From Thermaceae bacterium (GTDB taxonomy: Bacteria > Deinococcota > Deinococci > Deinococcales > Marinithermaceae): a stretch of DNA of 64,000 nt. The stretch's first letter is position 1. Every line of letters begins with the position of its first letter. The notes beneath the pieces are model-generated. The model made no database searches. It was given only the letters and a program-made list of their open reading frames with translations, and was not told the origin of the DNA. The stretch covers positions 1-64,000 of the forward strand of contig JALSRQ010000060.1 of assembly GCA_026984675.1 (NCBI GenBank), in the 5' to 3' direction. This document shows positions 1-64,000 of the stretch, in pieces. The position numbers and the translations under genes are program-made.

Positions 1-118
1 GGGCCCGGTCGGCGGCGAGAAGTTCGTCGACCAGGGGCAGGGCCTCGAGCTCCTGTTTCTTGCGGATGCCTTCCTTGACGGCCTCGGGGTTCTCGCGGAT
101 CTTTCGGAGGTCCAGCAC
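1..118 (-). CDS. serS: Seryl-tRNA synthetase, N-terminal part (runs off window edge)
   Basis: Reverse strand from GTG at 118 reads VLDLRKIRENPEAVKEGIRKKQELEALPLVDELLAADRA, the typical SerRS N-terminus. Confidence 0.85.
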   Translation of the reverse strand, partial: MLDLRKIRENPEAVKEGIRKKQELEALPLVDELLAADRA

Positions 119-173
119 GGTTCACCTCGAATCGGGGTGGGGGGGTAGGGAGCGCGATCCTCCGCCCCCTCGG

Positions 174-467
174 CTACTCCCCCTCGATCGCCCTCGGCAC
201 CTTGAAGAAGCCGTCCTCGCGTTCGGGGGCGTTTTGCAGGGCGGCCTCGGGGTCGAGCCCGGGCTCCGGCACGTCGTCCCGCATGCGGTGTTCCAGGGGG
301 ACCGGGCGGACCAGCTCGGGGAGGTCGGCGAGGTCGAGCTCGCCGAGCTTCTCGAAGTAGCCGAGGATCTTCTCCAGGTCCTCCCGCATCGCCGCCCGCT
401 CCTCGTCGCTCAGCTCGACGCGGGCCAGGTCCTCGAGGTGGCGGATCAGCTCGGGCGTGATCTTCAT
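174..467 (-). CDS. gatC: Asp-tRNA(Asn)/Glu-tRNA(Gln) amidotransferase subunit C
   Basis: MKITPELIRHLEDLARVELSDEERAAMREDLEKILGYFEKL...; GatC family; C-terminal part of ORF 174..965. Confidence 0.92.
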   Translation of the reverse strand: MKITPELIRHLEDLARVELSDEERAAMREDLEKILGYFEKLGELDLADLPELVRPVPLEHRMRDDVPEPGLDPEAALQNAPEREDGFFKVPRAIEGE

Positions 468-472
468 CGGAC

Positions 473-1222
473 CTAGCTTACCGAAAGCCGGGCCGCCAGG
501 GCCCAAAACAGGGGGGCCAGGAAGAGGGCGGGGAGGAAGGCGGCGACCCGTACCCGGGCGGCCTCGAGCAGGTTGAGCCCCACCCCGATCACCATCAGCC
601 CCCCCACCCCGGTGGCCAGCAGGACCCGGGGGTCGTGGGCGGGGTCGGGGACGAAGGCGGTGAGGGCGCCGGCCAGCAGGGAAAGCCCCAGCTGGTAGCC
701 CAGCACCACCAGCACGCTCGCCGCCACCCCGACCCCCAGGCTGGCCGCCAGCGCGATCGAGGAGATCCCGTCCAGGGCGGCCTTCACGAGCAGCAGCGAG
801 GGGTCGCCGAGGAGGCCGTTGTTGAAGGCCCCGATCAGGGTCATCGGCCCCACGCAGAAGAGCACGCTGGCGGTGACGAAGCCCTCGGTGAAGCTGCCGC
901 CCCCCCGCACCGCCCGCTTGATCCCCTCGCCTAGGCGCTCGATCCCCTCCTCGATTCCCAGCCACTCCCCCAGGGCCCCGCCCAGGGCCATCGCCAGGAG
1001 CGCCAGGATGACCCCGTCGACCGCCCCGGCCTTGCCCCGGGCGACGGCCCGGGCCATCGCGAAGCCGATGTAGAGGGTGGTGAGCCCCACCCCCTGCACC
1101 ACCGTGCGCCGGAGCCGCACCGGCACCCGGCCGTGGAGGTAGACCCCCAGGCCGCTGCCCAGGATCACCGCGGCCGCGTTGACCCAGGTGCCGCTGGTCT
1201 TGGCCCAGAAGGAGAGCTCCAC
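473..1222 (-). CDS. DUF554 family membrane protein
   Basis: 249 aa multi-TM protein with DUF554-like GSFTEGFVTASVLFCVGPMTLIGAFNNGL. Confidence 0.85.
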   Translation of the reverse strand: MELSFWAKTSGTWVNAAAVILGSGLGVYLHGRVPVRLRRTVVQGVGLTTLYIGFAMARAVARGKAGAVDGVILALLAMALGGALGEWLGIEEGIERLGEGIKRAVRGGGSFTEGFVTASVLFCVGPMTLIGAFNNGLLGDPSLLLVKAALDGISSIALAASLGVGVAASVLVVLGYQLGLSLLAGALTAFVPDPAHDPRVLLATGVGGLMVIGVGLNLLEAARVRVAAFLPALFLAPLFWALAARLSVS

Positions 1223-1231
1223 CTCCGGCCG

Positions 1232-1239
1232 ATTATAAT
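1232..1239. promoter_or_regulatory. Overlapping divergent -10 elements (TATAAT on both strands)
   Basis: GATTATAATC at 1231-1240 is palindromic. + TATAAT (1234-1239) is 6 nt from purH GTG 1246; - TATAAT (1237-1232) is 9 nt from DUF554 GTG 1222. Confidence 0.65.
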
Positions 1240-1245
1240 CGGCCC

Positions 1246-2736
1246 GTGCGCGCGCTGCTCTCGGTTTTCGATAAGGCTGGGTTGGTCGAGTTCGCCCGCG
1301 GCCTCGCCGGGCTCGGCTTCGAGCTGGTGGCCAGCGGGGGCACCGCCCAAGCCCTCCGGGATGCGGGGCTTGGGGTGACCCCGGTCGAGGCCCTGACCGG
1401 CTTCCCCGAGGCCCTGGGGGGCCGGGTCAAGACCCTCCACCCGGCGATTCACGCCGGCATCCTGGCCCGCCCCGACCAGCTGGAGGAGCTCGGCGGGCTC
1501 GGCCTCGCCCCCTTCGAGGTGGTGGCGGTCAACCTCTACCCCTTCGAACGGGCGGTGGCCGAGGGGCGGCCCGAGCCCGAGGCGATCGAGGCGATCGACA
1601 TCGGCGGGCCGGCCCTTTTGCGGGCGGCGGCCAAGAACTTCGCCCGGGTCTACGCCGTCTGCGACCCCGCCGACTACCCCCGGGTGCTGGCCGCCCTGGC
1701 CGGGGGGGGCGACGCCGGGCTGCGGCGCGAGCTCGCCGTCAAGGCCTTCGCCCGCACCGCCGCCTACGACGCCGCGATCGCGGCCTGGTTGGGCCGGGAG
1801 GAGGCCTTTCCCGAGCGGCGGGTGCTGGTGCTGGAGCGGGCGGGCCGGCTCCGGTACGGGGAAAACCCCCACCAGGCCGCCGCCCTCTACCGGGTTCGGG
1901 GCGAGGAGGGGCCGCTCCTTTCCGCCCGGGTGCTCCAGGGCAAGCCGATGAGCTACAACAACTACGCCGACGCCGAGGCGGCCTGGCGGCTGGTCTTTGA
2001 GTTCGAGCAACCGGCGGCGGCGGCGATCAAGCACCAGATGCCCTCGGGGGTGGGGCTGGGCGCCGGCCCGGCCGAGGCCTACGCCCGCGCCTACGCCGCC
2101 GACCCGGTGAGCATCTTCGGCGGCATCGTGGCCTTCAACCGACCGGTCGACCGGGCCGCCGCCGAGGCGATCGGAAACCTGTTTTTGGAGGTGGTCCTGG
2201 CTCCGGGCTTTACCGAGGAGGCGCGGGAGCGCCTGGCCCGGAAGCGGAACCTCCGCCTGCTCGAGGTCCCCGCCCCGCCCCGCCCGGGGCTTGGCTACCG
2301 CCAGCTGGCCGGCGGCTTCCTGGTCCAGGAGGAGGACCGGGGGGTCTTCGCCGAGGTCCGGCCGGTCACCGAGCGGCGGCCCGGGGACGAGGAGCTCCGG
2401 GCCCTCGCCTTCGCCATGGCGGTGGCCAAGCACGCCCGCTCCAACGCGATCGTGGTGGCGAACGGCGAGCGGACGCTGGGGATCGGGCAGGGCCAGACCA
2501 GCCGGGTCGACGCCGCCCGGATCGCCCTGGAAAAGGCGGGGGAGGCGGCCCGGGGGGCGGTGCTCGCCTCCGACGGCTTCTTCCCCTTCGACGACGTGGT
2601 CCGCCTGGCCGGGGCGTACGGGGTGGCGGCGATCGCCCAGCCGGGGGGCTCGAAGCGGGACGCCGACTCGATCGCCGCCGCCAACGAGCTGGGGATCGCG
2701 ATGGTCTTCACCGGTCTCCGCCACTTCCGCCACTAG
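1246..2736 (+). CDS. purH: Bifunctional AICAR transformylase / IMP cyclohydrolase
   Basis: MRALLSVFDKAGLVEFARGLAGLGFELVASGGTAQALRDAGL...GGRVKTLHPAIHAGIL; PurH signature. Confidence 0.97.
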   Translation: MRALLSVFDKAGLVEFARGLAGLGFELVASGGTAQALRDAGLGVTPVEALTGFPEALGGRVKTLHPAIHAGILARPDQLEELGGLGLAPFEVVAVNLYPFERAVAEGRPEPEAIEAIDIGGPALLRAAAKNFARVYAVCDPADYPRVLAALAGGGDAGLRRELAVKAFARTAAYDAAIAAWLGREEAFPERRVLVLERAGRLRYGENPHQAAALYRVRGEEGPLLSARVLQGKPMSYNNYADAEAAWRLVFEFEQPAAAAIKHQMPSGVGLGAGPAEAYARAYAADPVSIFGGIVAFNRPVDRAAAEAIGNLFLEVVLAPGFTEEARERLARKRNLRLLEVPAPPRPGLGYRQLAGGFLVQEEDRGVFAEVRPVTERRPGDEELRALAFAMAVAKHARSNAIVVANGERTLGIGQGQTSRVDAARIALEKAGEAARGAVLASDGFFPFDDVVRLAGAYGVAAIAQPGGSKRDADSIAAANELGIAMVFTGLRHFRH

Positions 2737-2885
2737 CGGCGGCGGTAGGCGAGGAGCACCCCGACCGCGCTTAGGGCGGCGAGCAGGTTGGGCAGGAGGG
2801 CGTAGCCCCGGCGGTTGGCCCAAAGGGCGTAGGCCAGGGCCAGCACCGCCAGGGTCAGGGCGGCGAGGCGAAGGGACCGGGGCAC
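2733..2885 (-). CDS. Small hydrophobic membrane protein (50 aa)
   Basis: GTG at 2885: VPRSLRLAALTLAVLALAYALWANRRGYALLPNLLAALSAVGVLLAYRRR*, two likely TM helices. Not in ORF track (length cut-off). Stop shares CTAG with purH stop. Confidence 0.55.
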   Translation of the reverse strand: MPRSLRLAALTLAVLALAYALWANRRGYALLPNLLAALSAVGVLLAYRRR

Positions 2886-2897
2886 GGCGTTCAGTCC

Positions 2898-3518
2898 CTA
2901 AAACAGGGGGTCCTGGCGGGCCGCCTTGACCTCGGGCCGGGGCTTTTCCCCGAGCTCCTCCAGCGCCCGCTTGACCTCTTGGATGTCGCGCCAGGTCAGG
3001 GCCTTAGGGCTCCCCGGGGCCCGCGAGGGGTTCCGGAGGAGGAAGGCGGGGTGGAACATCGGGAAGACCCGGATCCCGTTCCACTCGAACCACTGCCCCC
3101 GCACCTTGGTGATCGAGACCTTCTGGCCCAGGAAGAACTGGGTGGCCACCGACCCCAGGGGGGCGATGATCAGCGGTCGGATCTGCTCGATCTCGGGAAG
3201 CAGCCAGCGGGTGGTGCAGACCTTGACCTCGTCGGGCAGGGGGGTGCGGTTGCCCGGCGGGCGGCACTTGACGACGTTGGTGATGTAGACGCTCTCGCGG
3301 GGGATGCCGGCGGCCTCGAGGATGCGGTCCAGGAGCTGACCGGCCTTCCCGACGAAGGGGCGGCCCAGCCGGTCCTCGTCGGCGCCGGGGGCCTCCCCGA
3401 CGAACATCAACCGGGCGTCGGGGTCGCCCTCCCCGAAGACGACCTGGGTGCGGGACTCCTGCAACCGGCAGGCGGTGCAGCCGGCGGCCTGGGCCTTCAG
3501 GGCCTCGAGGGGGCTCAT
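2898..3518 (-). CDS. Type-4 (family 4, Fe-S) uracil-DNA glycosylase
   Basis: CTACRLQESRTQVVFGEGDPDARLMFVGEAPGADEDRLGRPFVGKAGQLLDRIL...; family 4 UDG with GEAPGxxED and cysteines. Confidence 0.93.
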   Translation of the reverse strand: MSPLEALKAQAAGCTACRLQESRTQVVFGEGDPDARLMFVGEAPGADEDRLGRPFVGKAGQLLDRILEAAGIPRESVYITNVVKCRPPGNRTPLPDEVKVCTTRWLLPEIEQIRPLIIAPLGSVATQFFLGQKVSITKVRGQWFEWNGIRVFPMFHPAFLLRNPSRAPGSPKALTWRDIQEVKRALEELGEKPRPEVKAARQDPLF

Positions 3519-3886
3519 GGGGCCAGCGGCGCGCGGGCCTTGCGGGCCTCCCGGCGGATCTTGGGGTCGAGGCCGATCATCAGGAAGAAGTTCTCCAGCG
3601 CGTTCTCCTTCCCCTTGATCTCGGGGTAGGCGTCCTCGGCGGTGCCGGTGACGAAGGGCAGGGAGCGGTAGAGCTCAAGGGCGTAGGCCACCGCGGCGTC
3701 GGGCCCCTCCTTCTCGGCGACCTCGGCGAGCTTGGCGTAGACCTCGCGGCGGGCTTCGGCGTGCTTTTTAAAGACCTCGGGACTCGGGGTCTCGGGCGCC
3801 CGCAGGATGTCCTGCTTGGCGATGCGGCGGTAGTGCTTGAGCCCCCGGATGATTTCCTCCGTGGAAAGGGTCACCTTGTACTCCAT
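3515..3886 (-). CDS. Conserved hypothetical protein
   Basis: 123 aa ORF, overlaps UDG start by 4 nt, preceded by GGAGAGGAG Shine-Dalgarno. Confidence 0.7.
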   Translation of the reverse strand: MEYKVTLSTEEIIRGLKHYRRIAKQDILRAPETPSPEVFKKHAEARREVYAKLAEVAEKEGPDAAVAYALELYRSLPFVTGTAEDAYPEIKGKENALENFFLMIGLDPKIRREARKARAPLAP

Positions 3887-4006
3887 ACCCGCTCCTCTCC
3901 GAGCCTAGCTTGTTTGAAGCCACCGCAACCCAGCGCGGTACCCGTGAAGGGATTATACCGCCGGCAAAAAAAACCCTGTCAACGCGCGGGCCACTATAAT
4001 CGCCTT

Positions 4007-5137
4007 GTGCGGCGGGTGGGAGCCTTTCTGGTCAAGGGCGAGCTCAGGCGGGAGGGGCCGATCGCGGTCCTCGAGGCCCTGGACCCGGTGACCGGGGGGC
4101 CGGTGCTCCTGTTCCGGCCGCTTTCTGGACGCCCCCCGAGGATCGAGGTCGCCCGGGTGCTCCCCTACCAGCCCCCGGTCGAGGACGCCTGGGTGGTGGA
4201 GCTCCCCTTCGGGGTGGAAAACGCCGCCCGCCTCGCCGTTCCGGTGGAACTCGATCGCCTCCTCGCCTGGACCCGCCGGCTCCTCCTCGCCTTCGGCGAG
4301 CTCGAGGCCGCCGGGCGATCCCACGGCCGGCTCGGCCTCGAGGACCTCTGGGTTCGGGGCGAGGCGGTCTGGGTGAGCGGGGTAGGGGTGCCCTGGCCCG
4401 ACCCCGAGCCCGACGCCCCCCGGCTGGTGGCGGCGATCCGAAGGCTCGCCGGGGACGCCTGGGAGGGATGGCCGGCGGCCGGGGTCCTGGGGGCCCTGGC
4501 CGAGGGACGGCTCGGTTACCAGGAGGCCCTGGCCGCCCTCAACGAGCCGGGGGCGCCGCCCCCCGAGGCCCCGGCCGAGGCAACTCCACCGGAGAGGCCC
4601 AAACCCCCGCCCTCGGTGCGGGTCAAGGGGCGGGCCGAGTCCGGCGGGCAGGTCCCGCCCGGGCCCGACCGCCCCCCTCCGCCGGAGCCCGAGCCCCCCG
4701 CCCCGGTTCCGCCCCGGGTCGAGGAGCCCCCCGAGGTGGTGCGGATCGAGGAGCCGGTCGAGCCCGCCTTCGAGGTGGTCTCGCCCCCGGCGCCGCCCCG
4801 CCGGCGGGCCCTCCGGACCTTGGGGCTCGGCCTCTTGCTCCTCGCCCTCCTGGTGGCGGGGGGGCTCTACCTCGGCCGCCGGGGCCCCGCCTACGTCCAG
4901 GAGGTGCGGTTTGAGGTGGTCCCCGAGGGCGCCACCGCCGAGCTCCACCTGCTCTCGGCCCCGGAGGGATCGCGGCTCGGCGAGGACCTCCGGGTTCGGA
5001 TCCCCGGCAAGCTCCGCTTCGACCGCCCGGGGGTCTACACCTTCGAGGTCGAAAGCCCCGGCTACAAGCCCAAGACCTTCGCCCTGGAGGTCCCGGTCCT
5101 GGGCGGCACGGTGACGGTTCGCCTGGGGGGCCGGTAG
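4007..5137 (+). CDS. Kinase-like (degenerate) N-terminus, Pro-rich linker, TM helix, C-terminal PEGA-like domain
   Basis: GTG at 4007, 6 nt after TATAAT (3995-4000). AAGRSHGRLGLEDLWVRG resembles a degenerate kinase catalytic loop; Pro-rich linker; LGLGLLLLALLVAGGLYL TM; VRFEVVPEGATAELHL...GVYTFEVESPGYKP PEGA-like. Confidence 0.7.
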   Translation: MRRVGAFLVKGELRREGPIAVLEALDPVTGGPVLLFRPLSGRPPRIEVARVLPYQPPVEDAWVVELPFGVENAARLAVPVELDRLLAWTRRLLLAFGELEAAGRSHGRLGLEDLWVRGEAVWVSGVGVPWPDPEPDAPRLVAAIRRLAGDAWEGWPAAGVLGALAEGRLGYQEALAALNEPGAPPPEAPAEATPPERPKPPPSVRVKGRAESGGQVPPGPDRPPPPEPEPPAPVPPRVEEPPEVVRIEEPVEPAFEVVSPPAPPRRRALRTLGLGLLLLALLVAGGLYLGRRGPAYVQEVRFEVVPEGATAELHLLSAPEGSRLGEDLRVRIPGKLRFDRPGVYTFEVESPGYKPKTFALEVPVLGGTVTVRLGGR

Positions 5138-5146
5138 ACTCCCGGT

Positions 5147-6661
5147 ATGGCGGTCGTCGTCCTCGATTTCGGCTCCCAGTACACCCGGCTGATCGCCCGC
5201 CGGCTCCGCGAGCTCCGGGCCTACTCGGTGATCCTTCCGGGGACCGCCCCCTGGGCGGCGATCGAACGGGAGGAACCCGAGGCGATCGTGCTTTCCGGGG
5301 GGCCCTCCTCGGTCTTCGCGGAGGACGCCCCCCGCCCCGACCCCGGGGTGCTGGAGGGGCGGGTGCCGGTGCTCGGGATCTGCTACGGAATGCAGTACCT
5401 GGCCCAGGCCTTCGGCGGCACCGTCGAGCGGCGGGGGCGGGCGGAGTACGGCCGGGCGGTGCTCACCCGGTACGAAGGGCCGCTCTTCGCCGGGCTCACG
5501 GGCGAGGTGCAGGTCTGGATGAGCCACGCCGACGCGGTGACCCGGCTCCCCGAGGGCTGGCGGGCGGTGGCCGAGACCGAGGAGAACCCGGTGGCCGCGA
5601 TCCAGGACGGGTCGGGGCGGTTTTTCGGGGTGCAGTTCCACCCCGAGGTGAGCCACACCCCCAAGGGGATGGCGATCCTGGCGAACTTCCTCGAGGCCGC
5701 CGGGGTACGCCGCGACTGGACCCCGGGCCAGGCCCTAAAGGACTTGATCGAGGAGGTCCGCCGGCGGGTGGGGTCGGACCGGGTGCTGCTGGCGGTCTCC
5801 GGCGGGGTCGACTCCTCGACCCTGGCCCTCCTGCTCGCCCGGGCCGGGGTCGACCACCTGGCGGTCTTCGTCGACCACGGGCTTTTGCGCCTGGGCGAGC
5901 GGGAGGAGGTGGAGCGCTCGCTCCGGCCGCTGGGGGTGAACCTCCGGGTGGTCGACGCCTCCGAGCGGTTCCTCGCCGCCCTCGCCGGGGTCGCCGACCC
6001 CGAGGAGAAGCGCCGGATCGTCGGGGCCACCTTCATCGAGGTCTTCAAGGAGGTCGCCCGGGCCGAGGGGCCCTTCCGCTTCCTGGCCCAGGGCACCCTG
6101 TACCCCGACGTGATCGAGAGCGCCGGGGGGTTCGGCGCCGCCAAGATCAAGAGCCACCACAACGTGGGGGGGCTCCCCGCGGAGCTGGGGTTCGAGCTGC
6201 TGGAGCCCTTCCGCACCCTCTTCAAGGACGAGGTCCGTGAGCTCGCGCTCCTGCTCGGCCTCCCCGACACGATCCGACTCCGCCACCCCTTTCCCGGGCC
6301 GGGCCTGGCGATCCGGATCCTGGGGCCGGTGGACCGCGAGAAGCTCGGGGTGCTGCGGCGGGCCGACGACCTCTTCGTCGCCCTGCTCAAGGAGCACGGC
6401 CTCTACCACGAGGTCTGGCAGGCGCTGGCGGTGCTGCTGCCGGTGCGCAGCGTGGGGGTGACCGGCGACGAACGCCGCTACGGCTACACCCTGGTGCTCC
6501 GGGCGGTGACCAGCGTCGACGGCATGACCGCCGACTGGGCCCGCCTGCCCCACGACTTTCTGGACGAGGTCGCCCGGGCGATCCCCCGCAAGGTGCCGGA
6601 GATCGGCCGGGTGGTCTACGACCTCACCAGCAAGCCGCCGGGGACGATCGAGTGGGAGTGA
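5147..6661 (+). CDS. guaA: GMP synthase (glutamine-hydrolysing)
   Basis: [23 protein letters not shown]...[19 protein letters not shown]...; GuaA. Confidence 0.98.
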
Positions 6662-6670
6662 GGCGGGGCC

Positions 6671-7156
6671 GTGGGCCGGGCGCTTGACCCCGCCGGCGCG
6701 AAGAACGCGGCCGTGCCCTGCCGGGTCGAGGTCTACACCGACGGCTCCGCCGACGACAAGGGCCGGGGCGGATGGGCGGCGCTGTTGCGGTACGGCCGCG
6801 CCGAGAAGCTGATCTCGGGCGCCGAGTCCGGCACCACCAACAACCGCATGGAGCTCACCGCCGCGGTGGCGGCGCTAAGGGCCCTCAAGCGCCCCTGCGA
6901 GGTGCACCTCTACACCGACTCCCAGTACCTGAAAAAGGCCTTCACCGAGGGCTGGCTGGAGCGGTGGCAGAAAAACGGCTGGCGGACGGCCGCCCGGACC
7001 CCGGTCAAGAACCGGGACCTCTGGGAGGCGCTCCTGGCCGAGACCCGTCGCCACAGGGTTTTCTGGCACTGGCAAAAAGGGCACGCCGGCCACCGGGAGA
7101 ACGAGATCGTGGACCGCGAGGCGAACCGGCGCCGGCGCGCGCTAAAAGACCCCTAG
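6671..7156 (+). CDS. rnhA: Ribonuclease HI
   Basis: VEVYTDGSADDKGRGGWAALLRYG...NNRMELTAAVAALRAL...LYTDSQYL...HWQKGHAGHRENEIVDREA. Confidence 0.95.
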   Translation: MGRALDPAGAKNAAVPCRVEVYTDGSADDKGRGGWAALLRYGRAEKLISGAESGTTNNRMELTAAVAALRALKRPCEVHLYTDSQYLKKAFTEGWLERWQKNGWRTAARTPVKNRDLWEALLAETRRHRVFWHWQKGHAGHRENEIVDREANRRRRALKDP

Positions 7157-7728
7157 CCGTAGTAATCGGGCTGGTTGCCTGGCTTCCACTTAATCGAGCA
7201 CCCCACGCTGGGGTACTGGGGCTCGGGCGGGGCCTCGCCCCTTAAAAGCCGCTCGACGGCGTTCTGCAGGTCCTCCCCGGTCACCGGGGTGGGCTGCTTG
7301 GGCCGGGCGGCGTCGAAGCGGCCGCGGTAGAAGAGCCGGTGGTCGCGGTCGAAGAGGAAGAGGTCGGGGGTGGTCACCGCCCGGTAGGCCTTGGCCACCT
7401 CCTGGGTCTCGTCGAAGAGGTAGGGAAAGCGCATCCCGAGCCGCTCGGCCTGCTCCGACAGCCGCTCGGGGGCGTCGTCGGGGTAGGCCTCGGGGTCGTT
7501 GGCGCTGATCGCCACCACCCCGACGCCCCGGTCGAGGAGCCGGTTGGCCACCTCGGCGAGCTTTTCCTCGACGTGGCGAACGTAGGGGCAGTGGTTGCAC
7601 ATGAAGACGACCAGGAGCGGTTTCCCCCGGTAGTCGGCCTTTCGAACGAGCTTCCCGGTGCGCACGTCCCTGAGGGCGAAGTCCGGCGCCGGGGTGCCGA
7701 GCGGTACCTCCGCGTTCGCAATCGCCAT
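7153..7728 (-). CDS. Thioredoxin-like / AhpC-TSA family protein
   Basis: LGTPAPDFALRDVRTGKLV...YRGKPLLVVFMCNHCPYVRHVEEKL. Confidence 0.88.
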   Translation of the reverse strand: MAIANAEVPLGTPAPDFALRDVRTGKLVRKADYRGKPLLVVFMCNHCPYVRHVEEKLAEVANRLLDRGVGVVAISANDPEAYPDDAPERLSEQAERLGMRFPYLFDETQEVAKAYRAVTTPDLFLFDRDHRLFYRGRFDAARPKQPTPVTGEDLQNAVERLLRGEAPPEPQYPSVGCSIKWKPGNQPDYYG

Positions 7729-7742
7729 CGAATCCCTCCCCT

Positions 7743-8126
7743 TTAAAGCTTACCGGAAAGCCACGCCCGGGCGGCCCTGGCGGAAAGCAGCCGGGGCTTG
7801 CGCTCGGGCTCGAACCAGGCGAGGAGGGCGGCGGCGGTCCCGGCGTCGGGGGGCGCGCCCCGGGGGTCGAGGATCAGCTTGTGGTCGCCGTCGGCCAGGG
7901 CCAAAAGCCCCACCAGCGGGGCCTCGACCCGCCGGCCGGCGGGCACCGGCAGGCCCAGCAGGACGGCGTCAACCTCGGCCCCGTCGGCGGGGTTTCGGCT
8001 TTCGGGCACGAAGCCGTAGTTGACCGGGGCGGGGGCGTCCTCGAGGCCCCGCACGAACCGCTCGCCGTTCCACTCCCAGCGCACCCGGGTGCCCCGGGGC
8101 CACTCGACGATGATCGGCAGCTTCAC
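7743..8126 (-). CDS. Divergent inorganic pyrophosphatase-like protein
   Basis: IIVEWPRGTRVRWEWNGERFVRGLEDAPAPVNYGFVPESRNPADGAEVDAVLLG resembles family I PPase (NYGFIP, DGDPVDVL). Confidence 0.65.
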   Translation of the reverse strand: MKLPIIVEWPRGTRVRWEWNGERFVRGLEDAPAPVNYGFVPESRNPADGAEVDAVLLGLPVPAGRRVEAPLVGLLALADGDHKLILDPRGAPPDAGTAAALLAWFEPERKPRLLSARAARAWLSGKL

Positions 8127-8743
8127 GGCCTATAGGCTACAAAAAAGACGAAGCCCCCCTGGCCGTAGCCTGCTCGGGGCCACTCGGGGGCGTCGGGGCC
8201 CGGGGGCGGGGTGCAAAGGGTCTGGCCGGCCTCGAGGCCGGCCGGGCCCAACCCCCGGAGCCAGGCCTCCACCTCGCCGGCGGCGTAGAAGCGGGCCCGC
8301 CGGTAGAAGGGGTCGGTCGCCCGGGCCCGGTAGTGCCGGCCCCAGGCCGAGTCGCGGTCGACGATCCCCACCCCCAGCGCCCCGCCCGGGGCCAGCACCC
8401 GCCAGGCCTCGGCCAGCATCCTGGTCGGATCCTCGGCGAAGCAGAGGGCGACCACGATCAACACCCGGGCGAAGGTGCCGTCCAGGAAGGGAAGGGCCTC
8501 GCCCCGACCGAGCACGGCGAGGACCCCCCGCGCCTGGGCCCGGGCGGCCATCGCCGGGCTCGGCTCGACCCCCACCCCGATGCCCAGGGGGGCCGCGAAG
8601 CGGCCGGTCCCGACCCCGACCTCGAGGCCCCGCCCGGCGGCCGGGAAGAGGGCCCGCACCAGCCGGAGCTCGCTCCGGTAGAGGGTCCGGTGGTCCTCGA
8701 ACCAGCGCTCGTAGCGCTCGACCTGGGTGCGGAAGGGGTCCAC
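8123..8743 (-). CDS. Class I SAM-dependent methyltransferase
   Basis: GRGLEVGVGTGRFAAPLGIGVGVEPSPAMAARAQARG. Confidence 0.88.
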   Translation of the reverse strand: MDPFRTQVERYERWFEDHRTLYRSELRLVRALFPAAGRGLEVGVGTGRFAAPLGIGVGVEPSPAMAARAQARGVLAVLGRGEALPFLDGTFARVLIVVALCFAEDPTRMLAEAWRVLAPGGALGVGIVDRDSAWGRHYRARATDPFYRRARFYAAGEVEAWLRGLGPAGLEAGQTLCTPPPGPDAPEWPRAGYGQGGFVFFVAYRP

Positions 8744-8809
8744 GCCCCTAACCTAACGGATTTTCGCCGGCCGGCGTCGATCCGGTAGACTGGGGCCCGG
8801 GGAGGGCCG

Positions 8810-10471
<1,662 letters not shown>

Positions 10472-10480
10472 GAGGCGACG

Positions 10481-11362
10481 ATGGAGCTTGGCTTCCCCGG
10501 TCTGCCGATCCGCTACGTCGAGTGTCCCCGGGACGCCTGGCAGGGGCTCGGACGCTTCATCCCCACCGAGACCAAGGCGGCGTTTTTGAAGGAGCTCCTG
10601 GCCGCCGGTTTCCGTCACCTCGACCTGGCGAGCTTCGTCTCCCCCAAGCGGGTGCCCCAGATGCGGGACGCCGAGAGCGTCCTCGCCGCCCTGCCGCCCC
10701 CCCAGGGGCGGACCTACCTGGCGATCGTCGCCAACGAGAAGGGGGTCCGCCGGGCCCTCACCGCCCGCAACCTCACCGCCATCGGCTACCCCTTCTCGAT
10801 CAGCGAGACCTTCCAGAAGAAGAACACCGGCCGCACGATCAAGGAGTCCTGGCCCCTGGTCGAGCGGATGCGGGCGGTCACCCGGGGCCGGCTCGACCTG
10901 GTGGTCTACCTCTCGATGGGGTTCGGCAACCCCTACGGCGACCCCTGGGACGAGGAGGCGGTGGTGGTGTTCGCCGCCCGGCTCCGCGACCTGGGGGTGC
11001 GGGAGATCGCGGTGGCCGACACCTACGGGGTGGCCGGGCCGGAGCGGATCCACCGGGTGCTCGCCCGGCTGGTCGACGCCTTCGGGGCCGAGGGGATCGG
11101 CGCCCACCTCCACAGCCGGCCCGACCCCGCCGAGGTCCGGGCCAAGGTCGACGCCGTCCTCGACGCCGGGGTCCGCTGGATCGAGGGCGCCCTGGGCGGG
11201 GTGGGGGGCTGCCCGTTCGCCGGCGACGCGCTGGTGGGGAACCTGCCCACCGAGGTGGTGCTGCCCCATCTGGTCGACCGGGGCTACGACCCCGGCCCCG
11301 ACCTCGGGCGGCTCGCCGAGCTCGCCGAGCGGGCCCTCTGGCTCAAGGCCCGCTACGCCTGA
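10481..11362 (+). CDS. Hydroxymethylglutaryl-CoA lyase family protein
   Basis: YVECPRDAWQGLGRFIPTETKAAFLKELLAAGFRHLDLASFVSPKRVPQMRDAE...; adjacent to carboxylase. Confidence 0.88.
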   Translation: MELGFPGLPIRYVECPRDAWQGLGRFIPTETKAAFLKELLAAGFRHLDLASFVSPKRVPQMRDAESVLAALPPPQGRTYLAIVANEKGVRRALTARNLTAIGYPFSISETFQKKNTGRTIKESWPLVERMRAVTRGRLDLVVYLSMGFGNPYGDPWDEEAVVVFAARLRDLGVREIAVADTYGVAGPERIHRVLARLVDAFGAEGIGAHLHSRPDPAEVRAKVDAVLDAGVRWIEGALGGVGGCPFAGDALVGNLPTEVVLPHLVDRGYDPGPDLGRLAELAERALWLKARYA

Positions 11363-12047
11363 AGACCAGGTAGGGGCCCTCGCGGCGGTCGAGGACCGGC
11401 ACCAGCGCGCTCCGGTCGGCCTCGAGGACCGCCCGCACGTCCTCCGCCAGCCCCACCCCCACCAGCGCCCGGGCGGCGGCGGAGCGCCCCAGGGCCTCCT
11501 CGGCGGGATAACCGCGAAAGATCGCCAGCGCCGCCAGGGCGCCGTCCTCGGGCTCCCCCTCGAGCGCCGCCAGGGAGGCCCCGATGGTGTAGGCGTCGTC
11601 GAGCCCGAGGCCGCCCTCCTTGCCGGCGGCCAGGTAGGCGATCTCCTCCCGGGCCCGGCCGGCGGCCCAGGCGGCGGCCGCCCGGCGGTTCCAGAGGCTG
11701 GCCAGGGCCAGGTGCCGGGCGGTGGCCGCCGCCAGGTGGGCGGCCCGGGTGCCGTTGGTGGTGCTCATCGCCACCCGCTCCCCGGCCACCGGGGCGGCCA
11801 GGGCCTCGAGGGGGCGGTTGCCGAGGTCGAACCCCTCGGGCTTCAGGCCCCGGGTCTCGCCGGCCACCCAAAACCCCCGGGCCTTCAACGCCAGGGCGGA
11901 GGGGTGGTCGGGGGCGAACCAGACCTCGCGGGCGCCGGCCTCGAGGAACGCCACCGCGGTGGTGGTGGCCCGGATCACGTCCACCACCAGCGCGACGTCG
12001 GGGAAGGCCAGGCCCGGCCTAGGGACGAGCTCCGCCCTGAGTCGCAA
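11343..12047 (-). CDS. 2-phosphosulfolactate phosphatase-like (ComB family)
   Basis: ALVVDVIRATTTAVAFLEAGA...GNRPLEAL...AMSTTNGTRA; ComB motifs. Confidence 0.85.
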   Translation of the reverse strand: MRLRAELVPRPGLAFPDVALVVDVIRATTTAVAFLEAGAREVWFAPDHPSALALKARGFWVAGETRGLKPEGFDLGNRPLEALAAPVAGERVAMSTTNGTRAAHLAAATARHLALASLWNRRAAAAWAAGRAREEIAYLAAGKEGGLGLDDAYTIGASLAALEGEPEDGALAALAIFRGYPAEEALGRSAAARALVGVGLAEDVRAVLEADRSALVPVLDRREGPYLVFRRSGP

Positions 12048-12699
12048 GCGCCCTCCGGAAGCGGTCGAGGTTTTCCCGGACCGGGGCCCGGGAATTGAAA
12101 ACGCTGGAAGCCGCCACCAGCACGTCGGCCCCCAGCCCGGCCAGGCGGGGGGCGTTCTCCGGGGTGACCCCGCCGTCCACCGCGATCTTGAGGTCGGGGT
12201 TCGCCCGGGCCCTGAGCTCGGCCAGCCGGGCCAGCCGGGGGTAGGTGCGCTCGATGAACCGCTGGCCGGCGAAGCCGGGGTTCACGCTCATCAGGAGCAC
12301 GGCGTCGGCCTCGGGGAGGAGGTCGGTAAGCGCCTCCACCGGGGTGCCGGGGTTGATCGCCAGGCCGGCCTCGACCCCGAGTTCCCGGAGCCGGGTGAGG
12401 AGCCGGTGGGGGTGGGGGGTGGCCTCGAGGTGGAAGCAGATCCGCCCCACCCCGGCGGCCACGAAGGGCTCGAAGAGCCGCTCGGGCTCGACCGTCATCA
12501 GGTGGGCGGCGAGCGGAAGCGAGGTGACCCGGGCCAGGGCCTCGGCGACCACCGGGCCGAAGGTCAGGTTGGGCACGAAGCGCCCGTCCATGACGTCGAG
12601 GTGAAGGAGGTCGGCGCCGGCGGCCTCGGCGTCCCGGGCGGCCTCGCCGAGGCGGGCGAAGTCGGCGGAGAGGATCGAGGGGGCGAGGGCGACCATCAC
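12019..12699 (-). CDS. rpe: Ribulose-phosphate 3-epimerase
   Basis: ALAPSILSADFARLGEAARDAEAAGADLLHLDVMDGRFVPNLTFGPVV. Confidence 0.97.
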   Translation of the reverse strand: MMVALAPSILSADFARLGEAARDAEAAGADLLHLDVMDGRFVPNLTFGPVVAEALARVTSLPLAAHLMTVEPERLFEPFVAAGVGRICFHLEATPHPHRLLTRLRELGVEAGLAINPGTPVEALTDLLPEADAVLLMSVNPGFAGQRFIERTYPRLARLAELRARANPDLKIAVDGGVTPENAPRLAGLGADVLVAASSVFNSRAPVRENLDRFRRALATQGGARP

Positions 12700-13379
12700 A
12701 GCCCGTAGAGGACGGTTTCCAGGGCCTCGAGGTCCTTGAGCAAAAGCCCCCCGGGCACGCTCTCGATCACCCCGCGGTCGCGCAGCTCGTGCACCACCCG
12801 GGTGGCGGTCTCCCGGCTGGTCCCGGCCAGGTTGGCGATCTCCTGGTGGACGATGGGGACGAACCAGCCCTGCTCGCGGGGCGCGCCGTGGCGGTGGCGC
12901 CGGAGCTTCAGGAGGGCGAACGCCACCTTGCTCCGGGCCTCCTCGAAGGTGAGGAAGAGGACCTCGTCGTTCATCTCCCGCAGCCGGGCGGCGACGATGC
13001 GGGCGAGGTTGTGGGCCAGGAGGGGGTAGCGGCGGATCAGCTGCAGGTAGTAGTCGCGGTAGAGGACCAGCACCTCGGTGGCCTCCTCGGCCACCGCGGT
13101 GGCGCTGCGGGGCCGGTCCTCGACCAGGCTCATCTCCCCGAAGACCTGGGGGGGGTGGAAGTAGGCCAGGGTCTTGAGCTTCCCGGCCAGGCTCTCGCGG
13201 TAGATCCGCACCTTGCCCGAGAGCAGGATGTAGAGGCTGTCGCCGGGGTCGCCCTTCTCGAAGAGAACCGAGCCCTTGGGAAAGCGCCGGGCCTGGCAGG
13301 CGGCGGCCACCACCCGGGGGGCCTCCGGGGGGAGGCCGATAAAGAGCTCGGACTGGCTTAATACCTTATCGGCGATCAC
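12696..13379 (-). CDS. Crp/Fnr family transcriptional regulator
   Basis: cNMP-binding-like domain (FPKGSVLFEKGDPGDSLYILLSGKVRIY) plus HTH (IANLAGTSRETATRVVHELRDRGVI). Confidence 0.93.
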   Translation of the reverse strand: MIADKVLSQSELFIGLPPEAPRVVAAACQARRFPKGSVLFEKGDPGDSLYILLSGKVRIYRESLAGKLKTLAYFHPPQVFGEMSLVEDRPRSATAVAEEATEVLVLYRDYYLQLIRRYPLLAHNLARIVAARLREMNDEVLFLTFEEARSKVAFALLKLRRHRHGAPREQGWFVPIVHQEIANLAGTSRETATRVVHELRDRGVIESVPGGLLLKDLEALETVLYGL

Positions 13380-13430
13380 CGATCGTTAGCATAATGAGAT
13401 CGCTAAAACCTGTAAAGTTTCGGTGGGGCG

Positions 13431-14096
13431 ATGGCGGCGACGGCGGTGCTCGAGGCCCGGGGGATCCGGTTTGGCTACCCGGGCGTCCCCCTCTTTTCCG
13501 GCCTTGACCTGGCCCTGGGGGCCGGCGAGGTGCGGGTCCTGCTGGGGCCCTCGGGGAGCGGCAAGACCACCCTGGTCCACCTCCTGGCCGGTATCCTCGC
13601 CCCCCAGGGGGGCGAGGTGCGCTGGCAGGGCCGTTCGATCACCGGGCTGGCCGAGGAGCGCCTGGTCCGGTTACGGCGGCGCTTTTTGGGCCTCGTCTTC
13701 CAGCACCACTACCTCCTCCCCGAGCTCACCGCCCTGGAGAACGTGCTGCTCCCGGGCTGGATCGGGGGCCGCCCCGACCCCGGGCGGGGGCGGGCGCTGC
13801 TGGAGGCGGTGGGGCTTGGGGACCGCGCCGACCACCCGCCCGCCCAGCTCTCCGGCGGCGAGCGCCAGCGGGTGGCGGTGGCCCGGGCCCTCTACCACCG
13901 GCCGCCCCTGCTGCTGGCCGACGAGCCCACCGGGGCCCTCGACCCCGCCCACGCCGCCCAGGTCCTCGACCTCCTGGTCGGGCTGGCCCGGCAGGAGGGG
14001 GCGGCGCTGCTTCTGGCCACCCACGACGAGCGGCTGGTGGCCGGGCTGCCGGGATGGCGGATCGAGGGGGGCCGCCTGGTATCCTTGGGAACGTGA
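13431..14096 (+). CDS. ABC transporter ATP-binding protein (LolD/MacB-like)
   Basis: GPSGSGKTTLVHLLAG...QLSGGERQRVAVARALYHRPPLLLADEPTGALD. No adjacent permease. Confidence 0.93.
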   Translation: MAATAVLEARGIRFGYPGVPLFSGLDLALGAGEVRVLLGPSGSGKTTLVHLLAGILAPQGGEVRWQGRSITGLAEERLVRLRRRFLGLVFQHHYLLPELTALENVLLPGWIGGRPDPGRGRALLEAVGLGDRADHPPAQLSGGERQRVAVARALYHRPPLLLADEPTGALDPAHAAQVLDLLVGLARQEGAALLLATHDERLVAGLPGWRIEGGRLVSLGT

Positions 14097-14799
14097 GCCC
14101 GATCCACATCCACGCCCAGGAAGGCGACCTCGCCCCCTACGTGCTGCTCCCCGGCGACCCCAAGCGGGCCACCCGCATCGCCGAGGGGTTCCTCGAGGCC
14201 CCCCGCCTCTACAACGACCATCGCGGGCTGCTTGGCTACACCGGCCGCTACCAGGGGGTCCCGGTCTCGGTTCAGACCACCGGGATGGGCACCCCCTCGG
14301 CGGCGATCGTGGTCGAGGAGCTGATCCGCCTGGGGGCCCGGGTGCTGATCCGGGTGGGCACCGCCGGGGCGCTCTCTTCCCGGGTGCGTCCCGGCGAGCT
14401 GGTGGTCGCCACCGGGGCGGTGCCCGCCGATGGCACCACCCGCCAGTACCTCGGCGGGCGGCCGTACGCCCCGGTGCCCAGCTTCCGGGTGCTCGCGGCC
14501 CTCAAGGACGCCGCCGGCGAGGACGCCCACGCCGGCCTCATCGTCACCGAGGACGGGTTCTACGCCACCACCCCCGAGGAGGCCCGCCGCTGGGCCGGCT
14601 ACGGCGCCCTCGCGATCGAGATGGAATCGGCGGCGATCTTCCTCCTGGCCCAGATGCGGGGGGTCGAGGCCGGCACCGTGCTGGCGGTTTCCAACCGGGT
14701 GGGGGACCCCGAGCTCGTTCCCGACGAGGTCCTGGCCCGGGCGGTGGACCGGATGATCAAGGTGGCCCTTGGGGCCATCGTCCGCCTGGAGGAGGCGAG

Positions 14800-14803
<4 letters not shown>
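14093..14803 (+). CDS. deoD: Purine-nucleoside phosphorylase (DeoD-type)
   Basis: IHIHAQEGDLAPYVLLPGDPKRATRIAEGFLEAPRLYNDHRGLLGYTGRYQGVPVSVQTTGMG. GTG start 7 nt after TATCCT. Confidence 0.9.
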
Positions 14804-15606
<803 letters not shown>

Positions 15607-16482
15607 GTGGACGACCGGGTCATCCACGTCGCGAGCCCCAAGGCCAAGCTCCACCAGGAGGCCGATCAGGCGATCCGCAAGGGGCTCTCCGGCTTTCCCC
15701 GGGCGCTTCGGGCCTACGAGCTCCTGGTCGCCGACCCCGAGGCCCGGGCCAGCTGGGACATGGCCAACTACATCACCATGCACAAGCTCGGTTACAACGA
15801 CCACGGCCGGGTCCACGCGATCCTCACCGGGGCGGCGGCGGTGGCGATCCTCCGGCTCCTGGTCGAGGCCGGGGTCAAGACCGACACCGAAAAAAGCGGG
15901 GCGGGGGGCCTCGAGGAGGCCTACCTGGTCACCCTGCTGGGCACCATGCTCCACGACATCGGCAACCAGGTCCACCGCGGCCACCACGAGGCCTTCGGGG
16001 TCAACCTGGCGGTGCCGATCCTCGACCGGGTGCTGGCGGCGGTCTACGACGACGCCGAGCAGCGGGTGCGGCTGCGGGCCCTCATGCTCCACTCGATCTA
16101 CAGCCACGACCTCGAGCCCGAGCCGCTCACCGTGGAGGCCGGGGTCACCGCCGTCGCCGACGGCACCGACATTACCAAGGGCCGGGGCCGGAAGGCCTTC
16201 CAGCTGGGCTCGATCGACATCCACTCGATCTCCGCCCTGGCGGTGGACGAGGTGATGATCCTGAGGGGCCGGGAGGTGCCGGTGGAGATCCGGGTCAAGA
16301 TGAACAACGCCGCCGGCATCTTCCAGGTCGAGGAGACCCTGACCAAGAAGGTGGTCAAGAGCCCGATCCGCGACTACGTCACCGTGGTCGCCACCACCCA
16401 CCCCGACGGCGGGCACGACCAGCGCATCATCCACCGGGTGCGGCTGCACGAAAGCGAGCCCCGTTTCGTGCTGGAAGAGTAG
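15607..16482 (+). CDS. HD-domain metal-dependent phosphohydrolase
   Basis: NDHGRVHAILTGA...TMLHDIGNQVHRGHHEAFGV; HD motif. Confidence 0.88.
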   Translation: MDDRVIHVASPKAKLHQEADQAIRKGLSGFPRALRAYELLVADPEARASWDMANYITMHKLGYNDHGRVHAILTGAAAVAILRLLVEAGVKTDTEKSGAGGLEEAYLVTLLGTMLHDIGNQVHRGHHEAFGVNLAVPILDRVLAAVYDDAEQRVRLRALMLHSIYSHDLEPEPLTVEAGVTAVADGTDITKGRGRKAFQLGSIDIHSISALAVDEVMILRGREVPVEIRVKMNNAAGIFQVEETLTKKVVKSPIRDYVTVVATTHPDGGHDQRIIHRVRLHESEPRFVLEE

Positions 16483-16484
16483 CC

Positions 16485-17147
16485 ATGCCCGGCTACCTCC
16501 TGAGCCTGCTCGGCATCGTCCTCATCGACCTGGTGCTCTCGGGGGACAACGCGGTGATCATCGGCATGGCGGTGCGGGGCCTGCCCCGGCCGATGCGGGA
16601 GCAGGCGATCCTGGTGGGCACGCTGGGGGCGGTGGGGCTCCGGATCACCTTCACCATCCTGGCCGCCTTCCTCCTGGCGGTGCCCTACCTGAGGGCGGGC
16701 GGCGGGCTGGTGCTGTTTTGGATCGCCGCCAAGCTCCTCCGTTCCGAGGAGGCCGCCGGACCGGGCCGGGGGGCCAACGGGTTTTGGTCGGCGGTGGGGC
16801 TGGTGATCCTGGCCGACTTCACCCTCTCGCTCGACAACATCCTGGCGGTGGCGGCGGCCAGCGGGGGGGACCTGGGGCTTTTGGTGGTGGGCCTGGCGGT
16901 CTCGATCCCGGTGCTGATGCTGGGGGCCAACCTGGTCGCCGCCCTCCTCGACCGGATGCCCTGGCTCACCCTGCTGGGGGCGCTGGTCATCGTCTGGGCC
17001 GGGGCCCGGCTGCTCGTCCACGACCCCAAGGTCCACGCCCTGTGGCCCCTCGACCTCTGGCAGGCGATGGCGATCGGGCTGGTGCTGGTGGCGGTCTTCC
17101 TGCGGGGGGACCTCCGGGGCCTCAGGCGGGCGATCGGCCGGGCCTAG
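16485..17147 (+). CDS. TerC/YjbE family integral membrane protein
   Basis: IVLIDLVLSGDNAVIIGMAVRGLP...LADFTLSLDNILAVAAASGG. Confidence 0.92.
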   Translation: MPGYLLSLLGIVLIDLVLSGDNAVIIGMAVRGLPRPMREQAILVGTLGAVGLRITFTILAAFLLAVPYLRAGGGLVLFWIAAKLLRSEEAAGPGRGANGFWSAVGLVILADFTLSLDNILAVAAASGGDLGLLVVGLAVSIPVLMLGANLVAALLDRMPWLTLLGALVIVWAGARLLVHDPKVHALWPLDLWQAMAIGLVLVAVFLRGDLRGLRRAIGRA

Positions 17148-17830
17148 AGGGACTCCTCGAGCTCCAGCAGGTGGGATTCGAGCGCCTCCGGGCGCAGGCG
17201 GTAGGTCCCCCGGGTCCCCTCGACCAGGCCGAGCTCCCGAAAACCGCTCAGGATCTGGGTGGCGGTGACCCGGGTCAACCCGGCCAGCGAGGCCAGCTCC
17301 TCCTGGGTGACCGGGAGCTTGAGGGCGGTCCAGCCGTCGTCGTCGGGGCGGCCGTACCGCTCGGCCAGCCCCAGCAGGGCCCGGCCGAGGCGGGTGGCGG
17401 CGGGGGCGGTGACCCAGGTCAGGCGGTCCTCCAGCTCGCCGATGCGCTTGCCCAGGACCTCGAGCAAAAAGAGCGCCACCCGGGGGAGCTGGCGGGCCAC
17501 CTGGACGAACTGGTCGCGGTCGATGGGGCAGAGGGTGACCTCCGAGAGGGCGACCACCTCGGCCTGGTGGCAGGCCCCCTCGGTGAGGAAGGGGAACCCC
17601 AGGAAGTCGCCGCGGCCCGCCATCCCGATGAGCCGCTCCCCCTGGGGGCGGTGGCGGACCATCTTGAGGGTTCCCGCCAGCACGATCTGGAGCGCGTCGC
17701 AGGGGTCCCCCTGGTGGAAGATCACCGCCCCCTTGGCGTAGCTCCGAGGGGGGCAGATCCGGCCGAGCTCCTGGGCCTCCTCCCGGCTCAGACGTTCCAG
17801 GAACTCCGGTCGGTGCAGGTAGCCGCGCAT
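17144..17830 (-). CDS. Crp/Fnr family transcriptional regulator
   Basis: MRGYLHRPEFLERLSREEAQELGRICPPRSYAKGAVIFHQGDPCDALQIVLAGTLKMV...EELASLAGLTRVTATQILSGFRELGLVEG. Confidence 0.88.
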   Translation of the reverse strand: MRGYLHRPEFLERLSREEAQELGRICPPRSYAKGAVIFHQGDPCDALQIVLAGTLKMVRHRPQGERLIGMAGRGDFLGFPFLTEGACHQAEVVALSEVTLCPIDRDQFVQVARQLPRVALFLLEVLGKRIGELEDRLTWVTAPAATRLGRALLGLAERYGRPDDDGWTALKLPVTQEELASLAGLTRVTATQILSGFRELGLVEGTRGTYRLRPEALESHLLELEESL

Positions 17831-17878
17831 GCACCTTTTTACCCCGGACCGCGGTCGCCGCGGATTAAAATGGACCCG

Positions 17879-18511
17879 ATGCGCTTCCGCGACCGTCGCC
17901 ACGCGGCCACCCTGCTGGCCGAGGCGCTCCGGCCCCTGGGGCTGGTACGCCCGGTGGTGCTGGGGGTGCCCCGGGGCGGGGTGGTGGTGGCCGACGTGCT
18001 GGCGGAGGCGCTCGGCGGCACCATGGACGTGGTGCTGGCCCGGAAGATCGGGGCCCCCGGCAACCCCGAGTTCGCCCTGGGGGCGGTGGCCGAGAGCGGC
18101 GAGGTCATCCTTCGGCCCTACGCCCGGCGCTACGCCGGCGAGGCCTACCTCGAGGCCGAGATCGCCCGCCAGCTCAAGGTGATCGAGGAACGGCGGGCCC
18201 GCTACCGGGCGGTGCGCCCCAAGGAGCCGCTGGCCGGCCGGGAGGCGGTCCTCACCGACGACGGCGTGGCCACCGGGAGCACCATGGAGGCGGCCCTGGC
18301 GGCGGTGCGGGCGGAGGGCCCCAAGCGGGTGGTGGTGGCGGTGCCGGTGGGGGCCGCCGACGCCCTGGAGCGCCTCCGGCAGGCGGCCGAGGTGGTGGCC
18401 CTCTCGGCCCCCTACGACTTCGGCGCGGTGGGGGCCTACTACGACGAGTTCCCCCAGGTGACCGACGACGAGGTGGTGCGGCTCTTGGCCAAGTGGGGAG
18501 GGAAGGCGTGA
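17879..18511 (+). CDS. Phosphoribosyltransferase
   Basis: VVLGVPRGGVVVADVLAEALGGTMDVVLARKIGAPGNPEFALGAVAE...AVLTDDGVATGSTMEAAL. Confidence 0.9.
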   Translation: MRFRDRRHAATLLAEALRPLGLVRPVVLGVPRGGVVVADVLAEALGGTMDVVLARKIGAPGNPEFALGAVAESGEVILRPYARRYAGEAYLEAEIARQLKVIEERRARYRAVRPKEPLAGREAVLTDDGVATGSTMEAALAAVRAEGPKRVVVAVPVGAADALERLRQAAEVVALSAPYDFGAVGAYYDEFPQVTDDEVVRLLAKWGGKA

Positions 18512-18873
18512 AGGCGAGGGTGGTGCAGGCGGACAAGGTGCGGCGGGTCCCGGTGGAGCACGCCGAGGGCGCGTTCATCCAGGTTTTGATCGGTCCCGAG
18601 GAGGCGCCGAACTTCGTCCTGAGGCGCTTTACCCTCCTGCCCGGGGGTCGGATTCCCCGCCACCGGCACCCCGACCTCGAGCACGAGCAGTACGTCCTCG
18701 CCGGGCGGATGCGGATCGGGCTCGACGATCGGGTCTACCAGGTCGGCCCCGGCGACGTGGTCTTCATCCCCCCCGGGGTCGCCCACTGGTACGAAAACCC
18801 CGGCGAGGACCCGGTGCTCTTCCTCTGCATCGTGCCCAAGACCGAGACCTACCGGACCGAGTGGCTGGAGTAG
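18508..18873 (+). CDS. Cupin-domain protein
   Basis: FTLLPGGRIPRHRHPDLEHEQYVLAGRMRIGLDDRVYQVGPGDVVFIPPGVAHWYEN. Confidence 0.88.
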   Translation: MKARVVQADKVRRVPVEHAEGAFIQVLIGPEEAPNFVLRRFTLLPGGRIPRHRHPDLEHEQYVLAGRMRIGLDDRVYQVGPGDVVFIPPGVAHWYENPGEDPVLFLCIVPKTETYRTEWLE

Positions 18874-18903
18874 GTTCGCGGCCCCTCGAGGGGCCGCGAA
18901 CCT
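18872..18903. terminator. Perfect 32-nt palindrome; candidate bidirectional stem-loop terminator
   Basis: AGGTTCGCGGCCCCTC|GAGGGGCCGCGAACCT between convergent cupin and ABC permease stops; includes the end of the cupin stop codon. Confidence 0.75.
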
Positions 18904-19859
18904 CAGGCCCGGATCTCGGCCCGCTGGAAGAAGACGTAGGCCAGGGTGAAGAAGATCACCGTCGCCGCCACCAGTCCGGTGAACTGGGGCCAGATCATCA
19001 GGAGCGACTGGGAGAGGGGCAGCGGGGTGCCGAGGACCATGCCCTGCAGCTGCACCGGCAGCACCGGACCCAGTGCCCGCACCTCGGGTTTCAAGAGGGC
19101 CAGGGTGATCTCGGAGTAGAGGGTGTTGGGGGCGATGCGGGCCAGCATGAGCTCGGTCTGGGCCTGGCGGAGCACCTCTTCGGGGAAGCCGTAGACCACC
19201 GGGGCCAGGCTCTGGGCCAGCCCGGCGGCGATCATCCCCCAGAAGACGGTGAAGAAGAGCCAGGTGCCGATCGCCGCCAGGGCGCTGGTGGTGGGGTTTT
19301 TGAAGAGCACCGAGAAGAAGAGGGCCACCGCCAGCCAGACCCCCCCGTAGGCCAGCGCCCCCAGCAGAAAGAGCAGGCTGCGGGCGACCTCCTCGCCCGA
19401 GGGGGGCACCCCGGTGAGCAGGATCCCCATCCCCGCCACCAGGAGCCAGATCGCCCCCAGCACCAGGGCCAGGGTGGTGAGGCCGGCGAGGAACTTACCG
19501 AAGAGCAGGGCGTCGCGGTAGATCGGCTGGGCCAGGAGCCGGCCCAGGGTGCGCCGCTGGAACTCGCCGTTCACCGCGTCGAACCCCAGGGCGATCCCCA
19601 GGAGGGGGAGCAAAAAGCCCAGGAAGGCGACGAACGAGGGCAGGGGCTGCTTGGCGGTGGTGAAGAGCCTGAGGAAGAGGAAGGGGTCCTCGCCGACCAC
19701 GTTCCGGATCGTCTGGATGGCGGCGTACACGGTGCCGGCGGCGGTGAGCACGATGAGGGCGACGAGGAGCACCATCCGGGCGCCGGAGAGTTGGTCGGCG
19801 AACTCCTTGGTGAAGACCACCCCGAGTCCGGCGAAGGCCGAGCCCTCACGCCGCGTCAT
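18903..19859 (-). CDS. ABC-2 type transporter permease
   Basis: Multi-[43 protein letters not shown]. Confidence 0.88.
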
Positions 19860-20781
19860 GCTGCACCTCCCCGTAGTAGGCGCGGTAGACCTCGTCGAGG
19901 CTGGGAACCCCGAGCTCCAGGGCGTAGAGCCGCCCGCCGGATTGGACCACCGCCCGGGCCACCGCGGGGCGGAGGTCGCGTTCGGCCTCGAGGACCCACC
20001 CCCGCCCCTCGCGCCGCACCCGCTCGACCCCGGGCACCGCCGCCAGGGCGGCCTCCAGCCCCTCGCCGTCGGCCTCGACCCGGATGCGGTAGGCCCCCCC
20101 CAGCACCCTTCGGGCGAGCTCGGGGACCGGGCCCACCAGGTCCATCCGCCCCTTTCGGAACAGCCCCACCCGGTCGCAGACCCGCTGCACCTGCTCGAGC
20201 AGGTGGGAGGCCAGCAGCACGGTGAGCCCCTCCGCCTTGAGCCGGCCGATCAGCTCCAGGAACTCGTGGGCGGCGGCGGGGTCGAGCCCCAGGGTGGGCT
20301 CGTCGAGGATCACCAGCTCGGGCTCCTTGATCAGGATGTCGGCGAGGCCGAGCCGCTGCTTCATCCCCCGGGAGTAGGTGCGGACCGGGCGGTCGGCGGC
20401 CTCGGCAAGGCCCATCTGCTCCAGGAGCGCCCCGATCCGTTCCTCCGCCCGCCGCCCCGAGAGCCCGTTCAGGGCGGCGGTGTAGCGGAGGTTCTCCCGG
20501 CCCGAAAGCTCGTCGTAAAAGCCCACGGTGTCGGGCAGGTAGCCGACCCGGCGCTTCACCGAGAGGGGCTCGCGCACCGGGTCGCGCCCGAGCACCCGCA
20601 CCTGACCGGCGGTGGGGTCGGTGAGGCCGAGCAGCATCAGGATCGTGGTGGTCTTCCCCGAGCCGTTGGGGCCCAGCAGGCCGAAGACCTCGCCCCGTTC
20701 GACCTCGAGGTTGAGCCGGTCGACCGCCACCACCGACCGGTAGCGCTTGGTCAGGTCCTGGGTCGCGATCGCCGCCATCAT
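19846..20781 (-). CDS. ABC transporter ATP-binding protein
   Basis: [32 protein letters not shown]...[33 protein letters not shown]. Confidence 0.95.
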
Positions 20782-21929
20782 CGCCTGCCGAAGCGGGCCA
20801 CCGCCAGCACCAGCACCAGGAGCGCCAGGGCCACCAGCCCCACGCCGACCACCCCCCAGACCGTCGAGGTGAAGACGGTGATGCGGAAGTCGGCGCTCTG
20901 GGAGGTGCCGTTTTTGGGCTTGGCGGTGATCGTCACCATGTAGTCGCCGGCGATGGCCTTGGACGAGGGCTTGATCTTGGCGGTGACGGTGGCCTCCTTG
21001 CCGGGGGCGATCTCGGGGATCGTCTTGGGGTCGAAGCTCACCTCCCAGCCGGAGGGCTCGAAGGAGGAGAGCTCGACCTCCTTGGCGGTGGCGCTGCCCC
21101 GGTTCTTGACGATCAGCTTAAGCGGCGACTCGCGCCCGGCGTAGGCCCGGCCCGAGAGGCTGCCGTTCTTCGAGGTGAGGGTGAGCTCGGGCCGGCCGGT
21201 GACGACCGCCTTGAGCTCGAGGCTGGCCCCGATCCCCCCCGCCTTGGCGGTGATCCGGATCGGGTAGGTGCCGGCCTTGGCCCGGGGCGGGGGGCTGACC
21301 TCGACGTCGAGGTTCTTGGTCTGGCCGGCCTTGACCGGCAGGGTGGTGACCTCCTGACTGGAGAACTCGGGCTTGAACACCACCTCGAAGCCCTGGGGGG
21401 CGTCGGCCAGGAGCCCCACCAGCAGGTCCTGGTCGGACTCGTTTTTGAGGGTCACCCGGTAGCGGAAGGTGGTGCTGGGGGTGCCCTTGAGGACGGGGAG
21501 CTCGACCTCGAGCTTGAGCGAGGGGGGCAGCACCTCGCCGACCGAGAGCAAAAGCGGCAGCCGGAGGGTCTGCCCGCCGCCCTCGGCGATCAGCGTCATC
21601 GGGTAGTCGCCCTTCTTGGCGTCCTTGGGGGTCTCGACCCGGAGGGTGAGGGTTTGGGCGTCGCCCGGCGCCAGGTCCACCGCCCGCACCACCCGGCCGT
21701 TGCCCAGCAGGACGGCGGTCCAGCCCTTGGGCACGCCCTCGACCCGGAGCCGGAGGTAGGCGGGGGGCATCCGGTAGTTCTTGAGCCGGACCGAGAGGTT
21801 CACGGTCTCGCCCGCCCGCACGGTGAGCGCGGGGAAGGGGGTCGAGAGCACCAGGCCCCGGTAGCCGACGTCGTTCTGCGCCAGCGCCAAACCTAGAACC
21901 ATCAGGAACACGCCGAGAAGTCTCCGCAT
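20778..21929 (-). CDS. Secreted/membrane-anchored NEW3-domain protein of ABC export operon
   Basis: Signal peptide [18 protein letters not shown], repeated NEW3-like beta domains, C-terminal TM. SD AAGGAGGTGGCG before ATG 21929. Confidence 0.8.
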
Positions 21930-22007
21930 GCGCCACCTCCTTTTGCCCATTGCCAAGCTACCCCAAGCCCCTTTTTAAAAAGATGAGCTGCGCTTGCGCA
22001 ACTTGGC

Positions 22008-23690
22008 TTAGGGTTCTCCGAGCACGGCCCCCCGGGAGGCGTTGGTCACCAGCGCCCGGTAGCGCTTGAGCCAGGAGCCCTGGACCGGCTTCACCAGGGG
22101 CTTGAACGCCGCCCGGCGACGGGCCAGCTCCTCCTCGGGCACGAGCAGCTCCACCCGCCCCTCGACCAGGTCGATCGCGATCCGGTCGCCCTCCTCGACC
22201 AGGCCGATCGGCCCGCCCTCGGCGGCCTCGGGAGAGACGTGGCCGATGGCGGCGCCCCGGGTGCCGCCGGAGAAGCGGCCGTCGGTGATCAGGGCGACCT
22301 TGTCGCCGAGCCCCATCCCCACCAGCGCCGAGGTGGGGGCGAGCATCTCCCGCATGCCGGGGCCGCCCCTTGGCCCCTCGTAGCGGATGACGACGACATC
22401 CCCGGGCTTGATCGCGCCGCCGTTGATCGCCGCCTGGGCGGCCTCCTCGGAGTCGAAGACCCGGGCCGGGCCGGTGTGCCGGAGCATCTTGGGGTCGACC
22501 CCGGCGGTCTTGACCACCGCCCCCTCGGGAGCCAGCGACCCGAAGAGGATCCTGAGCCCGCCGCTTTGGGAGTAGGGGGCCTCCAGGCGGCGGATCACCC
22601 GGTCGTCCTTGATCGCGAAGTCCCCTTCCTCCAGCACCTCGCCGAGGGTTTTCCCCAGCACGGTCTTGGCGTTTAGGTTCAGGTAGCCGCCCCGGGCGAG
22701 CTCCTTGAGGACCGCGTGGATGCCGCCGGCGCGGTCGAGGTCCTCCATGTGGTAGGGGGAGCTGGGGGCGATCTTGACCAGGTTGGGGGTGGTGCGGCCG
22801 ATCTCGTCGAGCCGGGAGAGGGGGAAGGGGATGCCCGCCTCCTCGGCGGCGGCCAGGGTATGGAGCACGGTGTTGGTGCTGCCCCCCATGGCGACGTCGA
22901 GGCGGAAGGCGTTTTCGAAGGAGGCGAGGTCGAGGAGGTCGCGGGGCTTGAGGTCCTCGAAGGCGAGCTCGACCGCCCGGTAGGCGGCCCGCTTCTTGAG
23001 CTCCTCGCGGCGGGGGTCGTCGGCCAGGACGGTGCCGTTGCCGGGGAGGGCCAGGCCGAGGGCCTCCAGCAGGCTGTTCATGCTGTTGGCGGTGAAGAGC
23101 CCCGAGCAGGAGCCGCAGCCCGGGCAGGCGTAGGTCTCGATCTCCTTGAGCTCCTCCTCGCTGATCGCGCCCTTTTTCAGCTCGCCGAGGGCCTCGAAGA
23201 CGCTGATCAGGTCGACCACCCGGCCCGAGGAGGGCAGCACCCCGGCCCGCATCGGCCCGCCGGAGATGAAGATCGAGGGGATGTTGGTTCGAAGCGCCGC
23301 CATCAGCATGCCGGGGACGATCTTGTCGCAGTTGGGGATGAAGATGGCGGCGTCGAAGGCGTGGGCCGTGAGCATGGTCTCCACGCTGTCGGCGATAAGC
23401 TCGCGGGAGGGCAGGCTCCACTTCATCCCCTCGTGGCCCATGGCGATGCCGTCGTCGACCCCGATGGTGTTGAACTCGAAGGGCACCCCGCCGGCCTCGC
23501 GGATGTAGGCCTTGATGCTCTCCACGAACTTCCCGAGGTGGGCGTGGCCGGGGACGATGTCGACGTAGGAGTTGACCACCGCGATGAAGGGTTTTTCGAA
23601 GTCGGACTCCCGTTCGATCACCCCGGTGGCCCGCAGGAGCGAGCGGTGGGGGGCCCGGTCGGCCCCTTTTTTAATGCGATCGCTTCGCAT
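22008..23690 (-). CDS. ilvD: Dihydroxy-acid dehydratase
   Basis: [41 protein letters not shown]...[27 protein letters not shown]...[17 protein letters not shown]. Confidence 0.97.
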
Positions 23691-23699
23691 AACGTAACT

Positions 23700-24449
23700 C
23701 TACTCCCCGTCCTGCCAGGTGGCGACCCGGCCGGAAAACCGCCGGGGGTCGGCCTCGAGGATCCTCACCAGGGCCCGGGCGGCGTCCTCGGGCTTGAGCA
23801 GGACCCCCTGCTCCTTGTAGCCCCGGAACACCCGGTGGAGGACCTCGGCGCCGCCGCCCTCGGCGGCGCGGGCCTCGGCCTGCATGCGGGTCTCGACGAC
23901 CCCCGGGCGGTAGACGAAGCTCACGATCTCGGGGGCCTCGGCGGCGAGCTGGCGGGCCAGGTGCTCCTCGGCGGCCTTGGCCACCGCGTAGGCGCCGATC
24001 CCCGGCAGGTTCGACTCGGCCGCCCCCGAGCCGAAGAAGACCGCCACCCCGCCCCCCTGCTTGAGGAGCTCGGGAACCGCGAAGCGGACCAGCTGGTAGC
24101 CGGCCTTGAGGTTCGCCTCCATGACCTCGTCCCAGTGGGGTTCGGGGAGCTCCCAGAGCAGGGGGCCGGCGTGGAGCACCCCGGCGTTGTGGACGAAGCC
24201 GGCGAAGTTCCCGAGCCCCACCGCCGCCCGCACCAGCCGGCCGGCGACCTCCGCCTGCCCCGCCGAGCCCTCCACCGGCACCGCCTCGGTGCCGAGCTCC
24301 CGCACCTCGCCGGCTACCTCGGCGAGGGGCGCGGCGTGGCGAGCCGAGAGGACCAGGCGGGCCCCGCGACGGGCCAGCGCCAGGGCCAGCGCCCGGCCGA
24401 TGCCCCGCGAGGCCCCGGTGACGATCCAGGTCGTCTGCCGCAATCTCAT
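23700..24449 (-). CDS. Short-chain dehydrogenase/reductase
   Basis: TTWIVTGASRGIGRALALALARRGARLVLSAR...YAVAKAAEEHLARQLAAE. Confidence 0.93.
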   Translation of the reverse strand: MRLRQTTWIVTGASRGIGRALALALARRGARLVLSARHAAPLAEVAGEVRELGTEAVPVEGSAGQAEVAGRLVRAAVGLGNFAGFVHNAGVLHAGPLLWELPEPHWDEVMEANLKAGYQLVRFAVPELLKQGGGVAVFFGSGAAESNLPGIGAYAVAKAAEEHLARQLAAEAPEIVSFVYRPGVVETRMQAEARAAEGGGAEVLHRVFRGYKEQGVLLKPEDAARALVRILEADPRRFSGRVATWQDGE

Positions 24450-24474
24450 GCCCCAAGTTTAGTAGGCTGAGGCG

Positions 24475-26512
<2,038 letters not shown>

Positions 26513-26578
26513 GGCAAAATCCTATGCCGTACCCCCGGGCGCGGGGGCGGGGAGCCGGCGGTCGCCGCCTCGAGGCAG

Positions 26579-26612
26579 GAGCCCCGCGCCCGGGGCGACG
26601 GGCGCGGGGCTC
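26579..26612 (-). terminator. 13-bp GC stem-loop downstream of cytochrome P460 gene
   Basis: GAGCCCCGCGCCC-GGGGCGAC-GGGCGCGGGGCTC; no clear U-run. Confidence 0.5.
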
Positions 26613-26616
26613 GCGG

Positions 26617-27087
26617 CTACTTGATCGAGGTGCTGAACACGTAGTCCTGGGCCTTGGCCCGGCCGTGGCAGGCGATGCAGCTTGCCACCTTACCGGAGGC
26701 CTGCACGCGGCCGTCGGGGCCGTACTTGGCCCAGAACCAGTCGCCGTGCTCGGGGTCGTAGCCCTTGACCTTCTTCATCACCGTGATCGCGCCCAGCTTC
26801 TTGCCGTCCGGGGCGTAGTTCTCCTTGACGATGACGGCGCCGTCGGGGTAGCCGCCGGCCTTGGCCTGGATCGCGTCGTAGGCGATGTTGTTGACGAAGG
26901 TGCGGAGCACCGCGCCGTGGGGCTCGGTCCCCTTATAGAAGCCCGGGGGCTTGCCGGGGATGTAGTGCCAGTTGGTGGCGTAGCGGCTTTCGCTGAGCGT
27001 TTTCCAAAGATCCTCGGCCATGCCGCCGGCGGCGAAGGCGAGGAGCCCAAGGGCGAGCAGCCCGACCCAGAGATACCATCGCTTCAT
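26617..27087 (-). CDS. Cytochrome P460 family haem protein (exported)
   Basis: Signal peptide, ENYAPDGKKLGAITVMKKVKGYDPEHGDWFWAKYGPDG, CIACH haem motif. Confidence 0.88.
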   Translation of the reverse strand: MKRWYLWVGLLALGLLAFAAGGMAEDLWKTLSESRYATNWHYIPGKPPGFYKGTEPHGAVLRTFVNNIAYDAIQAKAGGYPDGAVIVKENYAPDGKKLGAITVMKKVKGYDPEHGDWFWAKYGPDGRVQASGKVASCIACHGRAKAQDYVFSTSIK

Positions 27088-27093
27088 GTTGTT

Positions 27094-27129
27094 CCCTCCC
27101 GGTCTCCAGGATGCCGGAGGCCGGGAGGG
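27094..27129 (-). promoter_or_regulatory. GC stem-loop sequestering the Shine-Dalgarno of the P460 gene
   Basis: CCCTCCCGG-T-CTCC-AGGATGCC-GGAG-G-CCGGGAGGG. The minus-strand SD GGGAGGG, 6-7 nt before ATG 27087, is within the stem. Confidence 0.55.
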
Positions 27130-27142
27130 CGGGGTGTCGTCC

Positions 27143-27751
27143 TCAATACAGGCCGGGTTTCCCCGGGGCCGCCCGCCGGCGGTCGAGCTCGCGGACCCGA
27201 TCCATGGCGTTGAGGAGGACCTCGAGGGGGTCGTAGCGGCCCTCCAGGAAGGCCTCCCGCACCGGCTCGGGCAGGAAGACCGGCGCCGTCCGGCCGGCGT
27301 AGCGGAGCTCGCCGGCGGCGAGGTCGAGGACGAGCTCGGTCTCCGGCCGCTCCATCACCGTCGCCATCAGGTGGGCGACGTCCTCGGGGGCGGCGCGGAC
27401 GCAGACCAGCCCGATCTGGGTGGCGTTGCCGAAGAAGATCTCGGCGAACGACTCGCCGACGATCGCCCGGAACCCCGCCCGCCGGATCGCCTGGGGGGCG
27501 TGCTCGCGGGAGGAGCCGGTGCCGAACCCGGCGTTCACGATCAGGATCTCGGCCCCCCGGTAGCGGGGGTCGTTCAGGGGGTGGTCCTTGGGCCGGCCTT
27601 CTTCGTCGTAGCGCTCGTCGTAGAACAGGGCGTCCCCCAGCCCGTCGAAGGTGACCGTCTTCAGGAAACGGGCGGGCACGATGCGGTCGGTGTCGATGTC
27701 GTCGCCGGGGAGCGGCAGCCCCCGGCCGCGGATCTCCTTAATCGGCGGCAT
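27143..27751 (-). CDS. leuD: 3-isopropylmalate dehydratase small subunit
   Basis: [41 protein letters not shown]...[36 protein letters not shown]. Confidence 0.96.
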
Positions 27752-29165
27752 GGGCCCCTCCCAAGTCGAAGACCTCGCGGGGATCGGCGATGCGGCCGGC
27801 CACCGCGCTCGCCGCCACGGTGAGGGGGCTGGCCAGCACGGTGCGGCCGGTGGGGCTCCCCTGGCGGCCCTTGTAGTTGCGGTTGGAGGAGCTCACCGCC
27901 AGCTCGTCGCCGACCAACCGGTCGGGGTTCATCGCCAGGCACATCGAGCAGCCCGGCGCCCGCCACTCGAACCCCGCCTGGCGGAAGACCTCGGCGATCC
28001 CCTCCTCCTCGGCGGCCCGGGCCACCGCCTGGCTGCCCGGCACCGCCAGGGCCCGCACCCCCTTCTTGACCCGGCGCCCCTTCAGGTGGCGGGCCACCAG
28101 GCGGAGGTCGGAGAGCCGCCCGTTGGTGCAGCTGCCCAGGAAGGCGACGTCGACCTTGACCTCGGAGAGCCGCTGGCCGGGGCGGAGCTTCATGTAGCGG
28201 AGGGCGTCCTCGATCTGGGGCCGCTCCTCCTCGGGGAACGCGGCGGGGTCGGGCACCCGGCCGTCGACCGGGGCCGACTGGCCGGGGTGGACCCCCCAGG
28301 TCACGGTGGGGGCGATCGCCTCGCCCCGGATCTCGACCCGGTCGTCGTAGCTGGCGTCGGGGTCGGAGGCCAGGGCCCTCCAGGCGGCCACTGCCCGGTC
28401 CCAGTCGGCCCCCTGGGGGGCGTAGCGACGGCCCTCCAGGTAGGCGAAGGTGGTGGCGTCGGGGTTCATGTAGCCCACGCGGGCCCCGCCCTCCACCGAC
28501 ATGTTGGCGATGGTCATCCGTTCCTCCATGCTCATCCGGTCGATCACCTCGCCGGCGTACTCGTAGGCGTAGCCGATCCCGCCCTTGACCCCCAGGGTGC
28601 GGATGATGTGGAGGATCACGTCCTTGGCGGTGACCCCCGGCGCCAGGCGGCCGTTGACCTCGATCCGGCGGACCTTGAGCCGGTTCATCGCCACCGTCTG
28701 GGTGGCCAGGACGTCGCGCACCTGGGTGGTGCCGATGCCGAAGGCGAGGGCCCCGAAGGCGCCGTGGGTGGAGGTGTGGGAGTCGCCGCAGGCGATGGTG
28801 AAGCCGGGCTGGGTGAGGCCGAGCTCGGGGCCGATCACGTGCACGATCCCCTGCCGGCCGCTATCGAGGTCGAAGAAGGCGAGGCCGTGCTCGGCGACGT
28901 TTTTGCGCAGGGCCTCGAGCATCGCCTGGGCCAGCGGGTCCTCGAAGGGCTCGCGGCGGTCGTGGGTGGGGACGATGTGGTCCACGGTGGCGAAGGTGCG
29001 GTGGGGGAAGGCCACCTTGAGCCCCCGTTCCTTGAGCATGGCGAAGGCCTGGGGGCTGGTGACCTCGTGGATCAGGTGGAGGTCGATGAAGAGCTGGGTG
29101 CGCCCGTCGGGGAGCTCGCGCACCGCGTGGGCCTCCCACACCTTCTGGTAGAGCGTCTTTCCCAT
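27738..29165 (-). CDS. leuC: 3-isopropylmalate dehydratase large subunit
   Basis: [41 protein letters not shown]...[23 protein letters not shown]. Confidence 0.97.
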
Positions 29166-29176
29166 GAACCCCTCCT

Positions 29177-29205
29177 AAAAAACCCGCCCCCGGCCCGGGG
29201 GCGGG
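29177..29205 (-). terminator. Intrinsic terminator (attenuator) in leuC leader
   Basis: Minus strand CCCGCCCCC-GGGCC-GGGGGCGGG-TTTTTT directly before the leuC SD and ATG. Confidence 0.85.
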
Positions 29206-29221
29206 ACGCGAAGGCGGGCCC

Positions 29222-29266
29222 CTACCCCCGGCGGGGGGCTAGTTTCCGGCCCTCGGTCGCGACCAT
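29222..29266 (-). CDS. Candidate leucine attenuator leader peptide [14 protein letters not shown]
   Basis: ATG GTC GCG ACC GAG GGC CGG AAA CTA GCC CCC CGC CGG GGG TAG; about 10 nt after -10 TATACT; upstream of terminator and leuC. Confidence 0.6.
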
Positions 29267-29276
29267 CTTGGCGCCG

Positions 29277-29305
29277 AGTATACGGGCCGGCGGCCGCGTT
29301 GACAA
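29277..29305 (-). promoter_or_regulatory. Promoter of leu leader transcript
   Basis: Minus strand TTGTCA (29305-29300) - 17 nt - TATACT (29282-29277). Confidence 0.65.
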
Positions 29306-29327
29306 GGGGTGGCCCGCTGGCTAGACT
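29299..29327 (+). promoter_or_regulatory. Promoter of tRNA-Pro
   Basis: TTGACA (29299-29304) - 17 nt - TAGACT (29322-29327). Confidence 0.85.
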
Positions 29328-29338
29328 GAGGGGCGCTG

Positions 29339-29415
<77 letters not shown>

Positions 29416-29419
29416 GCCG

Positions 29420-29450
29420 CCCCCCGCCCGAAAGGGCGGGGGGCCTTCCT
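29420..29450 (+). terminator. Stem-loop terminator of tRNA-Pro
   Basis: CCCCCCGCCC-GAAA-GGGCGGGGGG followed by CCTTCCT. Confidence 0.75.
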
Positions 29451-29468
29451 TCGCGGTAAGGTAGGGGC

Positions 29469-31076
29469 ATGAAGCCCGTCACCCTGCTGGACACCACCCT
29501 CCGGGACGGGGCCCTCGCCGAGGGGGTGAGCTTCACCCTCGAGGACAAGCTGGAAATCCTGAAGCTCCTCGACGAGCTGGAGATCGACTACCTCGAGGCC
29601 GGCTGGCCCTACCAGTTCCCCGAGGACCTCGAGGTCTTCGCCCGGGCCCGCGAGCTCGGCCTCCGGGGCAAGCTCACCGTCTTCGGCTCCACCCGCCGGC
29701 CGGAGACGCCGCCCTCCCGCGACCCCAACGTCCGCGCCATGATGCGGGCCGAGACCGACGTGGTGCACGTCTACGGCAAGGCCTGGGAGCTCCACGTCGA
29801 GCGGGTGATCCGCACCAGCCTGGAGGAGAACCTCAACATGGTGCGGGATACCGTCGCCTACTTCAAGGACCAGGGCAAGGAGGTGCTCTTCACCGCCGAG
29901 CACTTCTTCGACGCCTGCCGCCGGGGGCGGGACTACCCCCTGGCGGTGGCCCAGGCCGCCCTCGAGGCCGGCGCCGACGTCCTGGTGCTGGGGGACTCCA
30001 ACGGCGCCGCCCTCCCCAGCGAGGTGCGGCGGAGCACCGCCAACGTGGTCAGGCTGGCGGGGGAGACCCCGGTGGGGTTCCACGGGCACAACGACTCGGG
30101 GCTGGCGGTGGCCAACGCGATCAGCGCCCTGGAGGCCGGGGCCAAGCACGTCCAGGGCTCGGTGGGGGGGTACGGGGCCCGCTGCGGCCTCACCGACCTC
30201 GCCACCTTGCTCCCCATCCTCAAGCTCCGGATGGGCCTGGCGGCGATCTCCGACGAGGCGCTCAGGAAGCTGACCCCGATCACCCGCAAGATCGTCAACC
30301 GGGTGGGGGTCGGCGAGCTCGACTACCACCCCTTCGTCGGCTACAAGGTCTTCGCCCACCGCACCCACGCCCACATCGCCGCCGTGCTCAGCGACCCCGA
30401 GTCCTACGAGCCGATCCCCCCCGAGGCGGTAGGCAACGAGCGCCGGTTGCTCCTGCCGGGGATCGCCCGGGCCAGCTACCTCGAGGCCCTGGCCGGGCGG
30501 CTCGGGGTCGACCTCTCCGAGGACACCGCCGCCAACCGCCGGATCCGGGAGGAGCTTTTAAGGCTGGAGGAGGCCGGCTACACCTACGAGGACGCCGAGG
30601 CCAGCTTCGAGCTGGTGCTCGGCAAGCTCACCGGGCGCTTCCGCCCCTGGATCCAGGTTGAGCGCCTGCGGCTTTTCGAGGTCATTCGGGGGAAGGTCCG
30701 CCCGGTGGTCGAGGCCTCGCTCCGGGTGCAGCTGGGGGGGCAGGGGGCCTACGTCGCCGCCGAGGGCGAGGGGCCGGTGCGCACCCTCTTCGCGGTCCTC
30801 AAGGAGGCCCTCAAGGACGCCTCCGGGGAGCTCGGGGAGCTGGCCGGCTACGTGCAGGGGCTGGCCCTCCGGGCGGTGCGGGTCCGGACCTTCTACCCCC
30901 GGGGGGTGCGGGAGCTCCGGGCCCGGGTGACGATCACCCTGGCCGACGAGCGGCGGAGCTTCACCACCATCGGCATCTCCGGCGACCTGATCCAGGCGGT
31001 GTGGCAGGCCCTCTTGGACGGGGTCGAGTACGGCCTCTACACCGAGGCCGAGCGCCGCGGGCTTACCCTCGCATAG
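29469..31076 (+). CDS. cimA: (R)-citramalate synthase
   Basis: [47 protein letters not shown]...; CimA-type LeuA-like protein with C-terminal regulatory domain. Confidence 0.93.
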
Positions 31077-31092
31077 GAAAGGAGGTCTGGGT

Positions 31093-31958
<866 letters not shown>

Positions 31959-31962
<4 letters not shown>

Positions 31963-32564
31963 CCCAGCCCGGCCCGGGCGAGGACCGACCGCACCGCCTC
32001 CTCGCCCAGCCCGAGGTTCTTGGCCAGCTCGGTGAGGTAGCGGCTCTCGGCCGGGGTGTCGACCCGGATCGCCAGCACGCTGGCGGCGAGGATCTCCCGG
32101 GCGAGGCCGGGGTCCTCGCGGGCGGCCTCGAGGAGGGGGGCGGGGTCGTGGGCCTCCGCCATCGCCCGGTAGACGAAGGCCCGGACCTCGGGGTCGGCCC
32201 CGGTTTCGTCGAGCTTGGCCAGGATCCTCTGGGTTTCCTCGGGGCCCAGCTTCCCGTCGGCCTTGGCCGCCAGGATCATGGCCAGGAGCAGGGTCTTGGC
32301 CCGTTCCTCGGGGTCGGCGGCGGGGGCCGGGGCCCCGCCGTGGGCCAGCCGCCCGATCAGGGCCATGGGGTCGGGCGCCGCCCCCGCCCGGCCGCCGCCG
32401 CCGAGGAGGCCGCCCAGGGCGCCGCCGAGTCCTCCGCCGCCCCCTAGCAGCTGCCCGACCAGGTCGCCGAGGCCGAGTTGCTTGGCCACCCCCTCCAAAA
32501 GCTGGGGGCGGGCCAGGCCGGCGGCCAACAGGGTGCCGAGTAGGTTTTGGAATCCTTTCGCCAT
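31959..32564 (-). CDS. DUF533/TerB-like protein
   Basis: Gly-rich N-terminus then [30 protein letters not shown]...[25 protein letters not shown]. Confidence 0.8.
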
Positions 32565-32623
32565 GGAGCCAGTCTACCCCACCGCCCTTTCGGCCGGCGG
32601 CCGATCTGCTAAGGTCGTGGGCA

Positions 32624-33946
32624 GTGAAGGGGATCGTGCACGTGATCGGGGGCGGTCTGGCCGGCAGCGAGGCGGCCCTGGCGGCGGCCCGGAGCGGGGC
32701 CAGGGTGCGCCTTTACGAGATGCGCCCGGCGAAGATGACCCCCGCCCACCGAACCGATCGCCTGGCCGAGCTGGTCTGCTCGAACTCGCTGGGCGGCGAG
32801 GCCGAGACCAACGCCAAGGGCCTCTTGCAGGCCGAGATGCGGGTCGCCGGCAGCGCGGTCATGGCCGCCGCCGACGCCACCCGGGTGCCCGCCGGCGGGG
32901 CCCTGGCGGTGGACCGGGAGCTCTTTTCCGCCGGGGTGACCGAGGCGGTGGCGGGGCACCCCGGCGTCGAGGTGGTGCGGCGGGAGGTCGCCGCCCTCCC
33001 CGAGGACGGGGTCGTGGTCCTGGCCACCGGTCCGCTGACCTCCGAGCCCCTGGCCGCGCACCTCAAGGCCCGCTTCGGCGACCCCTTCCTCAGCTACTAC
33101 GACGCCGCCGCACCGGTGGTGCTCTTCGAGAGCATCGACATGGGGACCTGTTACTTCGCCGGCCGTTACGACCAGAGCCCCGACTACATCAACTGCCCCA
33201 TGGACGAGGCGCGCTACCGTCGCTTCTACCAGAGGCTGTTGGAGGCCCGGCGGCACCAGCCCCACGACTGGGAGCGGCTGGAGTTCTTCGAGGCCTGCGT
33301 GCCCATCGAGGAGCTCGGCCGGCGCGGTTACCGCACCCTGCTCTTTGGCCCCATGAAGCCGGTGGGCCTGCCCGATCCCAAGACCGGGCGGATCCCCTTC
33401 GCGGTGGTGCAGCTTCGCCGGGAGGACCGGGCCGGCCGGATGTGGAGCCTGGTGGGGTTCCAGACCGGGCTCAAGTGGGGCGACCAAAAGGAGCTCGTTC
33501 GCCTGATCCCGGGGCTGGAGCGGGCCGAGATCGTGCGCTACGGGGTGATGCACCGGAACACCTACCTGAACGCCCCCCGCATGCTGGAGGCGAGCCTTCG
33601 CTTCCGGGCCGAGCCCAGGGTCCTCGCGGCCGGGGTGCTTTCCGGGGTCGAGGGCTACCTGGAGTCGGCGGCCACCGGCTGGCTGGCCGGCTGGAACGCC
33701 GCCCGGGCGCTATCCGGCGAGCCTCCGGTCGTGCCCCCCGAGGAGACGATGCTGGGGGGGCTGGTGCGGTTCCTCGCCGGCGCCAACCCCGAGAACTTCC
33801 AGCCGATGAACGCCAACTGGGGGCTGGTGCCGCCGGTCGCCGTGCGGGGATCCAAGCGCGAGCGCCGGCAAGCGATGTTCCGGCGGGGCTTGGCCGCCTT
33901 CGAGGCCTGGCTTCGCCGATCGGGATGGGCTCTCACCCCTGCCTAA
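32624..33946 (+). CDS. trmFO: tRNA (uracil-5-)-methyltransferase, folate/FAD-dependent
   Basis: VHVIGGGLAGSEAALAAARSGARVRLYEMRPAKMTPAHRTDRLAELVCSNSLG. Confidence 0.97.
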   Translation: MKGIVHVIGGGLAGSEAALAAARSGARVRLYEMRPAKMTPAHRTDRLAELVCSNSLGGEAETNAKGLLQAEMRVAGSAVMAAADATRVPAGGALAVDRELFSAGVTEAVAGHPGVEVVRREVAALPEDGVVVLATGPLTSEPLAAHLKARFGDPFLSYYDAAAPVVLFESIDMGTCYFAGRYDQSPDYINCPMDEARYRRFYQRLLEARRHQPHDWERLEFFEACVPIEELGRRGYRTLLFGPMKPVGLPDPKTGRIPFAVVQLRREDRAGRMWSLVGFQTGLKWGDQKELVRLIPGLERAEIVRYGVMHRNTYLNAPRMLEASLRFRAEPRVLAAGVLSGVEGYLESAATGWLAGWNAARALSGEPPVVPPEETMLGGLVRFLAGANPENFQPMNANWGLVPPVAVRGSKRERRQAMFRRGLAAFEAWLRRSGWALTPA

Positions 33947-33970
33947 CCGCCCCCCGGTAGCCTCGGCATG

Positions 33971-34513
33971 ATGCCGCCGATCCACGCCACCACCATCCTG
34001 GCGGTCCGCAAGGACGGGGTCACCGCCCTGGCCGGCGACGGCCAGGTGACCCTGGGCCAGACGATCATGAAGCGGGGGGCGGTGAAGGTGCGGCGCCTCG
34101 AGGGCGAGGTCCTCGCCGGCTTCGCGGGCAGCGTGGCCGACGCCTTCACCCTCTTCGAGAAGTTCGAGGAGCAGCTCCGGGCCGCCCGGGGCAACCTGCA
34201 GCGGGCGGCGGTGGAGACCGTCAAGCTCTGGCGCACCGACAAGATCCTCCGCCAGCTCGAGGCGATGATGATCGTCGCCGACCCCGAGCAGCTGCTCTTG
34301 CTCTCGGGCTCCGGCGAGGTGATCGCCCCCGACGAACCGGTCCTCGGGGTGGGCAGCGGCGCCCCCTACGCCATCGCCGCCGCCAAGGCGCTTTTGCGCC
34401 ACAGCACGCTGGCCGCCCCCGAGCTGGTCCGCGAGGCCCTCCGGGTGGCGGCCGAGATCGACCTCTACAGCGGTGGCGAGATCACCGTGTTGAGCGTAGG
34501 AGAACCCCGATGA
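33971..34513 (+). CDS. hslV: ATP-dependent protease subunit HslV
   Basis: [46 protein letters not shown] at 33968 is an alternative start. Confidence 0.96.
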
Positions 34514-35763
34514 CCGAACGCACGCCCAAGGAGATCGTCGCCGAGCTCGATAAGTACGTGATCGGCCAGGACGAGGCCAAGCGGGCGGTGGCGGTGGCCC
34601 TGAGGAACCGCTACCGGCGCAAGAAGCTGCCCCCCGAGCTGGCCCGCGAGGTGATCCCCAAGAACATCCTGATGATGGGGCCCACCGGGGTGGGGAAGAC
34701 CGAGATCGCCCGTCGGCTCGCCCGGCTGGCCCGGGCCCCCTTCCTCAAGGTCGAGGCCACCAAGTTCACCGAGGTCGGCTACGTCGGGCGCGACGTCGAC
34801 TCGATCGTCCGCGACCTGGCCGAGGTCGCCTACCAGCTGGTGATGCGCGAGAAGACCGAGGCGGTGGCCGAGGAGGCCACCCGCCAGGCCAACGCCGAGC
34901 TCGCCAGCCTCCTGGGGGTCCCCCTCGCCGAGGTCGGCGCCGGGCGCTACGAGGACCGCTTGGTCGAGATTGAGGTCGCCGAGGAGCCCCAGCTCCCCTT
35001 CATGGGGATGCTGGGGGGCGAGCAGATGCAGGGCCTCACCGACATGCTCTCGGGCCTGCTCCCCAAGCGCCGCGTGCGCCGGCGTATGCGGGTGCGGGAG
35101 GCCCGCGAGGTGCTGAAGAACCAGGTCGCCGAGGCCCTGGTCGACAAGGAGGAGGTCACCCAGGAGGCGGTGCGCCGGGCTCAGGAGGACGGCATCGTCT
35201 TCATCGACGAGATCGACAAGGTCGCCTCCCGCGAGGGTTTCAAGGGCCCCGACGTCTCGGGCGAGGGGGTTCAGCGCGACCTCTTGCCGATCGTCGAGGG
35301 GACGGTGGTCCACACCCGGCTGGGGCCGATCTCCACCGAGCACGTGCTCTTTATCGGGGCGGGGGCGTTCCACGTCGCCAAGCCCTCCGACCTGATCCCC
35401 GAGCTCCAGGGCCGGTTCCCCATCCGGGTGGAGCTCAAGCCCCTCACCGCCGAGGACTTCGAGCGCATCCTGACCCAGACCGAAAGCTCGCTGATCCGCC
35501 AGTACAAGGCCCTGCTGGCCGCCGACGGGACCGAGGTCGAGTTCACCCCGGAGGCGATCCGGGCGGTGGCCCGCTTCGCCTTCCGGGCCAACCAGGAGCT
35601 GGAGGACATCGGGGCCCGCCGCCTCCACACCGTGCTCGAGCGGGTCCTGGAGGAGATCGGCTTCGAGACCGACCTGGGCCAGGTGACGATCACCGAGGCC
35701 TACGTCGAGGAACGGCTCGCCCCGGTGGTGGAGAGCCGGGACCTCTCCAAGTACATTCTTTAG
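34510..35763 (+). CDS. hslU: ATP-dependent protease ATPase subunit HslU
   Basis: [36 protein letters not shown]...[20 protein letters not shown]. Confidence 0.98.
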
Positions 35764-35772
35764 GAGGCGTAG

Positions 35773-36846
35773 ATGCGGCGATGGACCTTCCCCCTCGCGA
35801 TCCTGGTGCTCCTGGGCGCCTGGGCCGCGAGCCCCAAGAAGACCGAGCTCTCCCCCGAGGCCTGGATGCTCCTCGGCAACCGGTACTACGCCGAGGGGGC
35901 GTTGGACGCCGCCCTCATCGCCTACAAGCAGGCGGTGGAGAAGGCCCCCAACGACCCCAAGGCCCTTTACGGGCTGGGCCGGGTGCAGCTGAAGATCGGG
36001 TTGGTGAACCCGGCGGTGGAGAACCTCAAGCGGGCCCTTGCCCTGGACGCCCACTACCTGCCGATCTACCTCACCCTGGCCCGGGCCTACCTCGAGCAGG
36101 CGGCCCAGGCCGAGGACCCCTCGGTGGCGACCCTGCTTCGGGCCAAGGCCCTCTCGGTGCTCAAGGACGCCGAGCGCATCGCACCCGACGACCCCGCCGT
36201 CTACAACCAGGAGGGGGTCGTCTACCAGGCGATGGGCCGGCGCGACCAGGCGATCGCCGCCTTCAAGAAGGCGCTGGAGAAAAAGCCCGGCGAGCCCACC
36301 GTGCTCTACAACCTGGCGATGGTCTACCTCGCCTCCGGGCAGCTCGACCGGGCGATCGAGGCCTTTAAGAAGGCGGTCGAGGCCAACCCCAAGGACCCCT
36401 ACCTCAGGGCCCGGTACGGCGCGTTGCTGGCGGTGAAGGGGGACGACCGGGCGGCCCAGCGGGCCCTCGAGGAGGCGGTCCTGCTGGACCCCGAGAACAG
36501 CCTGGCCTGGAACTACCTCGGCCAGGTGCGGCTCAAGCTCGGCGACCTCGCCGGCGCCATCGCCGCCCTCAAGAAGGCGGTCGAGCAGAAGCCGATCGCC
36601 TACCCCGAGGCCTACTTCTACCTCGGTCGGGCCTACCTGAAACAGGGGGACGCCAAGACCGCCCGTTTTTACTTCACCAAGGCGGTGGTGCTGGCGGCCA
36701 AGAACGCCGACTACCACTACTGGTTGGGCAAGGCCAACGAGGCCCTTGGCGACCTGGCGGGGGCCCGCGCCCAGTACCGCGAGGCCCTCCGGCTGGATCC
36801 CAAGCATCCCGGCGCCAAGGAGGCGCTGGCCCGCGTCGGTCCCTAG
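35773..36846 (+). CDS. TPR-repeat protein with N-terminal signal/TM segment
   Basis: Repeated TPR units (ALIAYKQAVEKAPNDPKALYGLG, AIAAFKKALEKKPGEPTVLYNLAMVYL). Confidence 0.92.
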   Translation: MRRWTFPLAILVLLGAWAASPKKTELSPEAWMLLGNRYYAEGALDAALIAYKQAVEKAPNDPKALYGLGRVQLKIGLVNPAVENLKRALALDAHYLPIYLTLARAYLEQAAQAEDPSVATLLRAKALSVLKDAERIAPDDPAVYNQEGVVYQAMGRRDQAIAAFKKALEKKPGEPTVLYNLAMVYLASGQLDRAIEAFKKAVEANPKDPYLRARYGALLAVKGDDRAAQRALEEAVLLDPENSLAWNYLGQVRLKLGDLAGAIAALKKAVEQKPIAYPEAYFYLGRAYLKQGDAKTARFYFTKAVVLAAKNADYHYWLGKANEALGDLAGARAQYREALRLDPKHPGAKEALARVGP

Positions 36847-36849
36847 GCG

Positions 36850-37779
36850 ATGCGCTTCAAGGTCGAGGCCTGGGACCCCGACTACCGCGCCGCCCCGGTG
36901 GGCGAGGAACGCCCGGCCGGGGCGGTGGCCGAACCGGCCGAGTCCGGCGCCTGGGCGCCCCGGGGCCAGGCCCGGCCCCACCCCGGGCCCTGGATCCTGA
37001 TCGACGGGGTCGAGCGGGTCGACGCCTTCGTCTGGGTCGACGGCCGCCACCCCGGGGTGCTGTTTAGCTTCGCGGTGGGGGCGGTGGTGCTGGAGGCCGG
37101 CGGCCTCGCCTTCGCCAGCGAGGCGGTGCTCCGCAGGGTCTTCGTCTCGCCGGCGGCCGCCGACCTCGCGCTCGGGCCCTCGCTCGACTACCGCGCTTTG
37201 CCCCACCCCGGGCCCGGCCGGGAGGACCTCCTGGCCGCCGCCCGCGAGGCCCGGCGCCAGGCCGAGTGGGCGCTGGGGGCCCGGCTGGCGGCCGAGCGCC
37301 CGGGGGCCCTGGTGGTGCACGACGGCCCCCTCTTCTTCCCCAAGGGCGGCGGGCCCGGGGCGCCGAGGCTCGGCTACGTGAAGAGTTTCTACCAGAGCTA
37401 CCTCGACCCCGAGCGGGCCGCGATCCTGGAGCGGTTGGCCCCGGGCCAGCGCACCCCGGTCTTCCGGGTGCCGGCGGCGGCCCGCCGCACCCCCCGCGAC
37501 TTCCTGAGCTGGTACCTGCGGCTGCCGATCGCCCCCAGCGCCCCCTTCGCCGCCGCCTCCGGTCTGGTGCGGGTCGAGACCGACGCCGAGCTCGCGGCCG
37601 CTCCCCGGCTCGCCGACCAGTCGCTGGACCTCTTTTCCCGGCTGGCCTCGGAACCCTACCGCGACCCCCGGGCCCCCGCCAACCTGATCCCGATCGGCGG
37701 GTTGGAGCGGGAGCTCCGGCGGCGGCTGGGGCAGCGGGAGCTGGTGCGGCGGCGGATCCTCGCCTACGCGGCGGGGTAG
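36850..37779 (+). CDS. nurA: NurA-family nuclease
   Basis: ILIDGVERVDAFVWV, VVHDGPLFF, GYVKSFYQSYL, RDPRAPANLIPIGGLERELRRRLGQRELVRRRI; NurA architecture directly upstream of herA. Confidence 0.82.
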   Translation: MRFKVEAWDPDYRAAPVGEERPAGAVAEPAESGAWAPRGQARPHPGPWILIDGVERVDAFVWVDGRHPGVLFSFAVGAVVLEAGGLAFASEAVLRRVFVSPAAADLALGPSLDYRALPHPGPGREDLLAAAREARRQAEWALGARLAAERPGALVVHDGPLFFPKGGGPGAPRLGYVKSFYQSYLDPERAAILERLAPGQRTPVFRVPAAARRTPRDFLSWYLRLPIAPSAPFAAASGLVRVETDAELAAAPRLADQSLDLFSRLASEPYRDPRAPANLIPIGGLERELRRRLGQRELVRRRILAYAAG

Positions 37780-37791
37780 GATGGGGCCGGT

Positions 37792-39519
37792 ATGAAACCG
37801 GTGGGCGTGGTGCTGGGCCGGCGGGAGGCGACCCCGCTGGAGTTCTGGGTCGGGGTCGAGGAGGGCGGCTATTTGCGCCTCGATGACCTGGTCTACGCCG
37901 AGACCGACCACGGCGGCGTGCGGGTCCGCTACTACGGCATGGTTGACCGGGTGATGAAGCTTCACGAGGGGGCGCAGTTCGACTCCGACGCCTTCCTGGT
38001 GCGGGAGAACGTGCTACCGGTGAACACCGCCTACGTGGCCCACGTCACCGTGACCCGACTGGAGCCCGAGGACTACCTGCCCCCCGACCCCGGCTCGCCG
38101 GTCTTCCTGGCCCGGGGGGAGGCCCTGGCCCGGGCCCTCTACTACGAGCGGATGCGGGAACGCGTGCCGGTGGGTCGGCTCCGGAACGGCGAGCCCGCCT
38201 TCGTCAACCTCGAGTTCCTCGACGGCCGTCGGGGCGGGCACGTGAACATCTCGGGGATCTCGGGCGTCGCCGCCAAGACCAGCTACGCCCTCTTCCTGCT
38301 CAAGAGCCTCTACACCAGCGGGGTGCTGGCCGACGCCGCCAGCGCCCGCACCCTGGTCTTCAATGTCAAGGGGCAGGACCTCTTCTATCTCGACCGGCCC
38401 AACCGCCACCTCTCCGAGGAGGACCGGGCGGCCTACCGCGCCCTCGGTCTCCCCCCCGAGCCCTTCGACAGCGTGGCCTTCTTCGCCCCCCCGGCCCGGG
38501 CGCCGGGGGAGGGCGAGGTGGTCCCCGACACCGCCGGGCGCCTGGCCGGGGTGGCCCCCTACCACTGGGACCTCGCCCAGTTCGCCCGCGAGGGGCTCCT
38601 GCCCTACCTCTTCGCCGACCGGGGGGCGATGACCAACCTCGGATTCCTGATCGACCACGTCACCGTGCGCCTCGCCCAGCTGGCCGCCGACCAGGAGGGC
38701 CCCCACCTGCTGGTCGAGGACTGGGAGGGGGGCGAGCCCGCCGAGGGCGCGTTCGACGCCCTGGGGCGGACGGTGCTCCGCACCTTCGACGACCTGGTGG
38801 CCTACCTCGAGGCCAAGCTCCTGGGCGACGAGGCCGACGGCGAGGGGGCCAGCGGCGACCCCCGCTGGGTCGCCCGGCAGCACACCGGCACCCTCCAGGC
38901 CTTCGTGCGGCGGCTCAGGGCCTCGGCCAAGAACGTGCGCCGCTTGGTCCGGGGGGATCTTCCCGGCCGCCCCCCCGACCCCTTGAGGAGCGACCGCCAG
39001 CTCAACGTGGTCGACATCCACCGCCTCGCCCCCCAGGCCCAGATGTTCGTGGTCGGCGCCCTCTTGAAGGAGGTGTTCACCGCCAAGGAGGAAAACCGCT
39101 ACCGCGGCAAGGTCTTCGTGGTCCTCGACGAGCTCAACAAGTACGCCCCCCGGGAGGGGGAGAGCCCGATCAAGGACATCCTCCTCGACATCGCCGAACG
39201 GGGCCGGTCGCTGGGGGTGATCCTGATCGGGGCCCAGCAGACCGCCAGCGAGGTCGAGCGTCGGGTGGTGGCCAACGCCGCCATCCGGGTGGTGGGCCGG
39301 CTCGACGCCGCCGAGGCCGAGCGGCCGGAGTACCGCTACCTCCCCGGGGCCTTCCGGGAGCGGGCGCTGATTTTGCCCCAGGGGGCGGTGATCCTCCAGC
39401 AGCCCGAGGTGCCGGTGCCCCAGCTGGTCGCCTTCCCCTTCCCGGCCTGGGCGACCAAGCAAAGCGAGGCCCTCGAGGACGTCTCCGCCGAGGCGCTCAG
39501 GGACGAGCTCGACCTATGA
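37792..39519 (+). CDS. herA: HerA-family DNA translocase ATPase
   Basis: N-terminal HAS-barrel-like region; GHVNISGISGVAAKTSYALFLLKSL (Walker A-like); VFVVLDELNKYAPREGESPIKDILLDIAERGRSLGVILIGAQQTASEVERRVVANAAIRVVGRLD. Confidence 0.9.
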   Translation: MKPVGVVLGRREATPLEFWVGVEEGGYLRLDDLVYAETDHGGVRVRYYGMVDRVMKLHEGAQFDSDAFLVRENVLPVNTAYVAHVTVTRLEPEDYLPPDPGSPVFLARGEALARALYYERMRERVPVGRLRNGEPAFVNLEFLDGRRGGHVNISGISGVAAKTSYALFLLKSLYTSGVLADAASARTLVFNVKGQDLFYLDRPNRHLSEEDRAAYRALGLPPEPFDSVAFFAPPARAPGEGEVVPDTAGRLAGVAPYHWDLAQFAREGLLPYLFADRGAMTNLGFLIDHVTVRLAQLAADQEGPHLLVEDWEGGEPAEGAFDALGRTVLRTFDDLVAYLEAKLLGDEADGEGASGDPRWVARQHTGTLQAFVRRLRASAKNVRRLVRGDLPGRPPDPLRSDRQLNVVDIHRLAPQAQMFVVGALLKEVFTAKEENRYRGKVFVVLDELNKYAPREGESPIKDILLDIAERGRSLGVILIGAQQTASEVERRVVANAAIRVVGRLDAAEAERPEYRYLPGAFRERALILPQGAVILQQPEVPVPQLVAFPFPAWATKQSEALEDVSAEALRDELDL

Positions 39520-40676
39520 GGATCCTGCACACCGCCGACTGGCACCTGGGCAAGACGCTCAAGGGGGTCGACCGCACCCCCGAGATCGCCGCCGCCCTGG
39601 ACGAGGTCTTGAGGATCGTCAAGGACGAGCGGGTCGAGCTCCTGGTGGCCGCCGGCGACCTCTTCGACCGCCCCCAGGTGCCGGCCGAGGCCGAGGCGGT
39701 CTTCTTCGACTTTCTGATGCGGCTCAGGGAGCTCGGGGTGCCCCTCCTCGGGGTCGCCGGCAACCACGACCCCCGCGCCCGGCTCGCCGCCTGGCGGGGG
39801 ATGCTGGGGCTTTTGGGGGCCGAGCTCGGGGCCGAGCTCCGCTTTTTCGAGGAGGGCGGGGCGATCGAGCGGGGGGAGCTCCGGGCCGCCCTTTTGCCCT
39901 TCGTCTCCGAGCGCCGGCTGGTGCGGGCCGCCGAGGTGATGGAGCAGGACGCCGGCGCGCGCATGGTGGGCTACGCCGACCGCATGCGCCGGGTGCTTTT
40001 GAACCTGGCGCGGGGTTTTTCCCCCGACGCCGCCAACCTGCTGGTCGGCCACCTCACCCTCGAGGGCGCCAACCTCAAGCTCGGCGGCGGCGAGTTCACC
40101 TTCTACGTCGGCAACAGCTACGCGGTGAAGCCGGACGCCCTCCCCACCGCGGCGGTGTACGTGGCGCTCGGGCACATCCACCGGCAGCAGCGGGTCTCCG
40201 ACGCGCCGCTCGCCTACTATTCCGGCTCGCTGGTGCAGCTCGACTTCGGCGAGGGCGAGGACGCCCCCCGGGGGGCGGTGCTGGTGGAACTCAAGCCGGG
40301 GCGGCCGGCCCGGGTCCTGGCCGAGATCGCCGAGGGCTGGGGCAAGCCCCTGAAGACCTTCCGCCTGGGGCTGGAGGAGCTCGACCGCCGGATCGGCGAG
40401 GTCGAGTCGTTCCCCGGCTACGCCAAGCTGGTGCTCCGGGGGCGGCCCGACCCGGTCCTGCGGGAGCGGCTCCTGGAGGAAAACCCCCGCCTCCTCGAGG
40501 TCGCCTTCGAGACCCCCGGGGCGGCGCCGGAGGAGGGGGCCGGGGAGGTCGAGGCGATGGACCTTTTGGAGGCCTACCGGCGCTACCACCGGGAGGCCTA
40601 CGCCAAGCCCCCGGGGGAGGCCCTCCTGGCCGCCTTCCGGCGGGCCTACGAGGAGGCCGGGGATGCGTCCGCTTAG
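39516..40676 (+). CDS. sbcD: Exonuclease subunit SbcD (Mre11 homologue)
   Basis: MRILHTADWHLGKTLKGVDRTPEIAAALDEVLRIVKDERVELLVAAGDLFDRPQV...GNHDPRARL. Confidence 0.96.
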   Translation: MRILHTADWHLGKTLKGVDRTPEIAAALDEVLRIVKDERVELLVAAGDLFDRPQVPAEAEAVFFDFLMRLRELGVPLLGVAGNHDPRARLAAWRGMLGLLGAELGAELRFFEEGGAIERGELRAALLPFVSERRLVRAAEVMEQDAGARMVGYADRMRRVLLNLARGFSPDAANLLVGHLTLEGANLKLGGGEFTFYVGNSYAVKPDALPTAAVYVALGHIHRQQRVSDAPLAYYSGSLVQLDFGEGEDAPRGAVLVELKPGRPARVLAEIAEGWGKPLKTFRLGLEELDRRIGEVESFPGYAKLVLRGRPDPVLRERLLEENPRLLEVAFETPGAAPEEGAGEVEAMDLLEAYRRYHREAYAKPPGEALLAAFRRAYEEAGDASA

Positions 40677-43305
40677 CCTCGAGCTCGAGGGCTTCGGCCC
40701 CTTTCGCGACCGCCAGCGGGTGGAGTTTGCCGACGTCGAGCTCTTCGTCCTCACCGGCCCCACCGGCTCGGGGAAGACCACCCTCCTCGACGCCATCGCC
40801 TTCGCCCTGTACGCCAAGACCCCGCGGGGGTTCCGCAAGTACGGCGAGCTGGTGCACCCCGCCCGCGAGGTCGCCCGGGTGCAGCTGGTCTTCGAGGCCG
40901 GGGGCGGGGTCTACCGGGTCACCCGGGCGGTGGGCAAGGGCAGCGAGCACCGGCTGGAGCGGCAGGAGGGGGCCGGTTTCCGCGGCCTCCCCGAGAGCGA
41001 GAAGGTGCGGGCCCTGAACGAGCGGATCGAGCGGATTCTGGGGCTCTCCTTCGACGCCTTCACCCGCGCGATCCTCCTCCCCCAGGGGGAGTTCGACCGC
41101 TTTTTGAAGGGCGAGCCCAAGGAGCGGAAGGCGCTCCTGGCGGCGCTCTTTGGCCTGGAGACCCTGGCGGCGATGCGCGAGCGGGCGCGGGCCGAGCGCG
41201 AGGCGATCGCCCTCAAGCTGGAGCGGGTCGAGGCCCAGCTCGCGGTTCTCGCCGAGGCCGAGGGGCTGGCCGCGCTCCGGGAGGAGCTCGCCGCCAAGAG
41301 GGCCGAGCAGGAACGGCTGGAGGCCGCCTTGGCCGCCCGGGAAAAGGAGCTTAAGCGACGGACCGAGCTCCTCGGGCGGTTCCAGGCCCTCGCCGACCTC
41401 GGCCGCGAGCTGGACGCCCTGCGGGCCCGGGAGCCGGCGATGCGGGCGCTTTCCGAACGGCTCCAGCGGGCCCGGCAGGCGGCCCGCCTGACCCCCGAGC
41501 TGGCGCGGCTGGAGGCCGAGGCGGAGCGGCTGGAAAAGCTCTTATCGGAGAAGAAGGCGTTGGAGGAGCGGCTTTCGGCCCTTAAACCGGCGTACCAGGC
41601 CGCCCAGGAGCGGGCCGATCCCGAGCGGCTCGCCGCCCTGGCCCGGGAGGAGGCGCGGCTGGAGGGGCTTTTGGAGAAGCGCCGCTGGCTCGAGCGCCTG
41701 GGGCCACCGGCGGGGGCGGGGGCGGCGGTCGCCTTCGACCCCCTCGAGGTCCAGTCCCTGCTCGAGGCCCGCCGGGCCCACGCCGAGCTCGACCGGGAGG
41801 AGCGAAAAAAAGAGCGGAGGGCCCGAGAACTGGCCGCGCTCGAGGCCGAGCTCGAGCGGCTCGGGGCCGAGCGGGAGGCGGTCACCGCCGAGGGCCGGCG
41901 GGCGCGGGACGCCCTCAAGGAGGCGGAGGAGGCGCTCAAGGAGGCCGAGCTCCGGGCCGGCCTCCTCGCCTACCACCGGCACCTGCGGCCGGGGGAGCCC
42001 TGCCCCCTGTGCGGCCAGGTGGTCGACCGGCCGCCGCCGGCGCCGCCGGGACCCGAGACCCTGGAGCCGCTCCGCCGGCGGGTGGAGGGGCTCGCCGCCC
42101 GGGTCGAGGACCTGAGAACGCACTACCGCGAGCTCGACGCCGACCTCAAGGCCAAGGAGGGGCAGGCGAAGCGGCTAAAGGAGGAGCTTGGCGCCCTGGA
42201 GGCCGAGCTCAAGGAGCGCCGCGCCGCCCTGCCCGACCGGGACCGGGTCGAGGCCCGCCTGGAGGGGATGAAGCGGGCCCTCGCCGCCGAGCTCGGGGGC
42301 GGGGACCCCTCCGAGCGCCTCCGGGCCTTGGAGGAGGAGAAACGGAGGCTCAAAGCGGCGCTTTCGGAGCGGCAGCGATTGGAGGGGGAGGTGGGCCGCC
42401 TGGAGCGCGAGCTGGCCGGGCTCTCCGAGCGCGCCCGCGAGGCCGAGCGGGGGCAAAGGGGCCTGCTCGAGGCCTTCGCGGCCCGGCTCGCCGAGGCCGG
42501 CTTCAAGGACGCCGGGGAGCTGAAGGCGAGCCGGATCCCGGAGGCCGAGGCCGAGCGGCTGGAGGCCGAGCTCGAGGCCTACCGGCGGACCCGGGCCGAC
42601 CTCGAGGCCCGGCTCGCCGCGCTCAAGGCCGAGCTCGCCGGGCAATCCCCGCCCGACCCCGACGCCCTGGCGGCGCTCAAGGAGGAGGTCGAGGGGATGA
42701 AGGCCCGCTTCCGCCGCCAGAGCACCGAGGTCGGCGAGCTCACCGAGCGGCTGCGCCGGCTGGAGGCCGAGGCCGAGCGCCGGCGGCACCTCCTGAGGGA
42801 GCGGGCCGGCCTCGAGCGGGAGCTCGCGGTCTGGGAGCAGCTCACCGCCGATCTTCGCTCCGACCGGTTCCCCGAGTTCTTGATCGACCACTACCAGCGG
42901 GGCCTGGTGGCCCGGGCCTCGGAACTCCTCGGCGAGCTCTATCAGGGGCGCTACCGGCTGCTCGCCCGGGAGGGCGACTACCACGTCGAGGACACCTGGA
43001 CCCGGAGCGTGCGCTCGGTGCGGACGCTCTCCGGCGGGGAGTCGTTCCTGGCCTCGCTGGCCCTGGCCCTGGCGCTCTCCGAGCGGATCTCCGGGGGCCG
43101 CTTGGGGGCACTCTTCCTTGACGAGGGCTTCGGCACCCTGGACCGGGAGACCCTGGAGTTCGCCGCCGGGGTGCTGGAGACCCTGCCCACCCGGGGGCGG
43201 CTGGTCGGGGTGGTGAGCCACGTGGCCGAGCTCGCCGAGCGCTTCCCCGAGCGGCTGGTGGTGGAGAAGTCGCCCTCGGGGAGCCGGGTCCGCTGGGCGG
43301 ACTAG
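40663..43305 (+). CDS. sbcC: Exonuclease subunit SbcC (Rad50 homologue)
   Basis: LTGPTGSGKTTLLDAIAFALYAKTPRG; long coiled coil; zinc hook CPLC; SGGESFLASLALALALSE...LFLDEGFGTLD. Confidence 0.96.
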   Translation: MRPLSLELEGFGPFRDRQRVEFADVELFVLTGPTGSGKTTLLDAIAFALYAKTPRGFRKYGELVHPAREVARVQLVFEAGGGVYRVTRAVGKGSEHRLERQEGAGFRGLPESEKVRALNERIERILGLSFDAFTRAILLPQGEFDRFLKGEPKERKALLAALFGLETLAAMRERARAEREAIALKLERVEAQLAVLAEAEGLAALREELAAKRAEQERLEAALAAREKELKRRTELLGRFQALADLGRELDALRAREPAMRALSERLQRARQAARLTPELARLEAEAERLEKLLSEKKALEERLSALKPAYQAAQERADPERLAALAREEARLEGLLEKRRWLERLGPPAGAGAAVAFDPLEVQSLLEARRAHAELDREERKKERRARELAALEAELERLGAEREAVTAEGRRARDALKEAEEALKEAELRAGLLAYHRHLRPGEPCPLCGQVVDRPPPAPPGPETLEPLRRRVEGLAARVEDLRTHYRELDADLKAKEGQAKRLKEELGALEAELKERRAALPDRDRVEARLEGMKRALAAELGGGDPSERLRALEEEKRRLKAALSERQRLEGEVGRLERELAGLSERAREAERGQRGLLEAFAARLAEAGFKDAGELKASRIPEAEAERLEAELEAYRRTRADLEARLAALKAELAGQSPPDPDALAALKEEVEGMKARFRRQSTEVGELTERLRRLEAEAERRRHLLRERAGLERELAVWEQLTADLRSDRFPEFLIDHYQRGLVARASELLGELYQGRYRLLAREGDYHVEDTWTRSVRSVRTLSGGESFLASLALALALSERISGGRLGALFLDEGFGTLDRETLEFAAGVLETLPTRGRLVGVVSHVAELAERFPERLVVEKSPSGSRVRWAD

Positions 43306-43325
43306 CCGGTTGGCCGCCGCCCCCC

Positions 43326-43724
43326 TCAACGCCGCCTTCGCGCCCGCGCGAGCCGGTGGACCGCTTGCCGGAGGGCCTCCCCGCGTCGGAGACCGAGGGC
43401 CCGTGCGGGGGCGTTGACCCAGCTCAGCACGCCGTTTTCCCAGGTGTCCCTGGCCTCGCCGATCCGGGCCGTGGTGTGGGCGACCGCGGCGGCGGCGACG
43501 CCGGCTTCCTCCAGCACCCAAAGCCCCGCCACCCCGGCCCCCTCCTTGCCGCCCCCGGCGTCGTTGAAGACGACCAGGAGGGGGCGGTAGCCGAGGGCGT
43601 AGCGGGCCGCCGAAAGCCCGCCGTGGGAGCCGGTGATCACGATCGCGCCGGTCTGCTCCCCGCCGCCCTCGGTCACCGAGTCGAGGAGGAACACCGGGAG
43701 GCCGGCCACCTCGAAGCCTTCCAC
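43326..43724 (-). CDS. Conserved hypothetical protein
   Basis: VITGSHGGLSAARYALGYRPLLVVFNDAGGGKEGAGVAGLWVLEEAGVAAAAVAHTTARIGEARDTWENGVLSWVNAPARALG. Confidence 0.75.
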   Translation of the reverse strand: MEGFEVAGLPVFLLDSVTEGGGEQTGAIVITGSHGGLSAARYALGYRPLLVVFNDAGGGKEGAGVAGLWVLEEAGVAAAAVAHTTARIGEARDTWENGVLSWVNAPARALGLRRGEALRQAVHRLARARRRR

Positions 43725-43730
43725 GTCCCT

Positions 43731-43740
43731 AGGGTAGTCT
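43731..43740. promoter_or_regulatory. Overlapping divergent -10 elements
   Basis: Minus TACCCT (43736-43731), 6 nt to GTG 43724; plus TAGTCT (43735-43740), 7 nt to murJ GTG 43748; the boxes share 2 bp. Confidence 0.6.
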
Positions 43741-43747
43741 TTTCTTC

Positions 43748-45216
43748 GTGGCCCGCTCGATCGCCCGCAACACCGCCCTGATGATGGCGGGCACCCTGCT
43801 CTCGCGGGCGTTCGGGCTTCTCCGCCAGGCGGTCTTTAATAACCTCTACCCCGACCTCACCAAGGACGCCTTCAACGTGGCCTTCCGGGTGCCCAACCTG
43901 TTTCGCGAGATCCTCGCCGAAGGGGCGGTGACCAACGCCTTGATCCCGGTCCTAAAGGGGCTTACCGGCGAGGAGCGAAGGGCCTTCGTGCGGCGGTTTT
44001 TCGCCTTTCTCCTGGCCGCCGACCTGGCCGTGCTGGGGCTCATCGAGCTGCTGGCGCCGTTTTTCGCCGACCTGTTGGTGGCCCGGGGGTCGCGGCTCGA
44101 TCTCGGCCTGGTGACCCTGCTCGTCCGGGTGGTCGCCCCCTTCCTGCTGGCGATCAGCGTCGCCGCCCTTTTTTCCGCCCTCCTGCAAGCGGAGGAGCGC
44201 TTTTTGGCCCCGGCCTTCGCCCCGGTGGCCTTCAACCTCGGCGCCGTCGCCCTCATGCTGGCGTTTCCCCAGCGGGCGACGATGCTCGCCCTCGCCTACG
44301 TCGTCGGGGGCTTCCTGCAGGCGGCGGTGCAGTGGCCCTTCCTGCGGGGGCTCGGCTTGGAGCTAAGGGCCGCGCCCGAGGTGCTCCGGGCCTTCGGGCT
44401 CATGGCCCCCTTCCTCTTCACCACCTCCACCCGCCAGGTGGTGAACGTGGTGCTCACCGCCCTGCTCACCGCCTACCCCACCGCGGCGGTGACCGGCTTC
44501 TACAACGCCGAGATGGTCTACCTGATGCTGCTCGGGTTGCTTTCGGTGAGCCCGGCGATGGCGGTCTACCCCCGGCTGGCGGAGTACGCCGCCGGGGGCG
44601 AGCGGGCCCGCTTTCGCCGCTTGCTCGCGGACGCCCTGGTGCGGGTAGGCCTGCTGCTCGCCCTGGCCTCGGCCCTGGCCTTCGCCCTGGCGCCCTGGGC
44701 GGTGGCGGTGCTGTTTGCCTGGACCCCGGCGTTTTCCCAGGCCAACTTCCGCTTTTCGACCCAGGCCCTTTCGGCCCTTTCGCTGGCGGTCTTCCCCTGG
44801 GGCCTCTACGCCCTTTTGCTCCGCGGCTACTACGCCGAGGAGCGGATCTGGGCCGCGGTGCGGGTGAGCGTGGGGCTCTTTCTTCTGAACGCCGCCGGCT
44901 ACTACCTGCTCGCGCCCCGGGGGATGTTCGCCCTCAACCTGGCCACGGTGGCGGCCGGCTGGGTGGGGCTCTTCGTCCTGGGCTACGGGCTTTGGCGGCG
45001 CGGGGGTCTGGCCGCCGGGGGGGTGGTGGGCCGCCTGGCCCCCGGGCTCCTGGCCGCCGTGCTCGCCTTCTTCCCCGCCCGGGGGCTCGCCGCCCTGGCC
45101 GGACCCCCGGCGGGGGCCCTGGCCAGCCTGCCCTCCCTCCTCGCCGGGGGCCTGGGGGGGCTCCTCACCTTCCTCTTCTTCGCCCGGGTCCTCGACCTCC
45201 CCCTCGCCCTCCGCCG

Positions 45217-45220
<4 letters not shown>
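43748..45220 (+). CDS. murJ: Lipid II flippase MurJ/MviN family
   Basis: SIARNTALMMAGTLLSRAFGLLRQAVFNNLY...FNVAFRVPNLFREILAEGAVTNALIPVL. Confidence 0.96.
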
Positions 45221-46485
<1,265 letters not shown>

Positions 46486-46505
46486 CCTCACCTCCTGGGG
46501 CCGTT

Positions 46506-46536
46506 AAAAAACCCCCGGTCCACGGGCGACCGGGGG
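46506..46536 (-). terminator. Intrinsic terminator (attenuator) upstream of aspS
   Basis: Minus CCCCCGGTC-GCCCGTG-GACCGGGGG-TTTTTT between leader ORF and aspS. Confidence 0.88.
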
Positions 46537-46554
46537 AGGCGGCTTCGCTCCCCC
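46532..46554 (-). promoter_or_regulatory. Candidate antiterminator stem in aspS leader
   Basis: Minus GGGGGAG (46554-46548) pairs CTCCCCC (46538-46532); the 3' arm overlaps the terminator 5' arm. Confidence 0.7.
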
Positions 46555-46555
46555 T

Positions 46556-46585
46556 CTAGGCGTCGTTATTGCGGCCCCACCGCAT
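46556..46585 (-). CDS. Candidate aspS attenuator leader peptide MRWGRNNDA
   Basis: ATG CGG TGG GGC CGC AAT AAC GAC GCC TAG, starting 9 nt after -10 TAAGCT; stop abuts the antiterminator. Confidence 0.7.
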   Translation of the reverse strand: MRWGRNNDA

Positions 46586-46594
46586 CTCGATGCA

Positions 46595-46624
46595 AGCTTA
46601 TGCGTTGGCTTCCCCGGGCGTCAA
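46595..46624 (-). promoter_or_regulatory. Promoter of aspS leader transcript
   Basis: Minus TTGACG (46624-46619) - 18 nt - TAAGCT (46600-46595). Confidence 0.7.
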
Positions 46625-46626
46625 GT

Positions 46627-46995
46627 CTACTGGGCGCTCTCCAGGTCCGGGCGGAGCCGGGTGGCCTCCCGCAGGTAGACGTGGCGGACGGCCTCCTGGG
46701 GCGTCTCCGTGTTCCAGAGGGCGAGCACCCGGATCACCCGGGGCAGGCTCCCGGGGACCGGAACCTCCCGGGCGGAGAGCAGGGGAACGCGGTTCATCCC
46801 CAGCTGGCGGGCGGCCTCGGCGGGGAAGGCGGAGGAGAGGTCCTCGGTGACGGTGAAGACGATGGCGGCGAGCTCCTGGTGGCTTTGAATGCCGTTGGCC
46901 TCGAGGATCGCCCGGAGCAGCTCCCGGGTGGCCGAGAGGATCGCCTCCGGGGTGTCCTCCTCGACGGTGATCGCGCCGCGTATCCCCCGCACCAT
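46627..46995 (-). CDS. aroH: Chorismate mutase (AroH type)
   Basis: MVRGIRGAITVEEDTPEAILSATRELLRAILEANGI...; AroH family. Leaderless TACAAT-6 nt-ATG. Confidence 0.93.
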   Translation of the reverse strand: MVRGIRGAITVEEDTPEAILSATRELLRAILEANGIQSHQELAAIVFTVTEDLSSAFPAEAARQLGMNRVPLLSAREVPVPGSLPRVIRVLALWNTETPQEAVRHVYLREATRLRPDLESAQ

Positions 46996-47007
46996 GCCGC
47001 GATTGTA

Positions 47008-48222
47008 TTATCCTTCGGCCTGCTCGGAGAAGAGCGACCACCGCACCAGGGCGTAGCCCACCCCGGCGGCGAGCACCACCACCGGCAGCACCCGGTAGCC
47101 GGCGAGCTCCCCGGCCAGGGCCACCGCCGCCAGCGGGGTGCGGGCGGCGCCGGCCAGCCAGGCGGCCATGCCGGCGAGGGCCAGGGTCCCCGGGTCCACC
47201 GCCCAGGGCAGGACCCGGGCCAGCAGGAGGCCGAGGCTGCCCCCCAGCACCAGCGCCGGGGTGAGGGGGGCCCCGTAGCCCCCGAGCCCCACGAAGAGTC
47301 CGGCGAGCAGGTAGCGGAGCACGAAGAAGACCGCCAGAAACCGGGTCCCGAGCAGGGGGAACCCGGCCAGCTCCAGCCAGCCGCTGCCGTCGCCGGCGAC
47401 CTCGGGGACCGCGAGGACGAGGAGCCCCAAAACCAGCCCGAGGAGGAGGTGGCGCTGCCAGTAGGGCACCCGCTGGCCGAGGCGGAACGCCCCGCGGATC
47501 AGGAGCGCCCAGAGGTTGGCGAGGATCGCCACCGCCAGGGCGAGGCCGAGGGCGGCCCAGAGCTCGGCCGCCCCCAGGGTGCCGGGACGGAGTTCCAGCC
47601 AGGGGCCGTAGCCGAAGACCGCTCCGTAGAGGGTGAAGCCGGCGAAGCTCCCCACCAGCGCCGGGGTAAGGTGGGCGGCCTCCAGGCGCAGGCTCCGATA
47701 GAAGATCTCGGTGGCCAGCAGGGCCCCCGCCAGGGGGGCGTGGAAGGCGGCGGCGAAGCCCGCCGCCAGCCCGGCGTGGCCCATCGCCCGGGCCTCCTCG
47801 GGGGCCAGGCTGGCCCCCAGCCGCCGCCCCGCCCAGTCGCCCAGCACCGCCATCGGACCCTCGCGGCCCAGGGGGCTGGCCGCCGGCAGCTCGACCAGGC
47901 TGCCGAGGACGTAGCGGAGCTGGGGGAGGAGCCGCACCCGTTCGTTTTGGCGGAAGGCCAGGATCAACCGGGAGAGCCCCCGGTTCGAGCCCAGCAGCGA
48001 GGCGGCGGCGTAGAGGGGCGGAAAGAGCACCACGCCGAGCCAGGGGTGGGGCTGGGCGAAGACCTGGCCCAGCCCCCCCTCGCCGCTGGGGGTGGGGGGC
48101 AGGTAGCCGAGGAGGCGGCCCATCCACAGGTCGGTGAGGAGCCTCAGCCCGCCGGCGACCGCCAGCGCCAGGAGGCCGGAGACGCCGCCGGCCAGGGCGT
48201 AGAGCACCAGCGCCCGGGCCAC
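47008..48222 (-). CDS. CLC-type chloride channel/transporter homologue
   Basis: ASPLGREGPMAVLGDWAGRRL, GGYGAPLTPALVLGGSLGLLLA; polytopic. Confidence 0.85.
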   Translation of the reverse strand: MARALVLYALAGGVSGLLALAVAGGLRLLTDLWMGRLLGYLPPTPSGEGGLGQVFAQPHPWLGVVLFPPLYAAASLLGSNRGLSRLILAFRQNERVRLLPQLRYVLGSLVELPAASPLGREGPMAVLGDWAGRRLGASLAPEEARAMGHAGLAAGFAAAFHAPLAGALLATEIFYRSLRLEAAHLTPALVGSFAGFTLYGAVFGYGPWLELRPGTLGAAELWAALGLALAVAILANLWALLIRGAFRLGQRVPYWQRHLLLGLVLGLLVLAVPEVAGDGSGWLELAGFPLLGTRFLAVFFVLRYLLAGLFVGLGGYGAPLTPALVLGGSLGLLLARVLPWAVDPGTLALAGMAAWLAGAARTPLAAVALAGELAGYRVLPVVVLAAGVGYALVRWSLFSEQAEG

Positions 48223-48223
48223 G

Positions 48224-49330
48224 CTACCAGCCTACGACGCGGGAAAGCGGATCCCCGGGGGAAATCGGCCGGGGTCCTAGACCGAGCGCCCGGGCGCCGC
48301 CGAGCACGGCGGCCTCGAGGACCCGCGGGGCCGGCTCGCCCCGCCCAAGCAGGAAGCGGACCTCGTCCCAGACGTCGAGGCTGCCGCCGGAGAGGGCGGA
48401 GTCGGTGCCCAGGGCGAGGGGGACGCGGTGCCGGCGGTAGAGGGGGTAGGGGGGGAGACCGGCCTGGAGGTTTTGGTTCGAGCGCGGGCAGCTCACCACC
48501 GCGACCCCGTGCTCGGCCAGGACCCGGACGTCCGCCTCGTCCACCTGGACCCCGTGCACCAGGAGGGGGCGGGCCTCCAGGACCCCGAGCTCGGCGAGGT
48601 AGGCGACGGGGGAGAGGCCCACCGGGTGGAGGTCCTCTGGGAGGCCCTTTCTTCGGTGAAAGGCGGCGATCTCCCCGGTGCGGTTCCGGAAGTAGGCGAG
48701 CTCGTCGGGGCTCTCGGCGGCGTGGATCTGGAGGGGGAGGCCCTCCTCGCGGGCCAGCTCGACCGCCTTCCGCATCAGGCTCGGGGTCAGCGAGTAGGGG
48801 GCGTGGGGGGCGAGGCCAAGGCGGGGCCCGCCGGGCCGCTCGAGCCGCCGCATCCGCCGGATCAGGGCCCGGGTTGCCTCGACCAGCGACCGCTCCTCCT
48901 CCGGCGGCAGCAGGCCGAGGACCTCCCAGTAGGCGACCCCTTGAAAGGGGGCCTCGGCGAGCCACCACTCCAGGGTGCGGGGATCGCGGGCGACGATGTC
49001 CCCGAGCGCCGGCTGGGGCGCGGCCCGGGCCGCCCGGCGGGCGAGGTCGAGTCCCCGTTCGGCGTTCCTGGGAAAGACCGCCTCCAGGACGAAGGCCATG
49101 AAGGGGCCCCGGAAGGCCGGCCCGAGCCCCAGGTCGAGGTGGGTATGGGCGTTGACCGCGTCGAGCCCCAGGTAGGTGGGGAACCGGCGGGGCCGGGCCC
49201 CGGGGTGCCGGGCCCGAAGCGCCCTTCGCTCGCCCAGGGCGAGGACCCGCTTTCCGTCGGTGAGGAGCGCCCCTTCCTGGACGACCCCCTCCGGCCCGAA
49301 GATCGCGTGGGGGGCGCTCCAGAGCTCCAT
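48224..49330 (-). CDS. Amidohydrolase, probably aminodeoxyfutalosine deaminase
   Basis: VNAHTHLDLGL...LGLAPHAPYSLTPSLMRKAVELAREEGLPLQIHAAES...CPRSNQNL...LALGTDSALS; adjacent to mqnC. Confidence 0.82.
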   Translation of the reverse strand: MELWSAPHAIFGPEGVVQEGALLTDGKRVLALGERRALRARHPGARPRRFPTYLGLDAVNAHTHLDLGLGPAFRGPFMAFVLEAVFPRNAERGLDLARRAARAAPQPALGDIVARDPRTLEWWLAEAPFQGVAYWEVLGLLPPEEERSLVEATRALIRRMRRLERPGGPRLGLAPHAPYSLTPSLMRKAVELAREEGLPLQIHAAESPDELAYFRNRTGEIAAFHRRKGLPEDLHPVGLSPVAYLAELGVLEARPLLVHGVQVDEADVRVLAEHGVAVVSCPRSNQNLQAGLPPYPLYRRHRVPLALGTDSALSGGSLDVWDEVRFLLGRGEPAPRVLEAAVLGGARALGLGPRPISPGDPLSRVVGW

Positions 49331-50427
49331 CAGGCCGGGGTCGGCTCGTCGAGGCGCACCACGTTGTAGAAGACGTCCCGCTCGGCGGGGGTGAAGCCGG
49401 CCGCTCGGATGAGGCGGCGGATCTCGGCCACGGTGGCGTGGGTGCGGTCGTAGCCGCCGGCGGCCGAGACCACGTTCTCCTCCAGCATCGTCGAGCCGAA
49501 GTCGTTGGCCCCGTAGTAGAGGGCGGCCTGGGCCACCCGGAAGCCCATCGTCGGCCAGGAGGCCTGGTGGTTTGCGATGTTGTCGAGGGCCAGCCGGGCG
49601 ATCGCCAGGGTCTTGAGGTACTCGTGGGCGCTCGCCCCCGGGGCCTGGCCGCGGTAGGCGGTCTGCTCGGTCTGGAGGGTCCACATCGCGAAGGCGGCGA
49701 ACCCCCGGCCGTAGCGCCTTTGCGCCCGGTCCTGCTGGCGGCGGATGAGCTCTAGGTGCCGGGCCCGTTCCCGGGGCCCCTCGCCGAAGCCGATCACCAT
49801 GCTGGCCAGGGTGTAGAGCCCGAGCTCCTGGGCGGCGTCGACGATGCGCAGCCAGTCCAGGGTGGGGATGCGGCGGCGGGCCGCCCGGTGGCGAACCTCG
49901 TCGACCAGGATCTCGGCTCCCGCCCCCGGCATTCCGTCGAGGCCGGCCTCCTTGAGCCGGGCCAGGATCTCGCCGGCGTCGAGGCCGGTGAGCCGCTCCA
50001 GCCCCAGGATCTCCTCGGGGCTGAAGGCGTCGATACGAACATCCGGGTGGACCCGCTTGAGGTAGCGGAGGAGGTCCTCGTACCAGTCCAAGGGGAGGTC
50101 GGGGTGGACGCCCCCCTGCATCAGGATCCGGCGCCCGCCCACCGCCTTGAGCTCGTCGATCTTCTGGGCGATCGCCTCGAAGGAGAGGACGTAGGCCTCG
50201 GGGTGGTTCTTGCCCCGCCAGAAGGCGCAGTAGGGGCAGCCCACGGTGCAGACGTTGGAGTAGTTGATGTTGCGGTCGATCAGGTAGGTGACGAGGCCGG
50301 GGTCGGTCACCGCCAGCCGGCGGGCGTGGGCGGCGGCGGCGAGCTCGGGCAGGGGGTAGCGGTAGAGGGCCTCGATCTCGTCGAGGGCGAGCCGTTCCCC
50401 GGCCACCGCCCGGTCCAGGAGGTCCAT
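49330..50427 (-). CDS. mqnC: Cyclic dehypoxanthine futalosine synthase (radical SAM)
   Basis: ALYRYPLPELAAAAHARRLAVTDPGLVTYLIDRNINYSNVCTVGCPYCAFWRGKNHPEAYVLSF. Confidence 0.94.
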   Translation of the reverse strand: MDLLDRAVAGERLALDEIEALYRYPLPELAAAAHARRLAVTDPGLVTYLIDRNINYSNVCTVGCPYCAFWRGKNHPEAYVLSFEAIAQKIDELKAVGGRRILMQGGVHPDLPLDWYEDLLRYLKRVHPDVRIDAFSPEEILGLERLTGLDAGEILARLKEAGLDGMPGAGAEILVDEVRHRAARRRIPTLDWLRIVDAAQELGLYTLASMVIGFGEGPRERARHLELIRRQQDRAQRRYGRGFAAFAMWTLQTEQTAYRGQAPGASAHEYLKTLAIARLALDNIANHQASWPTMGFRVAQAALYYGANDFGSTMLEENVVSAAGGYDRTHATVAEIRRLIRAAGFTPAERDVFYNVVRLDEPTPA

Positions 50428-50489
50428 ACCCCTATGTTGGCACACCGCCGGGGCCGCCGCCAGGTCCCGGCCTCTGGCAGAATGGGGGC

Positions 50490-50975
50490 ATGGAGATCCA
50501 GCTGGTGCCGATCGAGAAGCCCGAGGCGCTCAACGTGATCCTCGGCCAGGCCCACTTCATCAAGACGGTCGAGGACCTGCACGAGGCGCTGGTGAACGCG
50601 GTCCCCGGCATCCGGTTCGGCCTCGCCTTCAACGAGGCCAGCCAGGAGCGGCTGGTGCGCCGTTCCGGCACCGACCCCGAGCTGGTCGAGCTGGCGGTCC
50701 GGAACGCCCTGGCGGTGGGGGCGGGGCACTTTTTCGTGGTGGTGCTGGGGGAGGGGGTCTACCCCATCAACGTGCTGCCCTTCCTGCGCCAGGTCCCCGA
50801 GGTGGTGGGGCTTTTGGCCGCCACCGCCAACCCGGTGCGGGTGGTGGTCCTCGAGGACGACGACCAGCGCGCCGTCCTCGGCGTCCTCGACGGCAAGAAG
50901 CCCCTGGGGGTCGAGGGTGAGGAGCACGAGCAGGCGAGGAAAGAGCTCCTGCGGCGGTTCGGGTACAAACTGTAG
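50490..50975 (+). CDS. Adenosine-specific kinase family protein
   Basis: MEIQLVPIEKPEALNVILGQAHFIKTVEDLHEALVNAVPGIRFGLAFNEASQERLVRRSG. Confidence 0.88.
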   Translation: MEIQLVPIEKPEALNVILGQAHFIKTVEDLHEALVNAVPGIRFGLAFNEASQERLVRRSGTDPELVELAVRNALAVGAGHFFVVVLGEGVYPINVLPFLRQVPEVVGLLAATANPVRVVVLEDDDQRAVLGVLDGKKPLGVEGEEHEQARKELLRRFGYKL

Positions 50976-51010
50976 GGGAGGGGCGGGGTAGGTGGGGGCT
51001 TTTCTACCTC

Positions 51011-52321
51011 CTACCCCCCACTCCCCATCCCCGGTTTCCTTTTCTCCAGCGCCCGGGCGTGGGCCTCCAGCCCCTCGGCCCGGGCCAGCAGGGCGGCGGG
51101 CCCGGCCAGGGCCCGGGCGGCCTCGGGGCTGAGCCCGACCACCGGGATCGCCTTCAAGAAGTCCCGCACCGCCAAGGCGGCGGAGAACCGGGCGGTGCCC
51201 GAGGTGGGCATGACGTGGCTGGGGCCGGCGATGTAGTCCCCCAGGGCCTCGCCGGAGTGCTCCCCGAGGAAGACCCCGCCGGCGTTTTGGACCCGGCCGA
51301 GCCAGCGGTAGGGGTCGGCCACCGAGAGGCAGAGGTGCTCGGGGGCGAAGAGGTTGGCGAGCTCGAGGGCGGCCTCGAGGCTCCCGGTCACCACGATCCC
51401 CCCGTTCTCCAGCGCCCTTTGGGCCACCTCCTCGCGGGGAAGGCCGGCGAGCTGGGCCGCCAGGGCGGCCTCGACCCGATCGGCGAGGGCCCCGCTCGGG
51501 GTTAGAAGCCAGGGCTCGGCCAGCCGGTCGTGCTCGGCCTGGGCCAGGAGGTCGGCGGCGACCAGCTCGGGGTTGGCGCTCTCGTCGGCGACGATCAGGG
51601 TCTCGGTGGGGCCGGCCAGCCCCTCGACCCCGACGTCGCCGAAGACCCGCTTCTTGGCCAGGGTGACGAAGAGGTTGCCGGGGCCCACGATCTTGTCCAC
51701 CCGGGGGACCCGTTCGGTCCCGTAGGCCAGGGCCGCCACCGCCTGGGCCCCGCCCATGGCGAAGAGCCGGTCGGCCCCGGCGGCCCAGGCGGCGGCCAGG
51801 ATCGCCGGGTGGGGCTTGGGCGGGGTGGCGAGAACGATCTCGCCGACCCCCGCCACCCGGGCCGGGATCACCGTCATGAGCACGGTCGAGAGCAGCGGGG
51901 CGCTGCCCCCGGGGACGTAGACCCCGACCCGGGCGAGGGGCCGGACCAGCTGGCCGAGCAGGCCGTCCTCGCCGGCGGTGAGGAACCCGCCCCGGGGCTC
52001 CCGGCGGTAGAAGGCCTTGACCCGGGACCGGGCGGTTTCCAGGGCGTCCCGGAGCTCCCGGGGGAGCTCGTCGTAGGCCTCCCGCCAGAGCCTCTTGGGG
52101 ATCTCGTAGGCGGGGTGACCGTCGAGGCGTTGGCTCCAGGCGTCGAGGGCGGCGTCGCCTCCGGCCTCGACCTCGGCGACGATCCGGGCGACCGCCGCCT
52201 CGGGGCTCAGGGCCTCGCCGAAGATCCGGGCGATCCCCTCTCTAAGCTCGGGGCGTTCCGGGTAGCGGAGCCTGCGCCGCTGGAACCGTTCTCGGGCTTC
52301 TTCCGGGGTGTAGCGTTTCAT
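51011..52321 (-). CDS. hisD: Histidinol dehydrogenase
   Basis: [37 protein letters not shown]...[29 protein letters not shown]. Confidence 0.97.
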
Positions 52322-52941
52322 CGCCTTCTCCTGCGCCGCCTCCGGGCCTTTTGCTTGGCCGGCTCGGGCCGCTGCTCGCCCTCGAAGGCCTCGACCAAGG
52401 CGGCCTCGAACACGTGCTGGCCGAGCTTTTGGACGAACTTCACCGGCCGGCCCTGGCGGTCGAAGTAGACCAGGCTGAGCCCGGGGCGTAGACGGAAGAC
52501 CCGGGCCGGGACCTTCCCCCAGGGAAAGGTCAGCTCCTCGTCGGGTAGCCGGGTGGCGTGGACCCGTCCGCCGACCATGGGGAGGGTGAGCACCTCGCCC
52601 TGGAAGCGGGAGAGGGCCAGGATCAGCGAGAGGGGGTCGTGGTAGTCGACCACGTAGGGGAGGACCAGGTCCTTGCCCACCACCACCCCTTCTTCGGAGA
52701 GGAACTCGAGGTCCAAAACCCGCGTGCCCCGCCCCTCGACCCGCTCGACGTAGCGCCGGGGGACGCCCCGCTCGTCCATCACGCTCTCCCACTCCTGGTG
52801 GGTCTTGGGCAGGGGGAGGAGGACGTCGGCGCTGAGCTTCATCCGATAGCCGTCGGCGTGGGGCTCGAAGAGGAGGGTCTCCTCGCCGGCCGGGTGCCCG
52901 GCGTAGGTGAGCCGGTAGCGAAGCCGCGTCGGCACGCGCAC
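52318..52941 (-). CDS. Conserved hypothetical (DUF3108-like), Arg-rich C-terminus
   Basis: [54 protein letters not shown]...[12 protein letters not shown]. Overlaps hisD start by 4 nt. Confidence 0.7.
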
Positions 52942-52981
52942 GGCCCCATGGTACACTTCCCCGGCGGGTAAACTTAAGGGC

Positions 52982-54790
<1,809 letters not shown>

Positions 54791-54830
54791 GCCGGCGGTG
54801 GTACAATGCCCCTAAAGAAAGGGGGCGGAA

Positions 54831-56114
54831 ATGGCCACGGTCGAGACCGGCGAACGGTTGGCGTCGGCGGTTTTCCGTTTGGTCGAGGATCTCTTTCCCC
54901 AGGGCCCGCCGTTCGCCCTAAGGCTCTGGAACGGCGAGACCCTGGCTCCGGCCGGGGAAGGCCCGGCGGCGACGGTCATCCTCAAGGACCCCCGGGCCCT
55001 CGCCCGGTTGCTTCGGGACCCGCCCGACCTGGCCCTGGGCGAGGCCTACGTCGCCGGGGAGCTGGAGATCGAGGGGGACCTCGAGGCCCTGCTCGCCGCC
55101 CTGGAGCGGGAGGCCCCCAGGCTCAGCCCGGCGCGGCTGGCCCGGGCGCTCAAGGACGCCGCCGCCCTCCGCCGCGAGCTCGCCCGTCCCGGGCTGGCCG
55201 CCCGGCTGCGGGGGCGGGTGCACTCGAAGGCCCGCGACCGCCAGGCGATTCGCCACCACTACGACGTGGGCAACGAGTTCTTCGCCCTCTGGCTCGACGA
55301 CTGGATGATCTACTCCTGCGGCTACTTCCCCGAGGGCGACGAGGACCTCAACGCCGCCCAGGAAAAAAAGCTCCGCCACACCCTCAAAAAACTCCGGCTG
55401 AAGCCCGGCGAACACCTGCTCGACATCGGCTCGGGTTGGGGCGGGCTCGGCCTGTTCGCGGCCCGGCACTTCGGGGTCCGGGTCACCGGGGTCACCCTGG
55501 CCGAGGAGCAGGTCAAGCACGCCAACGCCTGGGCCAGGGAGCTCGGCCTGGCCGAGCGGGCCCGCTTTTTACCCCTCGACTACCGCGACGTCGAGGGCCG
55601 CTTCGACAAGCTGGTCAGCGTGGGGATGGCCGAACACGTGGGCCGACCGATGCTCGGGCGTTACTTCGCCAAGGCCCACGCGCTCTTGGTCCCCGGCGGG
55701 CTCTTCCTCCACCACGTGATCACCCGGGGTCCGGTCCGAAGCCGCTTCGACGAGGGGCTCGCCACCGGCGACTTCCTGCGCCGTTACGTCTTCCCCGACG
55801 GCGAGATCCTGCCCCTTTGGGAGCACCTTAAGGCCGCCGAGGAGGCGGGCTTCGAGGTCCGCGACGTCGAGGACTGGCGCGAGCACTACGCCCGGACCCT
55901 GCGGCACTGGGTGCGGCGGCTCGAGGCCCGCTGGGACCGGGCGGTGCGGCTGGTGGGGGAGGGCCGGGCGCGGGTCTGGAAGCTCTACATGGGGGTGGCC
56001 GCCTACCAGTTCGCCGCCGGCCACCTGAGCGTCCACCAGGTGCTCCTGGCCCGACCCGATCGGGCCGGCCGGGTGCCCTTGCCGCCCTCCCGGGCCGACC
56101 TCTACGCGGGGTAG
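54831..56114 (+). CDS. cfa: Cyclopropane-fatty-acyl-phospholipid synthase family
   Basis: HHYDVGNEFFALWLDDWMIYSCGYFPEGDEDLNAAQEKKLRHTLKKLRLKPGEHLLDIGSGWGGLGLFAA. Confidence 0.94.
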   Translation: MATVETGERLASAVFRLVEDLFPQGPPFALRLWNGETLAPAGEGPAATVILKDPRALARLLRDPPDLALGEAYVAGELEIEGDLEALLAALEREAPRLSPARLARALKDAAALRRELARPGLAARLRGRVHSKARDRQAIRHHYDVGNEFFALWLDDWMIYSCGYFPEGDEDLNAAQEKKLRHTLKKLRLKPGEHLLDIGSGWGGLGLFAARHFGVRVTGVTLAEEQVKHANAWARELGLAERARFLPLDYRDVEGRFDKLVSVGMAEHVGRPMLGRYFAKAHALLVPGGLFLHHVITRGPVRSRFDEGLATGDFLRRYVFPDGEILPLWEHLKAAEEAGFEVRDVEDWREHYARTLRHWVRRLEARWDRAVRLVGEGRARVWKLYMGVAAYQFAAGHLSVHQVLLARPDRAGRVPLPPSRADLYAG

Positions 56115-56123
56115 ACTGCCCCC

Positions 56124-57245
56124 ATGGAGCGTCTTCTCCGCCTTCGCCGGGTGATCGCGGCGGCCCGGCGGCACCCGGTCTACGCCGGCCGGCTCGCCGG
56201 CGTCGACCCCGAGCGCTTTGCCCGGGAGGATCTGGCGGCGATCGAACCGGTCGCCCGCGAGGACTGGTTGGTCTTCCTCGAGGGCGAGCCGAAACCCCCG
56301 GTGGGCACGGCGCTGGCCCACTTCACCCCCAGCCCCCGCCTGGGTTGGATGCCGGAGTACCTCTCCACCGAGGACCTCGGCCTCCAGGCCAGCGGCCTGG
56401 CCCCCTACTTCCGCCGGCTGGGGCTCGAGGGGACCGCCCTGGTGACCTTCGGCTACCACGTCTTCGCGGGGGGCTGGCTCTTCCACGGCGGGTTGATCGA
56501 GGCCGGGCTGGCGGTGCTGCCCCACGGGCCCGGCGAGGCCGAGCGGGCGGCGGCGCTGGCCCGCCGGGCGGGGGCGAGGGTGCTGGTCGCCAACCCCTCG
56601 TTCGCCCTCCGGCTCGCCGAGGCCGGTCTCCGGGTGGCGGCGGTGATCGCCGCCGGGGAGCCCTTCACCTCGGTGCCCGGCTTCCGGGAGCGGGTGGAGG
56701 CGGCGCTTTCGGCCAAGGCCTATGACGTCTTCGGTACCTCCGAGCTCGGCCTCGTCGCCGGCGAGGGGCCGGAGCAGGACGGGCTCGCCGAGCTGCCCCT
56801 AATGGCGGTGCTGGAGGTCCTCGACCCCGAGACCCTCCGGCCGGTGCCCGACGGCGGCCGCGGCGAGCTGGTGGTCACCGCCCTGACCCGGACCCTGATG
56901 CCGATGGTCCGTTTCCGGACCGGCGACCTCGCCGAGGTCCATTACCGGGACGGTCGGGTGGTCCTGCCCCGGGGGGTGATCGGCCGGGTGGACCGGATGG
57001 TCAAGGTCAAGGGGGTGAAGCTCTACCCCTCCGAGCTCGCCGGCGTCCTCCGGGGCTTCGGGATCGAGCGCTACCGGGTGGTGGTGGAGAAGAAGCCCTC
57101 GGGGACCGACCTCTTGGCCCTCGAGGTGGTCGCCGAGCGGGTCCCCGAGGGCCTGGCCGAGGCGGTGCGGGCGGCCACCGGGCTCCGGCCCGACCGGGTC
57201 GAGGCGGTGGCCGGGGTCGAGGGGATCGTCGAGGACCGCCGCTAA
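56124..57245 (+). CDS. Phenylacetate-CoA ligase-like AMP-dependent ligase
   Basis: YDVFGTSELGLVAGEG...ELVVTALTRTLMPMVRFRTGDLAEV...GRVDRMVKVKGVKLYPSELAGVL. Confidence 0.88.
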   Translation: MERLLRLRRVIAAARRHPVYAGRLAGVDPERFAREDLAAIEPVAREDWLVFLEGEPKPPVGTALAHFTPSPRLGWMPEYLSTEDLGLQASGLAPYFRRLGLEGTALVTFGYHVFAGGWLFHGGLIEAGLAVLPHGPGEAERAAALARRAGARVLVANPSFALRLAEAGLRVAAVIAAGEPFTSVPGFRERVEAALSAKAYDVFGTSELGLVAGEGPEQDGLAELPLMAVLEVLDPETLRPVPDGGRGELVVTALTRTLMPMVRFRTGDLAEVHYRDGRVVLPRGVIGRVDRMVKVKGVKLYPSELAGVLRGFGIERYRVVVEKKPSGTDLLALEVVAERVPEGLAEAVRAATGLRPDRVEAVAGVEGIVEDRR

Positions 57246-57268
57246 AAAGCCCGGGGCGCGCCCCGGGC
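57244..57268 (-). terminator. Palindromic intrinsic terminator
   Basis: AAAAA + GCCCGGGGCG|CGCCCCGGGC; on the minus strand a 10-bp palindrome followed by TTTTT, downstream of the lipoprotein gene. Confidence 0.8.
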
Positions 57269-57286
57269 CCGGGAAAGGAGGGAGGC

Positions 57287-57901
57287 CTAGAGGAAGCGGA
57301 CTTCCACCACCGCCCGCTCGATCTGGTACCGACCGGTGAACTTCACCAGGGTTTGGCCGTTCTGCAGGCAGGCCGGGTCGCTGGAGGCCTGGCCGGTGAG
57401 CCCCTGGGTCTTGAGCTCGACGCCGAGGACCAGATGGCCGTCGAGCACCGCCTGGAGCTGGGCCTGGCTGAGGCGGGCGGAGCCCTCGAGGGTGAGGGTG
57501 CCCTGCTGCTTCACCGCGGCGCTCGCGTCGGCCCCCTCCAGCGGGCTCTGCCAGAGGTTTTGGGGGTCCCCGGCGAGGTAGACCTGGGCGATCGCGGTGC
57601 CCCCGAGGTCGTTCAGGCATTCGATCCCGTAGTCGAGGCGCGCCCGGTAGTCGAGGAACAGGCTGGCGGGGCGGGCGGGAAGGCTCGGGACCTGGAAGTC
57701 GAAGGCGTAGCCGTTGGCGTCCGGGAGCTTGAGGTCCTGGTCGTTCAGCGGGGCGCCGGGGGGCACGGTCACCGGTTGGCTGAGGCTCCCCTGGTCGTAG
57801 CCGTTTTGCTTGAGGGTGGGCAGCAGGTCGATGGTGATGGGCAGGGGACCGCAGGCGGCCAGGAAGAGCGCCGACAGGAGGAAGGGCCAGAGCTGTTTCA
57901 T
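57287..57901 (-). CDS. Putative lipoprotein of unknown function
   Basis: MKQLWPFLLSALFLAACGPLPITIDLL; lipobox LAAC. Confidence 0.8.
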   Translation of the reverse strand: MKQLWPFLLSALFLAACGPLPITIDLLPTLKQNGYDQGSLSQPVTVPPGAPLNDQDLKLPDANGYAFDFQVPSLPARPASLFLDYRARLDYGIECLNDLGGTAIAQVYLAGDPQNLWQSPLEGADASAAVKQQGTLTLEGSARLSQAQLQAVLDGHLVLGVELKTQGLTGQASSDPACLQNGQTLVKFTGRYQIERAVVEVRFL

Positions 57902-57971
57902 CTTCGCCACCTCACCCCCAGTATCGTCCCCGGGGTAAACGCGGGGTAAACCCCCGTTTGGGGGGCGGCGG

Positions 57972-58505
57972 CTAGCCGCCGTTCCTTTCCTTTTGCGGCA
58001 TGAAGGGGTCGGGGATGTCGGGGAGGGGGGTGAAGCGGTCCACCGCGTCGATCAGCTTCTGGGCGGTGGTCTCCCGGAAGGCGACCACCTCGACCCGGAT
58101 GCCCCGGTCCATGAGGACCTCGAGGATGTCGACGAAGTCGCCGTCGCCGCTTCCCAGCACCACCACGTCCAGGCTATCCATCAGCCGCACCATGTCGGCG
58201 ACGATCCCCATGTCCCAGTTGCCCTCGTAGATCGGCCGGCCCTCGTCGGTGGTGTGGTGGACCTGCAGGGTCATGCGGCGGACCCGGTAGCCGATCGTCG
58301 AGAGCTTGTAGATGAAGGGCCAGGCCGAGGTGTCGCCCTCCCGCTCGACCACGTAGGCGATGGCGTGGACCAGCTGGCGGTCGGCCACCGCGAACTTGAG
58401 CAGGCTCTCGAAGTTGATGTTGGCGCCGTAGTTCTCCTTGGCCGAGTGGTAGAGGTTCTGGGTGTCGACGAAGAGCCCCACTCGGGGCGTGGCGCGGCAG
58501 TTCAC
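57972..58505 (-). CDS. NYN/LabA-like (DUF88) PIN-fold protein
   Basis: RVGLFVDTQNLYHSAKENYGANINFESLLKFA...GNWDMGIVADMVRLMDSLDVVVLGSGDGDFVDILEVLMDRGIRVEVVAF. Confidence 0.9.
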   Translation of the reverse strand: MNCRATPRVGLFVDTQNLYHSAKENYGANINFESLLKFAVADRQLVHAIAYVVEREGDTSAWPFIYKLSTIGYRVRRMTLQVHHTTDEGRPIYEGNWDMGIVADMVRLMDSLDVVVLGSGDGDFVDILEVLMDRGIRVEVVAFRETTAQKLIDAVDRFTPLPDIPDPFMPQKERNGG

Positions 58506-59251
58506 CTTGGGATGACCCCCTTCGTAAGCGGATGGTGGTAGACCTCGTCGGGGCGGGCCCCGTAGTAGCGCTGGCGCACCGTCACCCGGTCGGGCCCGAG
58601 GTCGATCACCGCGTAGCTCGGGTGCCCCTTCCCCCGCACCCGGTTGGTGGCGGCGGTGCCGGCGTTGACGATCAGCATCCCCTCGAACCGCCAGACCCAG
58701 GGGACGTGCTTGTGGCCGGTAAGCACCAGATCCACCTCGTGCTCGACCAGGAGCCTGAGCAGGTCGCCGGCGTCCTGGAGGATGTTCCGCTCCCGCCCGG
58801 CGCCGGGCACCGGCAGCAGGTGGTGGTGGGTGACGAAGACCCGCACCGCGCCCTCGGGGGCGCGGTGGAAGGCCTCCTCCAGCCAGGGGTAGATGGTCCG
58901 CCCGATCCTGCCCTCGTCGAGGTCGGGTTCGGAGGAGTCGGCGGCAACGAGGTAGACCCCGGGGAGCCGGTGGGTCCGGTAGCGGGCGCCGAAGAGCTCC
59001 TCGAAGTGGACGTAGCCGACGTTGCGGGAGTCGTGGTTGCCGGGGGTGAGCAGGAGCGGGGCCTCGATCCGGTCGATCCAGCGCTTGGCCTCGGCGTACT
59101 GGTGGGGCAGTCCCTTGTCGGTGAGGTCGCCGGCGACGACCACCAGGTCGGGTCGCTCGGCGCGGATCTCCTCGATCAGGCGCTCCAGGAGCTCGGGGAG
59201 GAAGTGGGCCGAGCCCACGTGAATGTCGGAGAGGTGGTAGACCCGCGGCAT
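58502..59251 (-). CDS. Calcineurin-like metallophosphoesterase
   Basis: VYHLSDIHVGSAHF...LVVVAGDLTDKGLPHQYAEAKRWIDRI...LTPGNHDSRN...LTGHKHVPWV. Confidence 0.92.
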   Translation of the reverse strand: MPRVYHLSDIHVGSAHFLPELLERLIEEIRAERPDLVVVAGDLTDKGLPHQYAEAKRWIDRIEAPLLLTPGNHDSRNVGYVHFEELFGARYRTHRLPGVYLVAADSSEPDLDEGRIGRTIYPWLEEAFHRAPEGAVRVFVTHHHLLPVPGAGRERNILQDAGDLLRLLVEHEVDLVLTGHKHVPWVWRFEGMLIVNAGTAATNRVRGKGHPSYAVIDLGPDRVTVRQRYYGARPDEVYHHPLTKGVIPR

Positions 59252-59281
59252 GCGGGCCCATTCTACCTTCCTTCCCCGGGG

Positions 59282-60043
59282 CTAGGGCTCCCGCCAGCGG
59301 TAGGGGGCGAGGCGGGTGGCCCGCCCCCCGCGGAGCTCGAGCTCGACCCCCCAGAGCTCGGCCGGCCCCTTGGCGGAGCGGAACGGCTGGGGCCGGGCGG
59401 TGAGGAAGCGGGCCAGGAAGGTCGCCACCTCCCCGCCGATGATCGAGTCGTAGGTGCCGGTCATCCCCACGTCGGTGAGGTAGGCGGTGCCCCGGGGGCT
59501 GATCCGGCCGTCGGCGGTGGGGACGTGGGTGTGGGTGCCGAGGAGGGCGGCGACCCGGCCGTCGAGGTGGTGGAAGAGGGCGTACTTCTCGCTGGTCACC
59601 TCGGCGTGAACGTCGACCAGGACGTTGGCCTCGCCGATCTCGCCGAGGAGGCGGTCGGCGGTCTGGAAGGGGGAGTCGAGGTTGGGCTCCAGGAACACCC
59701 GGCCCATCAGCTGGAAGAGGGCGAGCCGCTCGCCGTCGGCCTCGAACACCAGGTAGTCGCGCCCCGGGGTTCCCGGGGGGTAGTTGGCCGCCCGCACGAT
59801 GGGCTCGCGGTCGATCAGCTCGTAGATGTCCTTGTGGTCCCAGGCGTGGTTGCCCAGGGTGATGGCGTCGACCCCGGCGTCCCGGAGCTGGCGGTAGTGC
59901 TTTTTGGAAAGCCCCTTGCCGCCGGTGGCGTTCTCGCCGTTGGCGATCACCAGGTGGTAGCGGTCGCGGACGTCGGGGAGGTGGAGCCGCACCGCCCGGA
60001 GGCCGGGCTCGGCCACCACGTCGCCGACGAAGAGAAGACGCAT
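59282..60043 (-). CDS. ymdB: YmdB-family metallophosphoesterase
   Basis: MRLLFVGDVVAEPGLRAVRLHLPDVRDRYHLVIANGENATGGKGLSKKHYRQLRDAGVDAITLGNHAWDHKDI. Confidence 0.93.
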   Translation of the reverse strand: MRLLFVGDVVAEPGLRAVRLHLPDVRDRYHLVIANGENATGGKGLSKKHYRQLRDAGVDAITLGNHAWDHKDIYELIDREPIVRAANYPPGTPGRDYLVFEADGERLALFQLMGRVFLEPNLDSPFQTADRLLGEIGEANVLVDVHAEVTSEKYALFHHLDGRVAALLGTHTHVPTADGRISPRGTAYLTDVGMTGTYDSIIGGEVATFLARFLTARPQPFRSAKGPAELWGVELELRGGRATRLAPYRWREP

Positions 60044-60082
60044 ACGTGCATTTTTACGCAAACCCGCCGCCGGGGCGAGGGC

Positions 60083-61552
60083 TCACGACCCAACCCCGGC
60101 CAACGGGAAGGGGGCGGGCTCGGGCTCGCGCCAGCCCACCGCCTCCAGCGCCCGCCGCCAGGCCGCGTAGTTCTCCCGCTCCGCCAGCTGGAGGGCGGCC
60201 AGGCCGACCTCGGGCCCGCCCCGGGCGATCACCGCCTCGACCCAGGCCCAGCGGGCGCTGGTGGAGCGGATCTCGATCCGGGGCCGGTCGCGGCGGAGGG
60301 CCTTCTCCACCCGCCGGAGCCGCTGCTCGATGGTCTTGACCCCGGCGAAGCGGTCGGCGAAGTGGGGGGTGTGCCGCTTGGGCACGAAGGGGCTGATGGT
60401 GAGCGCCAGCCTCCCGTACTCGGCGAGGGCCCGGGCGTCCTCGATCATCTCCTCTAGGTCCTCGTCGGTCTCGGTGGGCAGGCCGATCATCTGGTAGACC
60501 TTGAACCGCTTGAAGCCGGCCTCCCGGGCCACCCGGGCGGCGGCCAGGAGGTCCTCCCGGCGGATCTGCTTTTTAAGCAGGTCGCGGAGCCGCTGGCTGG
60601 GGCCGTCGGCGGCGAAGGTGAAGCTTTGCATCCCGCCCGCCCGCATCAGCTCGGCGAGCTCCAGGTCCACCCGGTCGGCCCGCACCGAGGAGTAGGAGAA
60701 CCGCTGGCCCCGCTCGACCAGCGCCCGGGAGAGGGGCTTCACCCAGGGGTAGTCGGTGAGGGCCGCCCCGATCAGCCCGACCTTGGGGGCCTCCTCCGGG
60801 ATCGCCGCCAGCACCCGGTCCAAGGGCACGTTGCGGGTGGGGCCGTACATCACCCGGGCCAGGCAGAAGGTGCAGGGCCGGGGGCAGCCCCGCTCGACCT
60901 CGATCAGGAAGGTGTCGGGGAACTCGGCCTCGGGGGTGACGAACTGGGCCGAGGCCGGCAGGGTCTCGGGGCGGGCGGTGGCGAAGAGGGGCTCCCGCTC
61001 CATGCGGTCCGGGAGGAAGACCCCGGGAAGTCCCTCGACGAGGTCGAGGAAGCGACCCTTGCGGCCGCTTTGGCGGTAGGCCTCGATCAGCTGGGGGACT
61101 ACTTCCTCGCCGTCGCCGATCACGATCAGGTCGGCGAAGGGGGCGAGCGGCCAGGGGTTGGAGGAGGTGAGGGGGCCGCCCACCAGGACGATCGGGTCGT
61201 GGGGTTCCCGGAGCTCCCTTAGGGGCTCGATCCCGGAGCGGATCAGGAGCCGCACCAGGTTGGTGAGGTCGAGCTCGTAGGCGATGGAAACCGCGAAGAT
61301 CGCGGCCTCGGCCGGCCGGCGACCGGACTCGTAGGTGATCAGCTCGCCGGGGAGCTCCTCGAGGAACACCCGTTCGGCCACCACGTCGGGCTCGGCGTTC
61401 AACCGCTTGTAGACGGTCTGGAACCCCAGCGAGGCCATCCCCACCCCGTAGCGGTTGGGGTAGGCGAGGGCGACCCGTATGGGGGCGTCCTTTACGATCG
61501 CCCCCCGTTCGCGGGCCCGCCGGGCCCGGATGCGCTCCCGTAGCCGGTCCAC
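60083..61552 (-). CDS. B12-binding-type radical SAM protein
   Basis: LAYPNRYGVGMASLGFQTVYKRLN...LIEVERGCPRPCTFCLARVMYGPTRNVPLDRVL. Confidence 0.88.
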   Translation of the reverse strand: MDRLRERIRARRARERGAIVKDAPIRVALAYPNRYGVGMASLGFQTVYKRLNAEPDVVAERVFLEELPGELITYESGRRPAEAAIFAVSIAYELDLTNLVRLLIRSGIEPLRELREPHDPIVLVGGPLTSSNPWPLAPFADLIVIGDGEEVVPQLIEAYRQSGRKGRFLDLVEGLPGVFLPDRMEREPLFATARPETLPASAQFVTPEAEFPDTFLIEVERGCPRPCTFCLARVMYGPTRNVPLDRVLAAIPEEAPKVGLIGAALTDYPWVKPLSRALVERGQRFSYSSVRADRVDLELAELMRAGGMQSFTFAADGPSQRLRDLLKKQIRREDLLAAARVAREAGFKRFKVYQMIGLPTETDEDLEEMIEDARALAEYGRLALTISPFVPKRHTPHFADRFAGVKTIEQRLRRVEKALRRDRPRIEIRSTSARWAWVEAVIARGGPEVGLAALQLAERENYAAWRRALEAVGWREPEPAPFPLAGVGS

Positions 61553-61582
61553 TAACCCTAAAGGCTAGCAGATTTTGGGGGT

Positions 61583-61825
61583 TTAGGCGAGGCGCTGGCT
61601 GCGGCTCGCCAGCCAGCGCACCACCAGGTAGACGAGCCCGGCCACCACCAGGGCGGGGATGAGGAAGTAGAGGAGGGCGACGATCAGCTTGGAGAGGGCC
61701 AGGAAGACCTTGCCCAGGAAGACGAAGAGCCAGCCACCGATCCAGAAGGCGACCAGCGCGATCACCGCCACCAAGAGCCCCAGCACCACCCACTCCAAGA
61801 TTTCCTCCAACCGGTAGTCCTGCAC
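61583..61825 (-). CDS. Small integral membrane protein (80 aa)
   Basis: Two or three TM segments; SD AAGGAGG upstream. Confidence 0.65.
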   Translation of the reverse strand: MQDYRLEEILEWVVLGLLVAVIALVAFWIGGWLFVFLGKVFLALSKLIVALLYFLIPALVVAGLVYLVVRWLASRSQRLA

Positions 61826-61893
61826 GGGCGCCTCCTTAGGGACCCAGCCTACGCGAGGGCGGGGCGGAGGCGCAACCGGACGATAATGGGGGG

Positions 61894-62583
61894 GTGCCGG
61901 ACCGCTACCGTACCTACGAGGGGGTGGTGGTCTCCCGGCGGGGGCTGCCCTCGGGGGACGTGCTGCTTTGGCTGGTGACCCCCGAGGGACCGGTGGAGGC
62001 GGTGGCCAGGAGCGCCCAGCGCCCCGGCGGGCGGTCGGGGCGGCTGGGGCTCTTCTACCGCCTGACCTTTCAGGTCTACCGCCGGCCGGGGGCCGAGCTC
62101 GCCACCCTGACCCAGGCGACCCTGGAGGAGGCCCTCGCCCCCCGCCAGCCCTTCCGCTTCGCCGCCGCCGGCTTTCTGGCCGAGCTCGCCTGGAAGACCC
62201 TCTCCCCCGAGGTGGCGGCCCGGGGCTACCCGGTCTTCGTCTCCGGCCTCCGGGGGGTGGCCGCCGCCGACGAGCCCCGGGTGCCCCTGATCTGGGCCGG
62301 GTTCCGCCTGCTGGCCCTGGCCGGCTACGCCCCCGCCGGTCGGGGGCGGTACCTGGCCCCCGAGGGGCGGTTTTCCGAGGAGGCGGGAGGAGGCGGGGTC
62401 TTCCTGGGCGCGCCCGGCGAGGAGGCGCTCCGGGCGGTTCTTACCCGGCCGGGCAAGGAGGCCGCCCGGGCCCTCGCCGCCGCCCCTCTCGACCGCCTGC
62501 AGGAGGCCCTTTTGCGCTACGCCGAGCACCAGCTCGAGGGGATGCGGTCGGCCCGGGCCCTGAGGGGCCTGGCCCCTTCATAA
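61894..62583 (+). CDS. recO: DNA repair protein RecO
   Basis: YRTYEGVVVSRRGLPSGDVLLWLVTPEGPVEAVARSAQRPGGRSGRLGLFYRLTFQVYRRPGAELATLTQA. Confidence 0.88.
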   Translation: MPDRYRTYEGVVVSRRGLPSGDVLLWLVTPEGPVEAVARSAQRPGGRSGRLGLFYRLTFQVYRRPGAELATLTQATLEEALAPRQPFRFAAAGFLAELAWKTLSPEVAARGYPVFVSGLRGVAAADEPRVPLIWAGFRLLALAGYAPAGRGRYLAPEGRFSEEAGGGGVFLGAPGEEALRAVLTRPGKEAARALAAAPLDRLQEALLRYAEHQLEGMRSARALRGLAPS

Positions 62584-62629
62584 CGTTTTTTCCTTAGCGG
62601 TGTAGAATAGCGTCATAAGGGAGGCTGGG

Positions 62630-64000
62630 ATGCGCAAAAAGCACGACTGGATGCGCGAGACCTACCAAGAGAGCCTGAAGCGCATGCCCGAGCGGCGGAT
62701 CGCCCACCGGACGCTCTCGAACATCGCCCCCGAGCCGCTCTACACCCCCGAGGACCTGGAGGGCTTCGACTACCAGAAGAGGCTCGGCTACCCCGGGGAG
62801 TACCCCTACACCCGCGGGGTGTACGGCTCGATGTACCGCTCGAAGCTCTGGACGATGCGGATGTTCGCCGGCTTTGGCACCGCCGAGCAGACCAACGAGC
62901 GGTTCAAGAAGCTGCTGGCCGCCGGGCAGACCGGCCTCTCGGTGGCCTTCGACCTGCCCACCCTGATGGGGTACGACTCCGACCACCCCCTATCCAAGGG
63001 CGAGGTCGGCAAGTGCGGGGTGGCGGTCAGCAGCCTCGCCGACATGGAGGTCCTCTTCGAGGGGATCAACCTCGAGGAGGTCACCACCTCGATGACCATC
63101 AACTCCCCGGCCAACGCGATCTGGGCGATGTACCTGGCGCTGGCCAAGAAGAAGGGCTACGACTGGAAGAAGCTCGGCGGCACCATCCAAAACGACATCC
63201 TGAAGGAGTTCATCGCCCAAAAGGAGTTCATCTACCCGCCCGAGCCCAGCGTCAAGCTGGTGATCGACACCTTCGAGTGGGGGCCCAAGAACGTTCCCAG
63301 GTGGAACTTCATCTCGGTCTCCGGCTACCACATCCGCGAGGCCGGAGCCACCGCCGTCCAGGAGCTCGCCTTCACCCTGGCCGACGGGTTCGCCTACGTC
63401 GAGGCCGCGATGGAGCGGGGCCTTGCGATCGATTACTTCGCCCCCCGGATCAGCTTCTTCTTCGACGTCCACAACGACTTCTTCGAGGAGATTGCCAAGT
63501 TCCGGGCGGCCCGGCGGATCTGGGCGACCGAGATGAAGGAGCGTTACGGCGCCCAAAACCCCCGTTCCTGGATGCTGCGCACCCACGCCCAGACCGCCGG
63601 AGTGAGCCTGACCGCCCAGCAGCCCCTCAACAACGTGGTCCGGGTCGCGGTCCAGGCCCTGGCGGCGGTGCTCGGCGGCACCAACAGCCTCCACACCGAC
63701 GCCTACGACGAGGCCCTGGCCCTGCCCACCGAGGAGTCGGCGAAGATCGCGTTGCGGACGCAGCAGATCCTGGCCTACGAGTCCGGCGTCACCCACACCA
63801 TCGACCCCCTGGCCGGGAGCTACTACGTCGAGTGGCTCACCGACAAGGTCGAGGAGGAGGCCCGGAACTACATCGCGGCGATCCGCAAGATGGGGGAGGG
63901 CACCCCCTACCCCACCCTCTACGGCGTCATCCGGGGCATCGAGAACGGCTACTTCCAGCGCGAGATCGCCGACGCCTCCTACCGCTTCCAGCAGGAGGTG
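62630..64000 (+). CDS. Methylmalonyl-CoA mutase large subunit N-terminal (partial, runs off window)
   Basis: [96 protein letters not shown]...; SD GGGAGG, -10 TAGAAT. Missing from ORF track because it has no stop in the window. Confidence 0.95.

Follow-up and report, generated by a model that had tools for sequence, protein, structure and literature searches.

The nearest known system to the leader described here is leuL of Salmonella and Escherichia coli. There, CUA serves as the leucine control codon, and alternative hairpins and a terminator lie ahead of the leucine genes. The enterobacterial leader is the longer of the two, carries a Shine-Dalgarno (SD) sequence, and includes a run of CUA codons. 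Changing three CUA codons to CUG in Salmonella leu reduced sensitivity (Carter et al. 1986, as reported in PMC1183508).

Two other groups of leaders are comparable in part. Mycobacteria have attenuators in which a leaderless short open reading frame (ORF) reports one amino acid through its elongation rate; these are polycysteine ORFs with runs of Cys codons, and they regulate translation of the downstream gene (Canestrari et al. 2020, cited in PMC9031893). Actinobacterial leuA, leuS, and ilvB leaders also contain short ORFs with Leu codons, some with terminators, but the LEU element of leuA is a pseudoknot over the leuA SD with a run of Leu codons, for which attenuation is considered doubtful (PMC1262725).

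Here, we follow up the leuCD leader found in a 64-kb stretch of DNA from a Thermaceae bacterium, hereafter called the window. The leader is of a known mechanism type, but it differs from leuL in having one or two CTA codons within a near-leaderless ORF of 14 to 17 codons, a predicted 5' untranslated region (UTR) of 0 to 3 nt, an unrelated sequence, and no match to an Rfam family. Unlike the mycobacterial attenuators, it relies on one rare Leu codon and includes an intrinsic terminator, and the pseudoknot of the LEU element was not seen in this lineage. In an Rfam search of the window, only tRNA reached the gathering score, no Leu leader appeared even at an E value of 10, and no T-box riboswitch model matched; five relatives likewise gave no leader-family match. 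The literature searched, older subscription-only articles about the leu cluster of Thermus aside, contained no report of leu attenuation in this lineage.

RESULTS

The leuC leader in the window

The original prediction, made from the letters of the sequence, described a compact minus-strand attenuator: a TATACT -10 element, a 10-nt gap, a 14-codon ORF with CTA as its lone Leu codon, and a terminator with a run of T residues ahead of the leuC SD. All of these elements were there, exact to the base. The features are as follows.

29277 to 29305, minus strand: leuC promoter, with -35 TTGTCA at 29305-29300, a 17-bp spacer, and -10 TATACT at 29282-29277
29267 to 29269, minus strand: predicted 5' UTR, AAG, from a putative transcription start placed 7 nt past the -10 element (near-leaderless)
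29222 to 29266, minus strand: leader mini-ORF of 14 codons plus TAG, conserved in relatives, with its ATG 10 nt after TATACT
29240 to 29242, minus strand: control codon CTA, codon 9 and the only Leu codon, assigned by leader comparison
29230 to 29239, minus strand: segment 1, GCCCCCCGCC, which pairs with segment 2 and would be under the ribosome when CTA is in the A site
29218 to 29229, minus strand: segment 2, GGGGGTAGGGGC, the antiterminator strand, assigned by 2:3 duplex energy and covariation
29183 to 29205, minus strand: intrinsic terminator, CCCGCCCCCGGGCCGGGGGCGGG, segments 3 and 4, followed by T6 at 29182-29177
27738 to 29165, minus strand: leuC, 3-isopropylmalate dehydratase large subunit, with its ATG at 29165 and the SD AGGAGG immediately upstream
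27143 to 27751, minus strand: leuD, small subunit, in the same direction as leuC and overlapping its end
24982 to 26055, minus strand: leuB-like gene, 3-isopropylmalate dehydrogenase (named from sequence only), downstream in the same direction

Because transcription is predicted to start about 3 nt before the mini-ORF, a ribosome would load at or near the 5' end of the RNA. Scans of a 430-bp region returned two promoter matches, versus 0.0 +/- 0.1 in shuffled sequences, and one terminator match, versus 0.2 +/- 0.4; the terminator stem has 10 G-C pairs. When the whole 64 kb was scanned, no second arrangement of a -10 element, a close ATG, an ORF of 6 to 32 codons, and a terminator was detected.

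Conservation in relatives

Regions upstream of leuC were collected from three families, namely, f1 (the family of the window), f4 (which includes Meiothermus granaticius, L062), and f5 (Trueperaceae). An in-frame CTA in a short ORF just past a -10-like hexamer was present in 74 of 76 leuC leaders. That count comes from a run in which ORFs were picked without reference to CTA, and bias of the ORF picker is thus ruled out as the source of the codon. The two exceptions were L063, an apparently rearranged and longer leader in which CTG replaces CTA, and L075, which has no ATG at the expected place and no ORF. All 19 chosen lineage representatives carry CTA. About ten further leaders with CTA came from a second set: nine of f5 and one of family f2 (L251: leader MFTPSSALLLSNLG), which has two consecutive CTA codons and a terminator. 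In that set, no such leader was seen at the three loci of f3 or at two of f5. Class- and phylum-level searches gave no families past f1 to f5, and Deinococcaceae were apparently not among them.

The start codon of the mini-ORF is conserved in relatives, as are its stop and the promoter. In f1, CTA sits at codon 9 and TATACT is kept in 11 of 12 leaders each, the TATACT count including that of the window. A Thermus-like genus (g13, name inferred) has CTA at codons 7 and 9, and in Meiothermus-like leaders two CTA codons are often adjacent, as codons 9 and 10. The terminator was found in the window and in most relatives, with a minority in which it went unrecognized by the criteria used. Thus, the expectations that CTA, the start codon, and the terminator would recur in relatives were all borne out. 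Moreover, CTA is retained while the peptide, the stop codon, the hairpin sequence, and the spacing all change.

In the original prediction, a single rare codon on a near-leaderless mini-ORF would be a minimal variant of leader-peptide attenuation. There is indeed one CTA here, but the form is not unique. The majority of relatives carry CTA twice, and in L009, L017, L019, L024, L042, L056, L062, and L064, CTA is the sole Leu codon, as in the window. Because these belong to several separate groups, the single-codon form is recurrent rather than an oddity of the window.

CTA is rare in genes and preferred in leaders

CTA had been expected to be rare, and counting over the 64-kb window agreed: 58 predicted genes (G+C 72%) contain 24 CTA codons among 2336 for Leu, a share of 1.03%, and the frequency of CTA among all codons there is close to 1.3 per 1000. 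In leuC genes taken from relatives (36 genes), the share was 1.5%. Among leuC leaders, by comparison, 67 distinct sequences have CTA at 110 of their 177 Leu codons (62%). An AT effect does not account for the excess: of the other four-fold codons in those leaders, just 9% have A in third position, a figure that rules out general drift toward A-ending codons. Among the genome's tRNA genes with a long arm, a single gene was found for each of tRNA-Leu UAA, UAG, CAA, GAG, and CAG. CTA is the cognate codon of tRNA-Leu(UAG), so the reader of the control codon is encoded in the genome to which the window belongs.

Trueperaceae leaders offer an internal control. In 21 of them, a second leucine lies at position -11 relative to the control leucine and is encoded by CTG in 12, TTG in 4, CTC in 2, CTT in 2, and TTA in 1, whereas the control leucine is CTA in 21 of 21. 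The tally used leaders aligned on CTA, and the presence of CTA had been established beforehand without that alignment. To judge from these comparisons, the contrast between the two leucines is the cleanest evidence for selection on the CTA codon itself.

Alternative pairing and covariation

The prediction that segment 2 can pair either with segment 1 or with the 5' arm of the terminator was reproduced by folding of the window leader. The 1:2 hairpin is worth about -12.7 kcal/mol, the 2:3 duplex -21.8 kcal/mol, and the terminator hairpin -22.6 kcal/mol. Free of ribosomes, the window RNA adopts a fold that includes the terminator (-53.3), and the terminator remains when a ribosome is placed at the stop codon (-22.7). 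With a ribosome on CTA and only the 5' arm of the terminator made, the antiterminator comes out as the most stable structure (-22 to -23 with a footprint of 11 to 13 nt). Once the RNA is complete, antiterminator and terminator are nearly equal, at about -31 kcal/mol and depending on the assumed footprint. The modeling is therefore consistent with the predicted effect of a ribosome at CTA in that the antiterminator would fold first; as the finished RNA is close to balance, antitermination would have to be kinetic.

Taken leader by leader, segment 2 matched the terminator stem alone only moderately better than dinucleotide shuffles did (mean z -1.0; 17 of 62 leaders at p <= 0.05). Such short, G+C-rich stretches would be expected to give a modest signal. 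A lineage-swap test was therefore added, using 11 representatives picked by hand, one per leader type. The cognate 2:3 duplexes totaled -187.7 kcal/mol, versus -146.9 +/- 8.6 when partners were swapped between lineages (permutation p ~5e-5). The 11 lineages differ considerably in their pairing sequence (GGGGGUAG/CUGCCCCC, GCCCGG/CCGGGC, GGGGUC/GACCCC, and CUCCGuGGGC/GCCCCGGAG types). Antiterminator strand and terminator have thus changed together from lineage to lineage, as covariation.

Trueperaceae leaders encode a conserved peptide motif

In 21 of 25 Trueperaceae leaders (L065-L079 and L256-L266), the peptide contains RRRLxxI, with the Leu exactly 11 codons before CTA. Among the 21, Arg occupies -14 in 21, -13 in 18, and -12 in 20, Leu occupies -11 in 21, and -8 is mostly Ile. 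Six Arg codons, including AGA and AGG, and five Leu codons are used in the motif. Use of all six Arg codons indicates that the peptide itself is under selection. Arrest peptides are recognized by conserved residues at a fixed distance from the stall codon, and that is the arrangement found in these leaders. By sequence, then, RRRLxxI looks like an arrest-peptide motif.

Similar leaders precede ilvB, leuS, and trpE

In the genome of the window, ilvB follows a near-leaderless leader, MPTRNLASLALGLIIAAPGAGTPGA, with CTA GGG CTA ATT ATT and a terminator (L169). Similar leaders precede ilvB in all ten other genomes examined; as a set (L161-L171), they are near-leaderless ORFs rich in CTA, GTA, and ATT, mostly with terminators. 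Leaders of 8 to 15 codons, such as MRRARLTP, that contain CTA once or twice and come with a terminator precede leuS in seven of ten genomes (L202, L204-L206, and L208-L210); in the ten genomes examined, the leuS leader was absent from the window's own genus. Finally, trpE leaders (L189-L193 and L195-L197) contain two or three Trp codons and terminators, and mostly end WWPG or WWWPG at the stop. All three kinds are near-leaderless and carry matching codons, for Leu, Ile, and Val before ilvB, for Leu before leuS, and for Trp before trpE. The likeness of these leaders suggests a regulon of ribosome-mediated attenuators using CTA, of which the leuC leader would be one member and, by this comparison, part of a lineage-wide practice.

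DISCUSSION

We conclude that the leuCD leader is very probably a compact ribosome-mediated transcription attenuator with CTA as its control codon, a reading that the comparative evidence supports. When charged tRNA-Leu(UAG) is ample, the ribosome would pass CTA, reach the stop codon, and cover segment 2, such that the 3:4 terminator forms and transcription stops ahead of leuC. Under a shortage of charged tRNA-Leu(UAG), the ribosome would wait with CTA in the A site and segment 1 covered. Segment 2 could then bind segment 3 as soon as the latter is made, permitting read-through into leuCD. In RNA that carries no ribosome, 1:2 and 3:4 would both pair, and transcription would terminate.

CTA might instead be conserved for its shape. 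The codon is the reverse complement of a TAG stop, and in f1 and Thermus-like leaders, the two can pair in the 1:2 hairpin (e.g., CTA-G-CCCCC/GGGGG-TAG), as though the leader were a structural terminator that involves no leucine sensing by decoding. We think this highly improbable. CTA is kept, always in frame, in leaders that stop with TGA or TAA (L044, L056, L062, L064, and most f5 leaders); pairing with TAG thus fails to explain it and is ruled out as the sole cause of its conservation. Moreover, the ilvB and leuS leaders are differently structured and use CTA too, and the second invariant leucine of Trueperaceae takes five codons while the control leucine takes CTA alone.

Nor is the mini-ORF likely to have its effect on the translation of leuC, whether by reinitiation or by coupling, instead of on termination. 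The stop codon is only 56 nt from leuC in the window, and leader genes are enriched near structural genes in Deinococcus-Thermus (PMC4833913), both of which would suit such a role. A strong terminator with T6 separates the ORF from leuC, however, and leuC carries its own SD, AGGAGG. Furthermore, the distance from stop to leuC extends from 56 to more than 100 nt among relatives, whereas the peak reported in PMC4833913 is at 10-11 bp. Translational control of leuC is therefore very unlikely. Hardly credible at all is a functional small protein followed by a constitutive terminator: conservation of the start, stop, and promoter of the ORF would be expected of one, but between the genera of f1 and of f4, conservation of the peptide is limited to the Leu that CTA encodes, and ORFs ahead of leuS are as short as eight codons.

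Several points count against attenuation at a CTA codon, our preferred reading: the near balance of the two folds in the window, the modest signal of single leaders, the relatives in which no terminator was recognized, and the exceptions L063, L075, and family f3. By theory, moreover, one control codon should give weak sensitivity (PMC1183508). A more novel possibility, tentative and less likely than not, is that leucine is sensed at one rare codon with help, in Trueperaceae, from the nascent chain, the RRRLxxI motif lying 8 to 14 residues before CTA, and that the 14-codon leaders of the window's family are stripped-down forms in which the codon acts alone. Residues at that distance from a stall codon lie in the ribosome exit tunnel. 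From there, the Trueperaceae motif could slow the ribosome at CTA, giving a hybrid of an arrest peptide and a codon-based attenuator. Such help cannot apply to the window leader, as the nascent chain at CTA is just eight residues. Should the motif indeed work from within the tunnel, codon sensing with assistance from the peptide would represent a new design, and our literature search found nothing relevant on a leucine leader combining an arrest peptide with a rare codon.

Leucine control by one and the same rare codon, CUA, is thus seen in enterobacteria and, on this evidence, in a whole lineage far removed from them. The shared choice fits the idea that control codons are picked for the isoacceptor whose charging falls first. 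Moreover, as natural leaders here have one control codon and almost no 5' UTR, the minimum for attenuation could be tested directly in Thermus.

Two minor observations concern the surroundings of the leader. A divergent plus-strand promoter, TTGACA-17-TAGACT (window 29277-29327), faces tRNA-Pro(GGG), and its -35 TTGACA overlaps the leuC -35 TTGTCA within the 7-bp TTGACAA at 29299-29305. In addition, the interval between leuD and leuB (26024-27087) holds two ORFs in the same direction, a heme-protein-like ORF of 156 amino acids and an alkyltransferase-like ORF of 162 amino acids, both named by sequence impression.

Follow-up and report, generated by a model that had tools for sequence, protein, structure and literature searches.

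Leader-peptide attenuators are well known from trp, his and leu and from E. coli pheST, the last of which is also an aminoacyl-tRNA synthetase gene, and in S. meliloti the Trp sensor trpL is a leaderless leader peptide. In Thermus and Deinococcus, an extra archaeal-type aspartyl-tRNA synthetase (AspRS) makes Asp-tRNA(Asn), which GatCAB amidates, i.e., asparagine is synthesized in a tRNA-dependent manner (PMC4206432). The AspRS2 enzymes of T. thermophilus and D. radiodurans are known to charge tRNA(Asn) with Asp (PMC4206432). For the Asn transamidation genes of C. acetobutylicum, a two-codon T-box has been described (Saad et al. 2013, as cited in PMC4206432).

We analyzed a stretch of 64,000 nucleotides from a Thermaceae bacterium (contig JALSRQ010000060.1, positions 1 to 64,000; hereafter the window), in which the original prediction had placed an Asn/Asp leader-peptide attenuator upstream of aspS. 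On the minus strand, promoter, mini-ORF, antiterminator arm, intrinsic terminator, Shine-Dalgarno (SD) sequence and aspS follow each other. The promoter (46595–46624), assigned from the sequence and from relatives, consists of a −35 element TTGACG (46624–46619), an 18-nt spacer and a −10 element TAAGCT (46600–46595). The leader ORF (46556–46585) has its ATG 9 nt downstream of the −10 element and reads ATG CGG TGG GGC CGC AAT AAC GAC GCC TAG, i.e., MRWGRNNDA and a stop, with the regulatory codons AAT AAC GAC (Asn-Asn-Asp) at 46562–46570. After the TAG, a single A precedes the antiterminator 5′ arm GGGGGAG (46548–46554), which begins 4 nt past the first base of the stop codon. A short loop then leads into CTCCCCCGGTC-GCCCGTG-GACCGGGGG-TTTTTT, the SD sequence AGGAGG (46491–46496) and aspS (45217–46485, ATG at 46485). 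Within this segment lie the antiterminator 3′ arm CTCCCCC (46532–46538) and the terminator hairpin CCCCCGGTC-GCCCGTG-GACCGGGGG (46512–46536), whose arms at 46536–46528 and 46520–46512 enclose a 7-nt loop and which is followed by the U-tract TTTTTT (46506–46511). The CCCCC segment is used by both structures, antiterminator and terminator are hence mutually exclusive. When we re-read the window, every predicted element was found at its position, exact to the base. A 122-amino-acid ORF resembling AroH-type chorismate mutase (46627–46995, minus strand) ends 3 nt before the −35 element.

We consider it highly probable that this locus is a ribosome-mediated transcription attenuator, in which the level of AspRS2 would depend on how much Asn-tRNA(Asn) and, in second place, Asp-tRNA(Asp) is available. 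The ribosome would load on the 5′ AUG of the leader. With charged Asn-tRNA scarce, it would stall at AAT/AAC, GGGGGAG would stay free and pair with CTCCCCC, and the terminator 5′ arm would thereby be removed so that transcription reaches aspS. With Asn-tRNA plentiful, the ribosome would arrive at the stop codon and cover GGGGGAG, the terminator would form, and a transcript of about 80 nt would be released. Extra AspRS2 would produce more Asp-tRNA(Asn), from which GatCAB would make Asn-tRNA(Asn) and close the feedback loop.

The product of the window aspS is an orthologue of T. thermophilus AspRS2 (full-length matches to PDB 1n9w and 3kfu, E 2e-197) and has the HWRRDLG and KAPGG segments in common with it. 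The entry 3kfu is the transamidosome, in which AspRS2 is a partner. This orthology to a structurally characterized enzyme bears out the proposal that the window AspRS is archaeal-type and probably non-discriminating. AspRS1-like and AsnRS-like genes are present in the same genome, GatB is encoded elsewhere in it, and GatC is encoded in the window, as had been noted, yet gatC itself has no N/D leader; the upstream regions of gatB and AsnRS in this genome likewise lacked such a leader. We found no AsnA and no convincing AsnB homologue in the genome; its best match to the AsnB family (22 bits, 60 residues) was read as another PP-loop protein. With AsnA absent, no convincing AsnB and asparagine made on its tRNA, aspS is effectively an Asn-biosynthesis gene and hence behaves like a gene of amino-acid biosynthesis, for which Asn codons are a fitting sensor.

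Taken alone, the window sequence makes a moderate case, and one sequence would not prove an attenuator. The window has a strong terminator hairpin (−20.6 kcal/mol, z −3.3 against shuffles), and the antiterminator match by itself was of marginal significance, with a p of about 0.08 in a shuffle test that allowed the tight loops of Meiothermus. The folding energy of the whole leader was no better than that of shuffled sequences (z 0.1), we therefore build no claim on it. The doubt left by a single sequence is removed by conservation: nearly all distinct leader peptides (69 of 70) have Asn, and the three-segment switch has been retained with it.

This comparison rests on a search for the aspS protein in 112 genomes of the order, of which 89 supplied upstream sequences of up to 600 nt. 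Taking the first ATG after a TTGAC/TA...T promoter as leader start yielded 79 leaders, and eight more came from longer upstream regions, so that 87 leaders from five families with 70 distinct peptides were obtained. A false ORF inside aspS (G110) was excluded, and two Trueperaceae contigs (G076, G110) stop within the leader. Metagenome-derived genomes are the majority outside Thermaceae; no Deinococcus chromosome turned up among the genomes or the fetched loci, nor did a plasmid search yield any. Orthologous leaders were present in all genera sampled. The distance from promoter to leader ATG was 7–11 nt in 77 of the 79 parsed relatives and 15 nt in the other two; with this spacing, the leader is probably translated from a leaderless start.

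Adjacent Asn/Asp codons occurred in 61 of the 70 distinct peptides, compared with about 4% expected for an eight-codon peptide at a generous N+D content of 7.5%, and N/D made up only 1.9% in the other two reading frames of the same leader DNA. Leader residues other than N/D vary among relatives. Examples are MRWGRNNDA (window), MRWARNNNA, MRRGRNNNA and MALAASRNNDT, further MRPRLLNNG and MRLPQGNDA for Thermus, MLRADNNL and MLRTDDNS for Meiothermus, MLRRRDDNP for Calidithermus, and MMRMSASSFADDNSRARWLGA and MTHLAFSDDNSGSGRLGA for Trueperaceae. The codon counts (AAT 71, AAC 58, GAC 64, GAT 23) point to a free wobble exchange between AAT and AAC and between GAT and GAC, as expected if selection acts on amino-acid identity. 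Two exceptions belong to the Trueperaceae family: in one leader (L183, genome G111) the pattern is lost and one lone Asn lies far from the stem, and another (L167, genome G091) has Asp only and no Asn. The conservation of N/D codons in relatives, which the original prediction had proposed as a check, was thus found. Its Asn/Asp sensor nevertheless needs rewording, because the two are not equal signals: Asp occurs in only 51 of the 70 distinct peptides, 19 have Asn without Asp and a single one has Asp without Asn. Asn rather than Asp therefore appears to be the near-universal leader signal. On inspection, the balance of Asn and Asp in the leaders showed no evident correlation with the presence of AsnB.

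Every parsed leader except that of G111 contains three segments, i.e., the antiterminator arm (A5) and the two terminator arms (T5 and T3). Measured from the first base of the stop codon, A5 begins at a median of +4 nt in the window's own family and in Thermaceae, and at −11 nt, within the last codons, in Trueperaceae. The first N/D codon precedes A5 by a median of 16 nt (own family), 13 nt (Thermaceae) or 26 nt (Trueperaceae); in the window, the first bases of AAT and AAC are 16 and 13 nt before GGGGGAG. The last N/D codon, at 10 nt from the arm, is borderline for leaving the arm uncovered. With general ribosome footprint sizes, a ribosome at the stop codon would cover A5, and one stalled at the first N/D codon would leave it free. 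Both distances (stop to arm at +4 or −11 nt, first N/D codon at 13–26 nt) are those of a ribosome-mediated attenuator. The proposed geometry, with a stall freeing the antiterminator and a ribosome at the stop masking GGGGGAG, hence agrees with the spacing and the three segments conserved in relatives, the ribosome positions themselves being deduced.

The terminator covaries in three clades, namely Thermaceae together with the window's own family, Trueperaceae, and Vampirovibrionia. In each of the three, 0 of 500 shuffles reached the covariation score, which was also above all slid controls. For the antiterminator, 96% of cells were paired in Trueperaceae, where two pairs were compensated, and 82% in Vampirovibrionia, above slid controls. 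The Thermaceae antiterminator is conserved, but with an almost invariant G-run its covariation was no higher than that of slid controls. The expected covariation of both stems was thus obtained for the terminator in all three clades and for the antiterminator in two of them, whereas the Thermaceae antiterminator offers conservation only. A three-way change was found in G090, with GCTTCGGG as A5, CCCGAAGC as T5 and GCTTCGGG as T3 instead of the common CTCGGGG/CCCCGAG. N/D codons and paired stems, whose lack of conservation would have spoken against an attenuator, are both conserved in relatives, and we conclude that the comparative evidence strongly supports the attenuator interpretation.

The final step of the switch may differ between lineages. 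A U-tract follows the hairpin in all 11 leaders of the window's own family and in all 18 of Meiothermus, and most Trueperaceae and Vampirovibrionia have clear U-tracts as well. Only 4 of 26 Thermus leaders (L114–L131, L133–L140, L164) have one, and their median is 2 T in the 8 nt after the hairpin. With 22 of 26 species lacking the U-tract, ordinary intrinsic termination is impossible as the last step in Thermus. Ordinary T-tract terminators do exist in this genus (8 of 188 hairpins compared with 1 of 130 in the control), and about 20 nt separate the end of the Thermus hairpin, which abuts the SD sequence, from the aspS start codon. This suggests, but does not prove, that the Thermus switch has changed from transcriptional to translational or U-less control. 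One might extend this reading and assume that leader-peptide control is real, but that the hairpin generally blocks 30S access to aspS or acts without a U-tract, above all in Thermus. We regard this as improbable for the locus as a whole, given the clear U-tracts in the window lineage, Meiothermus, most Trueperaceae and Vampirovibrionia and an aspS SD sequence that itself lies outside the hairpin.

Other explanations dispense with the leader peptide. E. coli ThrRS represses its own mRNA by binding to the leader and other synthetases autoregulate too, AspRS2 could hence repress aspS in the same way, with N/D codons being incidental. What is conserved, however, is the identity of in-frame codons with free wobble just before the stop, whereas loop and stem sequences vary and no tRNA-like fold was found, which makes autoregulation very unlikely. 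Still less can be said for a T-box-like, tRNA-sensing leader. It would have precedents in the T-boxes that aspS homologues carry in Firmicutes and Ktedonobacteria, but neither an RF00230 match nor the T-box bulge motif was found at the window locus, 12 Deinococcota relatives were equally without an Rfam match, and a leader of about 80 nt is too short; we take the T-box as refuted by sequence. We give the same negligible weight to an ordinary terminator of the upstream gene combined with a chance mini-ORF. That gene does end just before the promoter, but the promoter sits between it and the hairpin, and leader and switch accompany aspS even where the sequence further upstream is not related, so that the comparative data refute this explanation. 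A ribosome-mediated attenuator that responds to Asn-tRNA supply remains our preferred reading.

Similar leaders occur in other phyla. In Vampirovibrionia (Melainabacteria; the class of G112; L198–L227), all 30 aspS upstream regions have Asn/Asp runs, the longest comprising 10 N/D codons. In 29 of 30, three or more N/D codons follow one another within an ORF, e.g., MSAFIINNNNNDDNNNHVLRLFPHVLVITH, compared with 1 of 30 in the reverse-strand control; the thirtieth (L215) has NNNNDDD with no ATG in range. Nearly all of them have A5 (e.g., CTTGCGGT), T5 (ACCGCAAG) and T3 (CTTGCGGT), usually with a U-tract. An Anaerolineae genome (L247, ...GANNNDNPNGLWRRPAI) has a similar leader. D-rich mini-ORFs were also seen upstream of archaeal-type aspS in a proteobacterium-labelled genome (L081, MDNDDDDDVRRRR) and, with weaker likeness, in one of Myxococcales (L106, MDPDDTSHDRKGRAA).

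Among Chloroflexota, three or more N/D codons stand in a row in 20 of 30 regions, compared with 0 of 30 in the control. In most of these, mainly Ktedonobacteria, a T-box motif lies further upstream, which Rfam confirmed at the tested loci (E 2e-11 to 1e-4). The ends of the Ktedonobacteria leaders pair with a downstream segment, and no U-tract follows. At eight aspS loci of the Ktedonobacteria type (L228, L229, L231, L233, L238, L240, L243, L245), the one mRNA appears to be under tandem control, with a T-box preceding a D/N-rich leader ORF (e.g., MDSDDNDREEDTW). In Firmicutes, nine of the scanned loci have T-boxes above the gathering score, and T-box-like motifs were recognized by eye upstream of aspS in Actinobacteria. 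Archaeal-type aspS copies on actinobacterial plasmids or large replicons (L194, L195, L196) have T-box-like GGTGGCACC motifs just upstream.

In the AspRS tree, the leader groups of Deinococcota and Vampirovibrionia each form one clade and are not sisters, which fits separate origins; an ancestral leader with losses would also be compatible. We lean towards the view that non-discriminating aspS came under, or retained, Asn-sensing leader attenuation independently in Deinococcota and Vampirovibrionia, perhaps in Anaerolineae and Myxococcota too, that this control is to leader peptides what the Asn T-box is to T-boxes, and that Ktedonobacteria stack a T-box and a D/N leader switch on one mRNA.

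As the original prediction had surmised, such a leader is not a standard annotation. With Rfam release 15, no cis-regulatory family scored above the gathering threshold in the window or in 12 Deinococcota relatives, and weak matches such as snoR9 were dismissed as chance. In the literature searched, neither an Asn/Asp leader peptide nor attenuation of aspS was described for these phyla, although a 2010 comparative survey of attenuation in synthetase operons (Lopatovskaya et al., as cited in PMC4833913) could contain a prediction. If our reading is correct, the supply of asparaginyl-tRNA would here for the first time be sensed by a leader peptide, asparagine would join the amino acids detected in this way, and the Ktedonobacteria loci would be the first case of tandem T-box and leader-peptide control of one synthetase. 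Control of aspS by Asn codons could explain how the AsnRS and AspRS2/GatCAB routes to Asn-tRNA are balanced, and the same regulatory problem would be met by T-boxes or by leader peptides, depending on the phylum. Thermus and Meiothermus are culturable and Thermus is genetically tractable, the attenuator is therefore directly testable.

The mechanism itself is classical attenuation. As in pheST, trp, his and leu, a short ORF containing codons of the amino acid produced precedes mutually exclusive antiterminator and terminator structures. Unlike these systems, the aspS leader would sense Asn, together with Asp, for tRNA-dependent Asn synthesis; it is probably leaderless, very short and in Deinococcota has only two to three regulatory codons, and it lies on a different gene in unrelated phyla. 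With S. meliloti trpL it shares a leader ORF at the transcript 5′ end without an SD sequence, but trpL senses Trp and has a different target. The two-codon T-box of C. acetobutylicum, as portrayed in the paper citing it, also controls the non-discriminating AspRS/GatCAB route by tRNA(Asn) charging and has a second specificity, but in this Firmicutes system the RNA binds uncharged tRNA directly and no leader peptide is involved. The T-box (RF00230) leaders of archaeal-type aspS in Firmicutes, Actinobacteria and Ktedonobacteria share the target gene and the physiological signal with the leader described here, but their sensor is unrelated, and in Ktedonobacteria they are located upstream of a D/N-rich leader ORF. 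What is new are hence the amino acid sensed, the gene, the leaderless format with two to three codons, the recurrence across phyla and the pairing with T-boxes.
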